From Geodermatophilus sp. DSM 45219 (GTDB lineage: Bacteria; Actinomycetota; Actinomycetes; Mycobacteriales; Geodermatophilaceae): a DNA stretch of 64,000 nucleotides. The position numbers were made by a program, and so were the translations under genes. Of the stretch, positions 1-64,000 are shown one piece after another. Under the pieces are notes generated by a model, which was not told the DNA's origin, made no database searches, and saw nothing but the letters and a program-made list of their open reading frames with translations. The DNA lies in the NCBI RefSeq assembly GCF_900104025.1, contig NZ_FNIQ01000003.1, positions 620,001 to 684,000 of the forward strand. Reading direction: 5' to 3'. Each line of letters opens with the position of its first letter. The stretch's first letter is position 1.

Positions 1-1023
1 GAGAAGTACGGCGACGACCGGCGCACGAAGTTCGTGGCCAACGACGGCGACGTCTCCATGGAGGACCTCATCGCCGAGGAGGAGGTCGTCGTCACCATCA
101 CCCGCACCGGGTACGCCAAGCGCACCAAGAGCGACCTCTACCGGTCGCAGCGCCGCGGCGGCAAGGGCGTGATGGGTGCGGCGCTGAAGCAGGACGACAT
201 CGTCGACCACTTCTTCGTGGGCTCCACCCACGACTGGATCCTCTTCTTCACCAACAAGGGCCGGGTCTACCGGGCCAAGGCCTACGAGCTGCCCGAGGCC
301 AACCGCACCGCCCGCGGCGCGCACGTGGCCAACATCCTGGCCTTCCAGCCGGACGAGAAGATCGCCCAGGTCATGCAGATCAAGGACTACGGGGTCGCCC
401 CGTACCTGGTCCTGGCCACCGCGAACGGCCAGGTGAAGAAGACCCGGCTGACCGACTTCGACTCCCCGCGCAGCGGCGGCGTCATCGCCATCAACCTGCG
501 GGACGGCGACGAGCTGGTCGGCGCCGCGCTCATCGACCCGGAGCAGGACCTGCTGCTGGTCACCCGCAAGGCGATGTCGATCCGGTTCAAGGCCGACGAC
601 GCCACGCTGCGGCCGATGGGCCGGGCCACCGAGGGCGTCCGCGGCATCTCGCTGTCCGACGACGACTCGCTGCTGTCGATGATGGTGGTCGAGGAGGGCG
701 TCGACGTCCTGGTGGCCACCGAGCGCGGCTTCGCCAAGCGGACCGGGATCGAGAACTACCCGGCGCAGGGCCGCGGCGGCAAGGGCGTGCTCACCGCGGA
801 CCCCAAGGCGCGCAAGGGCAACCTGGTCGGGGCGCTGGCGGTGCGGCTCGGTGACGAGCTGTACGCGATCACCTCCGGCGGCGGGGTGATCCGGACCCCG
901 GTCAACGGCGTCCGGCACAACAAGGACCGCGCCACCATGGGTGTCAAGCTCATGAACTTGCCGGAAGACGTGTCGATCGTGGCGATCGCCCGTACGACGG
1001 ACAACGACGAGCCCGCCGCCTAG
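1..1023 (+). CDS. gyrA: DNA gyrase subunit A, C-terminal part (5' end outside window)
   Basis: The reading frame is open from base 1 and ends at a TAG at 1021-1023, so only the last 340 residues are present and no start is visible. The product is the C-terminal beta-pinwheel of the gyrase A subunit, which wraps DNA to give negative supercoiling. The GyrA box QRRGGKG lies at local residues 50-56, and degenerate pinwheel blades (GRVYRAKAYELPE, GQVKKTRLTDF, GFAKRTGIENYP) follow. The tail is short and acidic. In actinobacteria gyrA sits a few kilobases from dnaA and oriC, which places this window beside the origin. The DUF3566 gene downstream is its usual neighbour. Confidence 0.98.
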   Translation, partial: EKYGDDRRTKFVANDGDVSMEDLIAEEEVVVTITRTGYAKRTKSDLYRSQRRGGKGVMGAALKQDDIVDHFFVGSTHDWILFFTNKGRVYRAKAYELPEANRTARGAHVANILAFQPDEKIAQVMQIKDYGVAPYLVLATANGQVKKTRLTDFDSPRSGGVIAINLRDGDELVGAALIDPEQDLLLVTRKAMSIRFKADDATLRPMGRATEGVRGISLSDDDSLLSMMVVEEGVDVLVATERGFAKRTGIENYPAQGRGGKGVLTADPKARKGNLVGALAVRLGDELYAITSGGGVIRTPVNGVRHNKDRATMGVKLMNLPEDVSIVAIARTTDNDEPAA

Positions 1024-1035
1024 TCTGTGGGTGAT

Positions 1036-1088
1036 GACGGAGGAGGCGTGGCCCACACCCCCGGTGCCGGCGCCCCGCCTCCTCCGTC
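1036..1088 (+). terminator. Stem-loop after gyrA
   Basis: A perfect 13-bp inverted repeat (1036-1048 with 1076-1088, GACGGAGGAGGCG and its complement) encloses a GC-rich 27-nt loop 12 nt after the gyrA stop. There is no U-tract, which is normal for actinobacterial terminators. It could terminate gyrA or only partly attenuate read-through into the DUF3566 gene. Confidence 0.5.
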
Positions 1089-1191
1089 CCAGCCACCAGG
1101 GATCTGACCGGCGCCCGGGTGCCCCCGGCCGCACGGCGGGGACCCCGGGTGCGAGGCAGCGGCGAGGGCCGCTGGGGAACGGGAGACTCGC

Positions 1192-1899
1192 ATGAGCGAC
1201 CGGACACAGGGTTCGGTGCGCACCGGGTCCCGGGCCGGGGAGACCGCCCCGGCACAGGGGACGGCGACCGGCCAGCAGCCCGCGGCCGACGGCACCCCGT
1301 CCGTGGGGTCCACCCAGTCCATCCCCGGCGCGCACACCGCACGGACCCAGGCCGCCGCCGACGGTGCGGTCCCGGCCGAGGCCACGGCCCCGGTCCCGGG
1401 GATGCCCGCCTCCGGGACCCAGGCCGTCGTCCCGCCGGCCACCGGTGCCCAGGCGGCGACCGGGGCCGCGGCGGCGACGGGCAGCGCTGCGGCCACCGGC
1501 CCGGCGAAGGCCTCTTCGGGCAAGGCCGCCCGGGGCCCCCGCCGTGCGCGGCTGCAGCTGCGGCACATCGACACGTTCTCCGCGCTGAAGATCTCGCTGG
1601 TCCTGTCCATCGCGATGTTCTTCATCTGGATGGTCGCCGTCGGGATCCTCTACGGCGCGCTCTCCGGCCTCGGCGTCTTCGACACCCTCAACGACCTGTT
1701 CGGCCAGCTCGGCACCGCCTCGGGTGCCGACGGCGGCAGCGAGGTCATCACCCCCGGCATCGTCTTCGGCGGCGCCGCGGTCATCGGGGCCATCAACATC
1801 GTGCTGATGACCGCGCTGTGCACCGTGGCGGCGTTCATCTACAACATGTGCTCCGACCTGGTCGGGGGCCTCGAGGTCACCCTCTCCGAACGGGACTGA
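1192..1899 (+). CDS. DUF3566 domain-containing membrane protein
   Basis: A 235-residue protein of unknown function found directly after gyrA in most Actinobacteria. The first ~120 residues are a low-complexity Ala/Thr/Pro/Gly tail predicted to be cytoplasmic and disordered. The conserved DUF3566 core follows from RLQLRHIDTFSALKIS, with one membrane helix at about residues 138-162 and a second at about 187-210. The ATG at 1192 is preceded by a GGGGAACGGGAG purine stretch. Synteny with gyrA suggests an envelope or division-related role, but no biochemical function is known to me. Confidence 0.9.
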   Translation: MSDRTQGSVRTGSRAGETAPAQGTATGQQPAADGTPSVGSTQSIPGAHTARTQAAADGAVPAEATAPVPGMPASGTQAVVPPATGAQAATGAAAATGSAAATGPAKASSGKAARGPRRARLQLRHIDTFSALKISLVLSIAMFFIWMVAVGILYGALSGLGVFDTLNDLFGQLGTASGADGGSEVITPGIVFGGAAVIGAINIVLMTALCTVAAFIYNMCSDLVGGLEVTLSERD

Positions 1900-1904
1900 G
1901 GGCG

Positions 1905-1984
1905 GGCCACCCTTCCCCCCATGCCTCGCACGCGCAGGCGGAGGGCCCCTGAAGGGTGGCCGTTCCAGTACGTCACCAGGCTCG
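1905..1984. repeat. Intergenic palindromic repeat, family A (copy 1)
   Basis: An inverted repeat, GGCCACCCTTC (1905-1915) with GAAGGGTGGCC (1951-1961), sits 5 nt after the DUF3566 stop and is followed by CGTTCCAGTACGTCACCAGG and GCTCGCG. The same block recurs after the rhomboid gene (6203-6270) and, inverted, after crgA (8604-8646). It probably acts as a terminator or REP-like element. Nothing else is recognisable up to the tRNA at 2159. Confidence 0.7.
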
Positions 1985-2158
1985 CGCTGGGACCAGGGAC
2001 GGCGCCGTGGCCGGTCCACACCAGCCGGGCGCCCTCCCCGCACCCGGCGGCGTGTGCCCGGCTCCGGCCCCGGCTGCGCTGCCCACGCGCGGAGGTCGAC
2101 CCCGCACCACCCCCCTGCGGGCGGGTCGGTCGGGCCAGGTACGCTGATCGAGGTCCAC

Positions 2159-2232
2159 GGGCCTGTAGCTCAGGCGGTTAGAGCGCATCCCTGATAAGGA
2201 TGAGGCCGGAGGTTCAAGTCCTCCCAGGCCCA
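2159..2232 (+). tRNA. tRNA-Ile (GAU)
   Basis: A 74-nt cloverleaf. The acceptor arm GGGCCTG pairs with CAGGCCC, the anticodon stem CATCC/GGATG holds loop CTGATAA with anticodon GAT, and the T-loop is GGTTCAAGTC. The discriminator is A2232. CCA is not fully encoded (ACC then C). The gyrA-side tRNA-Ile/tRNA-Ala pair is standard near actinobacterial origins. Confidence 0.98.
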
Positions 2233-2324
2233 CCCGTGTGTCCCGGCGCCACCGGCCACCCCGTCCGGGGGCTGGCCCCGGCCCCCTCCCGAGGAGGGGG
2301 ACTCCCCTCGAGGAGGAACCCCGC

Positions 2325-2468
2325 GTGCTCAGGAAGCTGGTCTTCGCGGCAGCCGCCGCCGGCGCCCTCGCCGCCGTCCGCAAGCGGTCGACCGGCAAGG
2401 CCGAGGCCGACCTGTGGGCCGAGGCCACCCGCGGTCCACAGGCGGTCAGCCGGCCCACCACCCGCTGA
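2325..2468 (+). CDS. DLW-39 family protein
   Basis: A 47-residue protein with a GTG start 8 nt after a perfect AGGAGG (2311-2316). It has a short hydrophobic Ala-rich helix (LVFAAAAAGALAAV) and then the family signature DLW in AEADLWAEAT. DLW-39 proteins are tiny, have no known function, and lie between tRNA-Ile and tRNA-Ala near gyrA in many Actinobacteria, as here. The upstream stretch 2270-2315 is a GAGG-rich inverted repeat that may end the tRNA-Ile transcript. Confidence 0.9.
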   Translation: MLRKLVFAAAAAGALAAVRKRSTGKAEADLWAEATRGPQAVSRPTTR

Positions 2469-2495
2469 CCCGCCGGGAGGCCCGCCTCCCACCCC

Positions 2496-2568
2496 GGGGA
2501 CGTAGCTCAATTGGCAGAGCACCGCCTTTGCAAGGCGGGGGTTAGGGGTTCGATTCCCCTCGTCTCCA
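2496..2568 (+). tRNA. tRNA-Ala (UGC)
   Basis: A 73-nt cloverleaf. The acceptor arm GGGGACG pairs with CGTCTCC (one G-U), the anticodon stem CCGCC/GGCGG has loop TTTGCAA with anticodon TGC, and the T-arm is GGGGTTCGATTCCCC. The discriminator is A2568 and CCA is not encoded. It lies 27 nt after the DLW-39 stop. Confidence 0.98.
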
Positions 2569-2719
2569 CTCCTCGACACCCGGTCCGCACCGCACTGCCA
2601 TCGGTGCCCCGGGCGCAGCTCGGTCACGGTGCCGGGACGGCGCGGCGCGGTGACGGCTCCGCGCAGATGCGTATGGGTACTGTCGCGCCTCGCTGTCCCG
2701 AGACACTGGAGGACCCGAC

Positions 2720-3883
2720 GTGAGCACCCAGCAGCCGGCACCCGACGCGCCGCCGCCGCCCACCTGGCGCCCGCTGCCGGCACCGCTGCCGCGGGAGCAG
2801 AGTCCCTTCCGGCGCGGCTTGGGCCTCGGTCTGGGCGCGAGCCTGGGCGCCGGCCTGGCGCTGGGCGCGGTCGGCCTGGGGCTGGTCGTGGTGATGGTGC
2901 TGGCCCTGGTCGGGCTGGCCTCGGGCGGCGGCGAGAGCGAGACCAGCGGGCCGGTGACGGAGACCGTCTGGGGGGAGCCGACGGCAGGGGCGCGGCTGAT
3001 CGCCGTCCCGGTCACCGGCGTCATCCTCGGCGGGGCGAGCGACGGCGCCACCTTCGGCGGCGCCACCTACGGCTACGACGTCGCCGACACCATCGACTCG
3101 CTGACGACCGAGGACGCCGACGGCCTGGTGCTGGAACTCAACACCCCGGGCGGCACCATCTACGGCTCGCGCGCCATCGCCGACGCCGTGGAGCGCTACC
3201 AGAAGCGGACCGGCAACCAGGTGATGGCCCACGTGCAGGGCATGTCCGCCTCCGGTGGGGTGTACGCCATGGCCGGTGCCGACCAGATCGTGGCCGACCA
3301 CGGCAGCCTCGTCGGCAGCATCGGGGTGGTCATGGGTCCGTTCCAGCGCTTCCGTGACGTCACCGGCATCCCGGGCTCGGTGCTGGAGCCGGGCGTGACC
3401 ACCGAGGGCGGCATCACCGAGGAGTACTTCACCCGGGGCCGCGGCAAGGACTTCGGCAACCCCTACCGCGACATCACCGAGGAGGAGCGGGCGGTCCTCG
3501 GCGCCGGCCTGGACCGGGAGTACGGGGAGTTCGTCTCGTGGGTGTCCCAGGCGCGGGGCATCCCGGCGCAGACGATCGTCGACGAGCTGGGGGCCTTCGT
3601 CTTCGACGGCTACACCGCCGTCGACCGCGGCCTCGTCGACCGGGTCCTGGGCCGCGAGGAGGCCTACCGGTACGCCGCGGAGATGAACGGCGCCGACCCC
3701 GACGACACCCGCGTCGACCGCATCGTCGGGCCCGGCTTCCTCGAGTCCTTCCTCGCCGCGAACTCGCCCGTGGACGGCACCCGCGCGTCGGCGCTCGAGC
3801 CCGGCCGCAGCACCGTGTGCAGCGGCGCCCCGCTCGTCCTGGCCCACCACGGGGAGCTCTCGGCCGCCTGCACCGAGGGCTGA
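2720..3883 (+). CDS. S49-family (SppA-like) membrane serine peptidase
   Basis: A 387-residue protein that resembles signal peptide peptidase SppA, which degrades cleaved signal peptides and membrane fragments with a Ser/Lys dyad. A Pro-rich cytoplasmic start is followed by a membrane anchor at about residues 50-70. The peptidase core shows LELNTPGGTIYGSRAI (about 135-150), the nucleophile segment GMSASGGVYAMAGAD (about 175-189) and LVGSIGVVMG. A Lys in GRGKDFGNPYRDITEEE aligns with the region carrying the catalytic lysine of SppA, but I cannot fix the exact residue. The GTG start follows a TGGAGGACC RBS. The C-terminal ~70 residues go beyond the core and include two Cys of unknown role. Confidence 0.85.
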   Translation: MSTQQPAPDAPPPPTWRPLPAPLPREQSPFRRGLGLGLGASLGAGLALGAVGLGLVVVMVLALVGLASGGGESETSGPVTETVWGEPTAGARLIAVPVTGVILGGASDGATFGGATYGYDVADTIDSLTTEDADGLVLELNTPGGTIYGSRAIADAVERYQKRTGNQVMAHVQGMSASGGVYAMAGADQIVADHGSLVGSIGVVMGPFQRFRDVTGIPGSVLEPGVTTEGGITEEYFTRGRGKDFGNPYRDITEEERAVLGAGLDREYGEFVSWVSQARGIPAQTIVDELGAFVFDGYTAVDRGLVDRVLGREEAYRYAAEMNGADPDDTRVDRIVGPGFLESFLAANSPVDGTRASALEPGRSTVCSGAPLVLAHHGELSAACTEG

Positions 3884-3982
3884 GGCAGTCGCAGCACGCG
3901 ACCCCTCGTCCCTGCTCTCCGTCCAGGACCTCCGGCCCTGGACGTCGCTTCCCCGATCGCGCCACGGTCGCACCCGACCACT

Positions 3983-4003
3983 GGCCCACCGGCCGGGTGG
4001 GCC
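3983..4003. terminator. Small GC hairpin upstream of the DUF1059 gene
   Basis: GGCCCACC (3983-3990) pairs with GGTGGGCC (3996-4003) across a 5-nt loop. It lies 100 nt after the peptidase stop and just before the GAGGAGG RBS of the next gene. It may be a weak terminator or a leader hairpin. Confidence 0.35.
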
Positions 4004-4028
4004 GGGGCCTCCCGACCGAGGAGGAGCC

Positions 4029-4523
4029 ATGGCCCGCAAGAGCCTGGACTGCCGGACGATGCCCAGCGAGCGCAACTGCACCGTCCAGATCGCCGGCGAG
4101 GAGGACGAGGTCCTCGAGCTCGCCGTCGCCCACGCCGTCGCCGCCCACGGGCACACCGACAGCCGGGAACTGCGCGAGGGGCTGCGCGCCGGCCTGCGGG
4201 ACGAGGAGGGCCTGCTGGCCGAGCCCGGGTCCTTCCTCCAGCTGATCGAGTTCCACGCCCGCGACCTCGACGGGTTCGGCCGCATCGTGGAGGACTGGCG
4301 CGAGCGGATGGGCCGCGAGGCGACCGCCCGCTGGGGCGTGGTCGCCGCCGACCGCGACCGGTCCGGCACCTACGTGGAGATCGTCGCCTTCCCCGACCAC
4401 GACTCGGCGATGCGCAATTCCGACCACCCGGTGACCACCGACTTCGCCAAGCAGATGCAGGAGGTCACCGAGGGGGAGGCCTCCTTCCGCAACCTCGACG
4501 TCGTCCGCGTGCTGCGCATGTAG
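4029..4523 (+). CDS. DUF1059 protein fused to an ABM-like ferredoxin-fold domain
   Basis: A 164-residue protein with two parts. Residues 1-60 match the DUF1059 pattern (MARKSLDCRTM, NCTVQIAGEEDEVLELAVAH), a small domain with conserved Cys and His that may bind metal. Residues 65-164 (LLAEPGSFLQLIEFHARDLD … YVEIVAFPDHDSAM) look like an antibiotic-biosynthesis-monooxygenase or dimeric alpha/beta-barrel fold. The start ATG is 7 nt after GAGGAGG. No partner gene is close enough to suggest an operon. The function is not established. The fusion itself is a reading of the sequence, not a confirmed domain search. Confidence 0.75.
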   Translation: MARKSLDCRTMPSERNCTVQIAGEEDEVLELAVAHAVAAHGHTDSRELREGLRAGLRDEEGLLAEPGSFLQLIEFHARDLDGFGRIVEDWRERMGREATARWGVVAADRDRSGTYVEIVAFPDHDSAMRNSDHPVTTDFAKQMQEVTEGEASFRNLDVVRVLRM

Positions 4524-4543
4524 ACGGACCCCTCGCCCCCGCC

Positions 4544-4696
4544 GTGGAAGGACCCCGTCCTCCCCCCCTCGGGGAAGGCCCCGTCCCCCTTGCCGGAGAA
4601 GGGCCCTCCTGCTCCCCTCCAGTCGCAGGCTCATGGCGGGGCCCTGCAGGAGGGCCGGCGGCGAGCCTCCGGACGGGGCCTGCCCGGACGGGGCCG
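4544..4696. repeat. Mosaic intergenic repeat, family B (copy 1)
   Basis: A run of inverted segments beginning TGGAAGGACCCCGTCC and ending in GCGAGCCTCCGGACGGGGCC plus a second GGACGGGGCC. The same modules recur at 6362-6454, 6794-6880, 9771-9826 and, inverted, 31053-31162. It fills the 249-nt gap between the DUF1059 gene and the isomerase gene. No reading frame with plausible coding character is seen. Confidence 0.65.
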
Positions 4697-4772
4697 GCGG
4701 CGGGACCGTGCACGGGGGCCGTGGTCCGCTCCCCGTGCTCGCGGGGGGCGGACCAGTGGGAGAGTGGACGTC

Positions 4773-5306
4773 GTGACCGAAGCGACTCCTGCGCGCCGCG
4801 CTGTCCTGCACACCAACCACGGCGACATCACCGTCGACCTGTTCCCCGACCACGCCCCCAAGACGGTCGCGAACTTCGCCGACCTCGCCGAGGGCCGCCG
4901 GGAGTGGACCCACCCGCAGACCCGCGCGAAGACCACCGACCGCCTCTACGACGGCACCGTCTTCCACCGGATCATCGACGGGTTCATGATCCAGGGCGGT
5001 GACCCGCTGGGTCAGGGGATCGGCGGCCCGGGCTACCAGTTCGGCGACGAGATCCACCCCGACCTGGCCTTCACCAAGCCCTACCTGCTGGCCATGGCCA
5101 ACGCCGGACCCGGCACCAACGGCTCCCAGTTCTTCATCACCGTCGCGTCGACCACCTGGCTGACCGGCAAGCACACGATCTTCGGCGAGGTGGCCGACCA
5201 GGCCAGCCGGGACGTCGTCGACCGGATCGGCAAGGTGCGGACCGGCCGTGGCGACCGCCCGGTGGAGGACGTCGTCCTGCAGTCGGTCGAGGTGCAGCGC
5301 AGCTGA
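4773..5306 (+). CDS. ppiA: Cyclophilin-type peptidyl-prolyl cis-trans isomerase
   Basis: A 177-residue single-domain cyclophilin with no signal peptide, so probably cytoplasmic. It catalyses cis-trans isomerisation of Xaa-Pro bonds. Family motifs are the active-site segment GTVFHRIIDGFMIQGGDP, then MANAGPGTNGSQFFIT, the Trp of TTWLTGKHTIFGEV, and the early LHTNHGDITVDLF. I chose the GTG at 4773 because GGGAG lies about 10 nt upstream; the GTG at 4764 is an in-frame alternative. The gene stands where Rv0009 (ppiA) stands in Mycobacterium, before a PH-domain gene and crgA. Its stop overlaps the next gene. Confidence 0.93.
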   Translation: MTEATPARRAVLHTNHGDITVDLFPDHAPKTVANFADLAEGRREWTHPQTRAKTTDRLYDGTVFHRIIDGFMIQGGDPLGQGIGGPGYQFGDEIHPDLAFTKPYLLAMANAGPGTNGSQFFITVASTTWLTGKHTIFGEVADQASRDVVDRIGKVRTGRGDRPVEDVVLQSVEVQRS

Positions 5307-6202
5307 CCACCACCCCGGACGACGGGGGCGCCGGCCCCGGCCAGCCGCAGCCGGCGCCCCCGACGACGACGTGCTACCGGCACCCGGACCGGCCCACCCG
5401 CATCTCCTGCACGCGGTGCGGGCGGCCGATCTGCCCGGAGTGCATGACGCCCGCCTCGGTGGGCTTCCAGTGCCCCGACGACGTCCGCGAGGGCAACGCG
5501 AGCGTGCGGCGGGTCCGGCAGACGCCGCTGCTGAAGCGGGCCGGCCGCCGCTACGGCGTGGTGACGGTCGGCCTCATCGTGCTCAACGTGGCCGTGTTCG
5601 TGGCCACCGCGGTCTCCGCGGGCCTGGCCGGCGCGAACCCCCTGGACAACACCTTCTCGCCGCTGTTCGCCCAGCTCGCGCAGATCCCCGTGCTGGTCCA
5701 GCTCGGGGAGGACTGGCGGCTGGTCACCGCGGCGTTCCTGCACATCGGACCGCTGCACCTGGTGCTCAACATGCTCGCCCTGCTGGTCTTCGGCTCGGAG
5801 CTGGAGCGCCAGCTGGGCCGGTGGCGCTACCTGGCCGTCTACCTGGTCTCGCTGCTCGGCGGCGCGGTCGCGATCCAGCTGTTCGGCGAGCCCGGCCGGC
5901 CGGTCGCCGGCGCGAGCGCGGCCATCTACGGCCTGCTCGGCGGTCTGGCCGTCGTCATGCTCTCCCGCCGCGAGGACCTCCGCGGCCTGCTCACCCTGCT
6001 GGCGATCAACGTGTTCGTCAGCTTCCTCCCCGGCGTCTCGCTGCTCGGGCACCTGGGCGGGCTGGTGGCCGGCTTCGTCGCCACCGGCGTGGTCGTGCTG
6101 GCCCGGCGGCGCACCGAGCTGCAGGTGCTGGGCCTGATGCTGCTGACCGCCACGCTCGTGGTCGTCGCCCTCACCGTGTCGACGCTCGTGGTCCTCGGGT
6201 AA
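5303..6202 (+). CDS. Rhomboid-family intramembrane serine protease with N-terminal zinc finger
   Basis: A membrane protease of about 299 residues. A four-Cys B-box-like zinc finger (CYRHPDRPTRISCTRCGRP then CPEC) precedes the rhomboid core of six or more membrane helices. Catalytic Ser is in GASAAIYGLLGG and catalytic His in LLGHLGGLVAGF; the HxxxN motif is LHLVLNML. No ATG, GTG or TTG occurs in frame upstream of the zinc finger. The only candidate is CTG at 5303, which overlaps the isomerase stop as CTGA and has GAGG 10 nt upstream. The first ATG (5444) would destroy the finger. Start assignment is therefore uncertain but the CTG fits translational coupling. Confidence 0.85.
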   Translation: MTTTPDDGGAGPGQPQPAPPTTTCYRHPDRPTRISCTRCGRPICPECMTPASVGFQCPDDVREGNASVRRVRQTPLLKRAGRRYGVVTVGLIVLNVAVFVATAVSAGLAGANPLDNTFSPLFAQLAQIPVLVQLGEDWRLVTAAFLHIGPLHLVLNMLALLVFGSELERQLGRWRYLAVYLVSLLGGAVAIQLFGEPGRPVAGASAAIYGLLGGLAVVMLSRREDLRGLLTLLAINVFVSFLPGVSLLGHLGGLVAGFVATGVVVLARRRTELQVLGLMLLTATLVVVALTVSTLVVLG

Positions 6203-6270
6203 GGACCACCCCCCACGCCTCGCAGGCTCAGGCGGAGGGGCCCTGGAGGGTGGCCGTTCCAGTCCGTCAC
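6203..6270. repeat. Intergenic palindromic repeat, family A (copy 2)
   Basis: GGACCACCCCCC begins immediately after the rhomboid stop and pairs with GGAGGGTGGCC (6245-6255). CGTTCCAGTCCGTCACCAGG follows, as in copy 1. The tail contains the stop codon of the convergent PH-domain gene (6267-6269). A bidirectional terminator role is likely. Confidence 0.65.
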
Positions 6271-6779
6271 CAGGGACGCAGGGCGCGCAGCGCCCGGGCC
6301 ACCTCATCCGGGTCGGCGCCCAGGTCCCGGCGGCCGAGCAGTACGAGGACCCCGTCCTCCTCTGGAAGGACCCCGTCCCTCTCACCCCTCGCAAGCTCGG
6401 GGCGAGCCTCTGGACGGGGCCACCGGGGCTCGCGGCGAGCCTCTGGACGGGGCCGGCCGCCGTCGTCCGTCCCGGCCGCGGTGTCCAGCTCCAGCAGCCG
6501 CGACCGCACACCGAGGCGGCGGGTGTCGCGCACCCGCACCTGCAGCCGCGCCCAGGGCAGCTCGGTGGTGCCGGTCAGCCGGCGGACGGCGACCCCCGCC
6601 GGGCCGGCCGCCAGCCGCGGGCGCAGCAGGCGGTCCCGGGCGGCCAGGGCGAGCAGCAGGACGGCGGCCGCACCGACCAACACCCGGCCCAGCGGGTCCA
6701 GCAGCACGGCCGCCCCGCCGAGGACGACGCCCAGCGCCGCCAGGGCCGCCGTCCCCCCGCCGCGCGGTGACCACTCCAC
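6267..6779 (-). CDS. PH domain-containing membrane protein
   Basis: A 170-residue protein. The GTG start at 6779 follows a GGGAGG. Two membrane helices (ALAALGVVLGGAAVLLDPLG and VLVGAAAVLLLALAARD) are followed by a bacterial PH-like segment (GPAGVAVRRLTGTTELPWARL … RSRLLELDT) and a C-terminus GRRDLGADPDEVARALRAL. By position it matches Rv0010c. The segment rich in RPRPEA/REP between LELDTAAG and VLVLLGRRDLG is encoded by an inserted family B repeat (6362-6454), which keeps the frame and adds about 30 residues not expected in the family. Whether the fold tolerates this is unknown. Confidence 0.8.
   Translation of the reverse strand: MEWSPRGGGTAALAALGVVLGGAAVLLDPLGRVLVGAAAVLLLALAARDRLLRPRLAAGPAGVAVRRLTGTTELPWARLQVRVRDTRRLGVRSRLLELDTAAGTDDGGRPRPEARREPRWPRPEARPELARGERDGVLPEEDGVLVLLGRRDLGADPDEVARALRALRPW
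6362..6454. repeat. Family B repeat inside the PH-domain gene
   Basis: TGGAAGGACCCCGTCC (6363-6378) pairs with GGACGGGG (6412-6419). A 20-bp unit GCGAGCCTCTGGACGGGGCC occurs twice in direct orientation (6402-6421 and 6435-6454). The same modules are otherwise intergenic, which marks this as an insertion into coding sequence. Confidence 0.65.
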
Positions 6780-6793
6780 CCGGCCAGCCTCCC

Positions 6794-6880
6794 AGTGGAA
6801 GGACCCGCTCGCCCCCGCCACTCGCAGGCTCGTGGCGGGACCCTGCAAGGGGGCCGTTCGCGCCCTGGACGGGGCCGGGG
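6794..6880. repeat. Mosaic intergenic repeat, family B (copy 3)
   Basis: It begins GTGGAAGGACCCGCTCG, has a central CTCGCAGGCTCGTGGCGGGA hairpin, and ends CCTGGACGGGGCC. It separates the divergent PH-domain and thiolase genes, so promoters for both probably lie within or beside it. Confidence 0.6.
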
Positions 6881-6950
6881 GCGGATGTGTGGACGTCCTA
6901 CCATCTGGGCGGGGCGGGCCGACCGCGGCCCACGTCGACGAGGAGTGGTC

Positions 6951-8114
6951 ATGCGAGATGCCGTCATCTGCGCCGCGGTGCGCACCCCGGTGGGCAAGCG
7001 CGGTGGAGGGCTGTCCGGCGTGCACGCCGTCGACCTCTCCGCCCACGTGCTCGACGCCCTGGTGGAGCGGACCGGCATCGACCCGGTCGTGGTCGACGAC
7101 GTCTTCTGGGGCTGCGTGAGCCAGGTCGGGGAGCAGACCTTCAACATCGGCCGCAACGCCGTCCTGGCGGCGGGCTGGCCGGAGTCGGTGCCGGGGACGA
7201 CGATCGACCGGCAGTGCGGCTCCTCGCAGCAGGCGGTGGCCTTCGCCGCGGCCACGGTGCTCAGCGGCCAGGCCGACGTCGTCGTCGCGGGCGGCGTCGA
7301 GGTCATGAGCCGGGTGCCGATGGGGTCCACGTACAACGAGGCGGTCGGCGCCGGCGCCCCGCTGGGTCCGCGGTTCCTGGAGCGGTACGACGGCGTCTTC
7401 CCCAACCAGGGCGTGGGCGCGGAGATGATCGCCGAGCGCTGGGGCTTCTCCCGCACCCAGCTCGACGAGTACTCCCTCGCCTCCCACGAGAAGGCGGCCA
7501 AGGCCCAGGCCGACGGCGCCTTCGAGGAGGAGATCGCCCCGGTGACCACCCCCGACGGCACCGTCGTGCGGGCCGACGAGGGCATCCGCGCCGGTGGGAC
7601 GCTGGAGAAGCTCGGCTCGCTGAAGACCCCGTTCAAGCCCGACGGCGTCATCAGCGCCGGCAACGCCAGCCAGATCTCCGACGGGTCGGCCGCGCTGCTG
7701 GTCACCACCTCGGAGAAGGCCCGCGAGCTCGGCCTGCGCCCGCTGGTGCGCATCCACACCACGGTCATGGCCGGCGACGACCCGGTCATCATGCTGACCG
7801 CGCCCATCCCGGCCACCCACAAGGTGCTGCAGCGCTCGGGGCTGTCCGTCGACGACATCGGCGTCTTCGAGGTCAACGAGGCGTTCGCGCCGGTGCCGCT
7901 GGCCTGGCAGGTGGAGACCGGGGCCGACGCCGGCCGGCTCAACCCCCGCGGCGGCGCCATCGCGCTGGGCCACCCGCTGGGCGGGTCGGGCGCTCGCATC
8001 ATGACCACGCTGGTCCACACCATGCTCGCCACCGGCACGCGCTACGGCCTGCAGACGATGTGCGAGGGCGGCGGGACGGCGAACGCGACGGTGCTCGAAC
8101 TCGTCGCCGACTGA
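6951..8114 (+). CDS. Acetyl-CoA C-acyltransferase (thiolase)
   Basis: A 387-residue thiolase, the usual length. It cleaves 3-ketoacyl-CoA with CoA in beta-oxidation, or condenses two acetyl-CoA in the reverse direction. The nucleophile is Cys89 in DRQCGSSQQA. The other family motifs are VNEAFAP, the catalytic His in GHPLGGSGAR and the second Cys in MCEGGGTANA. The ATG follows AGGAG by 5 nt. It is monocistronic, with a strong terminator after it. It is inserted in the otherwise conserved PH-crgA interval, so it is probably lineage-specific. Substrate chain length cannot be read from sequence. Confidence 0.95.
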   Translation: MRDAVICAAVRTPVGKRGGGLSGVHAVDLSAHVLDALVERTGIDPVVVDDVFWGCVSQVGEQTFNIGRNAVLAAGWPESVPGTTIDRQCGSSQQAVAFAAATVLSGQADVVVAGGVEVMSRVPMGSTYNEAVGAGAPLGPRFLERYDGVFPNQGVGAEMIAERWGFSRTQLDEYSLASHEKAAKAQADGAFEEEIAPVTTPDGTVVRADEGIRAGGTLEKLGSLKTPFKPDGVISAGNASQISDGSAALLVTTSEKARELGLRPLVRIHTTVMAGDDPVIMLTAPIPATHKVLQRSGLSVDDIGVFEVNEAFAPVPLAWQVETGADAGRLNPRGGAIALGHPLGGSGARIMTTLVHTMLATGTRYGLQTMCEGGGTANATVLELVAD

Positions 8115-8129
8115 TCCACAGCCCTGCCC

Positions 8130-8166
8130 CGACGGCCCCCGGTCCCCAGTGGACCGGGGGCCGTCG
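8130..8166 (+). terminator. Strong rho-independent-like stem-loop after thiolase gene
   Basis: A perfect 16-bp stem (8130-8145 with 8151-8166, CGACGGCCCCCGGTCC) with a 5-nt loop CCAGT, 15 nt after the thiolase stop. No U-tract is present. Confidence 0.8.
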
Positions 8167-8287
8167 TCGTCCCGGGGACGGCGGTGCGGACGCCGGGCGT
8201 CTGCCGTGGTCAGGACGCGTGTCGCGCTACCACAGGGCGGGTAGGACGACGAACGGCCCTCCCTGTGGAGGCTGACGCCATGTCGAC

Positions 8288-8506
8288 TCGTCCACAGCTG
8301 TGTGCACAGCTGGGGACGGACTTCCACGGGTGTAGTTACTCGGGTGCCCTCCACGTCACACCTGCCCCACCCGTCATGGAACCGCAGGTCAGGGGCTCGC
8401 CGTCGAACAGGCGTTCTCCACACGTGGTGGACAACCCTGGGGGTTCAGCGCCTTGTCGAGCTGTGGACAGCACGATCCGGCTGTGCACAGCGGCGGCTGT
8501 GGACAA
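8288..8506. other. Cluster of DnaA-box-like nonamers in a 532-bp gene-free gap
   Basis: Between the thiolase gene (ends 8114) and crgA (ends 8647) there is no plausible gene. Nonamers close to the actinobacterial DnaA box TTGTCCACA occur on both strands: TCGTCCACA 8288-8296, TTCTCCACA 8414-8422, GGTGGACAA 8426-8434, TGTGGACAG 8462-8470, and a perfect reverse match TGTGGACAA 8498-8506. Weaker TGTGCACAG copies are at 8301-8309 and 8482-8490. Several share one helical face spacing. This could be part of oriC, a DnaA-titration site or DnaA-controlled regulation. The usual oriC lies by dnaA, which is outside this window. Confidence 0.6.
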
Positions 8507-8537
8507 CACTGTGCGTACTCGGACGGTGACAAACGGA

Positions 8538-8568
8538 AGGCCCCCGTCCCCGGTGGGGACGAGGGCCT
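8538..8568. terminator. GC hairpin downstream of crgA
   Basis: AGGCCC and GTCCCC (8538-8551) pair with GGGGAC and GGGCCT (8555-8568) with a 2-nt internal mismatch and a 3-nt loop. It lies about 80 nt beyond the crgA stop on the minus strand and resembles family B modules. Confidence 0.55.
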
Positions 8569-8603
8569 CAGCGGCTGCCGGCAGCCCTCCTGCAGGTGCC
8601 GCC

Positions 8604-8646
8604 GCGAGCCTGGTGACGTACTGGAACGGAGGAGGGTGGTCCTCCC
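8604..8646. repeat. Intergenic palindromic repeat, family A (copy 3, inverted)
   Basis: Read on the minus strand just after the crgA stop: GGACCACCCTCCT, then CCGTTCCAGTACGTCACCAG and GCTCGC. This matches copies 1 and 2, so all three copies begin at the 3' end of a gene. Confidence 0.65.
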
Positions 8647-8919
8647 TCAGCGCCAGCGCATCGACATGACCAGGCCGGCCACCATGAGGCCGAAGCCGAT
8701 GGCGAAGTTCCACGCGTTGAGCGAGGACATGAACGGGATCTGCTCGCCGGCCACGTAGAACACGACGATCCACAGCAGGCCCAGCAGCATGAGGGCGACC
8801 ATCAGCGGCGCGTACCAGCGCGGGCTGGGCGGGGCGATCCGGGCGCCCGCCGTCCCGGACTGCAGGGTGCCCTGCGGCGGCGTGTAGACCGACTTCTTGC
8901 GCACCTTGGACTTGGGCAC
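8647..8919 (-). CDS. crgA: Cell division protein CrgA
   Basis: A 90-residue membrane protein of the divisome. CrgA interacts with FtsZ, FtsI and FtsQ and helps time septation and polar growth in actinobacteria. The N-terminus MPKSKVRKK is the family hallmark, followed by YTPPQG and two membrane helices (about 36-57 and 71-86) separated by GEQIPFMSSLNAWNF. Length matches the family. It diverges from the DUF881 gene with 68 nt between starts, and a GGAGG-like purine run precedes the ATG. Rv0011c is the positional counterpart. Confidence 0.97.
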   Translation of the reverse strand: MPKSKVRKKSVYTPPQGTLQSGTAGARIAPPSPRWYAPLMVALMLLGLLWIVVFYVAGEQIPFMSSLNAWNFAIGFGLMVAGLVMSMRWR

Positions 8920-8987
8920 CGTGCGACTCCCTCCGGGGCCGGTCCGTCGCGACCGGCCGAGACCGTTCCCCAGCCTAAGCTGAGCCG

Positions 8988-9755
8988 GTGGCCGCAGTCC
9001 GCACCCTGAGCTCGCGCGTGCCCCACGGGGGCATGGCGTGGGCCGCGCTGGTGCCGGTGGTCGCGCTGGCGGCGGGGTTGCTGTTCGCCACCTCCAGCCA
9101 GACCGCGCAGGGCACCGACCTGCGCGGCGGCGAGGCCACCGAGCTCTCCGCGCTCATCCCCGCCCGGCAGGACGTCGTCGCCGCGCAGGAGGAGCAGCTC
9201 GCGGCCCTGGAGGCCCAGGTGCAGGCGCTGACCGACCATGCGGCGTCCCGCAACGGTGACGTCGCGGCCGCGCGCGACGCGGCCGACACGGGGGCGCTCT
9301 CGGCCGGGCTGGTGGCCCTCACCGGTCCGGGGGTGGAGATCACCCTGGACGACGCCCCGCGGCGGGCGGACGGCTCGCTGCCGATCGGTGCGCGGCCCGA
9401 CGACCTGGTGATCCACCAGTCCGACGTGCAGGGCGTCGTCAACGCCGTGTGGGCCGCCGGTGCCGACGCCGTGGCCATCATGGACCAGCGGCTGATCGCG
9501 ACCAGCGCCGTCCGCTGCGTGGGCAACGTGCTGCTCCTGCAGGGCCGCACCTACTCCCCGCCGTTCGTGGTCACCGCCGTCGGCGACGCCGAGGCGATCC
9601 GTGCCCAGCTGGCCGCCTCGCCGCAGGTGCAGGTCTTCCGGCAGGCGGTCGAGGACTACGGTCTGGGCTTCGCCGTCCGGGAGCGCGAGGAGCTCACCCT
9701 GCCGGGCTACGACGGTCAGCCGGCCATGGAGTACGCCACGGCCGCTGACAGCTGA
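8988..9755 (+). CDS. DUF881 family membrane-anchored protein
   Basis: A 255-residue protein with an N-terminal signal anchor (about residues 15-35), a coiled-coil-like Ala/Glu/Gln stretch (about 55-90) and the DUF881 core (TGPGVEITLDDAP, DLVIHQSDVQGVVNAVWAAGADAVAIMDQRL, CVGNVLLLQGRTYSPPFVV). The fold resembles the B. subtilis YlxX/YlxW division-linked proteins; the function is unknown. It sits between crgA and trpG as Rv0012 does. The GTG at 8988 follows CTAAGCT with almost no leader, which suggests a leaderless transcript. Confidence 0.9.
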   Translation: MAAVRTLSSRVPHGGMAWAALVPVVALAAGLLFATSSQTAQGTDLRGGEATELSALIPARQDVVAAQEEQLAALEAQVQALTDHAASRNGDVAAARDAADTGALSAGLVALTGPGVEITLDDAPRRADGSLPIGARPDDLVIHQSDVQGVVNAVWAAGADAVAIMDQRLIATSAVRCVGNVLLLQGRTYSPPFVVTAVGDAEAIRAQLAASPQVQVFRQAVEDYGLGFAVREREELTLPGYDGQPAMEYATAADS

Positions 9756-9770
9756 GGCCCCGGGGAGTAG

Positions 9771-9826
9771 AAGGACCTCGCCCCTCTCAGCCCTCGCACG
9801 CTCGGGCTGAGCCTCCGGGCGAGGCC
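9771..9826. repeat. Family B-type hairpin repeat (copy 4)
   Basis: Nested arms CCTCGCCC (9776-9783)/GGGCGAGG (9817-9824) and CTCAGCCC (9786-9793)/GGGCTGAG (9804-9811) form a long hairpin 20 nt after the DUF881 stop. It is a likely terminator before trpG. Confidence 0.6.
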
Positions 9827-9874
9827 AGCCTTCGAGCAGTGGGGGGCACGGGGTCCTCCTGGTACACAGGGACC

Positions 9875-10531
9875 GTGAGCCGTCCCGTCCTCGTCGTCGA
9901 CAACTTCGACAGCTTCGTCTACAACCTGGTCCAGTACCTGGGCCAGCTGGGTGTGGAGTGCGTCGTCCGGCGCAACGACGCCGTGGCCGTGGACGAGCTG
10001 CCCGACCTCGACGTGGCCGGGGTGCTGCTGTCCCCCGGGCCGGGGACGCCGGCGGACGCCGGCGTGACCGTGCCGATGGTGCGGGCCGCCGCGGAGGCCG
10101 GCACGCCGGTGCTGGGCGTGTGCCTCGGCCACCAGGCGATCGGGGAGGCCTTCGGGGCCGAGGTGGTGCGGGCCCCGGAGCTGCTGCACGGCAAGACCAG
10201 CCAGGTGGTGCACGAGGGCGCCGGCGTGCTGGCCGGGCTGCCCTCCCCGTTCACGGCCACCCGGTACCACTCGCTCGCCGTGGACCGGGACACCGTCCCC
10301 GCCGAGCTGGAGATCACCGGGACCACGCCCTCGGGCATCGTCATGGCGCTGCGCCACCGCGAGCTGCCGATCGAGGGCGTGCAGTTCCACCCGGAGTCGG
10401 TGCTCACCGAGGGCGGCCACCGGATGCTCGCCACCTGGCTGGAGGCGTGCGGCCTCGCCCCCGACCCGGCCGCCCTCGAGGCGGCCAGCGCGGCGGCGTC
10501 CCGGCTCACCACGGTCGCCACGACCGCTTGA
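9875..10531 (+). CDS. trpG: Anthranilate/aminodeoxychorismate synthase glutamine amidotransferase (component II)
   Basis: A 218-residue class I glutamine amidotransferase that releases ammonia from glutamine for the chorismate-using partner (TrpE or PabB) in tryptophan or folate synthesis. The nucleophile is Cys83 in GVCLGHQ, with His/Glu in VQFHPES and the oxyanion loop LLSPGPGTP. VDNFDSFVYNLVQYL is the family start. The GTG at 9875 follows ACAGGGA. The gene is in the Rv0013 position. Sequence alone does not separate TrpG from PabA; in many actinobacteria one amphibolic subunit serves both. Confidence 0.93.
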   Translation: MSRPVLVVDNFDSFVYNLVQYLGQLGVECVVRRNDAVAVDELPDLDVAGVLLSPGPGTPADAGVTVPMVRAAAEAGTPVLGVCLGHQAIGEAFGAEVVRAPELLHGKTSQVVHEGAGVLAGLPSPFTATRYHSLAVDRDTVPAELEITGTTPSGIVMALRHRELPIEGVQFHPESVLTEGGHRMLATWLEACGLAPDPAALEAASAAASRLTTVATTA

Positions 10532-10560
10532 CGCGGGGCCCCGGCGGCCCCCAGGACGAC

Positions 10561-10595
10561 GCAGGGCCCCTCCCCGAGTGGGGGAGGGGCCCTGC
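10561..10595. terminator. Bidirectional terminator between trpG and pknB
   Basis: A perfect 15-bp stem (10561-10575 with 10581-10595, GCAGGGCCCCTCCCC) and loop GAGTG lie between the convergent genes, 29 nt from the trpG stop and 15 nt from the pknB stop. Confidence 0.85.
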
Positions 10596-10610
10596 GCCTG
10601 CCTCAGCGGC

Positions 10611-12530
10611 TCACTCGCCGGTCGTCTCCTCGGTGGGCGTGGGGCCCTGGACCGCCAGCGTCACCCGGGTGTCCGGGGTGACCTGGGACCCGGCCGGCGG
10701 GTTGGTGCTCACGGCGGTGGCCTGCGCCGGGTCGACCTCCGCTCCGGTGGTGGCGTCCACGACCCGGACGTCGACGAAGCCGGCGGCCTCGAGAGCGTCC
10801 AGCGCGGCATTCGCGGACTGACCGGCGACCCTGGGGACGGCGACGGTCTCCGGCTCGGCCGGTCCGCTGGAGACCTGCAGGGTGACCGGGTCGTCGGCGG
10901 AGGCCAGCTGGCCGGCGGCGGGGTCGGTCGCGATGACGGTGCCCTCCGGCTGGTCGGATTCGACCTCCTCGGGGACGACGTTGGTGAAGCCCGCGTCGCG
11001 CAGCGTCGCGGTGGCCGCGGACTGCTCGTCGCCGACCACGTCGGGCACCTCGGCGCTGCCGCTGGAGACCTGCAGCGTGATGGTGTCGGCCGGGTCGGCG
11101 GACTCGCCCTCGCCGGGCTCGACGCCGGTGACCTGGTTCTCGGGCGCCAGGGAGTCGACCTCCTCGGTCCGCACGTCGGTGAAGCCGGCGTTCTCCAGCG
11201 TCGTCTCGGCGCGGTCGGCGTCCAGGCCGATGACCGCCGGCACCTCGATGGTGTCCGGACCGACGCCGACGACGAGGTCGACCGCCGTGCCCTCGTCCAC
11301 CTGGGCCCCGCTGGCCGGGGTGCTCTCCAGGACGGCGCCCTGCTGGGTCTCGTCGTTCGTGACCTGGGTGGTCACCTCGCCGACCACCAGGCCGGCCTCG
11401 GTGATCAGCGCCTCGGCCGCCGCCTGCTGCTCACCGGTGAGCGCGGGCACGGTGACCTGGGCGACCGCCGGCTCGGTCGGCGCCTCGTCGCCGGAGTTGA
11501 CCAGCAGGGCCACCCCGACGACGGCGCCGATGAGCAGCAGCCCGGCGACGACCGCGGCGATGATGCGGTTGCGCCGGCGCTTGCGGTCGGCCTCCTCGTC
11601 GTCCCAGTCGGCGTCGCCGTACCCGCCGGGGGGCGCGCCGATGATCGCGGTCTTCTCGGCGTCGCCCATCACCGGCGTCGCCTCGACCCGCTGCCCGGCC
11701 AGCGACCGGAGCAGGTCGTTGCGCATCTCGGCGGCCGACTGGTAGCGGTTGGCCGGGTTCTTGCTCAGCGCCTTGAGCACGATGGCGTCGAGGTCGGCCG
11801 GGATCGCCGGGTTGACCGACGACGGCAGCCTCGGGTCCTCGCGCACGTGCTGGTAGGCCACCGAGACGGGGGAGTCACCGGTGAACGGCGGCGCCCCGGT
11901 GACCAGCTCGTAGAGCAGGCAGCCGAGGGAGTAGACGTCCGAGCGGGCGTCGACGCTCTCGCCGCGGGCCTGCTCGGGGGACAGGTACTGGGCGGTCCCT
12001 ATCACCGCGGCCGTGGAGGTCATCGTGGCGGCCGAGTCGGACACCGCGCGGGCGATGCCGAAGTCCATCACCTTGACGGTGCCCTGGGGCGTGATCATCA
12101 CGTTCCCGGGCTTCACGTCGCGGTGCACGATGCCGTTGCGGTGGCTGAAGTCCAGGGCGGCGCAGATGTCGGCGGCCAGCGTCATGGCCCGGTCCGGGGG
12201 GAGCACGCCCTCCCGGCGGAGCACGTCGCGCAGCGTCTCGCCCTCCACGTACTCCATGACGATGTACGGGGTGGCGCCGCTGGACGTGCGGTCCTCGCCG
12301 GTGTCGTACACCGCCACGATCGCCGGGTGGTTGAGCGAGGCCGCGGCCTGCGCCTCACGGCGGAAGCGGACCTGGAAGGAGGGGTCCCGGGCGAGGTCGC
12401 TGCGCAGCACCTTGACGGCGACCTCGCGGCCCAGGCGCAGGTCGCGACCACGGTGCACCTCGGCCATGCCGCCACGGCCGAGCACCCCGCCGATCTCGTA
12501 GCGCTCGCCGAGCACGGAGGGCGTGGTCAT
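10611..12530 (-). CDS. pknB: Transmembrane Ser/Thr protein kinase with four PASTA domains
   Basis: A 639-residue PknB. The Hanks kinase domain (1-275) has the Gly loop GRGGMAEV, Lys40, the catalytic loop HRDVKPGN with Asp138, DFG in VMDFGIARA, and an activation loop with several Thr (TMTSTAAVIGT) for autophosphorylation. A Lys/Arg-rich juxtamembrane leads to one helix (about 333-355). Four extracellular PASTA repeats, e.g. VPAVIGLDADRAETTLENAG and VPDVVGDEQSAATATLRDAG, bind muropeptides or lipid II in characterised homologues. It is the last gene of the fhaA-to-pknB cluster and regulates elongation and division. Confidence 0.97.
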   Translation of the reverse strand: MTTPSVLGERYEIGGVLGRGGMAEVHRGRDLRLGREVAVKVLRSDLARDPSFQVRFRREAQAAASLNHPAIVAVYDTGEDRTSSGATPYIVMEYVEGETLRDVLRREGVLPPDRAMTLAADICAALDFSHRNGIVHRDVKPGNVMITPQGTVKVMDFGIARAVSDSAATMTSTAAVIGTAQYLSPEQARGESVDARSDVYSLGCLLYELVTGAPPFTGDSPVSVAYQHVREDPRLPSSVNPAIPADLDAIVLKALSKNPANRYQSAAEMRNDLLRSLAGQRVEATPVMGDAEKTAIIGAPPGGYGDADWDDEEADRKRRRNRIIAAVVAGLLLIGAVVGVALLVNSGDEAPTEPAVAQVTVPALTGEQQAAAEALITEAGLVVGEVTTQVTNDETQQGAVLESTPASGAQVDEGTAVDLVVGVGPDTIEVPAVIGLDADRAETTLENAGFTDVRTEEVDSLAPENQVTGVEPGEGESADPADTITLQVSSGSAEVPDVVGDEQSAATATLRDAGFTNVVPEEVESDQPEGTVIATDPAAGQLASADDPVTLQVSSGPAEPETVAVPRVAGQSANAALDALEAAGFVDVRVVDATTGAEVDPAQATAVSTNPPAGSQVTPDTRVTLAVQGPTPTEETTGE

Positions 12531-12657
12531 CGGAGGTCCTCTCGGGCGGTGCGGTCCTGCGTCCGGGCGGAGCCCGCGGGAGTGCAGCGGACGGGTGGGC
12601 CGCCGGGGAGCCTAACCGCCACGGCCCCCCGGATCGGGACGGCGCGAGGAGCGGGGA

Positions 12658-14475
12658 TCACGGGGCCTGGCCCGCCGCTCCCGCGCTGGGTGTCGCCGTC
12701 GCTGTCGCCGTGGGGCTGGTCGAGGCCGACGGCGCCGTGCTGCCCTCGAGCTCGTCGGGGGCCTGGTCGGGATCCGGCCCGGGGCTGCGTTCCGCGTCCT
12801 GCCCCGTGTCTGTCCCGGGGTCCTGGCCGGTGCCCGTGTCACCGTCCCCCTCGTTTCCGGTGCCGCCGCCGCCGCCACCGCCGCCGCCGCCGCCCGGCGC
12901 GGGAGCGGAGGGGGTGGGCGGCGCCGGGGCCTGCGTGGTCGGCGCGGTCGGGGCCTCCTGCGTCTCCTCGGCGGGGGCCTCCTCGCCGGTGTCGGGCACG
13001 AAGTCGTCGGGGGCCACGAAGAGGGTCACCGTCGTCCCCGGCGCGACCGAGACCTCGCTGGGGTCGGTGGTGACGACGTCGTCCTCGCTGAGCTCGATGC
13101 CGAGCGCGGCGACGTCTGCCTCGTCGGCGTCCTCGACCTCCACCTCCAGCCCGGCGGCCTCCAGCTCGGCCTCCACCTCGTCGGCGGGGCGACCGACGTA
13201 GGCGCTGGTGTCGACCAGGACGCCCGCGGCGCTGGCGCTCGCGCTGGGTGCCGCCGAGGTGGTCGCGCCGGCGTCGGCGTCGGTGCCGGCGGGGTCCTCG
13301 CCGTCGCCGGAGAACGCGAACCACAGGCCGGTGCCGAGCAGGGTCAGCAGCACCAGGCCGGCGACCAGCCAGACCCAGCGGTTGCGCCGGGGGGCGTCGT
13401 CGGTCGCGGCTGCGGCGGCGTAGCGGTCGTCGTCGTCGTCCGTGCGGCGCAGCGGCGGCAGGGCGCCCACCGAGGTGCGTGCTCCGGTGGCAGGACCGGC
13501 GGTCGACGCGGCGCCCAGCACCTGGGTGCGGGAGTCGGCGAGGTCGCCGACGACCTCGGTCTGCGCGGTACCCAGGCCGGCAGCGCCGAGGCCGACCGGC
13601 GGTGACGTGCCCGGGCCGGGCACGGACGACGGGGCGAGGCCCTGCCCGGAGGCCACCGAGCGGATGGCGGCGGCGAAGGCGGCGCCGTCGGGGAAGCGGT
13701 CGGCCGGGTCCTTGGCCAGGGCGCGCTCGATCAGCAGCCGCACCGCTGGCGGGATGCTCGCCGGCAACGGCGGGGGCGGGCGGTTGATGTGCGCCAGGGC
13801 GACCGCGACCTGGGACGTCCCGTCGAAGGGCCGGCCGCCGGTCAGGCACTCGTAGCCGACGACGCCGAGGGAGTACACGTCAGAGGCGGCGGTGACCTCG
13901 AAGCCCTGCGCCTGCTCGGGGGAGAGGTACTGGGCGGTGCCGACGACCATGCCGGTGCGGGTCAGCGGTGTGGCGTCGCGGGCCCGGGCGATGCCGAAGT
14001 CGGTCAGCTTGACCACGCCGTCGGGGCGCACGATGAGGTTGCCGGGCTTGATGTCGCGGTGGACGACGCCGGCGTGGTGGGCCGCCGAGAGCCCGTCGGC
14101 GGACTGGCCCAGGACGTGCAGCGTCCAGTCGACCGGGAGCGTCCCCTCCTCGTGCAGGATCGTGACCAGCGGCTTGCCCTCGACCAGCTCCATGACGAGG
14201 AACGCCAGCTGGGACCCGCGCTCGTCCTCGGTCTCGCCGTAGTCGTAGACCGAGGCGATGTTGGGGTGCGACAGCGCCGCGGTGTGCCGCGCCTCGTTGC
14301 GGAAGCGGGCCACGAAGCTGGGGTCGCCGGTGAACTCGCTGCGCAGCACCTTCGCGGCGACCTCGCGGTCGAGGACGCGGTCCCGCGCGCGCCAGACCTC
14401 GCCCATCCCGCCGGTGGCGATCGGTGCGGTGATCTCGTACCGCCCGGCGAGCATCGTGCCGGTGGACAGTGTCAT
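12658..14475 (-). CDS. pknA: Transmembrane Ser/Thr protein kinase PknA with one PASTA domain
   Basis: A 605-residue kinase. The kinase domain has ATGGMGEVW, Lys42 in AAKVL, HRDIKPGN and TDFGIARA. A ~100-residue linker, one helix (WVWLVAGLVLLTLLGTGLWFAF), one PASTA-like repeat ([20 protein letters not shown]) and an Asp/Gly/Pro-rich tail with a run of nine Gly follow. Classical PknA lacks PASTA, so the extracellular part is an extension. The ATG overlaps the pbpA stop (TGATG), so translation is coupled. Residues before the nucleotide loop match two extra kinases at 50.9-54.1 kb. Confidence 0.93.
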   Translation of the reverse strand: MTLSTGTMLAGRYEITAPIATGGMGEVWRARDRVLDREVAAKVLRSEFTGDPSFVARFRNEARHTAALSHPNIASVYDYGETEDERGSQLAFLVMELVEGKPLVTILHEEGTLPVDWTLHVLGQSADGLSAAHHAGVVHRDIKPGNLIVRPDGVVKLTDFGIARARDATPLTRTGMVVGTAQYLSPEQAQGFEVTAASDVYSLGVVGYECLTGGRPFDGTSQVAVALAHINRPPPPLPASIPPAVRLLIERALAKDPADRFPDGAAFAAAIRSVASGQGLAPSSVPGPGTSPPVGLGAAGLGTAQTEVVGDLADSRTQVLGAASTAGPATGARTSVGALPPLRRTDDDDDRYAAAAATDDAPRRNRWVWLVAGLVLLTLLGTGLWFAFSGDGEDPAGTDADAGATTSAAPSASASAAGVLVDTSAYVGRPADEVEAELEAAGLEVEVEDADEADVAALGIELSEDDVVTTDPSEVSVAPGTTVTLFVAPDDFVPDTGEEAPAEETQEAPTAPTTQAPAPPTPSAPAPGGGGGGGGGGGTGNEGDGDTGTGQDPGTDTGQDAERSPGPDPDQAPDELEGSTAPSASTSPTATATATPSAGAAGQAP

Positions 14476-15917
14476 CAGCCGCCCTGCCCCTCGAGGTACG
14501 CCTGCATGACGTCACCGGCGATGGGCGCCGAGACGTCGCCGCCGGTGCCCCCGCCGTTGGCCACGAAGACCGCCACGGCGATCTGCGGGTCGTCGGCCGG
14601 GGCGAACCCGATGAACCAGTTGTGGTCGGGACCGGCGTTCTCCGCCGTCCCCGTCTTGCCCGCGACCTGGACACCGGAGATCTGCGCGCGCCGGCCGCTG
14701 CCGTCCTCGACGACGCCGACCATCATGTCGGTCAGCTGGTCGGCGACCTCCGCGGAGACCGGCTCGCTGAGCTCGTCGGGGTCGGTCTGGTCGATGACCG
14801 ACAGGTCCGGCGCCCGCACCTGGTCGACGAGGTAGGGGCTCATGAGCGTGCCGTCGTTGGCCACCGCCGAGGCGATCATCGCCGCCTGGAGCGGGGTGAG
14901 CTGCACGTCCTGCTGCCCGATCGAGCTGACCCCGAGCTGCGCGTCGTTCTCGATCTCGCCGAGCGTGCTGCCCTCGACGGTGAGCGGGATGTCGAAGCCC
15001 TCGCCGGTGATGCCGAACGCCTCGGCCATCTCCCGCACCCGCTCCTCGCCGAGGTCGATGCCGAGCTGGGCGAACGCGGTGTTGCAGGAGATCGTCAGCG
15101 CGTCGATCAGGCTCTGCTGGCCGCTGGGGTCGCAGGCCGAGCCGCCGAAGTTCTCCAGGGTGGACGTCGACTGGGGCAGCGTCAGCTCGTCGGGCGCCGG
15201 GACGACGGTGTCGGGGGTGTACTCGCCGCTGGCCAGGGCCGCCGCGGAGACGACGACCTTGAAGATCGAGCCGGGCGAGTAGCGGGCGTCGATGGCCCGG
15301 TTCAGCCGGGGGTCGATCTCCAGGGCGTCGAGCTGCGCGGCGTAGTCGCGGATCTCCGCGGGCTGGTGGCTGGACAGCAGGTTCGGGTCGTACGTCGGCG
15401 TGCTGGCCATGCCGAGCACCGCGCCGGTGGCGGGGTCCAGGGCGACGACGGCCCCGGTCACGCCCTCCAGGCCGGCCATCGCGGTCTCCTGGACGGCGGG
15501 GTCCATGGTCAGGACGACGTCCCCGCCGGAGGGGTCCCGGCCGGTGAACAGGTCGGCCAGGCGCCGGACGAACAGCCGGTCGTCGGTGCCGGCGAGCACC
15601 TCGTTCGCGGCCCGCTCCATCTGCACGTTGCCGTAGACCAGCGAGTAGTAGCCGGTCACCGGGGCGTACAGCGGACCCTGCGGGTACTGGCGCAGGTAGG
15701 TGAGCCGGTCCTCGGTCGCGACCGAGGTGGCGATCTCGGTGCCGCTGACGACGATCGAGCCGCGTTCGCGGTCGTACTCCTCGGCCAGCACGCGGGTGTT
15801 GCGGCCGTCGGAGCGCAGCTCGTCGGAGCGGACCACCTGGATGACGTTGACGTTGACGATCAGCAGCGTGAACAGGACGAGCACGCTGATCGCCACGCGG
15901 CGCAGCGGGGCGTTCAC
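14475..15917 (-). CDS. pbpA: Penicillin-binding protein 2 / class B transpeptidase
   Basis: A 480-residue class B PBP that cross-links peptidoglycan with RodA. It has an N-terminal anchor (about 7-29), a dimerisation region, and the transpeptidase domain with SxxK (Ser217-Lys220 in SPGSIFK), SCN and KTGTAE. The GTG start overlaps the rodA stop by 4 nt (GTGA) and its stop overlaps pknA by 1 nt. Length agrees with mycobacterial PbpA (491 aa). PknB phosphorylation of PbpA is known in mycobacteria; a Thr target cannot be assigned here. Confidence 0.96.
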   Translation of the reverse strand: MNAPLRRVAISVLVLFTLLIVNVNVIQVVRSDELRSDGRNTRVLAEEYDRERGSIVVSGTEIATSVATEDRLTYLRQYPQGPLYAPVTGYYSLVYGNVQMERAANEVLAGTDDRLFVRRLADLFTGRDPSGGDVVLTMDPAVQETAMAGLEGVTGAVVALDPATGAVLGMASTPTYDPNLLSSHQPAEIRDYAAQLDALEIDPRLNRAIDARYSPGSIFKVVVSAAALASGEYTPDTVVPAPDELTLPQSTSTLENFGGSACDPSGQQSLIDALTISCNTAFAQLGIDLGEERVREMAEAFGITGEGFDIPLTVEGSTLGEIENDAQLGVSSIGQQDVQLTPLQAAMIASAVANDGTLMSPYLVDQVRAPDLSVIDQTDPDELSEPVSAEVADQLTDMMVGVVEDGSGRRAQISGVQVAGKTGTAENAGPDHNWFIGFAPADDPQIAVAVFVANGGGTGGDVSAPIAGDVMQAYLEGQGG

Positions 15918-17335
15918 GTCTGCACCACCTCGGTCGGGGCGTCACCCAGGGCGGGCTTGGGCTGCCCGACGGGGGCGGCCGGGCGGCGGGCGGCGTCGCT
16001 GATCCGGACCAGGACGGCGACCAGCACGAAGTTGGCCACCAGCGAGGAGCCGCCGTAGGCGAGGAACGGCGTGGTCAGACCGGTCAGCGGCAGCAGCCCG
16101 GTGACGCCGCCGAGGACGACGAACACCTGCCAGGCGATCGCGAAGGACAGACCCGCGGCCAGCAGCTTGCCGAACGCGTCGCGGCAGATCAGCGAGGTGC
16201 GCAGCCCGCGCTCCACCAGCACCAGGTAGACGATGATCACCGCGACCAGGCCGAACAGGCCCAGCTCCTCGCCGACCGCGGCGGCGATGAAGTCGCTCTT
16301 GGCCACCGGCACCTGGTCGGGGCGCCCACCGCCGAGCCCGGCGCCGAACAGCCCGCCGGTGCCCAGCCCGAACAGCGCCTGGGCGACCTGGAAGCCCGAG
16401 CCGTCGTAGTACTCGAACGGGTCCAGCCAGGAGTCCACGCGCTGCTGCACGTGGCCGAACAGCTGGTAGGCGATGAGCGCACCGCCGGCGAACAGGCCCA
16501 GGCCGATGACCAGCCAGCTGGCCCGCTCGGTGGCCACGTAGAGCATCACCACGAAGATGCCGAACAGCAGCAGCGAGCTGCCCAGGTCGCGCTCGAAGAC
16601 CAGCACGAGGATCGACAGCATCCAGGCGACCAGGACCGGGCCGAGGTCGCGGCCGCGCGGCAGCTCCAGACCCATGACGCGGCGGCTGGCCAGCGCCAGG
16701 ACGTCGCGCTTGTCGACCAGGTAGGCGGCGAAGAAGACGGTCAGGCAGATCTTGGCGAACTCGCCGGGCTGGATGCTGAAGCCGGCCACCCGGATCCAGA
16801 TCTTGGCGCCGTTGACCTCCGACAACGAGGCCGGCAGCACCGCGGGGATGGCCAGCAGCACCAGCCCGATCAGTGCCAGGGTGTAGGCGAAGCGGGCCAG
16901 CAGCCGGTGGTCGCGCAGCACCAGGAGCACGCCGATGAACAGCACCAGGCCCAGCGTGGCCCACACCAGCTGGACCGGGGCGTCCTCGCGGCTGACCGTG
17001 CTGCCGGCCTGCTGGGCGGCGAGGTCCAGCCGGTGGATGAACGACAGCCCGAGGCCCACGAGCAGCGCGACGGCCGGCAGCAGCAGCGGGTCGGCGTAGG
17101 GCGCCCACCGGCGGACGACGAGGTGCGCGACGGCCCACAGCGCGGTGAACCACACGCCGAAGGTGGCCAGCTCCGTGGTCAGCGAGCCGGTGACGGTGAG
17201 GTCGACGATCGCCTGGGCGACCAGCGTGATGAGGACGGCGAAGCCCAGCAGCGCCAGCTCGGTGTTGCGGCGCTTGGGCGGGGGCGGCGTCCCCGGCGCC
17301 GCGGCGCGGGGATCGGTCACGGGTCCGCTGGTCAC
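15914..17335 (-). CDS. rodA: SEDS peptidoglycan glycosyltransferase RodA/FtsW
   Basis: A 473-residue, ten-helix SEDS protein that polymerises lipid II. Family features include the catalytic-region Asp in KSDFIAAAVGEELGLFG, the loop IRVAGFSIQPGEFAKI, and the C-terminal GLTTPFLAYGGSSL. I chose the GTG at 17335 because it overlaps the pstP stop as GTGA; a second GTG at 17320 is possible. A polypeptide starting further upstream would read the antisense-like Arg/Pro frame of pstP and is rejected. The pairing with pbpA indicates a RodA-PBP2 elongation module, as in Rv0016c-Rv0017c. Confidence 0.96.
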   Translation of the reverse strand: MTSGPVTDPRAAAPGTPPPPKRRNTELALLGFAVLITLVAQAIVDLTVTGSLTTELATFGVWFTALWAVAHLVVRRWAPYADPLLLPAVALLVGLGLSFIHRLDLAAQQAGSTVSREDAPVQLVWATLGLVLFIGVLLVLRDHRLLARFAYTLALIGLVLLAIPAVLPASLSEVNGAKIWIRVAGFSIQPGEFAKICLTVFFAAYLVDKRDVLALASRRVMGLELPRGRDLGPVLVAWMLSILVLVFERDLGSSLLLFGIFVVMLYVATERASWLVIGLGLFAGGALIAYQLFGHVQQRVDSWLDPFEYYDGSGFQVAQALFGLGTGGLFGAGLGGGRPDQVPVAKSDFIAAAVGEELGLFGLVAVIIVYLVLVERGLRTSLICRDAFGKLLAAGLSFAIAWQVFVVLGGVTGLLPLTGLTTPFLAYGGSSLVANFVLVAVLVRISDAARRPAAPVGQPKPALGDAPTEVVQT

Positions 17336-18753
17336 CGGGCCTCCCGGCAGTCCACGCCCGGCTCGAGCGTCGGTGTGGCGCGCGTGGGCGTCGGCTCGGC
17401 CGTCGTCGGGGCGGCGGGGGTGGGGACCGCGGACGGCGCCGCGGACGTGGGGGCCGCACCGGCGTCGGGCAGCGGCGCGGGGGAGGGCGGCGCCGGGGTC
17501 GGCACGGCAGGGGACGGCGCGACGTCCTCCTCGACGGGGCACAGCGGCAGCCGCTGCTCGCGGAGCATGGAGACGATCCGCTCGGCGTGCTCGGCGTCGG
17601 TGGCCTCGATGCCGCGCTGCACCTTGCTGGCGCCGGCCGGGGTGAGGTCGGCGACGGGGAGGTCGGTGACGTCGGCGACCCGGTTGAGGTCCATGCCGAG
17701 CAGCGAGGTGTCCAGGCCGCGGTAGACGGTCACGCGCTCGCCGGCGTCGGTGTCCTGCACGCCCACGAACCAGTTGGACAGCACCCAGAGGTAGGCGCCC
17801 ACGGCGGCGGCACCGAGCAGCAGGACGGCGGCCAGCGCCCCCAGCACGCGGCGGCGCCTGCGGCCCGGGGGTGGCGCCGCGGCCACGGCCCCCGATCCCG
17901 TCGCGGCCGGGGGAGCCGGCCGCGGGTCGGCCAGCGCGGCCCGCCCGGCGGCCGAGCGCGGGTCGACCGCGCGCTGCCCGACGTTGTCGCCCGCGGCGCC
18001 GTCGACCACCGGGTCGACCGGGTAGGTGCCCCCGCCGCCGTCCTCGACGACGTCGGCCACGATCACCGTGATGTTGTCCGGCCCACCGCTGCGCAGCGCC
18101 AGCTCGATGAGCCGGTCGGCGGTCGCCTGCGGGTCGGGGTCCTGCAGGGCCTCGGCGAGGGTCTCCTCGCTCACCACGCCGGACAGCCCGTCGGAGCAGA
18201 GCAGGTAGCGGTCACCGGCCCGGGCCTCGCGCATGGACAGGTCGGGGTCGACGTCCTGCCCGTTGAGGGCGCGCAGCAGCAGCGAGCGCTGCGGGTGGTG
18301 GTTGGCCTCCTCGGGCGTGATCCGCCCGTCGTCGATCAGCGTCTGCACGAAGGTGTCGTCGTGGGTGATCTGCTGCAGGACGCCGTCGCGCACCAGGTAG
18401 GCGCGGGAGTCGCCGACGTGGCACAGCGCCAGCCGGCCGCCGGCGAACAGGACGGCGGTGAGCGTCGTCCCCATGCCCTCGAGCTGCGGGGACTCGCGGA
18501 TCACCTCGCGCAGGTGCTCGCTGCCGTCGAAGACCGCCTCGCGCAGCGCCTGGAGCATGTCGCCCGAGGGCGCGTCGTCGTCCAGGTGCTCCAGCGCGGC
18601 GATGACGACCTTGCTCGCGACGTCGCCGGCCGCGTGCCCGCCCATGCCGTCGGCGACCGCGAGCAGCCGGGGGCCGGCGTACACCGAGTCCTGGTTGTTG
18701 CCGCGGACCAGGCCGCGGTCGGACCGGGCCGCGTAGCGCAGCGCGAGGCTCAT
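17332..18753 (-). CDS. pstP: PP2C-family Ser/Thr protein phosphatase PstP
   Basis: A 473-residue membrane phosphatase that reverses PknA/PknB phosphorylation. The PP2C domain starts LALRYAARSDRGLVRGNNQD, with metal-binding Asp in VADGMGGHAAGD, then HVGDSRAYL, LCSDGLSG and GGPDNITVIV. One helix (about 315-338) is followed by an extracellular region and a Pro/Thr/Ala-rich tail. ATG at 18753 is preferred over GTG 18768 because GGAG lies at proper spacing and MSLALRY is the typical start. The stop overlaps rodA. Confidence 0.95.
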   Translation of the reverse strand: MSLALRYAARSDRGLVRGNNQDSVYAGPRLLAVADGMGGHAAGDVASKVVIAALEHLDDDAPSGDMLQALREAVFDGSEHLREVIRESPQLEGMGTTLTAVLFAGGRLALCHVGDSRAYLVRDGVLQQITHDDTFVQTLIDDGRITPEEANHHPQRSLLLRALNGQDVDPDLSMREARAGDRYLLCSDGLSGVVSEETLAEALQDPDPQATADRLIELALRSGGPDNITVIVADVVEDGGGGTYPVDPVVDGAAGDNVGQRAVDPRSAAGRAALADPRPAPPAATGSGAVAAAPPPGRRRRRVLGALAAVLLLGAAAVGAYLWVLSNWFVGVQDTDAGERVTVYRGLDTSLLGMDLNRVADVTDLPVADLTPAGASKVQRGIEATDAEHAERIVSMLREQRLPLCPVEEDVAPSPAVPTPAPPSPAPLPDAGAAPTSAAPSAVPTPAAPTTAEPTPTRATPTLEPGVDCREAR

Positions 18754-18781
18754 CGGGCGGGGCTCCACGGAGTGCGGCCGG

Positions 18782-19240
18782 TCACGAGCGCAGCTCCAGG
18801 GCGGTCTGACCGATCCGGATCGGCTGCCCCGGCGCCACGAGCAGCGGGCCCTGGACGCGCTGCTGGTCCAGGTAGGTCCCGTTGGTGGAGCCGAGGTCCT
18901 CGACGTACCACTGGCCGCCGCGGTTGGTCAGCCGCGCGTGCCGGGAGCTGGCGAAGTCGTCGGTCAGCACGAGGGTGGAGTCGTCGGCGCGGCCGATGAG
19001 GATCGGCTGGTCGCCCAGGGTGATCTTGGTGCCGGTGAGCGGGCCGGCGGTGACGACGAGGGTCTTCGGGCCACCGCGGGTCTTCTTGGCGGCGGCGGCG
19101 CGCGGCGGCACCGAGGCCACCCGCCCGGCGCGGCCGCCGAACAGGTCGGCCCGCACCACGCGGAACGCGGCGAAGATGAACAGCCACAGCAGCAGCAGGA
19201 AGCCGAAGCGGAAGATCTGCAGCACGATCTCGGCCGTCAC
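18782..19240 (-). CDS. fhaB: FHA domain protein FhaB (FipA-like)
   Basis: A 152-residue protein with an N-terminal membrane helix (about 5-28) and a C-terminal FHA domain (ILIGRADDSTLVLTDDFASSRHARL … VEDLGSTNGTYLD) that binds phospho-Thr peptides. In mycobacteria FhaB is phosphorylated by PknA and links FtsZ to FtsQ. Key residues R, S-R-H and STNGT are intact. It lies 28 nt upstream of pstP and 16 nt downstream of fhaA, in one operon. Confidence 0.95.
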   Translation of the reverse strand: MTAEIVLQIFRFGFLLLLWLFIFAAFRVVRADLFGGRAGRVASVPPRAAAAKKTRGGPKTLVVTAGPLTGTKITLGDQPILIGRADDSTLVLTDDFASSRHARLTNRGGQWYVEDLGSTNGTYLDQQRVQGPLLVAPGQPIRIGQTALELRS

Positions 19241-19256
19241 GGGACCACGACCTGCC

Positions 19257-20054
19257 TCACGCGCTGTCCTGCCGGTAGACCAGCACCGAGTGGCCGATGC
19301 GGATGACGTCCCCGTCGGCCAGCGGCTGGCGGGTGATCCGCCGGCCGTTGACGAGGGTGCCGTTGGTGGAGCCGAGGTCCTCGGCGATCGCCGTCCCGCT
19401 GTCCAGGACGACGTCGACGTGCTTGCGGCTCACGCCGGTGTCGGGCAGCCGGATGTCGGCGTCGGTGCCCCGGCCGATGACGTTGCGCCCGGTGGTCAGC
19501 TCGTGCCGCGTGCCCGGGCCGTCGACGAGCAGGACGTGGGTGACCCCGGGCCGGCTGCCGGCGCGGCCGACGACGGTCGAGGGGGACTGCCGGCCGGTGT
19601 CGGTGGGCATCCGGCCCTGGATCGGGGGCAGCGGTGGGACCGCGCCGCTGCGCGGGCCGTCGAGCGGGACACCGGGTCGGGCCGGGTCGGCGACGTGCGA
19701 GCTGACCTCGAAGACGCCGGTGGGCAGCTCGTCGTCCCGCTCCAGGCGGACCTGGACGGCGTCGAAGACCTGGTAGCCCTCGCCCTCGATGTGCTCGGTC
19801 ACCATGTCGGCGAGCTGGGCGGCCAGCTGCTCGGACCACTCGGCGAGGTGGTCGTAGTCGGTGGCGCCCAGCCGGACGTCGTAGACGTTGGGCGCCAGGA
19901 CACGGCCCTCGCCCATGACGGCGCGCTGCTCGTCGGCCTCGCGGGTCAGGGCCTTGGCGATCTCGGCCGGGTGCACCTTGCCCTTGAAGATCCGGGCGAA
20001 GGCGAGGCCGACCATGCCCTCCAGCCGCCGCTCGAAGCGCTGCAGCACACCCAC
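19257..20054 (-). CDS. fhaA: FHA domain protein FhaA
   Basis: A 265-residue protein. The N-terminal DUF3662 domain (about 1-120: GVLQRFERRLEGMVGLAFARIFKGKVHPAEIA in pieces, then EGYQVFDAVQVRLERDD) precedes a short Pro/Gly linker and an FHA domain (NVIGRGTDADIRLPDTGVSRKH … EDLGSTNGTLVNGRR). FhaA binds phosphorylated MviN/MurJ to hold back peptidoglycan synthesis in mycobacteria. The linker is far shorter than in M. tuberculosis FhaA (527 aa). A GTG start at 20054 with AGGGAG upstream. It heads the minus-strand signalling operon. Confidence 0.95.
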   Translation of the reverse strand: MGVLQRFERRLEGMVGLAFARIFKGKVHPAEIAKALTREADEQRAVMGEGRVLAPNVYDVRLGATDYDHLAEWSEQLAAQLADMVTEHIEGEGYQVFDAVQVRLERDDELPTGVFEVSSHVADPARPGVPLDGPRSGAVPPLPPIQGRMPTDTGRQSPSTVVGRAGSRPGVTHVLLVDGPGTRHELTTGRNVIGRGTDADIRLPDTGVSRKHVDVVLDSGTAIAEDLGSTNGTLVNGRRITRQPLADGDVIRIGHSVLVYRQDSA

Positions 20055-20231
20055 AGTCGCTCCCTTGCGCTAGCGCGTACGTCCGGTTGCCATCGATGAT
20101 CGTAGCCGTCCACGGGTCGACCAGCCGGGGACCGACTCACGTCCCGGGGAGCGCGCCCCGGGCCTGCAGGGACGACGCCCGACCCCCTGCCGGGGTTCCA
20201 CGGGCGGTCCTGCTAGGGTTCTCCCTCGCCA

Positions 20232-20314
20232 GGGCAAGTGGCGGAATGGCAGACGCGCACGGTTCAGGTCCGTGTGTCCGAGAGGACGTGGGGGTTCAAC
20301 TCCCCCCTTGCCCA
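20232..20314 (+). tRNA. tRNA-Leu (CAG)
   Basis: An 83-nt class II tRNA. The acceptor arm GGGCAAG pairs with CTTGCCC, the anticodon stem CACGG/CCGTG holds loop TTCAGGT with anticodon CAG, and a long variable arm and T-arm GGGGGTTCAACTCCCCC follow. Discriminator A20314, CCA not encoded. Its place after fhaA is conserved in Actinobacteria. Confidence 0.98.
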
Positions 20315-20318
20315 CAGT

Positions 20319-20362
20319 GCGACGAGGGCCCCGGGGAGATCTCCCCGGGGCCCTCTCGTCGC
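20319..20362 (+). terminator. Terminator after tRNA-Leu
   Basis: A very strong stem: GAGGGCCCCGGGGAGA (to 20339) pairs perfectly with TCTCCCCGGGGCCCTC (from 20340), extended by GCGAC/GTCGC after a 2-nt bulge. It starts 4 nt past the tRNA. Confidence 0.85.
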
Positions 20363-20388
20363 ATCGGGCCCCGTTCCGGGCCCCTCGT

Positions 20389-20775
20389 TCAGGCCGTGCC
20401 GGCCCGCTCCTGCAGGAAGGCCGCGGAGTCGTAGTAGGTGCGGACGCCGGTGAGCCGTTCCTCGTCGCCCTCGATCACCGTCACGCCGCGGTACCGGAAG
20501 GGCTTGCCGCTGCGCAGCGTCCCGGTGGAGGTCCACTCCAGGGCGGCGCTGTCCTCCCCGACGACGCTGTGCGTGAAGGTGGTCTCGAGGTCGCCGAAGA
20601 CGTTGCGGTACTCCTCCCAGAACGTCTTCGCGCCGTCCTTGCCGCGGGTCTGGTGGTGCTCGTCCAGCTTGGCCAGCTCGGCGTCGTCACCGGTCAGGTC
20701 CAGCATGGGCTGGACGTCGCGGTCGCTGTCGATCCGGTGCAGTGCATCGGTGAAGCGTTCGGCCATCGTGTGCAT
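20389..20775 (-). CDS. SnoaL-like / NTF2-fold nuclear transport factor 2 family protein
   Basis: A 128-residue single-domain protein. The pattern MAERFTDALHRIDSDRDVQPMLDL, then KTFWEEYRNVFGDLETTF and a C-terminal FRYRGVTVIEGDEERLTGVRTYYDS matches SnoaL-like polyketide-cyclase or limonene-hydrolase folds, often small-ligand enzymes or stress proteins. ATG 20775 has GGGGGA at 5 nt; ATG 20766 is the alternative. It stands alone, with no clue to substrate. Confidence 0.8.
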   Translation of the reverse strand: MHTMAERFTDALHRIDSDRDVQPMLDLTGDDAELAKLDEHHQTRGKDGAKTFWEEYRNVFGDLETTFTHSVVGEDSAALEWTSTGTLRSGKPFRYRGVTVIEGDEERLTGVRTYYDSAAFLQERAGTA

Positions 20776-20844
20776 CGGTCCCCCGGTCCTCGGAGTGGGC
20801 GGTCCGCGTCGCTGTACCCACTCCACGGACCCTCACCCGCACCG

Positions 20845-21297
20845 TCAGGTCAGCCGGCGCCGCGCGTCGTCGCGGCGCCCACGGCTCAGGGTCTGGGCGA
20901 GCAGCACCGCGCCCCACGGGCCGATGACCCAGATCGGCCAGAAGTAGGGCAGGTCGGTGGAGCCGATGGCGGTGGCGGTCCAGACGGTGAGCACGACGAC
21001 CGCGACGACGGCCCAGTTCCGCCAGGCCGCCTCGCGCGACGGACCGCCGCTCCAACCGCACGCGGACGCGCCCTGACCGGGCACGTGCGCGGTCCGGACC
21101 GCCACCGGCTGCGGGGCCGGCTGCGGCAGGTCGGCGGTGAGCGCCTCGAGCTCCCCGTAGGTGCGGGCGGCGTAGGCGCGGGCCAGCCGCTCGTCGTACT
21201 CGGCGACCGTGAGCCGACCGGCGCTCATCTGGTCGCCGAGCCGGGTGGCGACGGCCGCGCGGTCGGCGTCGGCGGCGCGCAGGTGCGGCTCGGGCAT
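20845..21297 (-). CDS. DUF1707 domain-containing two-helix membrane protein
   Basis: A 150-residue protein. Residues 4-55 are a DUF1707/SHOCT-like motif (LRAADADRAAVATRLGDQM, GRLTVAEYDERLARAYAARTYGEL), a short helical domain common in actinobacterial membrane proteins. Two helices (about 96-113 and 118-136) follow with an Arg-rich end. ATG 21297 is 8 nt after AGGAGG. Function unknown. Confidence 0.85.
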   Translation of the reverse strand: MPEPHLRAADADRAAVATRLGDQMSAGRLTVAEYDERLARAYAARTYGELEALTADLPQPAPQPVAVRTAHVPGQGASACGWSGGPSREAAWRNWAVVAVVVLTVWTATAIGSTDLPYFWPIWVIGPWGAVLLAQTLSRGRRDDARRRLT

Positions 21298-21370
21298 CTC
21301 GGGCTCCTCCTCGGTGGGGGCTCCAGTCTGGGGCGGGAGCACGTCGCCGCGGTACTGACGGACGTCACGC

Positions 21371-21384
21371 GTTCCACGTGGAAC
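21371..21384. other. parS-like centromere site (copy 1)
   Basis: The palindrome GTTCCACGTGGAAC lies inside a longer inverted repeat (ACGCG … CGCGT flanks; outer GTACTGACG/CGTCAGTAC). It differs from the common parS core GTTTCACGTGAAAC at one symmetric pair. Two further copies occur at 26424 and 58729. In bacteria such sites load ParB near oriC, consistent with gyrA at the window start. Confidence 0.7.
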
Positions 21385-21671
21385 GCGTCAGTACGGTCGG
21401 CGGGTGCTCGACGCCGTACGCGGAGGTGAAGCGCATGTACGTCGTCCCCGCGGCCCGCGGGCGGGGGCTGTCGCCGCTCGTGCTCGCCGGGTTGGCGGCG
21501 GCCGCGCGGGACCGCGGCTGGACGACGCTGCGGCTGGAGACCGGTCCTCGGCAGCCCGAGGCCGTGGCGCTGTGCGAGGGCACCGCGTACCGGCCGATCC
21601 CGGCCTTCGGCGCCTACGCGGACGGCGCCGACGACCCGCTGTTCCACGAGCGGGTGCTGCCGCCCGCCTGA
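21378..21671 (+). pseudogene. N-terminally truncated GNAT acetyltransferase
   Basis: Only the C-terminal half of a GNAT N-acetyltransferase is present: AEVKRMYVVPAARGRG (motif A, acetyl-CoA binding) through LETGPRQPEAVALCEG and YRPIPAFGAYADG. Family members of this type are ~160 residues; here at most 97 are open and homology begins near 21420. The upstream end runs into the parS-like palindrome. ATG 21435 has GGAGG 8 nt upstream, so a 78-residue product could still be made. Most likely a remnant. Confidence 0.65.
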
Positions 21672-21722
21672 CCGGCTGACGCAGGCCGTGAACCCGATCC
21701 GCCGCTCCGGACATGGAGGGGT

Positions 21723-22397
21723 GTGACGACTTCACCCCTCGCTGCTGGACCATCACGGTCCGTGGCTTCTGCGCCGGTGTGGACGGATGCCGGGCCCCCA
21801 CCGGAGCCGCCGTCCCTGCGCGCCCTGCCGTCGGCCCGGCCGCCGGACGCCGACCTCGTCGCGCGGTCGGTCGACGAGCCCGAGCTCTTCGCCGCGCTCT
21901 TCGACCGGCACGCCGGCGAGGTGCACCGCTACCTGGGCCGCCGGGTCGGGGACCTGGCCGACGACCTGCTCAGCGAGACCTTCCTGATCGCCTTCCGGCG
22001 GCGAGCGGACTACCGGCCCGAGCGCCTCGACGTGCGGCCGTGGCTGATCGGCATCGCCACGAACCTCGTGCACGGGCACGCGCGGACCGAGCGACGCCGG
22101 TACAAGGCCCTGGCCCGCGCGGCCGCGGAGCCGCCGACTCGGGACGACGACCCGGCCGCGTCCGCCGACCGGTGGACCGCCCAGGCGCTGCGGGGCCCGC
22201 TGGCCGCCGCCCTGGCCACGCTGCACGTCCGCGACCGCGACGTCCTGCTGCTCTTCGCCTGGGGACAGCTCGGCTACGACGAGATCGCGGCCGCGCTGGA
22301 CGTCCCCGTCGGCACCGTCCGCTCCCGCCTCCACCGGGCCCGCCGCCAGACGCGCGCGGCGCTCGGCCCCGCCTCTCCGCTGGAGGAGCCCCGATGA
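21723..22397 (+). CDS. RNA polymerase sigma factor, ECF-type sigma-70 family
   Basis: A 224-residue sigma factor. A ~50-residue Pro/Ala-rich start precedes region 2 (LFAALFDRHAGEVHRYLGRR, DDLLSETFLIAFRRRADYR) and region 4 with an HTH (LGYDEIAAALDVPVGTVRSRL). GTG 21723 is preceded by GGAGGGG. Its stop overlaps the next gene by 4 nt (ATGA), which suggests that the coupled membrane protein controls it. No downstream target promoters can be identified from one window. Confidence 0.9.
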   Translation: MTTSPLAAGPSRSVASAPVWTDAGPPPEPPSLRALPSARPPDADLVARSVDEPELFAALFDRHAGEVHRYLGRRVGDLADDLLSETFLIAFRRRADYRPERLDVRPWLIGIATNLVHGHARTERRRYKALARAAAEPPTRDDDPAASADRWTAQALRGPLAAALATLHVRDRDVLLLFAWGQLGYDEIAAALDVPVGTVRSRLHRARRQTRAALGPASPLEEPR

Positions 22398-23422
22398 ACG
22401 AGATCACCCTGCTCCGCGATGCGGGCCCCGAGGGGCCGGAGCTGACCACCGCCACCCGGCAGGCGGCCCGCGCCGCCCTGCTGGCCGGGATCGAGGGCCG
22501 GCCGGCGGTCCGCCGGCGCCGCGTGCCCAGCCGGCGGCTACCCCTGCGCCTCGGTGCGGCGGTGGTCGCGGTCGCCGCCGCCTGGACGGCCGCGGTCGTC
22601 GTCACGGGCCCCGGGGCCTCACCCACCGCCGGTGCGCCGGGTGGCGTCACGCTGGTCGACTTCGCGATGCCCGCGTTCCCGCTGTCCCTGCCCACGGCGC
22701 CACTGGGCACGGACGGCCCCGTCTTCGGCGGCGACGGTGGTGGTGGGACGTCGATGTCCTACGTCGGTACCGAGGACCCGGTCCACGGCGTCACCGTGCA
22801 CGTGGGGACGGAGGCCCCGCCCCTGGGGTCGGACGGCTCGCCCGGTCAGGTCGTGCAGGACGCCGTGACCGTCGACGGCCGGCCTGGCCGGCTGACCGTC
22901 ATGAACCGCGGGTCGGCGGAGGCCGAGGTCGCCTACCTCGACTGGGAGCGGGTGCCCGGGCAGTGGGTCACCGTCATGGGCCGGGGCCGGTTCGCCGAGC
23001 GCGAGACCGTGACGGCCCTCGGCGAGGACCTCGTCGACGGCCCGCAGACCGTGCCTCTGCAGTTGCGGCTGGCACCGGCGGGCTGGCGCCTGGACTTCTT
23101 CAAGGAGAACGGCCGGATCGTCCGCCTGGCCGACGACACCGACCCCGAGGTGGGCCTGACCGTGCACGTGCCGTCCTCCGACGAGGTCGTCCCCGTCGAC
23201 CAGTGGCCCGGCATGGTGGAGGGGGTCGCGGCGCCGGTCGAGGAGCTGGCCGTGCTGGGCCAGCCCGCCCACGTGGCGCGGACCGACCACGGCGGCGGGC
23301 AGGAGGGCTGGTACCTGCAGGCGCGGTTCCCCGACGGGACGGGTTTCGTCGTGCAGGCGCCGGGCGACCTCACGAGGGAGCAGGTGGTGCAGATCGCCGA
23401 GCAGGTGACCTACACGCCCTGA
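22394..23422 (+). CDS. Single-pass membrane protein coupled to the ECF sigma factor
   Basis: A 342-residue protein. The cytoplasmic N-terminus (1-52) is Arg-rich, one helix lies at about 53-75, and a Gly-rich linker leads to an extracytoplasmic domain (about 110-342) with repeated beta-type motifs. I recognise no catalytic motif. The gene position and topology resemble sigma-factor-associated membrane proteins of the CU044_5270 type in actinobacteria, so it may be an anti-sigma or sensor. That role is inference. There is no zinc-binding HxxxCxxC in the N-terminus, so it is not a ZAS anti-sigma factor. Confidence 0.75.
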   Translation: MNEITLLRDAGPEGPELTTATRQAARAALLAGIEGRPAVRRRRVPSRRLPLRLGAAVVAVAAAWTAAVVVTGPGASPTAGAPGGVTLVDFAMPAFPLSLPTAPLGTDGPVFGGDGGGGTSMSYVGTEDPVHGVTVHVGTEAPPLGSDGSPGQVVQDAVTVDGRPGRLTVMNRGSAEAEVAYLDWERVPGQWVTVMGRGRFAERETVTALGEDLVDGPQTVPLQLRLAPAGWRLDFFKENGRIVRLADDTDPEVGLTVHVPSSDEVVPVDQWPGMVEGVAAPVEELAVLGQPAHVARTDHGGGQEGWYLQARFPDGTGFVVQAPGDLTREQVVQIAEQVTYTP

Positions 23423-23435
23423 GCCGGTACGCAGG

Positions 23436-23478
23436 CACGCCGAGCCGCACGACCTCAGCGGTCGTGCGGCTCGGTGTG
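23436..23478. terminator. Bidirectional terminator between convergent genes
   Basis: A 19-bp stem with one mismatch (23436-23454 with 23460-23478, core CCGAGCCGCACGACC) and loop TCAGC lie between the sigma operon and the HNH gene. Confidence 0.85.
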
Positions 23479-23497
23479 CGGGTGTTCGGGGCTCGGG

Positions 23498-24496
23498 TCA
23501 GGCTGCGGCGACGAGTGGAGGGCCGGTGCTCCCCGGTCCGGTGCGGCCGGGTCCGATGCCGATCTCGCTGCCGTCGGGTCGCCAGGTGCGCCATCGGCCG
23601 TCGGGTTGCCGCTCGACCCGGAACCCGTGGTGCACCTTGGTGTGGTGCCGCTCGCACAGCAGCGCCGAGTTCTCCAGCGACGTGTCCCCGCCGTTGATCC
23701 ACTCCAGCAGGTGGTGCACGTCGCACCAGGAGGTGGGGGCGCCGCAGCCGGTGAACACGCACCCGCCGTCGCGCACCTCGGCGGCCCGGCGCACGTGCGG
23801 GGGCACCAGGCGCAGGTTGCGGCCGTAGTCCAGCGGCCTCCCATCCGGCCCCATGACGATCCGGGTGACGGCCCCGTCGCAGGCGATCCAGCGGGCCCGG
23901 GCGGCGGAGATGGCCGCCCCGAACCCCATCTCCCCTGCGCCGGGGTGGGTGCCGGGCCCGAACAGGTCCTCGGCGTCGATCTTCACGATGACCTGCGGCT
24001 TGTGCCCGCGCAGCACCGGCAGCCGGCCGGCGGCTAGCTGGGTGTCGCACAGCTGCACCAGCGCATCGGCGAGCTGCTGGGACCGGGTGCGCTCGTCCCC
24101 GGCGGCCCGGCCGGCCTGCACCACGGCCTCCAGCGCGGTCTGCAGCTTCTCCCCGCCCACCGCGTCCAGGTCGAACCGCCCGCTGATGCTGCCGTCGGCG
24201 TGCCGGGTGATGGCCAGCCGGCGTCCCTCGGTGGGGTCGGGCTCGGGGCCGTCGGCGTCCAGCCGGTCCAGGTAGTGCCGCACCGCCCGCGCGGTGTCGG
24301 CGTGCGGGCGGCTCTGCGCCACCCCGGTGAGCACCGCGTCCACCGCGGCCAGGTCCACGCCCTGCTCGGCGGCCAGCGCCAGGGCCGCCGGCTCGACCAC
24401 CCGGCCCAGCACCGCGGCCTGCTCGCCGGTCACCGCACCGGCGGCGAACGCCGCCGCCATCCCCGGCTCAGAACGCTGTCCACAGATCCGCCGCAT
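23498..24496 (-). pseudogene. DUF222/HNH endonuclease (13E12 repeat family), N-terminally truncated
   Basis: The 332-residue frame carries the C-terminal part of a DUF222 domain and an intact HNH site (CGAPTSWCDVHHLLEW, then LLCERHHTKVHHGF). From GMAAAFAAGAVTGEQAAVLGRV onward it aligns closely with the full-length copy at 57439-58692, but the first ~100 residues of that copy are absent and the upstream bases are unrelated. The 13E12 family in mycobacteria is a dispersed repeat. Expression is doubtful because no convincing RBS precedes the ATG at 24496. Confidence 0.75.
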
Positions 24497-24564
24497 GCCT
24501 TGACCGGAGCCGCCGCGGTCCGGATGCGCGTTGGGCCCGATCGTCGTGTGGTGGGGTGAGACCC

Positions 24565-25482
24565 ATGAGTGCTGCCTGGCCCGCGACCGACCCCACCGAG
24601 GTCGAGATCAGCAGTGGCGACGCGCGGCTGGTCGTCGACCTGCGCGGTGGGGCGATGCGCGCGCTGACCGTCGGCGACCGGGAGCTGCTCGACGGGTACG
24701 CCGCGGGCACGGTGCCCGGCGGCAGCCGCGGCCGGGTGCTGCTGCCCTGGCCCAACCGCATCCGCGACGGCCGGTGGAGCTGGGACGGCCGCGACCTGCA
24801 GCTCGAGCTCACCGGCCCGGGCAAGCCGGTCGCCATGCACGGGCTGGTCGGCTGGCAGCCGTGGACGGTCCTGGAGCAGTCCGGCGACGCCGTCACCGTC
24901 GGCACCGTCGTCGAGCCCCGTTCCGGCTATCCGTTCCGGCTCGCCGCGGCGGTCGACCACGGCCTCGGGCCCGGCCGGCTCACCGTGACCATGCGTGTCC
25001 GCAACGAGGGCGCCGAGCCGGCGCCCTTCGGCGCCGGCTTCCACCCCTACCTGGCCGTCGGCGCGGAGCAGGACGACGCCATCGCCGACGCCGAGCTCGC
25101 CCTGCCCGCCCGCACCGAGCTGGTGGTGGACGACGGCGGGCTGCCGACGGGGGAGCGGCGCCCCTTCGACGGCGCCGTCGGCCGGATCGGCGACCGCGCC
25201 CTCGACACCCCCGTCACCGACCTCGAGCGCGACGCCGACGGCTGGGCCCGGGTGCGGCTGCGCAGCGCAGCGCTCGGCACCCTGGAGCTGGCCGTCGACC
25301 GGGCGTGGCCGTGGCTGCAGGTCTTCACCGGCGACACGCTCCAGCCGGGGCAGCGCCGGCGCAGCGTGGCCGTCGAGCCGATGACCTGCCCGCCCAACGC
25401 GCTCGCCGACTCCGTCGACCTCGTCGTCCTCGAGCCGGGCGCGGACTGGGCCGGCACCTGGACCCTCGGCTGGGAGGTGTGA
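24565..25482 (+). CDS. Aldose 1-epimerase family protein
   Basis: A 305-residue galactose-mutarotase-fold protein interconverting alpha and beta anomers of sugars. Family segments are RGRVLLPWPNRIRDGRW, the His in MHGLVGWQPW, the His in GAGFHPYL and Glu in VEPMTCPPNALADS, with LQVFTGDTL before. ATG 24565 is preferred (GGGG upstream) over GTG 24556. It is 1 nt from the MOSC gene, so the two are probably cotranscribed. Physiological substrate not readable. Confidence 0.9.
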   Translation: MSAAWPATDPTEVEISSGDARLVVDLRGGAMRALTVGDRELLDGYAAGTVPGGSRGRVLLPWPNRIRDGRWSWDGRDLQLELTGPGKPVAMHGLVGWQPWTVLEQSGDAVTVGTVVEPRSGYPFRLAAAVDHGLGPGRLTVTMRVRNEGAEPAPFGAGFHPYLAVGAEQDDAIADAELALPARTELVVDDGGLPTGERRPFDGAVGRIGDRALDTPVTDLERDADGWARVRLRSAALGTLELAVDRAWPWLQVFTGDTLQPGQRRRSVAVEPMTCPPNALADSVDLVVLEPGADWAGTWTLGWEV

Positions 25483-25483
25483 C

Positions 25484-26197
25484 GTGCAGGTCGCGGAGCT
25501 GTGGCGCTACCCGGTCAAGTCGCTGCAGGGCGAGCGGCTGGTCGGCGCCGAGGTCGGGGCCGACGGGCTGGCCGGCGACCGGCAGTGGGCGCTGTTCGAC
25601 ACCGCGACCGGCTTCGGGCTGACCGCCCGGCGGGTGCCCGACCTGCTGTTCCTGACCGGCCGGCTGCGCGCCGACGGCACCGCCGAGGTCGTGCTGCCGG
25701 ACGGCTCCGTCACATCGGGCGACGGCGTCCTGTCGGAGTGGCTGGGCCGGCCGGTGGCGCTGCGGTCCGCGGCCGAGGCACCCGGTGAGCGGTTCTACGA
25801 GAACCCCAACGAAGTGGGCGAGGCGGGCGAGTACGACTGGGACGCCTTCCCCGGTGCCCAGGGCGCCTTCCACGACAGCTCCCGCACCCGTGTCTCGCTC
25901 GTCTCCACCGCGACGCTGGGCACCTGGGACCGGCGGCGGTTCCGCGCGAACGTCGTCCTGGCGGGGGAGGGCGAGGACGCGCTGGTGGGCCGGCGGGTGC
26001 GGCTGGGCGGCGCCGAGCTGGACGTCGTGAAGCAGGTCGACCGCTGCGTCATGGTGACCCGCCCGCAGCCCGGCGGGATCGGTCGCGACAACGGCGTCCT
26101 CAAGACGATCCACCGGCAGCGGGACGGCTGCCTGGCGGTCGGCGCGCTGGTGACCCGTCCGGGGCCCGTGGCCGTGGGCGACGGGCTGGCACCGTGA
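25484..26197 (+). CDS. MOSC domain-containing protein
   Basis: A 237-residue protein. It starts with MQVAELWRYPVKSLQGER, a MOSC N-terminal beta-barrel signature, and continues with DGLAGDRQWAL, FHDSSRTRVSLVSTATL and the MOSC core with the conserved Cys in DRCVMVTRPQPGG. Such proteins bind the molybdenum cofactor and detoxify N-hydroxylated compounds (YiiM/MARC-like), or act in Moco sulfuration. The start GTG follows 1 nt after the epimerase stop. Confidence 0.9.
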   Translation: MQVAELWRYPVKSLQGERLVGAEVGADGLAGDRQWALFDTATGFGLTARRVPDLLFLTGRLRADGTAEVVLPDGSVTSGDGVLSEWLGRPVALRSAAEAPGERFYENPNEVGEAGEYDWDAFPGAQGAFHDSSRTRVSLVSTATLGTWDRRRFRANVVLAGEGEDALVGRRVRLGGAELDVVKQVDRCVMVTRPQPGGIGRDNGVLKTIHRQRDGCLAVGALVTRPGPVAVGDGLAP

Positions 26198-26418
26198 GCC
26201 GCGTGCGGACCGTGGCACTGCGGCCGGGGGAGGAGTCCATCCGGCTGGGGCAGCTGCTCAAGCTGGTGGACGCCGTCCCGACCGGCGCCCAGGTCAAGGA
26301 CGTGCTGCTCACCGGCACGGTGCGGGTCAACGGCGAGCCCGAGGAGCGCCGCGGCCGCCAGCTGCGGAAGGGTGACGTGGTCAGCGTGGCGGGCATGGAG
26401 GACGTGCGGGTCTCGTGA
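26194..26418 (+). CDS. S4 RNA-binding domain protein (YbcJ-like)
   Basis: A 74-residue protein that is almost only an S4 domain: IRLGQLLKLVDAVPTGAQVKDVLLTGTVRVNGEPEERRGRQLRKGDVV in pieces. S4 proteins bind structured RNA. The GTG overlaps the MOSC stop (GTGA), so it is the third gene of a coupled run epimerase-MOSC-S4. Biological role unknown. Confidence 0.88.
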   Translation: MSRVRTVALRPGEESIRLGQLLKLVDAVPTGAQVKDVLLTGTVRVNGEPEERRGRQLRKGDVVSVAGMEDVRVS

Positions 26419-26423
26419 GCGGG

Positions 26424-26437
26424 GTTCCACGTGGAAC
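26424..26437. other. parS-like centromere site (copy 2)
   Basis: GTTCCACGTGGAAC lies between the S4 gene stop and the aminotransferase start (ATG 26453), identical to copies 1 and 3. Its position in a 34-nt gap could also affect the aminotransferase promoter. Confidence 0.7.
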
Positions 26438-26452
26438 TGCGAGGGTGGGGCC

Positions 26453-27643
26453 ATGACGCGTGCGCCGTACCTGTCGGCCCGCCTGCAGGGCTTCGGGACG
26501 ACGGTCTTCGCCGAGATGAGCGCGCTCGCCGTCGCCACCGGGTCGATCAACCTCGGGCAGGGCTTCCCCGACTACCCCGGACCGCCGGAGGTGCTCGACG
26601 TCGCCCGCGCGGCGATCGGCACCGCGTACGACCAGTACCCGCCGGGGCCCGGGATCCCCGAGCTGCGCGCCGCGGTCGCCGAGCACGTGCACCGCTTCGG
26701 CGGCCACGGCTACGACCCCGACACCGAGGTCCTGGTCACCGCCGGCGCCACCGAGGCGCTGACCGCCGCGCTGCTGGCGCTGCTCGAGCCGGGCGACGAG
26801 GTCGTGCTGTTCGAGCCCATGTACGACAGCTACGCCGCGGGGATCGCGATGGCCGGCGGCGTCGCCCGGCCGGTGCCGTTGAGCCCACCCGAGGACGGTC
26901 GCGGGCCGTGGACCTTCGACGCCGCCGAGCTGCGCGCCGCGGTCACCCCGCGGGCGCGGCTGCTGCTGCTCAACACGCCGCACAACCCCACCGGCAAGGT
27001 GTTCAGCCGCGCCGAGCTCGGGGTGCTCGCCGCGCTGGCCATGGAGCACGAGCTGCTGGTGCTCGCCGACGAGGTCTACGAGCACCTGGTCTTCAGCGGC
27101 GCCGGGCACACCTCGCTGGCCACCGTGCCGGGCATGCGCGAACGCACCCTCGTCGTCGGCAGCGCCGGGAAGACCTTCAACGTCACCGGGTGGAAGGTCG
27201 GCTGGATCTGCGGGCCGGCACCGCTGGTGTCCGCCGTCCGCACGGCCAAGCAGTTCCTCACCTACGTCAACGGCGGGCCGTTCCAGCCCGCGGTCGCGGC
27301 CGGGCTGCGGCTGCCCGACGACTACTTCGCGGGCATCGCGCGCGACCTGGAGTACCGCCGCGACCTGCTGGTCGCGGGGCTGACCGCCGCGGGGCTACCG
27401 GTGGTGTGCCCGGAGGCGACGTACTTCGCCACGGTCGACGTCCGGCCGGTGCAGCCCGACGGGGACGGCCTGGCGTTCTGCCGGTCGCTCCCCGCGCGCG
27501 CCGGGGTGGTCGCCGTCCCGACGGTGGTCTTCTACTCGGCACAGCACGCCCACCTGGGCCGGCACCTGGTGCGCTTCGCGTTCTGCAAGAGCGACGCGGT
27601 GCTGGGCGAGGGCGTCGAGCGACTGGGGAGGATGCAGCGATGA
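26453..27643 (+). CDS. PLP-dependent class I/II aminotransferase (methionine/kynurenine/glutamine transaminase type)
   Basis: A 396-residue aminotransferase. It has the start INLGQGFPDYPGPPEV, substrate residues at DQYPPGPGIPELR, TPHNPTGKVFS, ADEVYEHLVF, Lys240 in SAGKTFNVTGWKVGW that forms the PLP Schiff base, and the Arg of LVRFAFCKSD. The family includes YbdL and glutamine transaminase K, which use glutamine or Met with 2-oxo acids. The ATG has GGGTGGGG upstream and the gene overlaps the omega-amidase (ATGA), which supports glutamine as the amino donor. Confidence 0.93.
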   Translation: MTRAPYLSARLQGFGTTVFAEMSALAVATGSINLGQGFPDYPGPPEVLDVARAAIGTAYDQYPPGPGIPELRAAVAEHVHRFGGHGYDPDTEVLVTAGATEALTAALLALLEPGDEVVLFEPMYDSYAAGIAMAGGVARPVPLSPPEDGRGPWTFDAAELRAAVTPRARLLLLNTPHNPTGKVFSRAELGVLAALAMEHELLVLADEVYEHLVFSGAGHTSLATVPGMRERTLVVGSAGKTFNVTGWKVGWICGPAPLVSAVRTAKQFLTYVNGGPFQPAVAAGLRLPDDYFAGIARDLEYRRDLLVAGLTAAGLPVVCPEATYFATVDVRPVQPDGDGLAFCRSLPARAGVVAVPTVVFYSAQHAHLGRHLVRFAFCKSDAVLGEGVERLGRMQR

Positions 27644-28398
27644 GGTTCGGAGTGGTCCAGCACGACATCGTCTGGGAGGACCGGGCGGCGAACTTCGCCC
27701 GGCTGGCGCCGCTGGTCGCCCGCGCGGCCGGCGCCGGGGCGGAGTTCGTGCTGCTCAGCGAGACGTTCTCCACCGGCTTCTCGATGACGCCGGGCATCGG
27801 GGAGCCCGAGGGTGGCCCGTCGGCGCAGTTCCTGGTCGAGCAGGCCGCGACGCACGGCGTCTGGGTGGCCGGCAGCTGCCCGGAGGTGGCCCCCGGCGGG
27901 GACCTGCCCTACAACTCCTTCGTCCTGGCCGGCCCCGACGGCACGGTGCACCGCTACCGCAAGCTGCACCCGTTCACCCACGGCGGCGAGCACGAGCGCT
28001 TCCGGGCCGGGGAGAAGCCGGTGACGGTGGAGGTCGGCGGCCTGCGGGTCACCCCGTTCGTCTGCTACGACCTGCGCTTCGCCGACGTCTTCTGGCACGC
28101 GGCCCTGGACACCGACGTCTACCTGGTGACGGCGAACTGGCCGGCGGCCCGGCGGCTGCACTGGCAGACGCTGCTGCAGGCCCGGGCGATCGAGAACCAG
28201 GCCTACGTCGTCGGCTGCAACCGGGTCGGCACGGCCGGCGACGGCACCGGGCACGCCGGCGACAGCCGCATCGTCAGCCCGATGGGCGAGCTGCTGGCGA
28301 CCGCCGCCGGCGTGGAGACGGTCCTGGTGGCCGACGTCGACCCCGCCGAGGTCACGGCCACCCGAGAGCGGCTCCAGTTCCTCGCCGACAGGCGCTGA
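27640..28398 (+). CDS. Carbon-nitrogen hydrolase, omega-amidase (Nit2/YafV) type
   Basis: A 252-residue nitrilase-superfamily enzyme with the triad Glu41 (LLSETFSTG), Lys108 (YRKLHPF) and Cys142 (VCYDLRF). Omega-amidases hydrolyse 2-oxoglutaramate or 2-oxosuccinamate, the products of glutamine or asparagine transamination, making those reactions irreversible. Start ATG overlaps the aminotransferase stop (ATGA), so the two enzymes form a functional pair, probably methionine salvage or 2-oxo-acid reamination. Length is usual for the family. Confidence 0.93.
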   Translation: MRFGVVQHDIVWEDRAANFARLAPLVARAAGAGAEFVLLSETFSTGFSMTPGIGEPEGGPSAQFLVEQAATHGVWVAGSCPEVAPGGDLPYNSFVLAGPDGTVHRYRKLHPFTHGGEHERFRAGEKPVTVEVGGLRVTPFVCYDLRFADVFWHAALDTDVYLVTANWPAARRLHWQTLLQARAIENQAYVVGCNRVGTAGDGTGHAGDSRIVSPMGELLATAAGVETVLVADVDPAEVTATRERLQFLADRR

Positions 28399-28424
28399 CG
28401 GCAGAGCCTCGCCGACCGCCGCGC

Positions 28425-29285
28425 CTAGCGCGCCCGGTCCTCGTCGACGTCGATCCGCTCGCGGCGCACCTGGTCGCGGACCTGCACGTGCTCGGTGACG
28501 ACGTCGGTGTGCAGCCGCACCCGCTCGACGGGCACCACCTCGGTGCCGACGACCGGTCGCTCGGCGTGCAGCACGATCACCTCCGGCAGGCCCGTCCCGG
28601 CGACCGCGCCGGCCGCCACCGCGGGGCCGTCGGCGTCCAGCGGCACCTCCTCGATGCGGATCTCCTCGCGACGCACCGGGACGGTGACGGTCACCTCCTC
28701 GGTGACCACGTACTTGACGACGCGCACGCGCTTGGCGGCATAGCGCTCGGTGGACACCCGCAGCCGCTCCTCGCTGCGGGTCATCGCGCCGTCCGCCGGG
28801 GGCGGGGGGACGGCGGCGACCGGCACCGTCTCGCCGTGGGAGGCACCCCGCGAGACCGACAGCGTGTCCTGCCGCAGACCGCCCGACCCCGACCCGGACG
28901 GCACGTGCGACAGGTCGTGGGTCGTGACGTCGTCCGGGCCCGCGGGCACGCCCCCGGCGTCCAGGCCGTAGTGCTGCCGCAGCAGCGCCTCGTCCTCGGG
29001 GGCCAGGTGCTGGTCGGACACCGACGGCGCACTGCGGACGGCGTCCTTCGTGACCGGCAGCCGCACGCTGCCCTCGGCGAAGGTCGCCTCCCCCGCCGGG
29101 ACGACGGAGTGCCGGGTGCCGAACAGCCCGGTGGACACCGCCACCCAGGTGGGGGCGCCGGTGCGGTCGTCGGTGAAGAAGTGCTCGACCGTGCCGATCT
29201 TCTCGCCGTCGGGACCGTAGGCCGGGCTGCCGATCGCCGCCGACAGTTCTCGTTCGCTCAACACCGGGTCGGCTCCCCTCGTCAT
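28425..29285 (-). CDS. PRC-barrel and DUF2382 domain-containing protein
   Basis: A 286-residue protein. The N-terminal PRC-barrel (about 9-95) contains GSPAYGPDGEKIGTVEHFF and GLFGTRHSVVPAG. After an acidic linker, the C-terminal DUF2382 (about 165-286) has EERLRVSTERYAAKRVRVVK and repeated paired strands VTVPVRREEIRIEEV and ERVRLHTDVVTEHVQVRD. Such proteins in actinobacteria and Deinococcus are associated with stress. The ATG follows GGGGAC. Convergent with the omega-amidase by 26 nt. Confidence 0.88.
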   Translation of the reverse strand: MTRGADPVLSERELSAAIGSPAYGPDGEKIGTVEHFFTDDRTGAPTWVAVSTGLFGTRHSVVPAGEATFAEGSVRLPVTKDAVRSAPSVSDQHLAPEDEALLRQHYGLDAGGVPAGPDDVTTHDLSHVPSGSGSGGLRQDTLSVSRGASHGETVPVAAVPPPPADGAMTRSEERLRVSTERYAAKRVRVVKYVVTEEVTVTVPVRREEIRIEEVPLDADGPAVAAGAVAGTGLPEVIVLHAERPVVGTEVVPVERVRLHTDVVTEHVQVRDQVRRERIDVDEDRAR

Positions 29286-29393
29286 CCGGGTCCCCTCGGA
29301 CCCGCGAGGTCGACCGTGCCCACCCAGGACTCCGCCCGAACATCGCGCTCCGCCGGCGTGCCCACCTGTGCAGACCTGCCTACCGTGGCAACC

Positions 29394-31016
29394 GTGACCA
29401 CCGAGCACATCGAGGTCGAGCGGAAGTTCGAGGCCGACGAGTCCCTCGCCCTGCCCGACCTCACCGGTACGGGTGCGGTCGCCGCCGTCGACGGGCCGGA
29501 GGAGCAGGCGCTGGAGGCGACCTACTACGACACCCCCGACCTGCGGCTGCTGCGCTCCCGCGTGACGCTGCGGCGGCGCACCGGCGGTGCCGACGCCGGG
29601 TGGCACGTGAAGCTGCCCGGGGCGAACGGCTCCCGGCGGGAGCTGCACCAGCCGCCGGGTCGCGCGGCCCGCACCGCCCCGCGGTCGGTCACCGGCCCGG
29701 TCCTCGGGCTGCTGGGCACCGCGGCGGCCGAGCCGGTCGCCACCATCGCCACCCGCCGGGTGGTGCACCGGCTGCTCGACGAGCAGGGCCGGGTGCTGGC
29801 CGAGCTCGCCGACGACTCCGTCGTCGGCACGGCGCTGGCGACCGACCCCGGCGAGCCGGCCACCGTCACCAGCTGGCGCGAGCTCGAGGTCGAGCTGGTG
29901 GACGGCGACGAGGCGCTGCTCGAGGCGGTGGCCGAGCGGCTCGTCGCGGCCGGCGCGCGCCCCTCCGCGCTGCCGTCCAAGCTCGGCCGGGTGCTGGACG
30001 GCCGGCTGCCCGTGCCGGCTCCCCCCGCCGCCGAGCCCGAGGCGGCGGAGGACGGCGGTAGCGGCACGAAGGGCACGAAGGGCACGAAGGGCAAGAAGCG
30101 GAAGAAGGCGGCGAAGGGGGAGCGGCTCCCGGCCCGGACGGCGGGGGAGGTCGTGCTCGGCGCGGTCGCCGGCCAGCTGAAGGCGCTGCGGGACGCCGAC
30201 CTCGCGGTGCGCACCGAGCAGCCCGAGGGCGTGCACGACCTGCGGGTGGCCTGCCGGCGGCTGCGCAGCATCCTCGCCGCGTTCCGCCCGGTGCTCGACC
30301 GGGAGCACACCGACCCGCTGCGCACCGAGCTGCAGTGGGTCGGCGCGCAGCTCTCCGGCGCGCGGGACACCGAGGTGGCGCTGTCCCACCTGCGGGAGCT
30401 GGTCGCCGCCCAGCCGGTGGAGCTCGTGCTCGGCCCGGTCGCCGCCCGGCTGCAGCAGACCGAGATCAAGGACCACGAGGCCGGCGCCCGCCGGGTCACC
30501 CGCACCCTCACCGACCGCCGCTACCTGCAGCTGCTCGACGCCCTGGACGCGCTGCTGGCGCAGCCGCCGGTCACCGAGCTGGCCGCCGAGCCCGCGTCCG
30601 CGCCGCTGGCCGACGCCGTCCGGCGCAGCGGGAAGCGGCTGCGCCGGCTCGTCGAGGCCGCGCGCGAGGCCGAGGGCGCCGAGCGGCACCACCTGTTGCA
30701 CGAGGTGCGCAAGGCCACCAAGCGGGTGCGCTACACCGCCGAGGTGGCGGCGACCGGGTTCGGGGAGCCGGCCGCGGCGCTGGTCGCCTGCACCAAGGAG
30801 GTGCAGGACCGGCTGGGCACCGCGCAGGACACCGTGGTCACCCGGGACGTCGCCGTCCGGCTGGGCCGGGCCGCGTACGCCGCGGGGGAGAACGCCTGGA
30901 CGTACGGGCGGCTGCACGCCCTCGAGGAGGCCCGCGCGGCGGCGGCCGAGGACGGGTTCTGGACACTGGAGCCGGGTCTGCGCCGCGCGATCAGGACGGT
31001 CGTCCGGCTAGCCTGA
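29394..31016 (+). CDS. CYTH and CHAD domain-containing protein
   Basis: A 540-residue fusion. CYTH (about 1-200) has the metal/triphosphate motif EVERKF (ExExK at 7-11) and the tunnel Arg/Lys set. A Lys-rich linker (TKGTKGTKGKKRKK) joins it to CHAD (about 250-540) with HDLRVACRRLRS and HLLHEVRKATKRVRY, conserved basic helices that bind polyphosphate. The combination suggests triphosphate or polyphosphate chemistry. GTG 29394 is in a short leader (TACCGTGGCAACC), perhaps leaderless. Divergent from the DUF2382 gene. Confidence 0.93.
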   Translation: MTTEHIEVERKFEADESLALPDLTGTGAVAAVDGPEEQALEATYYDTPDLRLLRSRVTLRRRTGGADAGWHVKLPGANGSRRELHQPPGRAARTAPRSVTGPVLGLLGTAAAEPVATIATRRVVHRLLDEQGRVLAELADDSVVGTALATDPGEPATVTSWRELEVELVDGDEALLEAVAERLVAAGARPSALPSKLGRVLDGRLPVPAPPAAEPEAAEDGGSGTKGTKGTKGKKRKKAAKGERLPARTAGEVVLGAVAGQLKALRDADLAVRTEQPEGVHDLRVACRRLRSILAAFRPVLDREHTDPLRTELQWVGAQLSGARDTEVALSHLRELVAAQPVELVLGPVAARLQQTEIKDHEAGARRVTRTLTDRRYLQLLDALDALLAQPPVTELAAEPASAPLADAVRRSGKRLRRLVEAAREAEGAERHHLLHEVRKATKRVRYTAEVAATGFGEPAAALVACTKEVQDRLGTAQDTVVTRDVAVRLGRAAYAAGENAWTYGRLHALEEARAAAAEDGFWTLEPGLRRAIRTVVRLA

Positions 31017-31052
31017 GCGAGGTCCCCACTCCCGCCGGGCCCGCCGCCGGTC

Positions 31053-31162
31053 CCGTCCAGGGCACCGCCCTGAGCCCTGACGGCCCCTGTGCAGGGTCCC
31101 GCCGCGAGCACGCCAGCGGCGGGGAGCACGGGGGTCCTCCACGGGTGGGACGGGGTCCTCCC
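31053..31162. repeat. Family B repeat (copy 5, inverted)
   Basis: The minus-strand reading contains CCCGTGCTCCCCGCCGCTGG and GCTCGCGGCGGGACCCTGCA modules of the other copies. It ends in CGGGGTCCTCCCATGG, so it reaches the start region of the phosphoesterase gene and supplies its upstream sequence. Confidence 0.5.
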
Positions 31163-32548
31163 ATGGTGGGGGGCGAGGAGGTCATTCCGCTGTCGATCAT
31201 CGGTGTGCTCGGTTTCGGCACCGTCGTCCTGCTGGCCGTGGTCCTGCTCAACGGCTACGCGTGGTGGCGGCTGGTCCGCAGCACCACCCGGCCGGGCCGC
31301 ACCCGGCGGCTGCTGACCGTGGTCCTGGTGCTGCTGGCGCTGCTGCCGGTGGGCGCGGTGCTGCTGCGCCGGCAGGACTCCGCGCTCGGCACGGTGGTGC
31401 AGTGGGTGGGCTTCAGCTGGCTGGGCGTCGTCTTCTACCTCTTCCTGACCCTGCTGGCGCTCGAGCCGGTGCGCTGGGTGGCGGGTCGCCTGCTGCCCGG
31501 TGCCGCGAGCCCGACCACGGAGACCGGCGTCGAGGAGGTCGTTCCCAGTGGGGGCCGGAGACCTCCGCGCGGGGACGACGCAGCGGCTCGACGCGACGGC
31601 GGGACGGCCCCCGGCCGGGACACGGGCAGCGGCTCCACGGCGGACGCGACGGCACCTGGCCGCGGTGCCGTCCGACAGGACGGCGATGGGCACGGCGCCG
31701 TCCCCGATGCCTCCCGCCGGCTGTTCCTCGCCCGGGGGCTGGCCGCCACGGCCGGGGCCGTCGCACTGGGCACCGCGGGCACCGGCGCCTGGTTCGCCAA
31801 CAGCGCCCCCGTCGTCCGCCGGGTGCCGGTCACCCTCCCCGGGTTGGCCCCGGCCCTGGACGGGCTGCGGATCGTCACCTTCTCCGACGGCCACCTCTCG
31901 GCGATGTCCAGCACGCGGCGCTTCGAGCGGCTGGTCGAGCTGGTGAACGAGCAGCAGCCCGACGTCGTGGCGATCGTCGGCGACCTCGTCGACGGCGAGC
32001 TGAGCGAGCTGCGCGAGGAGGTCGCCCCGCTGGCGGACCTGGTCAGCCGGCAGGGCGTCTACTTCGTCACCGGCAACCACGAGTACTTCGTCGACACCAC
32101 CGCCTGGCTGCGCCACCTGCCCACCCTCGGCGTCGAGGTGCTGCGCAACGAGCGGGTGCCGATCCGGCGCGGCGGCGCGTACGTCGACCTGGCCGGCATC
32201 GACGACCGGACGGCGATCGGCTCGGGGGTCCCCGGCCACGGCGCGGACCTGGACACCGCGCTCGACGGCCGCGACGACGCCGTCCCCGTGGTGCTCCTGG
32301 CCCACCAGCCGGTGCAGGTGGAGCAGGCGGCGGCCGCGGGGGTGGGCCTGCAGCTGTCCGGGCACACCCACGGCGGCCAGCTGTGGCCCTTCGACTACGC
32401 CGTCCTGCTGGACCAGCCGGTCGTCCAGGGACTGTCCCGGGTGGGGGACACCCAGCTCTACGTCACGACCGGCGCGGGCTCCTGGGGGCCGCCGATGCGG
32501 ATCGGTGCCCGGCCGGAGGTCGCCGTCGTCGAGCTGCGCGCCCCCTGA
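31163..32548 (+). CDS. Membrane-bound metallophosphoesterase
   Basis: A 461-residue calcineurin-like phosphoesterase. Three membrane helices (about 8-30, 45-65, 75-98), a Gly/Asp-rich linker, then RRLFLARGLAATAGAVALGT, a twin-Arg-like signal anchor, precede the catalytic domain. Metal ligands: FSDGHLS, GDLVDG, GNHEYF, LLAHQP, SGHTHGGQLWP. The first motif is SDGH rather than the usual SDLH or DxH spacing. The catalytic domain is likely outside the membrane. ATG 31163 has no good RBS, and the sequence before it is a repeat, so the true start is uncertain. Confidence 0.88.
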   Translation: MVGGEEVIPLSIIGVLGFGTVVLLAVVLLNGYAWWRLVRSTTRPGRTRRLLTVVLVLLALLPVGAVLLRRQDSALGTVVQWVGFSWLGVVFYLFLTLLALEPVRWVAGRLLPGAASPTTETGVEEVVPSGGRRPPRGDDAAARRDGGTAPGRDTGSGSTADATAPGRGAVRQDGDGHGAVPDASRRLFLARGLAATAGAVALGTAGTGAWFANSAPVVRRVPVTLPGLAPALDGLRIVTFSDGHLSAMSSTRRFERLVELVNEQQPDVVAIVGDLVDGELSELREEVAPLADLVSRQGVYFVTGNHEYFVDTTAWLRHLPTLGVEVLRNERVPIRRGGAYVDLAGIDDRTAIGSGVPGHGADLDTALDGRDDAVPVVLLAHQPVQVEQAAAAGVGLQLSGHTHGGQLWPFDYAVLLDQPVVQGLSRVGDTQLYVTTGAGSWGPPMRIGARPEVAVVELRAP

Positions 32549-32551
32549 GCC

Positions 32552-33121
32552 TCACACCTCGCGCAGCGCCGCCAGGGCCTCCCCGACGAACTCCTCCAAC
32601 GGCCGCGAGCCGTCGGCCTCCGCCCACCGCAGCACCGCCTGCGTGTACGCGGACATGTGCGCGGTGACGACGACGCGGGCGACGGTGTCGGCGTCGGTGT
32701 CCGCCACGCCCAGCGCGTCGAGGAACATCTGCGCCGTCTCCCGCTCGTACTCCGCTGCCCGGTAGCGCAGCCCCGGGGTCCGGGCGATCAGCTTCCAGCG
32801 CACCAGGGCCTCGGCGAGGCGATCCCCCTGCAGACCCCGGAGGAAGCCGGTCACCACGCCGTCCATCCGCTGGCGGATCGGGAGGTCGGCCGGCACCGAG
32901 GCCAGCAGGGCGGCCACCTCCTCGCGCGCCGGCAGCGCCATGATGAGCACGTCCTTGCCGGTGAAGTGGGCGTAGAAGGTCGGCACCGACACCCCTGCCG
33001 CGGCGGCGATCTGCCCGACCGTCACCTCCTCGTAGCCCTGCTCGCCGAACAGCCGCATCGCCGCGTCGTGGATCCGCCGGTGCGTGGCGGCGTACTGGCG
33101 GGCGCGGTGGTCCTGGGCCAC
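32552..33121 (-). CDS. TetR-family transcriptional regulator
   Basis: A 189-residue repressor-type protein. HTH at about residues 25-50 (VTVGQIAAAAGVSVPTFYAHFTGKD) follows an N-terminal helix; the C-terminal ligand domain shows no obvious family. I chose the GTG at 33121 because AGAGGGG lies 9 nt upstream; the ATG at 33157 is the longer alternative (201 aa). It converges with the phosphoesterase with a 3-nt gap and diverges from the GntR gene. Its target is not evident. Confidence 0.9.
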   Translation of the reverse strand: MAQDHRARQYAATHRRIHDAAMRLFGEQGYEEVTVGQIAAAAGVSVPTFYAHFTGKDVLIMALPAREEVAALLASVPADLPIRQRMDGVVTGFLRGLQGDRLAEALVRWKLIARTPGLRYRAAEYERETAQMFLDALGVADTDADTVARVVVTAHMSAYTQAVLRWAEADGSRPLEEFVGEALAALREV

Positions 33122-33280
33122 GGTCGATCCCCTCTCCCATCCCCGGATCTCGGCCACTTCTGCCAGTGCCCGGGCGAGGACGCCGAGATGTCACCACATC
33201 ATGTGTGGCGCGCGCTGCGCGTGCACGCCGCTCTCACGTGGGGGATCGCACCCCCCAGGTGACACGGGCGAGCAGGAAGA

Positions 33281-33306
33281 CGTCTGTAGACGACAAGACG
33301 TCTACA
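33281..33306. promoter_or_regulatory. Inverted-repeat operator candidate upstream of the GntR gene
   Basis: CGTCT-GT-AGACG (33281-33292) and TGTAGACG (33285-33292) with CGTCTACA (33299-33306) form overlapping palindromes. The start GTG is 21 nt beyond. AAGACGTCT is present twice. The GTCT…AGAC core is like operators of HutC-subfamily GntR regulators, so autoregulation is likely. Confidence 0.55.
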
Positions 33307-33326
33307 CCCCCAGTACCTTTGGTCGG

Positions 33327-34067
33327 GTGACCAGCGCCGTGACGGGACCCAAGTACCTCTCGGTGCGGGAGAACCTGCGCCGGCGGGTGTCCGCACTGCC
33401 CGAGCACACCCTGCTCCCGCCCGAGCCGGTGCTCTGCGAGGAGTACGGGGTCAGCCGGATCACGCTGCGCCGCGCCGTCGACGGTCTGGTGGCCGACGGC
33501 CACCTGGTGCGCGAGCAGGGCCGCGGCACCTACGTGACCCGCCCGGCCATCCGGCACGAGTACCGCGAGAGCTTCGTGCACCGCATCGCCGGCTGGAGCT
33601 CGGTGATGACCGAGCAGGGCGCCCAGGTCGGCACCACGGTGCTCACCCAGCGGGTCACCCCGGTGCAGCCGCCGGTCGCCACCGAGCTGGGCCTGGAGCC
33701 GGCGACCGACGTCGTCGAGCTGGTCCGGCTGCGCAGCGTCGACGGCGCCCCCAACCACGTGGCGCACAGCTTCCTGCCGGCGGCCACCTACCCGCGGGCG
33801 GCCGAGGCCGACCTGAGCCAGGGCTCGCTGTACGAGTTCCTGCGGCGGGAGTACTCGGCCGACCTGGCCACCGCGCGGATCGTCGTCGACGTCGGCACCG
33901 CGGCGCCGGAGGAGGCCGACCTGCTGCAGGTGGTCGCCGGCTCGCCGCTGCTGGTGGTGCGGACGACGGTCCGCGACAGCAGCGGCCAGCCCCTCGTGCA
34001 CAGCTTCTCCCGGCTGCGGCCCGACGTGAGCCAGGTGGAGTTCGAGGTCTCCGTCAGCGGCCGCTGA
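33327..34067 (+). CDS. GntR-family (HutC subfamily) transcriptional regulator
   Basis: A 246-residue regulator. The winged HTH (about 8-72) contains LPPEPVLCEEYGVSRITLRRAVDGLVADGHLVREQGRGTYV in pieces, and the C-terminal UTRA ligand domain (about 85-240) starts at YRESFVHRI with the typical VVELVRLRSVDGAP and YEFLRREY. HutC members sense sugars, histidine derivatives or phosphonates. No obvious transport or catabolic partner lies next to it. GTG start close to the operator, with little leader. Confidence 0.93.
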   Translation: MTSAVTGPKYLSVRENLRRRVSALPEHTLLPPEPVLCEEYGVSRITLRRAVDGLVADGHLVREQGRGTYVTRPAIRHEYRESFVHRIAGWSSVMTEQGAQVGTTVLTQRVTPVQPPVATELGLEPATDVVELVRLRSVDGAPNHVAHSFLPAATYPRAAEADLSQGSLYEFLRREYSADLATARIVVDVGTAAPEEADLLQVVAGSPLLVVRTTVRDSSGQPLVHSFSRLRPDVSQVEFEVSVSGR

Positions 34068-34166
34068 CAGCGGCCCACCGTTCCCCCCACACCCCGCGCG
34101 GACCCCTGGAGGGCGGCCGGCGCGGACTACCGTCGGCCGGGCCGCCCTCGTCGTCCCGGAGGTCCC

Positions 34167-34655
34167 ATGCCCCAGCCGGTCACCGCCAGCGGCACCCGAG
34201 AGGTGCCCCACGCGCGGCACCGGGTGTGGGGGGCGCTCGCCGTCCTCGCCCCCTACTGCGCCGTCTGCGACGTCTCCTACGTCGTCGACGGCGCAGGCGC
34301 CCCGGGCCGTGGCACGCGCTTCGTCTGCGTGCCGGGCCGCCTCGACGAGGGCGTGCAGCCCCCGCCCGGCGCCCCGCAGGGCGAGATCGTCGAGTGGGTG
34401 CCGCAGGAGCGGGTCACCACCCGGCTGCGGCTGACCCCCGAGACCTGGACGACGACCATCGAGCTGGCCGACGCCGGGCCCGGCGCCACCCGGGTGACCA
34501 TCACCGTCAGCCACGAGCCGCACTCCTCGGGCCGGCTCGCCCAGCGGCTGACCCAGCGGCTGATGCGCGGCGGCGTGCGGGAGATGGTGCAGCGGACGGT
34601 GGCCGGTGAGCTGGACCGGCTGCCGGCGCACGTGGAGCAACTGCCCGCGACGTGA
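34167..34655 (+). CDS. SRPBCC family protein
   Basis: A 162-residue START/Bet v1-like protein with a hydrophobic ligand cavity fold. Segments VWGALAVLAPYCAVCDVSYVV, VEWVPQERVTTRLRL and WTTTIELADAGPGATRVTITV match the polyketide-cyclase/AHSA1 type. ATG 34167 with GGAGG upstream. The ligand is unknown. Confidence 0.85.
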   Translation: MPQPVTASGTREVPHARHRVWGALAVLAPYCAVCDVSYVVDGAGAPGRGTRFVCVPGRLDEGVQPPPGAPQGEIVEWVPQERVTTRLRLTPETWTTTIELADAGPGATRVTITVSHEPHSSGRLAQRLTQRLMRGGVREMVQRTVAGELDRLPAHVEQLPAT

Positions 34656-34761
34656 CCTGTGCCCCTGGTGCGGCGCGTGTGCCGGGGTGATCTTGGGGGT
34701 ACGGAACCCGCTGTTCGGGCGTGCCACCTCCAGGCGCGCCCCCGGCTGCAAGGAGAACGCC

Positions 34762-35037
34762 ATGGTGATGGACATCCTCGGGCTCATCGTCGTCGGCCTG
34801 ATCATCGGGGCGCTCGCCCGACTGTTGAAGCCGGGCAAGCAGTCGATGAGCATCCTCGCGACCATGCTGCTCGGCGTCGCGGGCGCGCTGATCGGCGGGC
34901 TGATCGCCGGTCTGCTCGGCACGGGCGGCATCTTCGAGCTCAACGTCCTCGGGTTCATCCTCGCGGTCGTCGCCGCGGTGATCCTCGTCGGCATCTACGC
35001 GGGTACCTCGGGCGGCCGCAACCGCGCCGTCCGCTGA
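34762..35037 (+). CDS. GlsB/YeaQ/YmgE-family stress-response membrane protein (copy 1)
   Basis: A 91-residue transglycosylase-associated-type protein with three membrane helices. ILGLIVVGLIIGALARLLKPGKQ is the N-terminal signature, and ATMLLGVAGALIGGLIAGLLG and ILAVVAAVILVGI follow. AGGAG is 8 nt before ATG 34762. A close paralogue follows at 35130, so the pair is a tandem duplication. Small proteins of this family are often sigma-B-like stress induced, but no function is proven. Confidence 0.93.
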   Translation: MVMDILGLIVVGLIIGALARLLKPGKQSMSILATMLLGVAGALIGGLIAGLLGTGGIFELNVLGFILAVVAAVILVGIYAGTSGGRNRAVR

Positions 35038-35129
35038 CCCCGGTGCCGGGGGCTCCGCAACTCGGCGGAGTCCCCGCGCCGGTCGGCCGAGTCAGGCCGG
35101 CGTCCCGCTCCCAGGCCCCAGGAGGGCAC

Positions 35130-35402
35130 GTGCTCCAGATCCTCGGACTCATCGTGGTCGGCTCGATCATCGGGGCGCTGGCCCGCCTGATCAAGCCGGG
35201 CAGGCAGCGGATGAGCATCCTCGCGACCATGCTGCTCGGCGTCGCCGGCGCCGTCATCGGCGGTCTCATCGCCGACTGGCTGGACGTCGGCTCGATCACC
35301 GAGCTGAACGTCTGGGGGTTCGTCTTCGCCGTCCTCGCCGCCCTCCTGCTCATCGGCGTCGCCGAGGGCGTGGCCGGCGGCCGCGACCGCGCCGTCCGCT
35401 GA
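35130..35402 (+). CDS. GlsB/YeaQ/YmgE-family stress-response membrane protein (copy 2)
   Basis: A 90-residue paralogue of the preceding gene: LGLIVVGSIIGALARLIKPG and MSILATMLLGVAGAVIGG are nearly identical, while the third helix and C-terminus differ but both end GGRxRAVR. GTG 35130 is 5 nt after AGGAGGG. The 92-nt gap has no strong terminator, so cotranscription is likely. Confidence 0.92.
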   Translation: MLQILGLIVVGSIIGALARLIKPGRQRMSILATMLLGVAGAVIGGLIADWLDVGSITELNVWGFVFAVLAALLLIGVAEGVAGGRDRAVR

Positions 35403-35432
35403 TCCCGGTCCCCAGCGGCTCCCGGCCCGACC

Positions 35433-36071
35433 TCAGAGGTCGACGGAGTCCCCCGGGGCCAGCCGGCTGAACGGGGTCGGCGTCCCCGGGCCCCGCTCGC
35501 CCAGCAGGGCGCCGACGAGGCCCAGCCCGGTCTCGTTGAGCAGCCCGTCGTGGATGGCGTACGCCTGGTCGGCGTCCACGGCCCGCACGTAGTCGATCAC
35601 CTCCGCGGTCTTCGACCACGGGGCGTGCACCGGCACCAGCAGCGTGGCCACCGGCTCCCCGGGCACGGTGAACGCGTCGCCGGGGTGGAAGACCACGCCG
35701 CCGACCAGGAACCCGACGTTCCCGATGCGCGGCACCTCCGGGTGGATCACCGCGTGCAGCTCCCCGTGCACGGTCACGTCGAACCCGGCGACCTCGACCG
35801 CGTCGCCGTCCCCCACCACGTGCACGCGGCCGGCCGGGCCGTCCAGCTGCGCGGCCACCGAGCCGTTGGTCCAGACCTGCAGCTCCGGGTCGGCCGCCAT
35901 CGCCGCGCGGAGCACGTCGGGCGCGAAGTGGTCGGCGTGCTCGTGGGTCACCAGGACCGCGCTCGCGCCGTCGAGCGCCGCCGGGTCGGTGAAGGCGCCG
36001 GGGTCGATCACGAGCCGCCGGTCGTCCTCGCCGAGGACGACGCAGGCATGGCCGTGCTTGGTCAGCTCCAT
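35433..36071 (-). CDS. MBL-fold metallo-hydrolase (UPF0173-like)
   Basis: A 212-residue metallo-beta-lactamase-fold protein: VTHEHADHFAPD is the HxHxDH zinc motif, with FHPGDAF as the later His/Asp ligand motif and the C-terminal IHDG. It resembles UPF0173 (YtkL-like) hydrolases. The ATG at 36071 marks the start MELTKHGHACVVL. It converges with the GlsB pair with a 30-nt gap. Substrate unknown. Confidence 0.92.
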   Translation of the reverse strand: MELTKHGHACVVLGEDDRRLVIDPGAFTDPAALDGASAVLVTHEHADHFAPDVLRAAMAADPELQVWTNGSVAAQLDGPAGRVHVVGDGDAVEVAGFDVTVHGELHAVIHPEVPRIGNVGFLVGGVVFHPGDAFTVPGEPVATLLVPVHAPWSKTAEVIDYVRAVDADQAYAIHDGLLNETGLGLVGALLGERGPGTPTPFSRLAPGDSVDL

Positions 36072-36199
36072 GACCGCATCCTGCCTCCGGCCCGGCGGAC
36101 CCGCCCGTGCCGCCTCCGGGTGGACGTCCTCACCCGGAGGGGTGACACCACCCGGTCCGGCCGTCACCACCGGAGCCCGTGCTGCCGACCACTGGGGGC

Positions 36200-36430
36200 A
36201 TGAGCGCTCCCGCCCTGGTCGCCGCCCCCGTCCTCGTCGCCGCCCGCAGCCGCGCGCACGGCCCGACCGCCGCCCTGTGGCACGCCGTCGAGCTGCACCG
36301 CCCGGCCGCCGAGGTCGACGGCGCCTGCGAGCTCACCGTCTGCGGCTCGCTGGCCCGCGTCGAGGTCGAGCAGGCCTGGCCGACCCCGGCCCGCGACGTC
36401 TGCCCCTCCTGCCTCGTCCTCACCCGCTGA
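36200..36430 (+). CDS. Small cysteine-containing protein of unknown function
   Basis: A 76-residue protein that I do not recognise. Codon third positions are almost all G or C, and the ATG follows CTGGGGGC. It has CELTVCG and VCPSC, a four-Cys arrangement that could bind zinc. It lies between the divergent MBL-fold gene and the convergent regulator gene. No membrane segment is evident. Confidence 0.6.
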   Translation: MSAPALVAAPVLVAARSRAHGPTAALWHAVELHRPAAEVDGACELTVCGSLARVEVEQAWPTPARDVCPSCLVLTR

Positions 36431-36460
36431 CGGGGTGGCCCCCCTGCAACGTCCCGCCGC

Positions 36461-36477
36461 GGCCCCGTGAGGGGGCC
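36461..36477. terminator. Convergent-gene terminator hairpin
   Basis: GGCCCC (36461-36466) pairs with GGGGCC (36472-36477), loop GTGAG, with an outer GGCCCCCC/GGGGGCC option from 36437. It lies between the small gene stop and the LuxR regulator stop. Confidence 0.6.
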
Positions 36478-36479
36478 GC

Positions 36480-39020
36480 TCAGGCGGGTTCCTCGGCGAG
36501 CTCGGCACGCAGCCGCGCCAGCAGGTCCGAGCGGGTGCCCGCGCCCAGCCGCTGGCGCATCCGCGACACGTGGTGCTCCACCGTCTTCGCCGAGATGTAG
36601 AGCCGCCCGCCGATCTCGCGGTAGGTCTGCCCGGCCACCACCAGCCGGGCCACCTCCCGCTCCCGGTCGCTGAGCGCGCCCGTGCCCACGGCCGGCGTCG
36701 GCTCACCGGCCGGCCGCGGCGCCGGCACCGCCGCGGCGGTCTCGCAGCCGGCGCTGTCGGCCAGTGACCGCGCGCAGCCCAGCAGCACCGAGCGGGACCG
36801 CTGGTCGGTCGCCCGTGCCGCCGCCTGCCCGGCCAGCCGCGACCCGTCCCAGCCCAGCCCCACCGCGGTCAGCTGCTCGGCCGCGGCCACCACGCCGTCG
36901 GTGTCGACGTCCCCCGACAGCACGCGCAGCCAGGTACGCCCGGCCCTCGCCAGGACGGCCGCGTAGGGGCTGGTCCGCGAGGCCGCCACCAGGGCCGCCG
37001 CGTGCGGCCGCAGCCCGTCCGGGTCGTCGGCCAGGATCGCCGCCTGCGCGCCGCTCCAGTGCAGCGGGCTGGCCCACAGCGGCGGGTCGCCCAGCCGCCC
37101 CAGCAGGGCCTGCGCCTCGGCCAGGTGCGGGCGCAGCCGCTCGCCGTCCCGCAGCCGCGCCCCGGCCACCACCAGCTCGCCGAGCGGCAGCAGGGTGACC
37201 AGGTCCACCGGGTACCGCACCACGGCCTCGCGCGCGCGCACCCACGCCTGCACGAGGGCCGGCAGGTCGCTGCTGCGCCGCGCCAGGCCCACCTCGAGGG
37301 CCTGCAGGACGACGTCGTCGCGCGGTTCGAGCGGCCCGCCGTCCCCCTGCACCTGCGCGACCTGCTCGCGCGCCCGCGACACCCGGCCGGCCAGCATCGC
37401 GATCCACGCGAGCAGCAGCCGGTGCCGCCGCCGGCAGGGTGGGCCGCCGAGGTCGGCGTCCACCGCACGCTGCAGCACCGACTCCGCCACCCCCAGCTCC
37501 CCGCAGTGCAGTGCCACCAGCGCGGCCAGGGCCGCGGGGGAGTCCACCAGGAGCGCGGTGCGCCCCACGGGCTCCAGCAGCGCGGCCGCGCGGGTCAGCG
37601 TGGAGAGCGCGGCGGCGATGTCGGCGGCGGCGTCGTCCCCGGTGCGCAGCGACTGCAGCACCCCCTGCGCGGTGAGCTCCTCGCTGACGGACAGCACCGT
37701 GGGCAGCCCCGGCGCGGTGCGCGCGTCCTCCAGGGCGGCGGTCGCCGCGTCGGGCTCACCGGTCGCCAGGAGGGCCAGCGCCGCGGAGCCCGCGCGTTCG
37801 GGGCCGGCCAGCCGGCACAGGCCCGCGGCGCGGGTCAGCAGCCCCCGCTGGGCCAGCACGGCCGCGGCCACCCCGGCCGCGCGGGCCCGGTCGGGGGCGG
37901 TCTCGTCGGCCAGCGCGGTGTCGGCCCACTGCAGCGCGCCGTCCAGGTCGCCGGCCAGGGCTGCGGCCTGCGCGCGCCGGCCAGCCAGCGACGCCACCGG
38001 CGCACCGCTGCGCGCGGCCTCCCCGAGCAGCTGGGCGGCCAGCGCCGGGTCGTCGGTCAGCGCGGCCTCGCCGTGCCGCTCCAGCAGCAGCGCCGCGTGC
38101 CGGTCGCGGACCCGTTCCGCGGCCAGCCGCCGGGCCAGCTCCAGGGGCTCGTCGCCGCGCTCGACCAGCAGCGCCAGCAGCTGGCGGCGGACCCGCCGGG
38201 TGACGTCGGGCGGGGTGGCCGCCAGCAGTCCCCGGGCGGCGAGCGGCACGACCTCGCCGGCGTCCAGCAGCAGGCCGGTCGCCCGGCCCGCCTCGAGCAG
38301 GTCGACCGCCCGGTCCGCCGGCAGGCCGAGGACCTCACCCAGCACGTCCTCGTCCAGCGGCGCCCCCGCGGCGAGGGCGTGCAGCAGCGCGCGGGTCTGC
38401 TCGTCCACGCCGGCCAGGTCCGCGCGGACCCGGTCGGTGACCTCGTCGGGCACCACCAGGCGGCCCGGCTGCGCGGGCACCCCGCTGCGGTCGCGCCGGC
38501 CCAGCGCCCGCAGCAGCGGGAGCGCGTACGCGGGCAGGCCGCCGCTCTGGACCAGGACGGCGTCGGCGAGCGCGGGGGCCAGCCCCTCGCCCAGCAGCTC
38601 GCGCGCCCAGCCGCGCAGCTGCCCCCGGTCGGCGTGCCCGAGGACGACGGTGCGGCGGGCGGGGCCCAGTTCGGCGAGCAGCGCGTGCAGCGGCGCGGGG
38701 CGCGGCCACGGGCGCAGGGCGAGCACGACGCGGGCGGCGGGCGACCGCAGCAGGCCGCCCAGGCGGACCACGTCGTCCCCGGTCAGCCGGTGGGCGTCGT
38801 CGACGACGACCGCGACCGGGCCGGGCAGCGCGGCCGGGTCCTCCGGGACGGCGTCGAGCACCGCCAGCCCGGCGCGCTCGTGCGCGGTGGCCAGCTCGGC
38901 CAGCAGCAGCGACTTCCCGGTGCCCCCCGGCCCCTGCACCGTCACCACGGCCGGCGCCCGGCCCGCGGGGGCGGTCAGCTCGCGGACCAGCTCCGGGGTC
39001 CATGCGGTCGCGGTGGTCAC
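36480..39020 (-). CDS. LuxR-family AAA/TPR-type transcriptional regulator (IniR-like position)
   Basis: An 846-residue LAL-type regulator. P-loop TVQGPGGTGKSLLLAEL near residue 30, Walker B-like VAVVVDDAHRL, a long helical region (about 300-760) of TPR character, and a C-terminal LuxR HTH (LSDREREVARLVVAGQTYREIGGRLYISAKTVEHHVSRM in pieces). GTG overlaps the Hsp70-like stop (GTGA). With the Hsp70 gene it faces the iniB-like gene across a divergent promoter, as Rv0339c faces iniBAC, so it probably controls this locus. The ligand it senses is not readable. Confidence 0.9.
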   Translation of the reverse strand: MTTATAWTPELVRELTAPAGRAPAVVTVQGPGGTGKSLLLAELATAHERAGLAVLDAVPEDPAALPGPVAVVVDDAHRLTGDDVVRLGGLLRSPAARVVLALRPWPRPAPLHALLAELGPARRTVVLGHADRGQLRGWARELLGEGLAPALADAVLVQSGGLPAYALPLLRALGRRDRSGVPAQPGRLVVPDEVTDRVRADLAGVDEQTRALLHALAAGAPLDEDVLGEVLGLPADRAVDLLEAGRATGLLLDAGEVVPLAARGLLAATPPDVTRRVRRQLLALLVERGDEPLELARRLAAERVRDRHAALLLERHGEAALTDDPALAAQLLGEAARSGAPVASLAGRRAQAAALAGDLDGALQWADTALADETAPDRARAAGVAAAVLAQRGLLTRAAGLCRLAGPERAGSAALALLATGEPDAATAALEDARTAPGLPTVLSVSEELTAQGVLQSLRTGDDAAADIAAALSTLTRAAALLEPVGRTALLVDSPAALAALVALHCGELGVAESVLQRAVDADLGGPPCRRRHRLLLAWIAMLAGRVSRAREQVAQVQGDGGPLEPRDDVVLQALEVGLARRSSDLPALVQAWVRAREAVVRYPVDLVTLLPLGELVVAGARLRDGERLRPHLAEAQALLGRLGDPPLWASPLHWSGAQAAILADDPDGLRPHAAALVAASRTSPYAAVLARAGRTWLRVLSGDVDTDGVVAAAEQLTAVGLGWDGSRLAGQAAARATDQRSRSVLLGCARSLADSAGCETAAAVPAPRPAGEPTPAVGTGALSDREREVARLVVAGQTYREIGGRLYISAKTVEHHVSRMRQRLGAGTRSDLLARLRAELAEEPA

Positions 39021-40987
39021 GGGGTGCCCGCCGTCGTCGCCGCGGCCGTGCCGGGAGCGGCGTCGGCCGCTATCGCGGGAGCCGGCTCGGCCGTCGGCTC
39101 CGCGGCGGGCGGCTCCTCGGCCGGGGGCGGTGCAGGGACGGGGTCCACGGGCGCGGGCTCCACGGTCTCGGGTGTCGCGGGCGGGGGCGCCGGCTGCTCG
39201 ACCGGGGTCTCCCCGGCCGGCGGCTCGCTGGTCCCGGGCGTGGTGGGCGGCTGCTCTGGGGTGGACGGCTCCGCCACCACGGGCGGCGGTCCGGCCGACG
39301 TCTGCGGCGCGGTCGGACCACCGGTCGCCGGTGCGGGGGCGGTGGCGGTCGAGGTCCCGGCACCCGGGGTGACGGCGCTCGGGGTGCCGGCCGCGCGGGA
39401 CGGGCCGGCCGCCGCGCTCGACGACCCGGGGGCGGTGCTCCTCGGCGACGACGTGCCCCGACCGGGAGCCGGTGCTCCGCCGGTGCGGGCGGCGGTGGCG
39501 ATGGCGGCGGCCAGGCTGGTCCGCGCAGGTGACCCCGCGGCGGGGGCGGCGGCCGCTGCGGGAGCCCCCGCGGCCCGAGCGGACGAGGTGTCGCCCACGG
39601 CGGCCGAGCCCCGGGCCACGACGTCGCCGTCGTCGGCGGCGGCCGCCTCCTGTCCCGCGGGAGGCGGCGCGAGGACGGCGTCGTACAGACCCGCCGCGGC
39701 GGGTCCCAGGGTCAGCAACCCGAGTGCCAGCCCGGTCACGACCGCGCCGCGGCCCAGCCGGGCGCCGCGCCGCACGGCCGGGCCCGCCGGCCGGGGCGGT
39801 GATCCCGGCCGGGTCCGGTCCTGCCCCGCCCGGGCGCTGCGGGGGCGCGGGAGGGCGGGTGCCGGGCGGTCGTCGTCCGCGGCGGGGTCCGTACCCACCG
39901 GCACGGCGGCGATCGGGACCACTCCGGCGGGCTCCGCCACGGCGGGTGCGACGACGGCCGGCTCCGGCACGCCCGACTCCTCGGCCGCCAGCGCTCCGGC
40001 GGCCAGCGTGGCCGCCCCGAGGGCCGCGGTCAGGGCGGGGTCGGCGCCCACGACCAGCGGCCGCCCCAGCTCGCCGGAGAGCACCTCGGCGACCAGTGGC
40101 ACGCGCACCCCGCCACCGGCCAGCACCACCGCGTCGAGGTCCGCCGCCCGCAGCCCGGCGGCCGCCACCGTGGCGGCCAGCACCGCGGCGGAGCGCTGCG
40201 CGGGCTCCGCCAGCACCTCGTCGAGCTCCTCGCGGGTGAGCCGCACCGGTCCGCCCGGCGTGCGGACCTGCACGACGGTCGCGGTCGACAGCGCCTCCTT
40301 GGCCGCCACGCACGCCGCCCGCAGCCCCGCGGGGTCCGCGGCCGGCGTGTCGAGGCAGCCGGCGACGTGCGCCACGACCGCGTCGTCGACGTCCCGGCCG
40401 CCCCAGGGCAGCGGTGCGGGCGGGCCGGCGAGGTGCGCCAGCGGCTGGTCCGGCGTGGGACCGACGACGGCGGTGTCCAGCGCGCCGGCCCCCAGGTCGT
40501 AGACGGCGACCGTCGGCTCGGCCGGCAGGTCCCCGGCGGCCACGTGCGCGGCCACCGCGGCCACCGCGCTCGACACGAGGGAGAACCGCGGGACGCCGGC
40601 CTCGGCGAGCGCTGCGGCCAGGACGGCGCAGCGGTGCCCGGCCCAGGACGGCGGCACGGTGACCACCGTCCACGCGTCGGGGCGGCCCGCCTGCTCCGCG
40701 GCCAGCTCCCGGACCCGCACGACGGCGGCGGCGACCAGGTCGGCGGCCGGGACCGCCCGACCGCCGGCGTACACCGGTACCCCGTCGCCGACCCGCGCCA
40801 GCAGCGGCCGGAGTCGCGCCGTCCCGTCGGCGGGGACCAGGGCGAGCGCGCCGTCGTCCCCGACCGCCGCGGTGACCCGCCCCTCCGCGAGGGGCAGCGC
40901 GCACACCTGCCCGTCCACCGTGCAGACCGCGGCGGAGACGGCACCGTCCCCGACGTCGATCCCCAACCCGTACTCGCCGTTGCGCAC
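39017..40987 (-). CDS. Hsp70-family protein with transmembrane anchor and Pro/Ala-rich tail
   Basis: A 656-residue protein. The actin-like ATPase domain (about 1-330) has the phosphate-1 motif GLGIDVGDGAVSAAV, phosphate-2 VAVYDLGAGALDTAVV and the adenosine motif VVLAGGGVRVPLVAEVL. No substrate-binding beta-sandwich follows. Instead there is a basic linker, one helix (GAVVTGLALGLLTLGPAAAGLY) and a ~200-residue Pro/Ala/Thr/Ser-rich segment expected outside the cell. GTG 40987 follows AGGGGG. It precedes the LuxR gene and overlaps it by 4 nt. Function unknown; the anchored architecture suggests sensing or envelope stress. Confidence 0.85.
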   Translation of the reverse strand: MRNGEYGLGIDVGDGAVSAAVCTVDGQVCALPLAEGRVTAAVGDDGALALVPADGTARLRPLLARVGDGVPVYAGGRAVPAADLVAAAVVRVRELAAEQAGRPDAWTVVTVPPSWAGHRCAVLAAALAEAGVPRFSLVSSAVAAVAAHVAAGDLPAEPTVAVYDLGAGALDTAVVGPTPDQPLAHLAGPPAPLPWGGRDVDDAVVAHVAGCLDTPAADPAGLRAACVAAKEALSTATVVQVRTPGGPVRLTREELDEVLAEPAQRSAAVLAATVAAAGLRAADLDAVVLAGGGVRVPLVAEVLSGELGRPLVVGADPALTAALGAATLAAGALAAEESGVPEPAVVAPAVAEPAGVVPIAAVPVGTDPAADDDRPAPALPRPRSARAGQDRTRPGSPPRPAGPAVRRGARLGRGAVVTGLALGLLTLGPAAAGLYDAVLAPPPAGQEAAAADDGDVVARGSAAVGDTSSARAAGAPAAAAAPAAGSPARTSLAAAIATAARTGGAPAPGRGTSSPRSTAPGSSSAAAGPSRAAGTPSAVTPGAGTSTATAPAPATGGPTAPQTSAGPPPVVAEPSTPEQPPTTPGTSEPPAGETPVEQPAPPPATPETVEPAPVDPVPAPPPAEEPPAAEPTAEPAPAIAADAAPGTAAATTAGTP

Positions 40988-41272
40988 AGGTCCCCCTGCC
41001 TGACTGCTGTCCCGGGTCCAGGTCCGGACCGGCGGGTCCCTCGCAACGTAGGTCCCACCCGTCCGCCCTGTCTCGCCTGTCGACGGGACGGACCGACGGC
41101 GGACCGTGAGGAGGGGGCGACACCCCGCAGCCCCTAACGCACAGTCAGCGGGCATCCCCCAACGACGCCGGACGACGGGGGCGCTCTCCCCGATGCCGGG
41201 GCGGGGCCGGTGGGAGTGGACTGCGCCGCAGCAGCCGACCGACGGCGGACGGCTCGGGACCCAGGAGTGCGC

Positions 41273-42460
41273 ATGTCCACCATCGCGAGCACGCTGCTCG
41301 ACTTCATCCTCGACCTGTTCCGCGACCCGGAGAAGGCCGCCGCCTACGAGGCGGACCCGCACGGCGCCCTGGAGGCCGCGGGCCTCGGGGGTACCACGCC
41401 GGAGGAGGTCGCCGACCTCGTGCCGATGGTGCAGGACTTCTCCACCTACGGCGGCTGGAACGGCGGCTACGACGACGCGGGCGGCCGCGGCCAGGACGAC
41501 GACGACGACGAGGGCGGCCGCGGCCGCGACTGCGACGCCGACGACCGGAGCGGTTCGTCCCCGAGCGCGGCCGACGACGACGACCACCACCACGGCGACG
41601 TCGAGCCGGCCCGGCGGCCCGACCACGACGAGCACGACCACGGCCACGGTCACTCCCCCGCGCCGGTCGGCGGCACCGAGACGGTGGTCATCACCCACCT
41701 GCAGGAGGTGCACTACGCGCACACCGAGACCACGGTGGAGATCGACGCCTCGCACAGCATCTGGGTGAGCGGCGACGCGCAGGCGATCTTCGGCGAGGTG
41801 GAGGGCGACGTCACCAAGATCGACAACGACGGCGGCATCGTCGCCGGCGACGACGTCGAGGACGTCTCGATCGACAACAGCGACAACTCGGTGAGCGACT
41901 CCTACAACACCGACGTCGAGGTCGACATCGAGGACAGCCCGATCAACGTCGGTGGCTCGCAGGCCGTGGACAGCTTCAACGGCAACGAGGACAACGACGT
42001 GACCGCCGACGACGGCGGTCAGGTCGGCGACAACACCTCCGTGCGGGTGGACGACGTCACCGTGGTCAGCGACTCGGAGAACGTCGGCAACACCACCACG
42101 GTGACCGACAGCTTCAACGACGAGTCCGACAACTCGGTCGAGGTCGAGGTGGAGGACTCGTTCAACGACAACTCCACGGACAACCAGGACTCGTTCAACG
42201 ACAACTCCACGGACGTCGACGTCCAGGACTCGTTCAACGACAACTCGTCGGACGACGACGTCGACAACTCGTCGGACGACGACGTCGAGGTCGAGGTGGA
42301 GGACTCGTTCAACGACAACTCCGAGCGGACCGACAACTCCGACAACTCGATCAACGACTCCTTCGACGACGAGTCGGACAACTCGACGGACATCGACGTC
42401 GACGACAGCGGCAACGACAACTCGGTGAACGACTCCGTGGTCGACTCCGAGATCGACTGA
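41273..42460 (+). CDS. IniB N-terminal domain-containing acidic repeat protein
   Basis: A 395-residue protein. Residues 1-57 are an IniB N-terminal motif (TLLDFILDLFRDPEKAAAYE, PHGALEAAGL). A Gly/Asp/His-rich linker (about 58-128) follows, then a beta-rich segment (ETVVITHLQEVHYAHTE). The C-terminal half is built from DSFN-type repeats (seven DSF units, five reading DSFND) rich in Asp, Asn and Ser, with very few positive charges. Such acidic Asn/Asp repeats suggest cation binding or a secreted/adhesive role. No signal peptide is visible. The 285-nt divergent upstream gap has no clear motif; CCCCTAACG and CCCCAACG repeats are there. Confidence 0.88.
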   Translation: MSTIASTLLDFILDLFRDPEKAAAYEADPHGALEAAGLGGTTPEEVADLVPMVQDFSTYGGWNGGYDDAGGRGQDDDDDEGGRGRDCDADDRSGSSPSAADDDDHHHGDVEPARRPDHDEHDHGHGHSPAPVGGTETVVITHLQEVHYAHTETTVEIDASHSIWVSGDAQAIFGEVEGDVTKIDNDGGIVAGDDVEDVSIDNSDNSVSDSYNTDVEVDIEDSPINVGGSQAVDSFNGNEDNDVTADDGGQVGDNTSVRVDDVTVVSDSENVGNTTTVTDSFNDESDNSVEVEVEDSFNDNSTDNQDSFNDNSTDVDVQDSFNDNSSDDDVDNSSDDDVEVEVEDSFNDNSERTDNSDNSINDSFDDESDNSTDIDVDDSGNDNSVNDSVVDSEID

Positions 42461-42474
42461 CCGTCACCGCGCAC

Positions 42475-42517
42475 GCCGGGTCCCGGTCGCTCCACGGGGG
42501 AGCGACCGGGACCCGGC
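42475..42517 (+). terminator. Strong stem-loop between the iniB-like and iniA-like genes
   Basis: A perfect 19-bp stem (42475-42493 with 42499-42517, GCCGGGTCCCGGTCGCTCC) and loop ACGGG, 14 nt after the acidic protein's stop. It is a terminator, processing site or mRNA-stabilising hairpin that would lower expression of the GTPases relative to the acidic protein. Confidence 0.8.
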
Positions 42518-42573
42518 CGCGCTCTGTCCCCGACGGCCCGCCGGTGGTAGGAACCGGTGCCCAGGAGGTGTCC

Positions 42574-44379
42574 GTGGTCACGACGGTCCAGGTGCTCGAC
42601 CGCGCGCTGGCGCTGGCCGAGGCGTGCGAGCGGCCAGACCTGCACCGGCGGCTGCTGCAGGCCCGCGCCCGCAGCGAGGACCCGCGGGTCCGGGTGCTCG
42701 TCGTCGGTGAGCCCAAGCAGGGCAAGAGCTCGCTGGTCAACGCCCTGGTCGGCGCGCCGGTCTGCCCGGTGGCCGACGACGTGGCCACCGTCGTCCCCAC
42801 GGTGGTGCGGGCCGGCGAGGCCCCGCGGGCCAGCCTGGTGCTCGCCACGGGGTCGCGGGCCGACGACGACGGGCCCACCGAGCGGGTGCCGGTGCCCATC
42901 GACCAGGTGGCCTCCCGGGTGACCGGCGAGGGGACCGAGCGGCTGGTGCAGGCCGAGGTGGAGCTGCCCCGCCGGCTGCTCGACGGTCTGGAGATCGTCG
43001 ACACCGCCGGGGTGGGCGGCGTGGGCTCGCACCGGGCGCTGCGCACCGTCGACCTGCTGCCCACCGCCGACGCCGTCCTGCTGGTGTCCGACGCCAGCCA
43101 GGAGTTCACCGCCCCGGAGATGGCCTTCCTGGAACAGGCCGCGGCGCTGTGCCCGACCGTGGTCTGCGTGCTGACCAAGACCGACGCCTGCCCGCACTGG
43201 CGGGAGGTGGCCGAGCTCGACCGCGGCCACCTGGCGGGCCGCGGGGTCGAGGCGCCGGTGTTCGCGGTCTCCTCCGCGCTGGCCCAGCTCGCCGTGCAGC
43301 ACCGCGACCGCGAGCTGCACGAGGAGTCGGGGATCGGCGCCCTGGTCACCCACCTGCGCCGCGAGGTGGCCGACCGCGCCGAGGTGCTGGCGCGCCGGGC
43401 GCTGGTGCACGACCTCACCGCGGTCACCGACCACCTGTCCCTGGCGGTGCGCTCGGAGCTGGCCGGCCTGGAGGACCCGGCGCACCGCGACGAGCTGCTG
43501 CGCGGTCTGGAGGACGCCCGCGCCGCCGCGGACGACCTGCGCCGCCGCTCGTCGCGCTGGCAGCAGGTGCTCGCCGACGGCGTGGCCGACCTGGTGGCCG
43601 ACATCGACTTCGACCTGCGCGACCGCTCGCGCACGGTGATCCGCGAGGCCGAGGAGGCCATCGACGCCCAGGACCCCGGCCCCATGTGGCCCGAGCTCGC
43701 CGAGTGGCTGGACCGGCGGATCGCCGCGGCCGTCGCCGACAGCTACGTGTGGGCCGAGCAGCGCTCCGAGTGGCTGGCGGCGCGGGTGATCGAGCAGTTC
43801 GCCAAGGACGGCGGCGGTGCGGTGCCCGCGCTGTCGGTCGGCGCGGCCGGCGACGCGCTGGAGGGCCTGGTGGACCTGCCGGAGCTGGACGACGGCTCGA
43901 TGACGCTGCGCGAGCGGACTCTCATCGGGCTGCGCGGTTCCTACACCGGCGTCCTGATGACCGGACTGGTCACCAGCCTGGCGGGGATGGCGATCATCAA
44001 CCCGGTCTCGGTCGCCGCCGGCGTGCTGCTGGGGCGTAAGGCCTACAACGACGACAAGCAGCAGCGCCTGCAGCGGCGTCGGTCGGACGCGAAGGCCGTG
44101 GTGCGCCGGCACCTGGACGAGGTGGTGTTCCAGGTGGGCAAGCACCTCAAGGACCGGCTGCGCACCGTCTCCCGCACGCTGCGCGACCTGATCAGCGACA
44201 CCGCCGACGAGATGGCCCGGTCGCTGGCCGACGCCGTGGCCGCCGCCCAGCGTTCGACCCGCGAGGCCACCGCCGAGCGGGACGCCCGCATCCGCGCCCT
44301 GCGGCAGCGGCGCGAGCAGCTCGACCGGCTGGCCGCCGACGTCCGCGCGCTGGGCAGGGCGGCGGTGCCCGCCACGTGA
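42574..44379 (+). CDS. Dynamin-family GTPase (IniA-like)
   Basis: A 601-residue dynamin-like protein. GTPase domain: P-loop GEPKQGKSSLVNAL, G2-type Thr region VATVVPTVV, G3 DTAGVGG, G4 TKTD. Long helical stalk (about 240-430), a hydrophobic paddle-like hairpin (YTGVLMTGLVTSLAGMAIINPVSVAAGVLLG) and a C-terminal helical bundle. The mycobacterial IniA remodels membranes and relates to cell-wall stress tolerance. GTG 42574 with AGGAGG 6 nt upstream. The stop overlaps the first 77-bp unit as GTGA. Confidence 0.92.
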   Translation: MVTTVQVLDRALALAEACERPDLHRRLLQARARSEDPRVRVLVVGEPKQGKSSLVNALVGAPVCPVADDVATVVPTVVRAGEAPRASLVLATGSRADDDGPTERVPVPIDQVASRVTGEGTERLVQAEVELPRRLLDGLEIVDTAGVGGVGSHRALRTVDLLPTADAVLLVSDASQEFTAPEMAFLEQAAALCPTVVCVLTKTDACPHWREVAELDRGHLAGRGVEAPVFAVSSALAQLAVQHRDRELHEESGIGALVTHLRREVADRAEVLARRALVHDLTAVTDHLSLAVRSELAGLEDPAHRDELLRGLEDARAAADDLRRRSSRWQQVLADGVADLVADIDFDLRDRSRTVIREAEEAIDAQDPGPMWPELAEWLDRRIAAAVADSYVWAEQRSEWLAARVIEQFAKDGGGAVPALSVGAAGDALEGLVDLPELDDGSMTLRERTLIGLRGSYTGVLMTGLVTSLAGMAIINPVSVAAGVLLGRKAYNDDKQQRLQRRRSDAKAVVRRHLDEVVFQVGKHLKDRLRTVSRTLRDLISDTADEMARSLADAVAAAQRSTREATAERDARIRALRQRREQLDRLAADVRALGRAAVPAT

Positions 44380-44683
44380 CCGAGCCCGCGAGGTCACGCA
44401 GGGGTACAGCACCGCCGGGCACGGGGACGACGAGCGCCGGCGAGGAGGGCACGTGACCGAGCCCGCGAGGTCACGCAGGGGTACAGCACCGCCGGGCATG
44501 GGGACGACGAGCGCCGGCGAGGAGGGCACGTGACCGAGCCCGCGAGGTCACGCAGGGGTACAGCACCGCCGGGCATGGGGACGACGAGCGCCGGCGAGGA
44601 GGGCACGTGACCGAGCCCGCGAGGTCACGCAGGGGTACAGCACCGCCGGGCACGGGGACGACGAGCGCCGGCGAGGAGGCCAC
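44376..44683 (+). repeat. Four 77-bp tandem repeats, each a coupled 26-codon mini-ORF
   Basis: Exactly four 77-bp units start at 44376, 44453, 44530 and 44607. Each begins GTGACCGAG, contains CACGCAGGGGTACAGCACC, and ends with GGCGAGGAGGGCAC, i.e. an RBS before the next GTG. Each encodes a frame of 26 residues (starting MTEPARSRRGTAPP, ending TTSAGEEGT) whose TGA overlaps the next GTG as GTGA: 44376-44456, 44453-44533, 44530-44610, 44607-44687. The iniA-like stop overlaps the first start and the last stop overlaps the iniC-like start. Units 2 and 3 have CATG in place of CACG. GTGACC/GGTCAC pair within each unit, so the start can be in a stem. Confidence 0.92.
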
Positions 44684-46339
44684 GTGACCGAGCTGGACGA
44701 CGTCCGGGCGCTGCTCGACGAGGCGCTGGCCCGCTACCAGGACGTACCCGCGGTCGCCGACCGGCTCGCGGCGCAGCGGCGGCGGCTGGACGAGCCGCTG
44801 CGCCTGGCGCTGGTCGGGCGGGTGAAGTCGGGCAAGTCGACGCTGCTCAACGCCCTGGTCGGCGCGCGGGTGGCGCCCACCGACGCCGGCGAGTGCACCC
44901 GGGTGGTCACCCACTACCGGCACGGCGCCACCCCGCGGGTGGAGCTGCACGGCACCGACGGCGGCCGGCGGACCCTGCCGGTGCGCCGCGCGGACGGCGG
45001 CCTGCGGCTGGAGCTCGGCGGCACCCCGCCGGAGGAGGTCGCGCAGCTGGTCGTGGACTGGCCGGCCGACGACCTGCGGCCGGCGACCGTCGTCGACACC
45101 CCGGGGATCGCGTCGCTGTCGACCGGCACCAGCACGCGCACCCGCGAGTTCCTCGGCACCGACCAGGGGCCGGCCGGCGCCGACGCCGTCGTCTTCCTCA
45201 CCCGCCAGCCGCAGCCCGAGGACGTCGCCGTCCTGGCCGCCTTCCAGGCCGGCACCGGCGGAGCGGGCGCGCTGACGACGACGATCACCGTGCTCTCCCG
45301 CGCCGACGAGGTCGGGGCCGGGCGGCTCGACGCGCTGGCCGCCGCGGAGTCGGTGGCCCGGCGGATGTCGGCCGACCCGCAGGTGCGCGCGGTGAGCTCG
45401 GCGGTGCTGCCGGTGGCCGGGCTGCTGGCGCTGGCCGGCCGGACCCTGCGGCACGGCGACTTCGTCGCGCTGCGCACGCTGGCCTCGGCCGACCAGCAGC
45501 AGGTGTCCCGGATGCTGCTGACCGCGGACCGGTTCACCCGGGCCGACGCGCCGGTGCCGCTGTCGGTGGAGGTGCGGGCCGCGTTGCTGGACCGGCTGGG
45601 CCTGTTCGGCATCCGGCTGTCGGTCGCCCTGGTGCGGACCGGCGTCCCCGACGCCTCGGCGCTGGCCGACGAGCTGCTGGCCCGCAGCGGGCTGGCCGAG
45701 CTGCAGCGGCTGCTGCGGGTGCAGTTCACCGAGCGGGGCACGCAGCTGCGGGCCGGGACGGCGCTGCGGCTGCTGGCCGACGTCCTCGACGAGCACCCGC
45801 TCCCCGCGGACGACGACCTGCGGGCGGACCTGGAGCGGCTGCGCCTGGCCACCCCCGACCTGGCGGAGCTCGACCTGCTGGCCCGCTCCCGCGCGGCGGC
45901 CGGCCCGCTGCCGGAGCACCTGCGGGCCGAGGCGGAGGGCCTGCTCGGCGCCGCGGGCACCGGCCCGGCCGCCCGGCTGGGCCTGCCGGAGGGCACCCCG
46001 GACGGGCAGCTGCGGCGGGCCGCCCTGGACGCGCTGGCCCGCTGGCGCGACGCCGCCGACGACCCGCTGGCCTGGCGGGCGACGGCGGACGCCGCGGAGG
46101 TCGTCGTCCGGGCCTGCGAGCGCCTGCTCGCCGGGCTGGACCGGTCAGCCGCGGAAGGCCCGGGCCGAGCGGCTCAGCAGCGGGACGGGGGCGACCACGA
46201 ACAGCCCGGCGGCGGCTACGAACGCCCACCGGTCGAGGTCGGCGCCCCCGGCGACGACGGTCTGGGCGACGTCGAGCGCGAGCACGGCCGGCACCGCGGT
46301 GAGCAGCAGCGCCCAGCGCGCCCAGCCGCGCCCGCGTAG
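44684..46339 (+). CDS. Dynamin-family GTPase (IniC-like)
   Basis: A 551-residue dynamin-like protein. GTPase motifs: GRVKSGKSTLLNALVG, VVDTPGIASL, and LSRADEVG. Helical bundle to about residue 490. From about residue 487 onward the frame reads a Pro/Gly/Arg-rich antisense of the opposite-strand membrane gene and lacks family character, so the functional end is probably near 46150 and the tail of 60-65 residues is read-through. The normal IniC length is about 490. GTG 44684 with GAGGAGG of the last repeat unit directly before. It partners with the upstream GTPase as IniA-IniC do. Confidence 0.88.
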   Translation: MTELDDVRALLDEALARYQDVPAVADRLAAQRRRLDEPLRLALVGRVKSGKSTLLNALVGARVAPTDAGECTRVVTHYRHGATPRVELHGTDGGRRTLPVRRADGGLRLELGGTPPEEVAQLVVDWPADDLRPATVVDTPGIASLSTGTSTRTREFLGTDQGPAGADAVVFLTRQPQPEDVAVLAAFQAGTGGAGALTTTITVLSRADEVGAGRLDALAAAESVARRMSADPQVRAVSSAVLPVAGLLALAGRTLRHGDFVALRTLASADQQQVSRMLLTADRFTRADAPVPLSVEVRAALLDRLGLFGIRLSVALVRTGVPDASALADELLARSGLAELQRLLRVQFTERGTQLRAGTALRLLADVLDEHPLPADDDLRADLERLRLATPDLAELDLLARSRAAAGPLPEHLRAEAEGLLGAAGTGPAARLGLPEGTPDGQLRRAALDALARWRDAADDPLAWRATADAAEVVVRACERLLAGLDRSAAEGPGRAAQQRDGGDHEQPGGGYERPPVEVGAPGDDGLGDVEREHGRHRGEQQRPARPAAPA

Positions 46340-46747
46340 CACCAGCGCCGTCCACACCAGGGAGACCGCCACCAGGGCGGCGACCCCGCCGAGGACCAGC
46401 GCGACGGTGGCCGCCACGCCGTCGGCGACCAGGTCGGCCGGGGCGGCGGGGTCCTCGGCGGTCGCGAGCGCGGCCAGCCGGTCGCGCAGCGGACCGAGGT
46501 CCAGCAGCGCGCTGGTGAGGCCGGTGACCGCGGCCAGGCAGCCGGCCCACCACAGCGCCGCGGTCAGCCGCACGGACGCCGGTCGGGGCGTGGGGGTGCG
46601 GGCGACCGGCGGGGCGAGGTCGCTGGTCAGGGCCGGTCGGGGCGGGGGCAGCTCCTGGGCGACGTTGCCGGTGAGCACGACCCGCCGGGGCAGGGGGTGG
46701 TGCGCCGCCGGCTGCCGGACCTCGTCGGACCTGGTGGACCCCGTCAC
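46145..46747 (-). CDS. Four-helix membrane protein of unknown function
   Basis: A 200-residue protein I do not recognise. A ~65-residue Pro/Arg-rich cytoplasmic start is followed by four membrane helices (ALWWAGCLAAVTGLTSALL; ATVALVLGGVAALVAVSLVW; WARWALLLTAVPAVLALDVA; AFVAAAGLFVVAPVPLL). GTG 46747 has GGAGGGG upstream. Its last ~195 nt lie opposite the 3' end of the IniC-like frame, an unusual convergent overlap. Confidence 0.75.
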   Translation of the reverse strand: MTGSTRSDEVRQPAAHHPLPRRVVLTGNVAQELPPPRPALTSDLAPPVARTPTPRPASVRLTAALWWAGCLAAVTGLTSALLDLGPLRDRLAALATAEDPAAPADLVADGVAATVALVLGGVAALVAVSLVWTALVLRGRGWARWALLLTAVPAVLALDVAQTVVAGGADLDRWAFVAAAGLFVVAPVPLLSRSARAFRG

Positions 46748-46802
46748 GTGCCGCCCCTCCCGTACGCCGCCGGACCGCCGCAGCCTGTCACCGGATCGGC
46801 AG

Positions 46803-46834
46803 CCGGTCGGCTGCCCGGGGGGCCGGCCGACCGG
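46803..46834 (-). terminator. Hairpin downstream of the enoyl-CoA hydratase gene
   Basis: CCGGTCGGC (46803-46811) pairs with GCCGACCGG (46826-46834) in the 128-nt gap between the membrane gene start and the hydratase stop. Confidence 0.5.
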
Positions 46835-46875
46835 ACCCGCTCGTGTCGGTACCGGGAGGAGCGCGGGGTGCGCGC

Positions 46876-47652
46876 TCAGTGACCGGTGAACTGCGGGGCG
46901 CGCTTCTCCAGGAAGGCCTCGACGGCCTCGCGGTGGTCGTCGGTGCGGCCCAGGCCGGTCTGCAGCCGGGCCTCCAGCGCCAGGGTGTCCTCGAGGGAGT
47001 CGGTGGCGGCCGTGGCCAGGACGGTCTTGATCGCGCGGTAGGCGGCGGTCGGGCCGGCGGCCAGCCGCGCGGCCAGCGCCTGCGCCTCGGCGAGCACGCG
47101 CCCGGGCTCGACGACCCGGTGCACCAGGCCCCACTGGGCGGCGGTCTCGGCCAGGAACGGCTCGGGCAGCAGCAGCAGCTCGGTGGCCCGCGAGCCGCCG
47201 ACGCAGTGCACCAGCCGGGAGGCCAGCGCGGAGTCACTGGACAGCCCGATGCCGGCGAAGGCGGTGGTGAACTTGGCGCCCGCGGCGGCCACCCGCAGGT
47301 CGCCGGCGAGCGCGATGCCGAGCCCCGCGCCGGCGGCCGCACCGTTGACCGCCACGACGACGGGCACCCGCAGCGCGGCCAGCGCCAGCACCAGCGGGTT
47401 GTACTCGTCCTCGACGACCGACAGCGACGTCGCGGCGTCCCCCCGCAGGGCCTCGACGTGCTGGCCGAGGTCCTGGCCGACGCAGAAGGCCCGGCCCGAC
47501 CCGGTGAGCACCACGGCCCGCACCGAGTCGTCGGCGGCCACCTCGCGGACGACGTCGAGCAGCTCGCGCCGCGACCGGTGGGTCAGCCCCGGGCGCAGCA
47601 TGGTGATCGTGGCGACGCCGCCGGCGTCCTCGCGGGTCACGGTCTCGGGCAT
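46876..47652 (-). CDS. Enoyl-CoA hydratase/isomerase family protein
   Basis: A 258-residue crotonase-fold protein: AVVLTGSGRAFCVGQDLGQ forms part of the oxyanion hole, and NGAAAGAGLGIALAGDLRVAAAGAKF is the second. The usual catalytic Glu positions hold GIGLSSDSALASRL, so Ser/Asp replaces the two Glu of a true hydratase; the pattern fits PaaG-like isomerases where Asp is catalytic. ATG 47652 with GAGGTGGGG upstream. It lies near the acyl-CoA ligase gene on the same strand. Confidence 0.9.
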   Translation of the reverse strand: MPETVTREDAGGVATITMLRPGLTHRSRRELLDVVREVAADDSVRAVVLTGSGRAFCVGQDLGQHVEALRGDAATSLSVVEDEYNPLVLALAALRVPVVVAVNGAAAGAGLGIALAGDLRVAAAGAKFTTAFAGIGLSSDSALASRLVHCVGGSRATELLLLPEPFLAETAAQWGLVHRVVEPGRVLAEAQALAARLAAGPTAAYRAIKTVLATAATDSLEDTLALEARLQTGLGRTDDHREAVEAFLEKRAPQFTGH

Positions 47653-47713
47653 CGTCGCCCCACCTCGTCCTTCGTCGTCGTCCTGGCGCACGTCGCAGCG
47701 TCCCGGCTCACGC

Positions 47714-47757
47714 TGCAGGGTCCTGGCTCACGGTCGACGGTGAGCCAGGACCCTGCA
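47714..47757. terminator. Terminator upstream of the hydratase, downstream of the ligase gene
   Basis: An 18-bp perfect stem (47714-47731 with 47740-47757, TGCAGGGTCCTGGCTCAC) with an 8-nt loop. It separates the ligase operon from the hydratase gene. Confidence 0.8.
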
Positions 47758-47860
47758 CGATCAGCTCACCTGATCATCGCGGAGCGTTGTCGCGGTGCTG
47801 ACGGCGACCGTTCCGCCCTCGCTCCGCTCCTCGGTCGCTGGCGCTCCCTGCGATGCTCAC

Positions 47861-49519
47861 TCAGGCGTCACGGTCGCGGAGCTCCCGGCGGAGGATCTTG
47901 CCGGTCGTCGTCTTGGGCAGCTCGTCGACGATCTCCACCGTGCGCGGGTACTTGTAGGCGGCCATCCGCTCCTTGGCGAAGGCGATGACCTCCTCCGCCG
48001 TCACCGTGGCCCCCGGCTTGAGCGAGACGAACGCCTTGACCGACTCCCCGCGGTACTCGTCCGGGACGCCGACCACCGCCGCCTCGCGGACCGCCGGGTG
48101 CCCGTAGAGGACGTCCTCGACCTCCCGCGGCCAGACCTTGTACCCGGCCGCGTTGATCATGTCCTTCTTGCGGTCGACCAGGTAGAACCAGCCCTGCTCG
48201 TCCATGAACCCGACGTCCCCGGTGCGCAGCTCACCACCGGGCAGGGACTCCGCGGTCGCCTCGGGCTTGCGCCAGTACCCCGGCACCACCTGCGGCCCGG
48301 ACGTCACGATCTCCCCGACCTCGCCGGGCGGCAGCTCCGCACCGTCCTCCCCGAGGATCCGGACGACGGTGTCGTAGACCGGCACCCCCACCGACAACGC
48401 CCCGGAGTGGGGGTCCACCGGCGCCCGCCGCCCCAGCGGCACCGCGTGCGAGGGCGAGTTGGTCTCGGTGAGGCCGTAGATGTTGTGGATGTACCGGCCG
48501 GTCCTCTCCTCGAACGCGTCCGTGACCGCCGGGGCGATCGGCGCGCCGCCGGAGTAGATGGTGCGCAGCGAGGCGAAGTCCTCCCGCCCGACGCCGGGCA
48601 CCCCCGACAGCGCGATGAACACGGTGATCGACCCCACCGTGAACGTCGGCCGGTGCTCGCGGATCGCGTCCAGCACCACCTCGGGGTGGAACCGGTGGGC
48701 CAGCACCAGCGGGCACGGCACCAGCAGCGCGACGGCGATGTGCCCGATCAGCCCGGTGATGTGGAACAGCGGTGCGACCCCGAGCACGCTGTCCTCGGGC
48801 GTCAGCCGCATCCAGTCCCGGTAGGTGGCGGCGTTGAACACCATGTTGGCGTGGGTGTTCATCGCCCCCTTGGGCACGCCCGTCGTCCCCGAGGTGTAGG
48901 TCAGCACCGCCACGTCGTCCCGGGACAGGGACGCCGGTTCCGGCGCGCGGCCGGCGTGGGTGGCGACCAGCTCCTCCAGGTCGAGCGTGCCGTCGGGCCG
49001 GTCCCGCTTCACGTCCCCGAGGACGCGGGGGTCGTCGCGCGACTGCCGGTCCAGCGGCGAGCAGGTGACGACGGTGCGCACCTGCGTCTCCGGCAGGACG
49101 TCGCGGGCCACCGACGTGTACAGCTCCTCCAGGCACAGCAGAGCCGTGGCGCCGGAGTCGGTGAGCAGGTACGTGAGCTCGCGCGCCTTGTTCATCGGGT
49201 TGATCGCCACCGCGGCTCCGCCGGCCTTCCAGACGCCGAGCAGCCCGATGACGAACGCCGGGTCGTTCTGCACGTAGAGGCCCATCCGGTCGCCGGGGGC
49301 GAAGCCGGCCCCGGTCAGGCCCACGGCCAGGGCGTCGGAGGCGGCGTCGAGGTCGGCGAAGGTGAGGACGCCGTCGAAGTAGCGGATCGCGACGGCGTCC
49401 GGCGCCGCCGCCAGCGAGGCCTGGAAGACCTCGAGCACGGTCTCGTGCTCCGGCGTGGTGCCGGCCGGCCGGTCCTCCGGGTAGAGGGCCAGCCACGGCC
49501 GGTCGGTGTAGACGCCCAC
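47861..49519 (-). CDS. AMP-dependent acyl-CoA synthetase/ligase
   Basis: A 552-residue ANL enzyme that activates a carboxylic acid as acyl-AMP and transfers it to CoA. Motifs: the AMP-binding loop LTYTSGTTGVPKGA, NIYGLTETNSPSH, and LRTGDVGFMDEQGWFYLVDRKKDMI with the C-terminal Lys in LPKTTTGKILRREL. GTG 49519 lies 2 nt after the cyclase stop, so the two are one operon. Substrate is unknown; long-chain and aromatic acids are both possible. Confidence 0.93.
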   Translation of the reverse strand: MGVYTDRPWLALYPEDRPAGTTPEHETVLEVFQASLAAAPDAVAIRYFDGVLTFADLDAASDALAVGLTGAGFAPGDRMGLYVQNDPAFVIGLLGVWKAGGAAVAINPMNKARELTYLLTDSGATALLCLEELYTSVARDVLPETQVRTVVTCSPLDRQSRDDPRVLGDVKRDRPDGTLDLEELVATHAGRAPEPASLSRDDVAVLTYTSGTTGVPKGAMNTHANMVFNAATYRDWMRLTPEDSVLGVAPLFHITGLIGHIAVALLVPCPLVLAHRFHPEVVLDAIREHRPTFTVGSITVFIALSGVPGVGREDFASLRTIYSGGAPIAPAVTDAFEERTGRYIHNIYGLTETNSPSHAVPLGRRAPVDPHSGALSVGVPVYDTVVRILGEDGAELPPGEVGEIVTSGPQVVPGYWRKPEATAESLPGGELRTGDVGFMDEQGWFYLVDRKKDMINAAGYKVWPREVEDVLYGHPAVREAAVVGVPDEYRGESVKAFVSLKPGATVTAEEVIAFAKERMAAYKYPRTVEIVDELPKTTTGKILRRELRDRDA

Positions 49520-49521
49520 GG

Positions 49522-50496
49522 CTACTTGATCGCGATCGGGTTGACCGGGGCGCCGGTGGCCTGGTGGATCTTCAGCGGCGCGGCGGCGTAGAGGAACGCG
49601 TACTGCCGGTCCTCGGCGCAGTCGGCGGCCAGCTCCTCGAGGTCGGCGATCTCGCTCAGGGTCACCCCGAGGTTGCGCATGAGCGCGCAGTGCAGCGGCA
49701 GCGCGGTGCCGTTGTTCGGGTCGAAGGTGACCTCGTTGGCGATGGTGTCGGTGGTCAGGTTGGGGATCTCCATGTCCTGGAACCAGCGCACCAGCTCGGG
49801 GCTGTAGACCAGGCCCGGCTCGTTGAAGCCCTCGTAGAACGCCTCGCCCTGCTCGTGGAACAGCTTCAGGAAGTTGGTCCGGATGAGCAGGACGTCGCGC
49901 GGCTCGATCCGGGTGCCCTGGGCCTCGGCGCAGGCCATCAGGTCCTCGTGGGTGAAGGTCTCGCCCTTGTCGAGGTTCTCCTTGCCGCGGAAGCGGGCCA
50001 TGTCGAGCAGGATGCCGCGGCCGACGACGCCCTTGCGGGCGATCGGCTCGACGCTGGCGCGGTCCATGCCGCCGACCGTCGTCCGGGCGTCGTAGCCGTT
50101 CCAGATCTGCCCGTCGTACCAGACGTGGCCGAGGGCGTCGTACTGCGTGGAGCCCTGCAGGAAGGCGTTGATCTTGTCGTCGGCGTAGTGCAGGCCGCCG
50201 GGGAACTGCGGGGCGTCGGGGGAGTCCCAGGTGGACTCGTCGAGGATCATGGTGCGCTCGGCGGGCTTGCGGCCCGGCCACACCGGGTCGCCCTTCGGGT
50301 CGCCGATCAGCCGCTGCAGGGTGAACACCTTCCCCTGCCGGACGTGCTGGACGCCGCGCAGCACCTCCTCGGCGGTGAGGTAGTTGAGCGCGCCGACCTC
50401 GTCCTCCGGGCCCCACTTGCCCCAGTTGGTGGGTGCGTCGGCGAGCACCTCGGTCATGTCGGGGACCGCCGGGGCCTGCTGCTCGGTGTTGGTCAT
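49522..50496 (-). CDS. Cyclase family protein (kynurenine-formamidase/isatin-hydrolase type)
   Basis: A 324-residue metal-dependent hydrolase of the cyclase superfamily. The metal motif appears as STQYDALGHVWYDG, with Gln in place of the first His of HxGTHxD, as in a branch of this family. NWGKWGPEDEVGALNYLT is a strong family start. It probably opens a ring amide or ester. The ATG has GAGAGGA upstream. It is cotranscribed with the acyl-CoA ligase, suggesting a catabolic route in which the cyclase product is activated by CoA. Confidence 0.88.
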   Translation of the reverse strand: MTNTEQQAPAVPDMTEVLADAPTNWGKWGPEDEVGALNYLTAEEVLRGVQHVRQGKVFTLQRLIGDPKGDPVWPGRKPAERTMILDESTWDSPDAPQFPGGLHYADDKINAFLQGSTQYDALGHVWYDGQIWNGYDARTTVGGMDRASVEPIARKGVVGRGILLDMARFRGKENLDKGETFTHEDLMACAEAQGTRIEPRDVLLIRTNFLKLFHEQGEAFYEGFNEPGLVYSPELVRWFQDMEIPNLTTDTIANEVTFDPNNGTALPLHCALMRNLGVTLSEIADLEELAADCAEDRQYAFLYAAAPLKIHQATGAPVNPIAIK

Positions 50497-50876
50497 GGGG
50501 GGACGTCCTCTCCGTCGAGTCGTGTCCGCGGCGCGCCCGCCGCCGGGGTGCCCACCGTCACAGTCCGGTCGAGCGGCTGGCAAGGCGGGACACGGGGCTC
50601 CGGGGCGGCGTGCAACGTCGTGCAACGTCCCGCGAGCGGCCTCCCCGACCGTGGCCGGATCGTGACGGGACGGTCCCTCCGGAGGCCCCCGGGCCTGGCA
50701 GCATGGACGGCGGACGACGGGCGGCGCCGTCCTCCGGGGACGGCGGCACCTCGCAGTCGGCGCCGTTCCTGCACGGCATGTGTAGCGGGGCGGGCTGCGG
50801 GACATCCACAGCCAGGGGCACCGGCGTCCCCGGGGTGCAGTGGACAGCCGGGGTCACAGGCGAGGAGTGAGCCACC
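50497..50876. other. Divergent intergenic region (380 nt) without a gene
   Basis: Between the cyclase start (minus) and the kinase start (plus). Apart from a tandem 10-bp repeat CGTGCAACGT at 50609-50618 and 50619-50628, I see no clear promoter, tRNA or palindrome. TGCAACGTCCCG also occurs near 36444. A GAGGAG RBS for the kinase is at 50862. Confidence 0.5.
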
Positions 50877-52538
50877 GTGGTGGAGCCGGGTCGACACAAC
50901 CTGGGTGGCCGGTACGAGCTCGCCGAGCTGATCGCCGCCGGCGGCATGGGGCAGGTCTGGCGCGGCACCGACGTCCTCCTGGGCCGTCCGGTCGCGGTCA
51001 AGGTGCTGCGCAGCGAGTACACCGGCGACCCGACCTTCCGCGCGCGCTTCCGCGCCGAGGCCCAGCACGCCGCCGGGCTGAGCCACCCCCACATCGCCGC
51101 CGTCTTCGACTACGGCGAGACCGAGGCGACCGACGGCAGCGGCGAGACGCTGGCCTACCTGGTCATGGAGCTGGTCGAGGGTGAGCCGCTGTCGGCGCTG
51201 CTGCAGCGCGAGGGCCGGCTGACCCCGGCCGCCACGCTGGTGCTGCTGGAGCAGACCGCCGCCGCGCTCGCCGAGGCCCACCGGGTCGGGCTGGTGCACC
51301 GCGACGTCAAGCCGGGCAACATCCTGGTCCGCGCCGACGGCAGCGTGAAGATCACCGACTTCGGCATCGCCTGGTCGGCCGGGAGCGTGCCGCTCACCCG
51401 GACCGGCCAGGTGATCGGCACCCCGCAGTACCTCGCGCCGGAGGTCGCCGAGGGCCAGCACGCCGTGCCGGCCAGCGACGTCTACGCCCTGGGCCTGGTC
51501 GGCTACGAGTGCCTCACCGGCCACCCCGCCTTCGACGGGGACAACGCGGTGACGATCGCGCTCAAGCAGGTGCGCGACGACCCCGAGCCGCTGCCCGACG
51601 ACCTGCCCGGCGGCGTCCGCACGCTGATCCGCCGCGCGCTGGCCAAGGACCCGGCGTCGCGGATCCCCGACGCCGCCGCCTTCCTCGCCGCGGTCGAGGA
51701 CGTCCGCGCCGGCCGTCCCCAGCCCGAGCCCGCGCCGACCCGCAGCGTCGCCCTGCACCCCGGCCCGCCCCCGGTCGCGGGCCCGGCGGAGGGCCCGGCC
51801 ACGCGGACGGTCCGCCCGCCGTCGCCCCGCCGGCGCGGCGCGGCCGCCGTCCTGGTGCCCGTGGTGACGCTGCTGCTGGGCGCCGGCGCCGCCGCCGGTG
51901 TCTTCGTGGCCGTCTCCAGCGACGAGGGGGACGCCGGCCCGACGGTGGTCGCCGCGCAGACCGAGGACGCGCGGATCGTGCTGGCCCCCGATGACTACGT
52001 CGGCCGGCAGGTCGACGAGGCGGCGCTGGCGCTGTCCGCGCTGGGGCTGCTCGTGCAGCGCGTGGAGGAGGTGACCGACGCCGCCGAGCCCGGCGCGGTC
52101 ACCGCCGTCGACCCGGCCGGCGCGCAGCTGCGCCCGGGCGACACCGTGCGGGTGCTCTTCGCCGTCGCGCCGGAGCCCGCCCCGCGGCCGCAGCGCGACC
52201 GCGCACCGGAGACCTGGGCGTCCGACCGGTGGGACGACGACGAGGAGGAGCCGGTCCGGGCGGCGGAGCCGGAGCCCGAGCCGGAGCCTGAGCCCGCTCC
52301 CGAGCCGGAGCCGGAAGCCGCGCCCGACCCGGCGGAGAGCAGCGCGCCGCCGGCGCCGGTGCAGGACGGGCGGGAGGCCGGCACCCCGCCGACGTCGTCC
52401 TCCTCGGCGCCGGCGACCGCCGCGCCGTCGTCAACGGCACCGGCTCCGAGCGACCCGGCCCGGCCGTCCGGCCCGGCATCCGGGAACCCGGCTCCGGCCG
52501 GCGGCGACGCGGAGGACCGGGGCCGCACCGAGCGCTGA
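50877..52538 (+). CDS. Transmembrane Ser/Thr protein kinase with PASTA-like domain (PknA paralogue 1)
   Basis: A 553-residue kinase. Gly loop AAGGMGQVW, Lys42 in [21 protein letters not shown], and the DVYALG motif, with a helix (AAAVLVPVVTLLLGAGAAAGVFVAV) at about 320-343 and one PASTA-like repeat (YVGRQVDEAALALSALGLLV). A Glu/Pro repeat and Ser/Pro-rich tail end it. Residues around the Gly loop resemble the pknA kinase of the main cluster more than pknB. The GTG at 50877 or 50880 could be used. Confidence 0.92.
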   Translation: MVEPGRHNLGGRYELAELIAAGGMGQVWRGTDVLLGRPVAVKVLRSEYTGDPTFRARFRAEAQHAAGLSHPHIAAVFDYGETEATDGSGETLAYLVMELVEGEPLSALLQREGRLTPAATLVLLEQTAAALAEAHRVGLVHRDVKPGNILVRADGSVKITDFGIAWSAGSVPLTRTGQVIGTPQYLAPEVAEGQHAVPASDVYALGLVGYECLTGHPAFDGDNAVTIALKQVRDDPEPLPDDLPGGVRTLIRRALAKDPASRIPDAAAFLAAVEDVRAGRPQPEPAPTRSVALHPGPPPVAGPAEGPATRTVRPPSPRRRGAAAVLVPVVTLLLGAGAAAGVFVAVSSDEGDAGPTVVAAQTEDARIVLAPDDYVGRQVDEAALALSALGLLVQRVEEVTDAAEPGAVTAVDPAGAQLRPGDTVRVLFAVAPEPAPRPQRDRAPETWASDRWDDDEEEPVRAAEPEPEPEPEPAPEPEPEAAPDPAESSAPPAPVQDGREAGTPPTSSSSAPATAAPSSTAPAPSDPARPSGPASGNPAPAGGDAEDRGRTER

Positions 52539-52649
52539 GGGCGCCCGGACGGGTGAGCCCGGCGGCCCGGGGTTTCACAGCGGGGTCCAGGTGGCACCCT
52601 GGAGGGCCGCGGCGGACCGCCGCGACCGGGGGACGGGCAGGAGGAACGG

Positions 52650-54116
52650 GTGGCCGAGCCGGGGGTGCGCACGCTCGACGGCCGGTACGAACTGCTCTCG
52701 CTGCTCGCCACCGGCGGCATGGGCCAGGTGTGGCGGGGTCACGACGCCCTGCTGGACCGGCAGGTCGCGGTGAAGGTCCTGCGCAGCGAGTTCACCGGCG
52801 ACCCGACGTTCCTCGCGCGGTTCCGGGCCGAGGCCCAGCACACCGCGCGGCTGGTGCACCCCAACATCGCCGCGCTGCACGACTACGGCGAGGTCGTCAC
52901 GGCGCACGGGGAGACGCTCGCCTACCTCGTGATGGAGCTGGTGGAGGGCGAGCCGCTGTCCGCGCTGCTCGCGCGCCGCGGCCGGCTGGACCCGCAGCGC
53001 ACCCTCGACGTCGTCCGGCAGACCGCCGCGGCACTGGCCGTCGCGCACGCCGCCGGGGTGGTGCACCGCGACGTCAAGCCCGGGAACGTGCTGGTCGGCT
53101 GGGACGGCGTCGTCAAGATCACCGACTTCGGCATCGCCTGGTCGGCGTCCAGCGTGCCGCTGACCGGCACCGGCCAGGTGGTCGGCACCGCGCACTACCT
53201 CTCCCCGGAGCAGGCCGAGGGCGGCAAGGCCGGCCCGGCCAGCGACGTCTACGCACTGGGTGCGATCACCTACGAGTGCCTCGCCGGACGGCGGGCCTTC
53301 GACGGTGAGAGCCCGGTGCAGATCGCGCTCGCGCAGATCCGCGACGAACCCGAGCCGCTGCCGGACGACGTCCCCGCGCCGGTGCGCACGCTCGTCGCCC
53401 GCGCCCTGGTCAAGGACCCGGCGCTGCGCTTCCCCGACGGCGCCGCCTTCCGCGCAGCCGTCGACGCCGTGCGCGCCGGCCGCGCGCTGGCGCCACTGCC
53501 GCCCCCCACCACGCCGCTGCCGGCCGCGGGCCCCCGCCGCTCGCGGGTGCTGGTCCCGGCGGCCGCGCTGCTGCTCGGCGCGGCGCTCGGCGTGGGCGCG
53601 CTGCAGGTCGCCGGTGGGGAGGACCCCGGGACGCCGGTGGCCGTGGCCGACACCGAGGCCCCGTCCCCCGCGCAGGTGGAGCCGGTCGCGGCGCTGGTGG
53701 TCACGGCGGCCGACCACCTCGGGCGCCCGGCCGACGAGGTCGAGGCGGCGCTCGCCGCGCTCGGCCTGCGGGTGGGACGGGTGACCGTGGAGCGCTCCGA
53801 CGTCCCGGCCGGTCAGGTCGTGGAGCTGGGGCCGGTCGGCGCGCTGTCCCCCGGCGACCTGGTCACGCTGACCGTCGCGGCGTCCCCGCCTCCGCCGCCG
53901 CCCGCGCCGGCTCCCGCGCCCGCCCCGGCCCCCGATCCCGCCCCGGCCCCCGCGCCCGTGGTCGTCGTCGAGCCGGCGCCCGCGCCCGTCGCCCCGCCGG
54001 CTCCGGAGCCGGCTCCCGCGCCCGACCAGGACGAGGACGACGAGGAGTCCGGCCCGGGCAAGGCCAAGGGCAAGGACAGGGACTCGTCCGGCCGGGGCAA
54101 CGACCGCGACGACTGA
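52650..54116 (+). CDS. Transmembrane Ser/Thr protein kinase with PASTA-like domain (PknA paralogue 2)
   Basis: A 488-residue kinase, nearly parallel to its neighbour: Gly loop ATGGMGQVW, Lys42, [16 protein letters not shown], then a helix ([21 protein letters not shown]) and PASTA-like [19 protein letters not shown]. The tail is Pro/Ala/Val-rich and ends in an Asp/Glu/Lys region. GTG 52650 follows GGAGGAACGG. It lies 111 nt after the first, suggesting tandem duplication and cotranscription. Confidence 0.92.
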
Positions 54117-54123
54117 GTGCGGG

Positions 54124-54873
54124 TCAGTCCCGGCCGCGGCGGGGGGCGACCCACAGCGCTGCCCCCAGGGCGGCCAGCGCGGCGGTGAGGACGAAGCCGC
54201 GGTCGCTGTCGACCCGGGGGAGCACGACGAGCACCCAGAACACGGCCACGCCGGTCAGCCCGCCGGCGGCGACCTTCCACGCCGCGTCGGGCCGCAGCCG
54301 GGCCGCCGGGACGAACCGGCCGGCGTAGGGCAGCGCGCCGAGCAGGGCGGCCAGGGTCGCGAAGACCGACCACAGGGTCACCGCGGACCACAGGGACACC
54401 TCGCCGAAGCCGACCGCCAGGCCGACCTGCAGCAGCAGGAGGGACAGCGCGGTCAGGCCGGTGCCCACACGGACGGCCCGCTCCTCCGCCGGGCGCGGGC
54501 TGCGCGGTGCGCGCGGGGTCCTCGGCCGGCGCGGGGTCCGGGCGCTGCGGGCCGGGCGAGCCGCCTCCGGGGTGTGCGGCGCGCCGAGAGGGTGCCGGGA
54601 GGTGTCCGCGGGCGGCGGGGTCGCGGCACCGGGTGGGCCGGGCGGCGGTCCGACGGGGCCGGTGGGGTGGACGTGCCCGGTCTGGCCGGGCGGCTGGACG
54701 CCCTCGATCGGACCCGTGGGCCGGACGCCCCCGGCCGGCGGCTCGGCGTCCACGCGGGGGAGGTGGTGCGTGCCGGTGACGGTGGCCGTGGTGCCGACCC
54801 CGATCTCCTGGGTGCCGGGGCCGGCAGGGTCCCGGGGCGCGGGCGTCTCGGGGGTGGTGATCGGCTCCGTCAC
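54124..54873 (-). CDS. Pro-rich membrane protein of unknown function
   Basis: A 249-residue protein. About 130 residues are Pro/Arg/Thr-rich and disordered, then four helices (LTALSLLLLQVGLAVGFG; LWSVFATLAALLGALPYAG; VAAGGLTGVAVFWVLVVLP; FVLTAALAALGAALWVA). GTG 54873 with GAGGAGG 5 nt upstream. The disordered part could be a kinase substrate because the gene lies next to two kinases, but no phosphosite can be assigned. Confidence 0.75.
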   Translation of the reverse strand: MTEPITTPETPAPRDPAGPGTQEIGVGTTATVTGTHHLPRVDAEPPAGGVRPTGPIEGVQPPGQTGHVHPTGPVGPPPGPPGAATPPPADTSRHPLGAPHTPEAARPARSARTPRRPRTPRAPRSPRPAEERAVRVGTGLTALSLLLLQVGLAVGFGEVSLWSAVTLWSVFATLAALLGALPYAGRFVPAARLRPDAAWKVAAGGLTGVAVFWVLVVLPRVDSDRGFVLTAALAALGAALWVAPRRGRD

Positions 54874-54995
54874 GGTGCCTCCTCGCTCGCGCGCCTGCAC
54901 GCGCCGGACCGGTTCGTCCGCGCACGCTATCGCCGGGGAGTCCCACCACCCGGCACGAAACGCGGGCGTGCCGACGGCTCGTTAGGGTCGGCCGG

Positions 54996-56270
54996 GTGGC
55001 CGTGCGCGCAGGGATCGTCGTCACCGGGACCGAGGTCCTCACCGGCCGCGTGAGCGACCGCAACGGCCCCTGGCTGGCCGAGGAGCTGCGCCGGCTCGGC
55101 GTGGACGTCGGCACGGTGGTCGTCGTCGGCGACCGGCCCGAGGACCTGCGCGACGCGCTGCGCTTCCTCGCCGGCGAGGACGTCGTCCTCACCACCGGCG
55201 GCCTGGGGCCCACCGCCGACGACCTGACCGCCGAGATCGTGGCCGGCGTGCAGGGCCGGCCGCCGGCGCTCGACCCGGCGCTGGAGCGGCAGATCGCCGG
55301 CATCGTCGAGGGGCTGATGGAGGGCCGCGGGTGGCGGGCGGACCCGGAGGCGACGGCGGCCGGCGTCCGCAAGCAGGCGATGGTGCCCGAGGGGGCGACC
55401 GTGCTGCCGCCGGTCGGGACGGCGCCGGGGCTCGTCGTCCCCCCGGCGGACGGGCGGGCCGGGCCGGTGGTCGTCGTCCTGCCCGGGCCGCCGTCGGAGC
55501 TGCAGGGCATGTGGCCGGCCGCCCTGGCGGCCGAGCCGGTGCGGCGGGCGCTGGCCGGCCGCAGCGAGCTGCGCCAGGAGACCCTGCGGCTGTGGGGCAC
55601 GCTCGAGTCGCAGCTGGCGGCGACGCTGCGGCAGTCGGACTGGGCGGGCCTGGAGATCACCACGTGCCTGCGCGAGGGCGAGCTGGAGATCGTCACGCGC
55701 TACGGGCCCGACGCGCAGCCGGAGTACGACCGGCTGGTCGAGGCGGTGCGGGCGGCGCACGGCGGGACGCTGTTCTCCACCGGCCCGACCCTCGACGAGC
55801 TCGTGGCGTCGGCCTTCTCCTCCTCCGGGCTGACCGTGGCGACGGCGGAGTCGTGCACGAGCGGGCTGCTGGTGGCCCGGCTGACCGAGCGGGCCGGGTC
55901 CTCGGCGTGGGTGCTGGGCGGGGTGGCGTCCTACGCGAACTCGGCGAAGGAGGCGCTGGTCGGCGTCCCCCCGGACGTGCTGGCCTCGTACGGCGCCGTG
56001 AGCACGCAGGTGGCCGCGGCGCTGGCCGAGGGGGCGCGCGCCCGGTTCGGGGCGGACGTCGGCGTGGGCATCACCGGCATCGCCGGACCCGGCGGCGGGA
56101 CGCCGGACAAGCCGGTCGGCACCGTGCACCTGTGCGCCGTGGGGCCGTCCTCCGAGGGGCTGCCGCGCTCGGTCGTGCTGCCCGGCTCGCGCTCGGCGGT
56201 GCGGCAGCGGTCGGTGGCCCTGGCGATGCACATGCTCCGCCAGCTGCTGGTCGGCGGGCCGCCCGCCTGA
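54996..56270 (+). CDS. cinA: CinA family nicotinamide mononucleotide deamidase-related protein
   Basis: A 424-residue CinA. The N-terminal COG1058 part starts VVTGTEVLTGRVSDRNG and has LTTGGLGPTADDLT, PVGTAPGL and VLPGPPSELQGMW. The C-terminal CinA/PncC domain has ATAESCTSGLLVARLTE and VGITGIAGPGGGTPDKPVG. PncC deamidates NMN; the N-terminal part hydrolyses ADP-ribose in several species. GTG 54996 follows a short leader. The next gene starts inside its stop (TGATG). Confidence 0.95.
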   Translation: MAVRAGIVVTGTEVLTGRVSDRNGPWLAEELRRLGVDVGTVVVVGDRPEDLRDALRFLAGEDVVLTTGGLGPTADDLTAEIVAGVQGRPPALDPALERQIAGIVEGLMEGRGWRADPEATAAGVRKQAMVPEGATVLPPVGTAPGLVVPPADGRAGPVVVVLPGPPSELQGMWPAALAAEPVRRALAGRSELRQETLRLWGTLESQLAATLRQSDWAGLEITTCLREGELEIVTRYGPDAQPEYDRLVEAVRAAHGGTLFSTGPTLDELVASAFSSSGLTVATAESCTSGLLVARLTERAGSSAWVLGGVASYANSAKEALVGVPPDVLASYGAVSTQVAAALAEGARARFGADVGVGITGIAGPGGGTPDKPVGTVHLCAVGPSSEGLPRSVVLPGSRSAVRQRSVALAMHMLRQLLVGGPPA

Positions 56271-56623
56271 TGGAGCTGCTGACGCCCTCCGCCCGGCAGC
56301 TCTCGGCGTACGGCAGTTCGGGCGCGGAGCTGCTGCGGGCGGCGCTCGTGCAGGAGCCGCAGGACGGCTTCGCGGTGGACGTCGTCCGGCTGGCGGCGAG
56401 GGGGTCGATCGGGCGGCACCCGACGCCGCCGTGGCAGCCGTTCCTTATCGTCTCCGGCCGAAGCTGGGTGTCGGGCCCGTCCGGTGACCGGCGCCCGCTG
56501 CGGGCCGGGGAGGCGGCGCCGTGGGCGCCGGGGGAGGACCACGCGTCCGAAACCGACGAGGGCCTGACCGCCGTCGTGGTGCAGTGCCGTGCCCGGTCCC
56601 TGTCCGACGTGGAGGTGCCATGA
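56270..56623 (+). CDS. Cupin-like small protein
   Basis: A 117-residue protein with a cupin-type core: RLAARGSIGRHPTPPWQPFLIVSGRSWVSG, then PLRAGEAAPWAPGEDHASETDEGLTAVVV. One His of the usual metal set is at GRHPT and another at EDHASE. The ATG overlaps the cinA stop. It is probably cotranscribed with cinA and the next gene. Confidence 0.78.
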   Translation: MELLTPSARQLSAYGSSGAELLRAALVQEPQDGFAVDVVRLAARGSIGRHPTPPWQPFLIVSGRSWVSGPSGDRRPLRAGEAAPWAPGEDHASETDEGLTAVVVQCRARSLSDVEVP

Positions 56624-57015
56624 CGACCCTGACGCTGCACGCGACCGGACCGGTCGGACCGGACGAGGCCTGGGAGCGCTACGCCGTCCCGGCGCGCTGG
56701 GCGGACTGGGCGCCGCAGATCACCGGCGTCGAGCTGCCGGTCGCCCGGCTGGTCGCCGGGGTGCGCGGGCGCGTGCGCGGGCCGCTGGGGGTGACGCTGC
56801 CCTTCGTCGTCGACGCGGTCGACGAGGCGGCGCGGCAGTGGGCGTGGACGGTGTCGGCCGGGCCCGTGCGGCTGCACCTGGTGCACTGGGTCGCCGAGGG
56901 GCCGGACGGCGGCAGCACCACCGGTCTGCGGGTGACCGGCCCGGCGCCGGTGGTGGTCGGCTACGCCCCGCTGGCGCACCTCGCGATCGGCCGGCTGGTC
57001 CGCCCGCTGAGCTGA
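56620..57015 (+). CDS. SRPBCC family protein
   Basis: A 131-residue START-fold protein: GPDEAWERYAVPARWADWAPQITGV is the N-terminal pattern of polyketide-cyclase/dehydrase proteins, followed by LGVTLPFVVDAVDEAARQWAW. ATG overlaps the cupin stop (ATGA). Ligand unknown; the cinA-cupin-SRPBCC chain is a tight operon. Confidence 0.85.
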   Translation: MTTLTLHATGPVGPDEAWERYAVPARWADWAPQITGVELPVARLVAGVRGRVRGPLGVTLPFVVDAVDEAARQWAWTVSAGPVRLHLVHWVAEGPDGGSTTGLRVTGPAPVVVGYAPLAHLAIGRLVRPLS

Positions 57016-57335
57016 TCGGCAGCCGACACGCGCGGTGATCTCCCGCCCCAGCTCGGTCTCGCCCCACGGCGGCCACGAGTGCAGCCCGGCCCGGCCGAGG
57101 AGGGCGCCGGTCGCCCGGTCGACGAGCGCGCTCTGGCCGTAGCTGTTGCCGCCAGGCGGTCTCGAACCTCGCCACCTGGACGGCGGTGCCCGCGGCGTCG
57201 AGCGCGATCCTGCCGATGTACCGGGCCACGTTCGGGTCGGCGTAGACCTCGATGAGCGCTGCAGTGGCTCCGCCGAGGGCGGTGGCACGAGCAGGTGCTC
57301 GGCCTCCAGGTGCACGGAGCGGCACGCTGACCGGG
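57016..57335 (-). pseudogene. Decayed RimJ/RimL-type GNAT acetyltransferase
   Basis: The minus strand carries pieces of one GNAT protein in different frames: a start like HLEAEHLLVPPP, then ALIEVYADPNVARYIGRIAL and VQVARFETAWR, then YGQSALVDRATGALLGRAGL and WGETELGREI. These segments follow each other as in an intact enzyme, so at least two frameshifts have broken it, and the acetyl-CoA half is missing. The flank is the SRPBCC gene and the HNH gene. Confidence 0.65.
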
Positions 57336-57426
57336 ATCGTGGCAGACGTCGTGTCAAGGCCGGGCGCTCATCTGTGGACATGGCGCTGAGCTGGGGATTC
57401 ATGTGGCATGGCGCGCTCTGGACCGC

Positions 57427-57432
57427 TATTAT
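57427..57432 (+). promoter_or_regulatory. -10 element of the HNH gene, leaderless start
   Basis: TATTAT stands out in the GC-rich context and ends 6 nt before the ATG at 57439, so transcription would start at the ATG itself. No RBS precedes the start, in agreement with leaderless translation. No clear -35 is seen. Confidence 0.45.
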
Positions 57433-57438
57433 TCGTAC

Positions 57439-58692
57439 ATGTGTTCGATCGATGAGGTCGGGGGCGTGGAGGCATTGACCTCGGCGCTGGACACCCTCGC
57501 CGGCGAGGACCTGGCGCCGTTGTTCGGCCCGGCGCTGCTGGAGCGGCTGGGTCCGCTGCTGGTGGCGCAGAACCGGATCGCGGCGGAGGTGGCGCGCACG
57601 GTGCGGGAGTGCGAGGTGTCCGGCGCCGCCGAGCACGACGGGCTCAAGACCATGGGCTCCTGGCTGCGCGGGCACGGGCACCTGTCCGATGCCCAGGCCG
57701 CGCGGGTGGTGCGCGCCGGGCGGGCGCTGGCGCACCTGCCTGCGATGGCGCAGGCGTTCGCCGCCGGGCAGGTCACCGCCGAGCAGGCCGCGGTGCTGGG
57801 CCGGGTGGCCGAGCCCGAGCACCTCGCGCTGGCCGCCGAGCAGGGCGTGGACCTGGCCGCGGTGGACGCGGTGCTCACCGAGGTGGCGGTGACCCGGCCG
57901 TGCGCCGATGTGGCCAAGGCGGTGCGGCACTACCTGGACCGGCTGGACGCCGACGGCCTCGAGCCCGACCCCACCGAGGGCCGCCGGCTGGTGATCGTGA
58001 AGCACGCCGACGGCAGCATCACCGGCCGGTTCGACCTGGACGCCGTGGGCGGGGAGCGGCTGCAGACCGCGCTGGAGGCGGTGGTGCAGGCCGGCCGGGG
58101 CGCCGGGGATGAGCGGACCCGGTCCCAGCAGCTCGCCGATGCGCTGGTGCAGCTGTGCGACACCGCCCTGGCCGCCGGCCGGCTGCCGATCCTGCGCACC
58201 GTGAAGCCGCACGTGGTGCTGCGCATCGACCTCGACGACCTGGCCGACCCGCACGCCGGCCCAGGTGTCGCCGACCTCGGGTTCGGGGCGACGATCTCCG
58301 CCGCGCGCGCCCGCTGGGTCGCCTGCGACGCCGGAATCACCCGCATCGTGTTGGGTCCCGACGGCGTCCCGCTGGACCTGGGCCGGGAGCACCGAGTGGT
58401 CAACGCGCACCTGCGCAAGGCGGTCGAGCACCGCGACGGCGGGTGCGTGTTCAGCGGCTGCGGGGCGCCGACCTCCTGGTGCGACGTGCACCACCTGCTC
58501 GAGTGGGTCAACGGCGGCGAGACGTCGCTGGAGAACTCCGCGCTGCTGTGCGAGCGGCACCACACCAAGGTCCACCACGGCTTCCGGGTGGAACGGCAAC
58601 CCGACGGCCGATGGCGCACCTGGCGACCCGACGGCACCCAGATCCGCACCGGACCAGGACGCACCGGCCCATCACTCGCCGCCGCGGCCTGA
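57439..58692 (+). CDS. DUF222/HNH endonuclease family protein (13E12 repeat family)
   Basis: A 417-residue protein. DUF222 spans about 30-330 (ALDTLAGEDLAPL, GSWLRGHGHLSDAQAARVVRAGRAL, TAEQAAVLGRV) and the HNH nuclease lies at about 335-395: CVFSGCGAPTSWCDVHHLLEW, then NSALLCERHHTKVHHGF. Function is unproven; the family is a dispersed multi-copy element in actinobacteria. The truncated copy at 23498-24496 matches it closely from about residue 100. A 30-bp palindrome with the parS-like core begins 29 nt after its stop. Confidence 0.92.
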   Translation: MCSIDEVGGVEALTSALDTLAGEDLAPLFGPALLERLGPLLVAQNRIAAEVARTVRECEVSGAAEHDGLKTMGSWLRGHGHLSDAQAARVVRAGRALAHLPAMAQAFAAGQVTAEQAAVLGRVAEPEHLALAAEQGVDLAAVDAVLTEVAVTRPCADVAKAVRHYLDRLDADGLEPDPTEGRRLVIVKHADGSITGRFDLDAVGGERLQTALEAVVQAGRGAGDERTRSQQLADALVQLCDTALAAGRLPILRTVKPHVVLRIDLDDLADPHAGPGVADLGFGATISAARARWVACDAGITRIVLGPDGVPLDLGREHRVVNAHLRKAVEHRDGGCVFSGCGAPTSWCDVHHLLEWVNGGETSLENSALLCERHHTKVHHGFRVERQPDGRWRTWRPDGTQIRTGPGRTGPSLAAAA

Positions 58693-58720
58693 CCGCACGC
58701 TCACCTGCACGACCCACCCG

Positions 58721-58750
58721 TGCCGCGCGTTCCACGTGGAACGCGCGGCA
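58721..58750. other. parS-like site (copy 3) inside a perfect 30-bp palindrome
   Basis: TGCCGCGCGTTCCAC followed by its exact reverse complement GTGGAACGCGCGGCA. The core GTTCCACGTGGAAC is at 58729-58742. It lies between the HNH gene and the transporter gene, and could also serve as terminator of the former. Confidence 0.7.
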
Positions 58751-58808
58751 GGCGTGCGTTCCGAAATGCGGCGGACGGCGTCGGAGGCGGTGCCTACAGT
58801 CGGCAGCC

Positions 58809-60056
58809 GTGCAGCGGGTGGTCGAGGCGGTGCTGCCCGCGCGGATGGGGACGCCGTTCCGCTGGCTGGTCGGCTCCTCGTGGGTCAGCAACCTCGGCGA
58901 CGGCATCGCGCTGGCGGCCGGCCCGCTCCTGGTCGCCGGCCAGACCCAGGACCCGCTGCTCGTCGCGCTCGGCGCCCTCCTGCAACGGCTGCCGTGGCTG
59001 CTGTTCGGCCTGCACGCCGGCGTCCTCGCCGACCGGGTCGACCGCCGCCGGCTGGTCATCGCCGTCGACATCGCCCGGGTCGGCGTCCTCGTCGTCCTCG
59101 GCACCGCGCTGTTCGCCGGGGACGTCGGCATCGTCGTCGTCCTGGCCGCGCTGTTCGTCCTCGGCGCCGCCGAGGTGTTCGCCGACACCGCCCACGGCAC
59201 GTTGCTGCCGATGGTGGTCCCCCGCGCCGACCTGGGCGTCGGCAACGCCCGGCTGATGGCCGGCGTGCTCACCATGAACGAGCTGGCCGGCCCTGCCCTC
59301 GGCGCCGTCCTCTTCGCCGCCGGCACCGCCTGGCCCTTCGTCACCCAGGCGGTGCTGCTCGCGCTCGGCGCGCTGCTCGTGTCCCGGATGCGGCTCCCGG
59401 TGCGCGAGCGGCCGGCGGAGCGCTCGCACGTCGGCCGCGACATCGCCGAGGGGCTGCGCTGGACCTGGGGCAACGCCGCCGTCCGCACGCTGACCCTCAC
59501 CATCGTCAGCTTCAACGTCACCTACGGCGCGGCGTGGTCGGTCCTGGTGCTCTACGCCGACCAGCAGCTGGGCCTCGGCCCGGTCGGCTTCGGGCTGCTC
59601 ACCTCGGCCGTCGCCGTGGGCGGCATCGCGGGGACGGCGTCGTACGACTGGCTCGAACGGCACGCCAGCCTGGCCAACCTCATGCGCGTCGGCCTGGTGA
59701 TCGAGACCCTCACCCACCTGGCGTTCGCCCTCGCCACCGCCGCGTGGGTGGCCATGGTGACCATGGTGGTGTTCGGGGCGCACGCCTTCGTCTGGAGCAC
59801 GACGTCCCGCACCGTGCGGATGCGCGCGGTCCCGATGGACCTGCAGGGCCGCGTCGGCAGCCTCTACGCGATGGGCGTCTTCGGCGGCATCCTGCTCGGT
59901 CAGCTGATCGGCGGGCTCATCGCCCGCGTGTGGGGTGTGTCCGGGCCGTTCTGGTTCGGCTTCGTCGGCTCCGCGGTCATCCTCGCCTTCATCTGGTCGC
60001 AGCTCGGCCACATCGCCCACGCCGGTGACGACCTGGTGGAGTCCGCCCGGGTGTGA
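58809..60056 (+). CDS. MFS transporter (EntS/MFS_3-like)
   Basis: A 415-residue major-facilitator protein with 12 predicted helices. SSWVSNLGDGIALAAGPLL is helix 1, ADRVDRRRLVIAVDIARVGVL is the loop 2-3 signature, and a second-half helix is SAVAVGGIAGTASYDWLERH. Similar proteins export siderophores or macrolides; the substrate here is unknown. GTG 58809 with a short leader. The stop TGA is at 60054-60056. Confidence 0.92.
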   Translation: MQRVVEAVLPARMGTPFRWLVGSSWVSNLGDGIALAAGPLLVAGQTQDPLLVALGALLQRLPWLLFGLHAGVLADRVDRRRLVIAVDIARVGVLVVLGTALFAGDVGIVVVLAALFVLGAAEVFADTAHGTLLPMVVPRADLGVGNARLMAGVLTMNELAGPALGAVLFAAGTAWPFVTQAVLLALGALLVSRMRLPVRERPAERSHVGRDIAEGLRWTWGNAAVRTLTLTIVSFNVTYGAAWSVLVLYADQQLGLGPVGFGLLTSAVAVGGIAGTASYDWLERHASLANLMRVGLVIETLTHLAFALATAAWVAMVTMVVFGAHAFVWSTTSRTVRMRAVPMDLQGRVGSLYAMGVFGGILLGQLIGGLIARVWGVSGPFWFGFVGSAVILAFIWSQLGHIAHAGDDLVESARV

Positions 60057-60265
60057 TCGGCGCAACGCCCGCTGCCGCGCACTCCTGGGCACGCCGGTGC
60101 TCGCGAGCGCACCGGGCCCGGGTTCCGGCTCCCCGAATTGCGCGCGTGTGGTTACCCTCGGTGCTGCGTTGCGCGCCCGGCGCAGTCCGTGGGGGACGGC
60201 GGGTGTGGCGCGGTCTCTGCAGGGCGGGACCGACGTGTGCCGCAGGGGGAGAGAGAGCGGGCAGG

Positions 60266-62359
60266 GTGCACCGAGACCAGAGCGGGCGCGCCGCTTCCGT
60301 CGACCCCTTCTCCGCGGTCGCCGACGCCGTCTACCGCATCGACCGCCGCTGGCGCTTCACCTACGTGAACGCCGCCGCGGCCCGCCTGCTGGACCGCCGC
60401 GCCGAGGACCTGGTCGGCCAGGAGGCCTTCGCCTGCTTCCCGGAGATCGCCGGCACGGTCATCGAGGACGAGTACCGGGCCGTGCTCGGCGACGGCCGGG
60501 CCCGCGACTTCGAGTACTACCACGCGCCGCTGGGCCGCTGGTACGAGATCCGGGCCTTCGCCGACCCCGGCGGCCTCACCGCCTTCCTCCGCGACGTCGA
60601 CGTCCAGCGCCACACCGCGCAGCAGCGCGCCGCGGCGCTGGCCCAGCTGGGCGCGGTCCTGGAGGCGCTGCCGCCGGCCACGGTGGTGCTGGACGGCGCA
60701 GGCCGGATCGAGATGGTCAACCGGGCCTGGACGGCCAACGGCGAGGAGCTGCAACGTGAGGGCGACCGGCCGGCCCGTGCCGGGGAGCGCTACCTGGACG
60801 CGATGGCCCGGTACGTCGACCGCGAGCACCACGAGTGCATCGCCGCGGGCCTGCGCGAGCTCGCCGGCGCCGAGGTCACGACCGCCGCCACGTTCAGCCT
60901 CGACTACTCCCAGCAGATCGGCCCCACCGAGTCCTGGTTCCGCCTGCAGGCGGCGCGGGTGGACGCCTCCGACCGGATCATCGTCACGCACACCGACATC
61001 ACCGAGCGGGTGCGCGACCAGCAGGCCCTGGCCTGGCAGGCCAGCCACGACGACCTCACCGGGCTGCCCAACCGCGCCCGGATGCTGGAGCTCATCGGCG
61101 AGGCGCTGGTGGGCAGCCGGGGCCGCGCGGCGCTGCTGTTCCTCGACATCGACGGCTTCAAGACGGTCAACGACTCCCTCGGTCACGAGGTCGGCGACGA
61201 GCTGCTGCGGCAGGTGGGTGGCCGGCTCACCGAGCAGGTGCGCCCGGGGGACGCCGTCGGACGGCTGGGCGCCGACCAGTTCCTCGTCCTGGCCCGGGAC
61301 TGCGAGGCCGCCGAGGCCGCGGCCCTGGCCTTCCGGCTGCAGAACTCCTTCTCCCGCCCGTTCCTGGCCGAGGGCATCTCGGTGCCGCTCTCGGCCAGCA
61401 TCGGCGTGGCGGCCGCCGGGCCCGGCGCCGACCGCGCGCACCAGCTGCTCAGCGACGCCGACGCCGCCGCCTTCGCCGCCAAGGGCGCCGGGCGCGACCG
61501 GGTGCACGTCTTCTCCCCGGGGCTGCGGGATGCCGCGCGCTGGCGGCTGGAGGTGGCCAACCGGCTGCGGGACGGCGCCGTCGACGAGTTCGTCGTCCAC
61601 TACCAGCCCCTGGTCCGCGTCGACACCGGCGAGATCGAGGGCGTGGAGGCGCTGCTGCGGTGGCAGCACCCCGAGCGCGGGCTGCTGACGCCGGACGCCT
61701 TCCTGTCCGTGGCCGAGGAGACCGGCCAGCTCATCCCGATCACCCGCTGGCTGCTGGGCGAGACCACCCGGCAGGCCGCCGAGTGGGCCGACCAGGGGCT
61801 GCCGCTGCGCATGTCGGTCAACATCAGCGCCCGGCACTTCTCCGCCGAGACGCTGGTCCGCGACGTGCGGGTGGCGCTGCACGACTCCGGGCTGGCCCCG
61901 GAGAACCTGGTGCTGGAGCTGACCGAGACCAGCGTCGCCGAGGACCCCACCCGCGCGGAGGACCAGCTGGCGATCCTGCAGAACTCCGGCGTCATCGTGG
62001 CCATCGACGACTTCGGCACGGGCTGGTCCTCCCTCGCGCAGCTGCTGGCCCTCCCCATCGGCACGCTGAAGATCGACCGCTCGCTGCTGAGCGCCGCCGC
62101 CCGGCTCGCCGCAGGCGGCACCGGGCCGGTCCTCGCCGCGATCGTCTCGCTGGCCCGCACCCTCGGCATCCGCTCGGTCGCCGAGGGGGTGGAGACCGCC
62201 GAGCACCTGCAGATGGTCCGCGAGGCCGGCTGCGACCTCGCCCAGGGCTACCTGCTGGCCCGCCCGATGCCGGCCTCCGACGTCCTGCGGTGGGCGACCC
62301 GGATCCGGGACGCCGGTGGTGACTCGTGCGCGCTGGCGCTGCAGGCGCAGGGCCGCTGA
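60266..62359 (+). CDS. PAS-GGDEF-EAL protein, predicted c-di-GMP phosphodiesterase with degenerate GGDEF
   Basis: A 697-residue cytoplasmic signalling protein. One PAS (about 10-115, DAVYRIDRRWRFTYVNAAAA) and a second PAS-like region (about 120-250, LEALPPATVVLDGAGRIEMV) precede GGDEF (about 265-420), where RLGADQF replaces the RGGDEF signature, so cyclase activity is unlikely. EAL (about 435-680) is intact: EGVEALLRWQHP, NISARHF, ELTET, AIDDFGTGWSSL, KIDRSLL, VAEGVET and QGYLLARP. GTG 60266 is chosen at the end of the Arg-rich non-PAS stretch. Confidence 0.9.
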   Translation: MHRDQSGRAASVDPFSAVADAVYRIDRRWRFTYVNAAAARLLDRRAEDLVGQEAFACFPEIAGTVIEDEYRAVLGDGRARDFEYYHAPLGRWYEIRAFADPGGLTAFLRDVDVQRHTAQQRAAALAQLGAVLEALPPATVVLDGAGRIEMVNRAWTANGEELQREGDRPARAGERYLDAMARYVDREHHECIAAGLRELAGAEVTTAATFSLDYSQQIGPTESWFRLQAARVDASDRIIVTHTDITERVRDQQALAWQASHDDLTGLPNRARMLELIGEALVGSRGRAALLFLDIDGFKTVNDSLGHEVGDELLRQVGGRLTEQVRPGDAVGRLGADQFLVLARDCEAAEAAALAFRLQNSFSRPFLAEGISVPLSASIGVAAAGPGADRAHQLLSDADAAAFAAKGAGRDRVHVFSPGLRDAARWRLEVANRLRDGAVDEFVVHYQPLVRVDTGEIEGVEALLRWQHPERGLLTPDAFLSVAEETGQLIPITRWLLGETTRQAAEWADQGLPLRMSVNISARHFSAETLVRDVRVALHDSGLAPENLVLELTETSVAEDPTRAEDQLAILQNSGVIVAIDDFGTGWSSLAQLLALPIGTLKIDRSLLSAAARLAAGGTGPVLAAIVSLARTLGIRSVAEGVETAEHLQMVREAGCDLAQGYLLARPMPASDVLRWATRIRDAGGDSCALALQAQGR

Positions 62360-62484
62360 GCGGTCTCGCGCGGGCCTCCGGGCTGCGCCGGCGGACGCCG
62401 CGGCGCGCGACGGCACCCGCCGGTCCGCCGCGCTCGGCCGGTGCGCCGTCCCCCGACGACCGACCGGCGGGGCAGACTGCCCCC

Positions 62485-63171
62485 GTGACCGACCTGGACG
62501 CCGCAGCCGAGACGGCACCCGCCGACGCGTTCGACGGGCGGGGCCGCCCGGCCCTGGACCTGCTGATCTGGGACGCGCCCAACATCGACATGACCCTGTC
62601 GACGGTCATCGGCGCCCGCCCCACCGCGGAGACGCGACCCCGGTTCGACGCGATCGCCTCCTGGTTCGTCCAGGGCGCGGGCGACCCCGGCGCCCCGGAC
62701 GCCCCCGAGGTCGAGGCCTGCGTCTTCGCCAACATCCCGCCGGTGGTCGGCAGCCTGCAGCGCTGGGTGGAGGCGCTGCGCAGCTTCGGCTTCGCGGTCT
62801 TCGCGCGGCCCAAGCAGCAGCCCGACGACGACATCGACCAGGCGATGCTCGACCACATCGAGGTCCGCCAGCACAGCCACCGGCTGCGCCGCCTGGTCGT
62901 CTTCTCCGGCGACGGCCGCAACTTCGCCGAGCCGCTGGAGGAGCTGGCCCGCACCGGCACGCAGGTCACCGTCGTCGCCTTCAGCGAGGTCGCCGGCTAC
63001 GCGATCAGCTCGGACCTGCTGGAGTTCATCGACATCGAGGACGTGCCCGGCGCCTTCGCCGTCCCGCTGGACCGGGTGCGCCTCGACGCCCTGCCGCCGG
63101 ACGGCGCGTGGCTGCGGCCCACCCGCAGCCTGCGGGACTTCGTCGCCTCCTACGTCCGGCGCAACGGCTGA
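62485..63171 (+). CDS. NYN domain-containing protein
   Basis: A 228-residue PIN-like nuclease fold of the NYN/LabA type. DLLIWDAPNIDMTLSTVIG carries the first acidic residue set, and VVFSGDGRNFAEPLEELARTGTQVTVVAFSE the later Asp. QQPDDDIDQAMLDHIE supplies a middle acidic cluster. Such proteins cut structured RNA. The GTG is at 62485. It is 5 nt upstream of the phospholipase D-like gene. Confidence 0.9.
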   Translation: MTDLDAAAETAPADAFDGRGRPALDLLIWDAPNIDMTLSTVIGARPTAETRPRFDAIASWFVQGAGDPGAPDAPEVEACVFANIPPVVGSLQRWVEALRSFGFAVFARPKQQPDDDIDQAMLDHIEVRQHSHRLRRLVVFSGDGRNFAEPLEELARTGTQVTVVAFSEVAGYAISSDLLEFIDIEDVPGAFAVPLDRVRLDALPPDGAWLRPTRSLRDFVASYVRRNG

Positions 63172-63176
63172 CCGGG

Positions 63177-64000
63177 GTGGCCGACGGAGGAACCGGGCCG
63201 GTCGCCACCGAGGACCTGCTGGTCCCGGGGGAGACGTGCTGGCGGATCGAGCGGGCGGACGCGCACGCCGTCTTCGTCGACGCCGCCGACTACTTCGCCA
63301 CCCTGCGGACGGCGGTGCTGCAGGCGAAGCGCCGGGTGCTGTTCATCGGGTGGGACTTCGACCCGCGGATCCGGATGGACCCGCGCGGGACCCGGCGCCG
63401 CACCAGGCGACGGCGGCCGGACAAGCTGGGCCGGGTGCTGGAGGAGGCGGTCCGCACCAACCCGGAACTGGAGATCGGCGTCCTGGTGTGGGACTACGGC
63501 GTCATCGGCGCCCTGGCCCGCGGCGTGGTGCCGGTGGTGCTGCTCGACCGGCGCACCCCGGAGCGGCTGACGATGACGGTGGACACCCACCACCCGATCG
63601 GCGGCGCGCACCACCAGAAGATCGTGGTGATCGACGACTGCCTGGCCTTCGCCGGCGGCATCGACGTCACCGCCGACCGCTGGGACACCCCCGAGCACCT
63701 CGACCGGCACCCGCTGCGCCGCCGGCCCTCCTCGCACCGGCTCACCGGCCCCTGGCACGACGTCACCAGCCTGGTGTCCGGGCCGGCCGCCCGGGCGCTC
63801 GGCGACCTGGCGAGGGAACGGTGGGAGAGCGGCACCGGACGGCGCCTGGAGCCGGTCGCCGACGTCGAGGCCTGCTGGCCCGACGGCGTCGAGCCGCTGC
63901 TCACCGACGTGGACGTGGCGATCTCGCGGACCCGCCCCGAGCACGGCGGGACCAGCCTGGTGCACGAGATCGAGCTGCTCTGGCTGGCCGCGATCGCCGG
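63177..64000 (+). CDS. Phospholipase D-like protein (3' end outside window)
   Basis: The frame runs from GTG 63177 to the window end without a stop, giving at least 274 residues. The HKD motif is HHQKIVVIDDCLAFAGGID; a second HKD motif would lie beyond 64000. RRVLFIGWDFDPRIRMD is typical of PLDc domains. It opens 5 nt after the NYN gene, so they are probably cotranscribed. The enzyme type (phospholipase D, cardiolipin synthase or nuclease) is not decided by this half. Confidence 0.88.
   Translation, partial: MADGGTGPVATEDLLVPGETCWRIERADAHAVFVDAADYFATLRTAVLQAKRRVLFIGWDFDPRIRMDPRGTRRRTRRRRPDKLGRVLEEAVRTNPELEIGVLVWDYGVIGALARGVVPVVLLDRRTPERLTMTVDTHHPIGGAHHQKIVVIDDCLAFAGGIDVTADRWDTPEHLDRHPLRRRPSSHRLTGPWHDVTSLVSGPAARALGDLARERWESGTGRRLEPVADVEACWPDGVEPLLTDVDVAISRTRPEHGGTSLVHEIELLWLAAIA

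Follow-up and report, generated by a model that had tools for sequence, protein, structure and literature searches.

A 77-bp repeat between two dynamin-like GTPase genes of Geodermatophilus belongs to a dispersed, apparently mobile element family with a MIRU-like design

The closest described elements are the MIRUs, for which the reference is said to be Supply et al. 1997; to our knowledge, elements of this type have been described only from mycobacteria, and we know of no account of how they move. Units of 77 bp and 53 bp are described for the senX3-regX3 region in the available part of PMC4213456 and for ETR-D/MIRU04 in that of PMC2453075, and a mini-ORF with −4 coupling at start codons is reported in the available parts of PMC12548453 and PMC4213456. 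An earlier note on the DNA considered here knew of no described system like its relay of mini-ORFs between two GTPase genes, a claim that does not hold in view of the MIRU descriptions in the accessible text of these last two papers. For the choice of a target, the nearest parallel appears to be the seekRNAs or bridge RNAs of IS110 and IS1111; the parts of PMC11187229 and PMC11208158 at hand describe seekRNAs of 70–100 nt with one guide per target strand.

The family analysed here appears to work like MIRU, with Geodermatophilus in place of a mycobacterium as its host. In both, a short unit (77 bp) occurs in tandem arrays as well as in many dispersed copies per genome (47 places in the own genome; 80 matches in the complete genome G024 of the same genus), is inserted in one direction at a start codon within a −4 gene overlap, and contains an internal mini-ORF with ends overlapping the neighbours (54 of the 61 full G024 units; 57 of 58 held-out units). 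In putative mycobacterial units fetched for comparison, GAGGAGG likewise precedes the next start. Sequence homology, however, is not convincing. A MIRU profile made from 25 reference cores found with a core pattern reached at best 5.9 bits on the present units against 5.4 for the best shuffle, with 125 weak matches on 160 real units and 44 on 800 shuffled ones; the reverse search of the present family against MIRU cores, run without a shuffle control, reached at best 2.5 bits. Of 397 genomes of the order, 24 contain this core pattern; 18 of these belong to a single genus of one family (f8), presumably Mycobacterium, where the listed core places lie 51–55 bp apart in four genomes; a reversed control pattern was found in five genomes, once each among the matches listed. 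With the profiles failing to recognise each other clearly, the present family is not filed as MIRU. It is further set apart by start-codon hairpins and by an internal copy and complement of target bases, whereas the putative mycobacterial units show a weak hairpin signal (123 of 150 cells paired vs 114.4 shuffled, 32/5000), with arms that, as read, stop short of the start codon. In the open-access literature searched, neither the unit sequence nor a MIRU-like element of actinobacteria was found; the term 'MIRU-like' itself occurs there, in the text available, for Trichodesmium.

The array between the IniA-like and IniC-like genes

The window, by which we mean the whole analysed stretch of 64,000 nucleotides of Geodermatophilus sp. 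DSM 45219 (contig NZ_FNIQ01000003.1, positions 620,001 to 684,000), contains a tandem repeat with a period of 77, 4.2 copies and 98% matches at 44373–44693, and the sequence, the repeat finder and the ORF list agree on its unit starts (Table 1). Each of the four units (44376–44683) is an open 26-codon frame, and every mini-ORF TGA shares a GTGA with the next GTG; the start of unit 1 overlaps the stop of a 611-codon ORF, and the stop of the fourth mini-ORF overlaps the start of a 551-codon ORF. Relative to unit 1, units 2 and 3 have T for C at unit position 47 and unit 4 has C for G at position 74, while CCG and CGG are present in all four units and GTGACCG follows each. The earlier description of four 77-bp units with 26-residue frames and GTGA overlaps is borne out by sequence, repeat finder and ORF list, as are, by the ORF list, its overlaps with the iniA-like stop and the iniC-like start. 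The GAGGAGG motif and the GTGACC/GGTCAC inverted repeat are present in the sequence as it pointed out, GCCAC and GTGACCGAG flank the array on either side, and its relay of overlapping mini-ORFs is supported as a sequence arrangement.

Both neighbours of the array contain the dynamin-like domain PF00350. The upstream GTPase is close to IniA (6j72, E 2.5e-130), and the downstream one, which has three named orthologs in Geodermatophilus with 82–83% identity, is called IniC-like because of gene order, with an IniB-domain protein and the IniA-like protein encoded upstream. The two dynamin-like GTPases of the earlier note stand, the first of them as close to IniA, and the name iniC-like comes from gene order.

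Table 1. Features of the array and its host genes in window coordinates
Feature	Position	Strand	Basis
Upstream protein with an IniB N-terminal domain; start codon uncertain	41210..42460	+	ORF list, domain match
IniA-like dynamin GTPase, upstream host gene	42544..44379	+	ORF list, PF00350, 6j72 match
Unit 1, 77 bp; its start overlaps the IniA-like stop	44376..44452	+	sequence, repeat finder, genome search
Mini-ORF 1, 26 codons and stop	44376..44456	+	ORF list
Unit 2, 77 bp	44453..44529	+	sequence, repeat finder, genome search
Mini-ORF 2, 26 codons and stop	44453..44533	+	ORF list
Unit 3, 77 bp	44530..44606	+	sequence, repeat finder, genome search
Mini-ORF 3, 26 codons and stop	44530..44610	+	ORF list
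Unit 4, 77 bp; next comes the IniC-like ORF, starting with GTGA	44607..44683	+	sequence, repeat finder, genome search
Mini-ORF 4, 26 codons and stop, overlaps the IniC-like start	44607..44687	+	ORF list
Hairpin A of unit 4 (positions 1–6 with 17–22), contains the unit's GTG; equivalent in units 1–3	44607..44628	+	covariation; minimum-energy folds of units 4, 3 and 1
ACCG, unit 4 positions 36–39, same letters as 44687–44690 (A and three bases of the IniC-like gene)	44642..44645	+	target-match rule and sequence
Hairpin B 5' arm, unit 4 (positions 41–52); 41–43 complement downstream-gene bases 44688–44690	44647..44658	+	rule and sequence; absent from the minimum-energy fold of three window units
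Shine-Dalgarno-like GAGGAGG, unit 4; in the hairpin B loop except for its last base	44673..44679	+	sequence
Hairpin B 3' arm, unit 4 (positions 73–84), covers the IniC-like start codon and the first three bases beyond GTGA	44679..44690	+	covariation / column-scan rule
Dynamin-like GTPase, downstream host gene, IniC-like by gene order	44684..46339	+	ORF list, PF00350

Dispersal of the unit and its place at stop-start overlaps

The origin of the unit by local duplication, proposed in the earlier note, is not supported, since the genome search shows a dispersed element. In its own genome, 47 places match the unit at E≤10 and 36 at E<1e-3, four of the latter being the window units. Thirty-eight of the 47 places were fetched and 33 near-complete copies examined, and 31 units were aligned after omission of five partial or chance matches and of two window units that hardly differ from unit 1; 27 of the 31 have a length of 2 mod 3 (77, 74 or 80), and in the other four a length of 0 mod 3 brings the mini-ORF into frame with the following sequence. 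A covariance model built from this alignment gave at least 4 to 95 matches per genome in 25 genomes of the genus, the own genome included, and, among 298 sampled genomes of the order, matched 37 of the 39 listed genomes of other genera of the same family at E≤1e-4, with match counts in both surveys depending on the filters and on the number of candidates scored; the 174 genomes of this sample without a match are unlisted and were taken as other families. A search of other genomes of the family, suggested in the earlier note as a check, was thus positive in all 25 genus genomes and in nearly all listed same-family ones. In other families of the order the model matches are weaker and diverged (one such genome has 54 at E≤1e-6), and 28 distinct units with both NTGA ends were found there, eight incomplete rows being set aside, with lengths of 65, 74, 75, 77, 78 and 80, of which 25 are 2 mod 3. 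The 80 matches in G024 reduce to 78 distinct units, of which 61 have both NTGA ends and 17 are incomplete. Pooled analyses used 160 units from ten genomes, comprising censuses in G000 and G024 and the best-scoring matches in the other eight, so that this pool, like the held-out units, contains too few short, long and decayed ones. Judged from its sequence and distribution, the repeat unit is a short dispersed element that is apparently mobile and non-autonomous.

Comparison with relatives indicates where the element sits. At the iniA/iniC site, all 10 empty loci of relatives (several read by eye) are plain 4-nt NTGA overlaps, which supports the ancestral direct overlap proposed in the earlier note. 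A unit or remnant was found at 3/13 iniC loci, 6/26 fliG-like loci, 2/26 hemC-like loci and 4/25 alr-like loci, the last three names being our own reading of the proteins and not a database result. Pooled over the four host sites, 15 loci have a unit or remnant and 75 are empty, and 73 of the 75 empty loci are direct NTGA overlaps, in a tally that omits the paralogs L082, L188–L190 and L242. At one hemC-like locus tallied as empty (L214), a sub-threshold remnant is visible by eye. Against mobility, some empty sites could reflect the loss of old units. The window array itself probably goes back to one insertion with later tandem amplification, as is suggested by its near-identical units and by relatives with a single, a decayed or no unit. 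Of the 57 first units in G024, 42 start on the stop of a coding-like ORF (control RTGA sites: 81 of 1155), and of the 57 last units, 55 finish on a coding-like start (controls: 556 of 1155); the elements lie in a single direction relative to the genes, at −4 overlaps.

Elements of the IS200/IS605 and REP/RAYT types have subterminal hairpins and a short-sequence target, and in both respects resemble the present family. Membership in either group was rejected, because the Y1 transposase (Y1_Tnp) is absent from 26/26 Geodermatophilus genomes, the control search being positive in 5/14. A target-site duplication extending past the NTGA was likewise rejected, as no match to the sequence preceding the second NTGA is seen at left-flank positions −6 to −1. 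Position −7 of the left flank matches in 34 of 119 cases (26.5 shuffled, 5/2000), which was treated as chance.

The length of the unit is 2 mod 3 in 147 of the 160 pooled units, 0 in ten and 1 in three (orthologs included), and 57 of 58 held-out units from other genera combine this length with an open mini-ORF, four incomplete matches having been set aside. An internal in-frame stop occurs in one of 137 units of 77 nt, where 8.6 are expected from independent columns, and in the two other frames 29 and 7 of the 137 units are interrupted by internal stops. The small number of 7 fits with a neutral minisatellite whose open frames are accidental, near-identical GC-rich tandem sequence having few stops in any case; such a reading is scarcely credible in the face of the lengths just given, the dispersed copies, the NTGA-to-NTGA placement, the covariation described below and the G024 census, in which neither orientation nor frame is random relative to genes. 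GAGG, AGGA or GGAG stands within 15 nt before the start in 160/160 units (GGAGG in 122), a count that is partly by construction, the unit-finding model containing the motif. That the units act on the downstream gene as promoters or as RNA signals of another kind has a precedent, in that the M. tuberculosis senX3-regX3 intergenic region with its MIRUs can drive regX3 expression according to the available part of PMC4213456, and yet it is very unlikely here, given that TANNNT is found in none of the 160 units and that positions 43800–45300 have no Rfam match at E≤1.

Hairpins at both start codons

In hairpin A (positions 1–6 with 17–22), which contains the unit's own start codon, 94.1% of cells are paired vs 87.7% shuffled. 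Covariation of single pairs was examined over 86 sites with one representative per site, the sites being grouped by flank similarity, which is a heuristic, and the shuffles ignoring the relatedness of elements; the pair 5–18 is formed in 83 of 86 sites vs 42.3 shuffled (0/5000) through compensatory changes, and 1–22 in 82 vs 78.5 (2/5000). This supports the proposal of the earlier note that the start codon lies in a stem. Hairpin B pairs 45–52 with 73–80, so that its loop holds most of the Shine-Dalgarno-like motif and its stem the downstream start codon. The pairs 48–77, 49–76, 50–75, 51–74 and 52–73 were each reached in 0/5000 shuffles; the start-codon pairs 45–80 and 46–79 hardly vary and show no covariation, and 47–78 shows none of note (874/5000). 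Among the held-out genera, 5–18 is formed in 37/37 and 50–75 in 32/37 sites (0/10000 each), 49–76 (4/10000) and 52–73 (30/10000) are also recovered, 48–77 is weak (702/10000) and 51–74 does not replicate (9002/10000). Both start codons therefore lie in hairpins with covarying neighbouring pairs, the start-codon pairs themselves hardly varying.

The minimum-energy folds of window units 4, 3 and 1 contain hairpin A and lack hairpin B, with a stability no greater than that of shuffles (z −0.50, 0.31 and 0.20), and two other units folded with hairpin B present (z −0.68 and −3.19). Between orthologs, hairpin B is weakly kept: over 23 pairs, 14 single changes keep pairing and 19 break it, and three double changes keep it and two break it.

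The best explanation, which we hold with good confidence, is that the array consists of a short mobile element, non-autonomous and repeated four times in tandem, which functions as mycobacterial MIRUs do and keeps translation coupled. The element lies in a single orientation where two genes share a 4-nt NTGA overlap, genes which in relatives lacking the element are directly coupled, as the empty sites show; its mobility is presumably supplied in trans. It adds a 26-codon mini-ORF, a Shine-Dalgarno-like motif and a repeated NTGA, and by virtue of these the chain of upstream gene, mini-ORF and downstream gene retains its −4 overlaps. A ribosome coming from upstream would open the start-codon hairpins, so that the downstream start would be served mainly by ribosomes relayed through the mini-ORF, and because coupling is retained, the insertion would be tolerated within operons.

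An internal match to the target bases

All column pairs across 30 bases of left flank, the unit and 30 bases of right flank were scanned at 70 single-unit sites, and the pairs 43-D1, 37-D1, 41-D3, 38-D2, 39-D3 and 42-D2 were found within the top 22 (D denoting the bases after the downstream NTGA). Positions 37–39 are identical to the three post-NTGA bases at 42 of 70 sites (9.3 shuffled), and positions 41–43 pair fully with them at 49 of 70 (15.0 shuffled), each with 0/5000; with CCG and GCG targets excluded, both counts are 20/35 (3.3 and 4.5 shuffled). A replication test fixed beforehand used 50 newly fetched loci from other genera of Geodermatophilaceae, condensed to 37 sites, and gave a copy at 21 and pairing at 26 of 37 (5.4 and 11.5 shuffled, both 0/10000), or 10/16 for each without CCG and GCG (1.8 and 3.4). 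This set leaves out seven loci examined earlier, with which the counts become 22 and 26 of 37; in the first version of the test, one of 37 sites resembled a discovery site. A random draw from 199 unit-free overlaps, deduplicated by a 30-base key so that orthologs may be counted more than once, predicts 6.5 exact copies against the 42 seen. A match of position 5 to the post-NTGA base (71 of 97 sites vs 46.1 shuffled) was set aside as indirect, units with G5 and C37 having a target C in 10 of 12 cases.

The match suggests a base-paired choice of target that recalls the bridge RNA and seekRNA guides, and among the explanations considered it is fitted best by guide-directed insertion, in which positions 36–39 copy and 41–47 complement the target NTGA with its three following bases, a single-stranded or RNA form pairs with both target strands and thereby picks the site, and an enzyme acts in trans. 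We regard this reading, which complements the MIRU-like explanation given above, as a real possibility that falls somewhat short of even. The matches are no weaker in young copies, exact copies being found at 15/23, 15/23 and 12/24 sites from the youngest to the oldest third, and by hand count the copy also holds at 11 of the 21 sites without full 41–43 pairing. As in the bridge RNA and seekRNA systems, so far as the accessible text describes them, there are two short overlapping target matches, one complementary to each strand, at a strict site. Segments complementary to both target strands were found for three target bases in Geodermatophilaceae, and neither for the left half of the target nor in other families. 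The present unit differs in being 77 bp without a transposase gene and in that both matches fall on a single triplet to one side of the target, whereas bridge RNA guides read opposite target halves according to the available part of PMC11208158. Also speaking against a guide, the left target flank has no clear matching segment beyond a weak L-1/23 signal (41/70 vs 32.7 shuffled, 40/5000) and L-1/24 at rank 20. Moreover, orthologous units with different D (8 pairs) track it only in part, with 40 of 48 cells copying their own D vs 32 the other, and 41 cells pairing with their own vs 37 with the other. The signal is also absent in 11 77-nt units of other families (one exact copy vs 0.6 shuffled); a mixed set of 18 units gave 30/54 copied cells vs 22.8 (45/5000) and 35/54 paired cells vs 31.6 (570/5000), mainly because of its seven Geodermatophilaceae units.

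The same strength in young copies would also be expected if target bases were copied into the element at insertion, by template switching or target-primed synthesis, which would make the match a by-product of the insertion chemistry. Close non-orthologous unit pairs differ most at positions 74 and 76 (0.69 and 0.70 of 689 pairs, which include array mates and are not independent) and also at 49–52, as if these had been renewed. However, neither the left flank nor, as far as found, another target stretch matches the sequence ahead of the second NTGA, and we know of no precedent for such rewriting, which we consider unlikely. At the fliG-like site, the matched bases lie in codons mostly conserved among relatives (read by eye), indicating that host sequence was not simply overwritten.

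Selection on the mRNA after insertion, with an extended hairpin 41–52/73–84 that hides the downstream start and has arms tuned to host codons 2 and 3, is in our view rather unlikely, though somewhat less so than rewriting. Its stem does cover the start codon, D1 and position 43 changed together at one orthologous site (L106 vs L329 and L280), and the spacer 74–76 is very variable, as tuning would predict. On the other hand, it leaves the copy at 37–39 unexplained, as these positions cannot fold onto 41–43 across a 1-nt loop, the match is no stronger in old copies, and the weak maintenance of hairpin B in orthologs also counts against it.

The covarying start-codon hairpins and the internal copy and complement of the target are features that look new. 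Joined to guide-directed insertion, they would define a class of 77-bp elements of Geodermatophilaceae, with diverged relatives in other families, that carries its own target guide, finds overlaps by pairing with both strands and then keeps coupling through mini-ORF and hairpins; as a whole, we put this forward tentatively and with more doubt than confidence. A MIRU-like design in a soil genus with at least 4 to 95 matches per species and many empty sites opens mobility and coupling to direct tests in harmless organisms. Should the internal target match prove to be a guide, the family would represent a very small self-guided mobile element, and if it is mRNA structure, a large natural collection of coupling modules would be there to read.

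Length and sequence variation among units

Two 101-bp units of the complete genome G024 (loci L154 and L156) carry what looks like an inserted 24-bp inverted repeat; in both, the mini-ORF nevertheless stays open and the length remains 2 mod 3. Related units of 65 bp, found in other families of the order (L353, L350, L362, L364 and L368), have the same start and a shorter middle, and their length is likewise 2 mod 3. Among 689 close pairs of non-orthologous units, the most divergent of all unit positions were 74 and 76, which differed in 0.69 and 0.70 of the pairs, respectively; an origin for the changed bases at these two positions was looked for and none was found.

Putative mycobacterial MIRU cores

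In the 25 putative mycobacterial MIRU cores (L252–L276), too, weak covariation points to a hairpin whose loop contains GAGGAGG (123 of 150 cells, against 114.4 when shuffled; 32/5000).

Neighboring genes and copy number across the genus

At three loci (L070, L214 and L215, the L214 remnant being recognized by eye only), the start of the downstream gene is apparently fused to a remnant of the unit 5′ end, as if decayed units had become N-terminal extensions of these genes. Within the window, a separate set of repeats apparently encodes an Asp/Asn/Ser-rich stretch of the IniB-like protein.

Repeats in the IniB-like reading frame
Feature	Window position	Location	Source
Tandem repeats	42153-42402	Within ORF of the IniB-like protein	Tandem repeat finder

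Matches to the unit model ranged from 4 to 95 per genome across the 25 Geodermatophilus genomes, and the element may therefore have expanded recently in some species.
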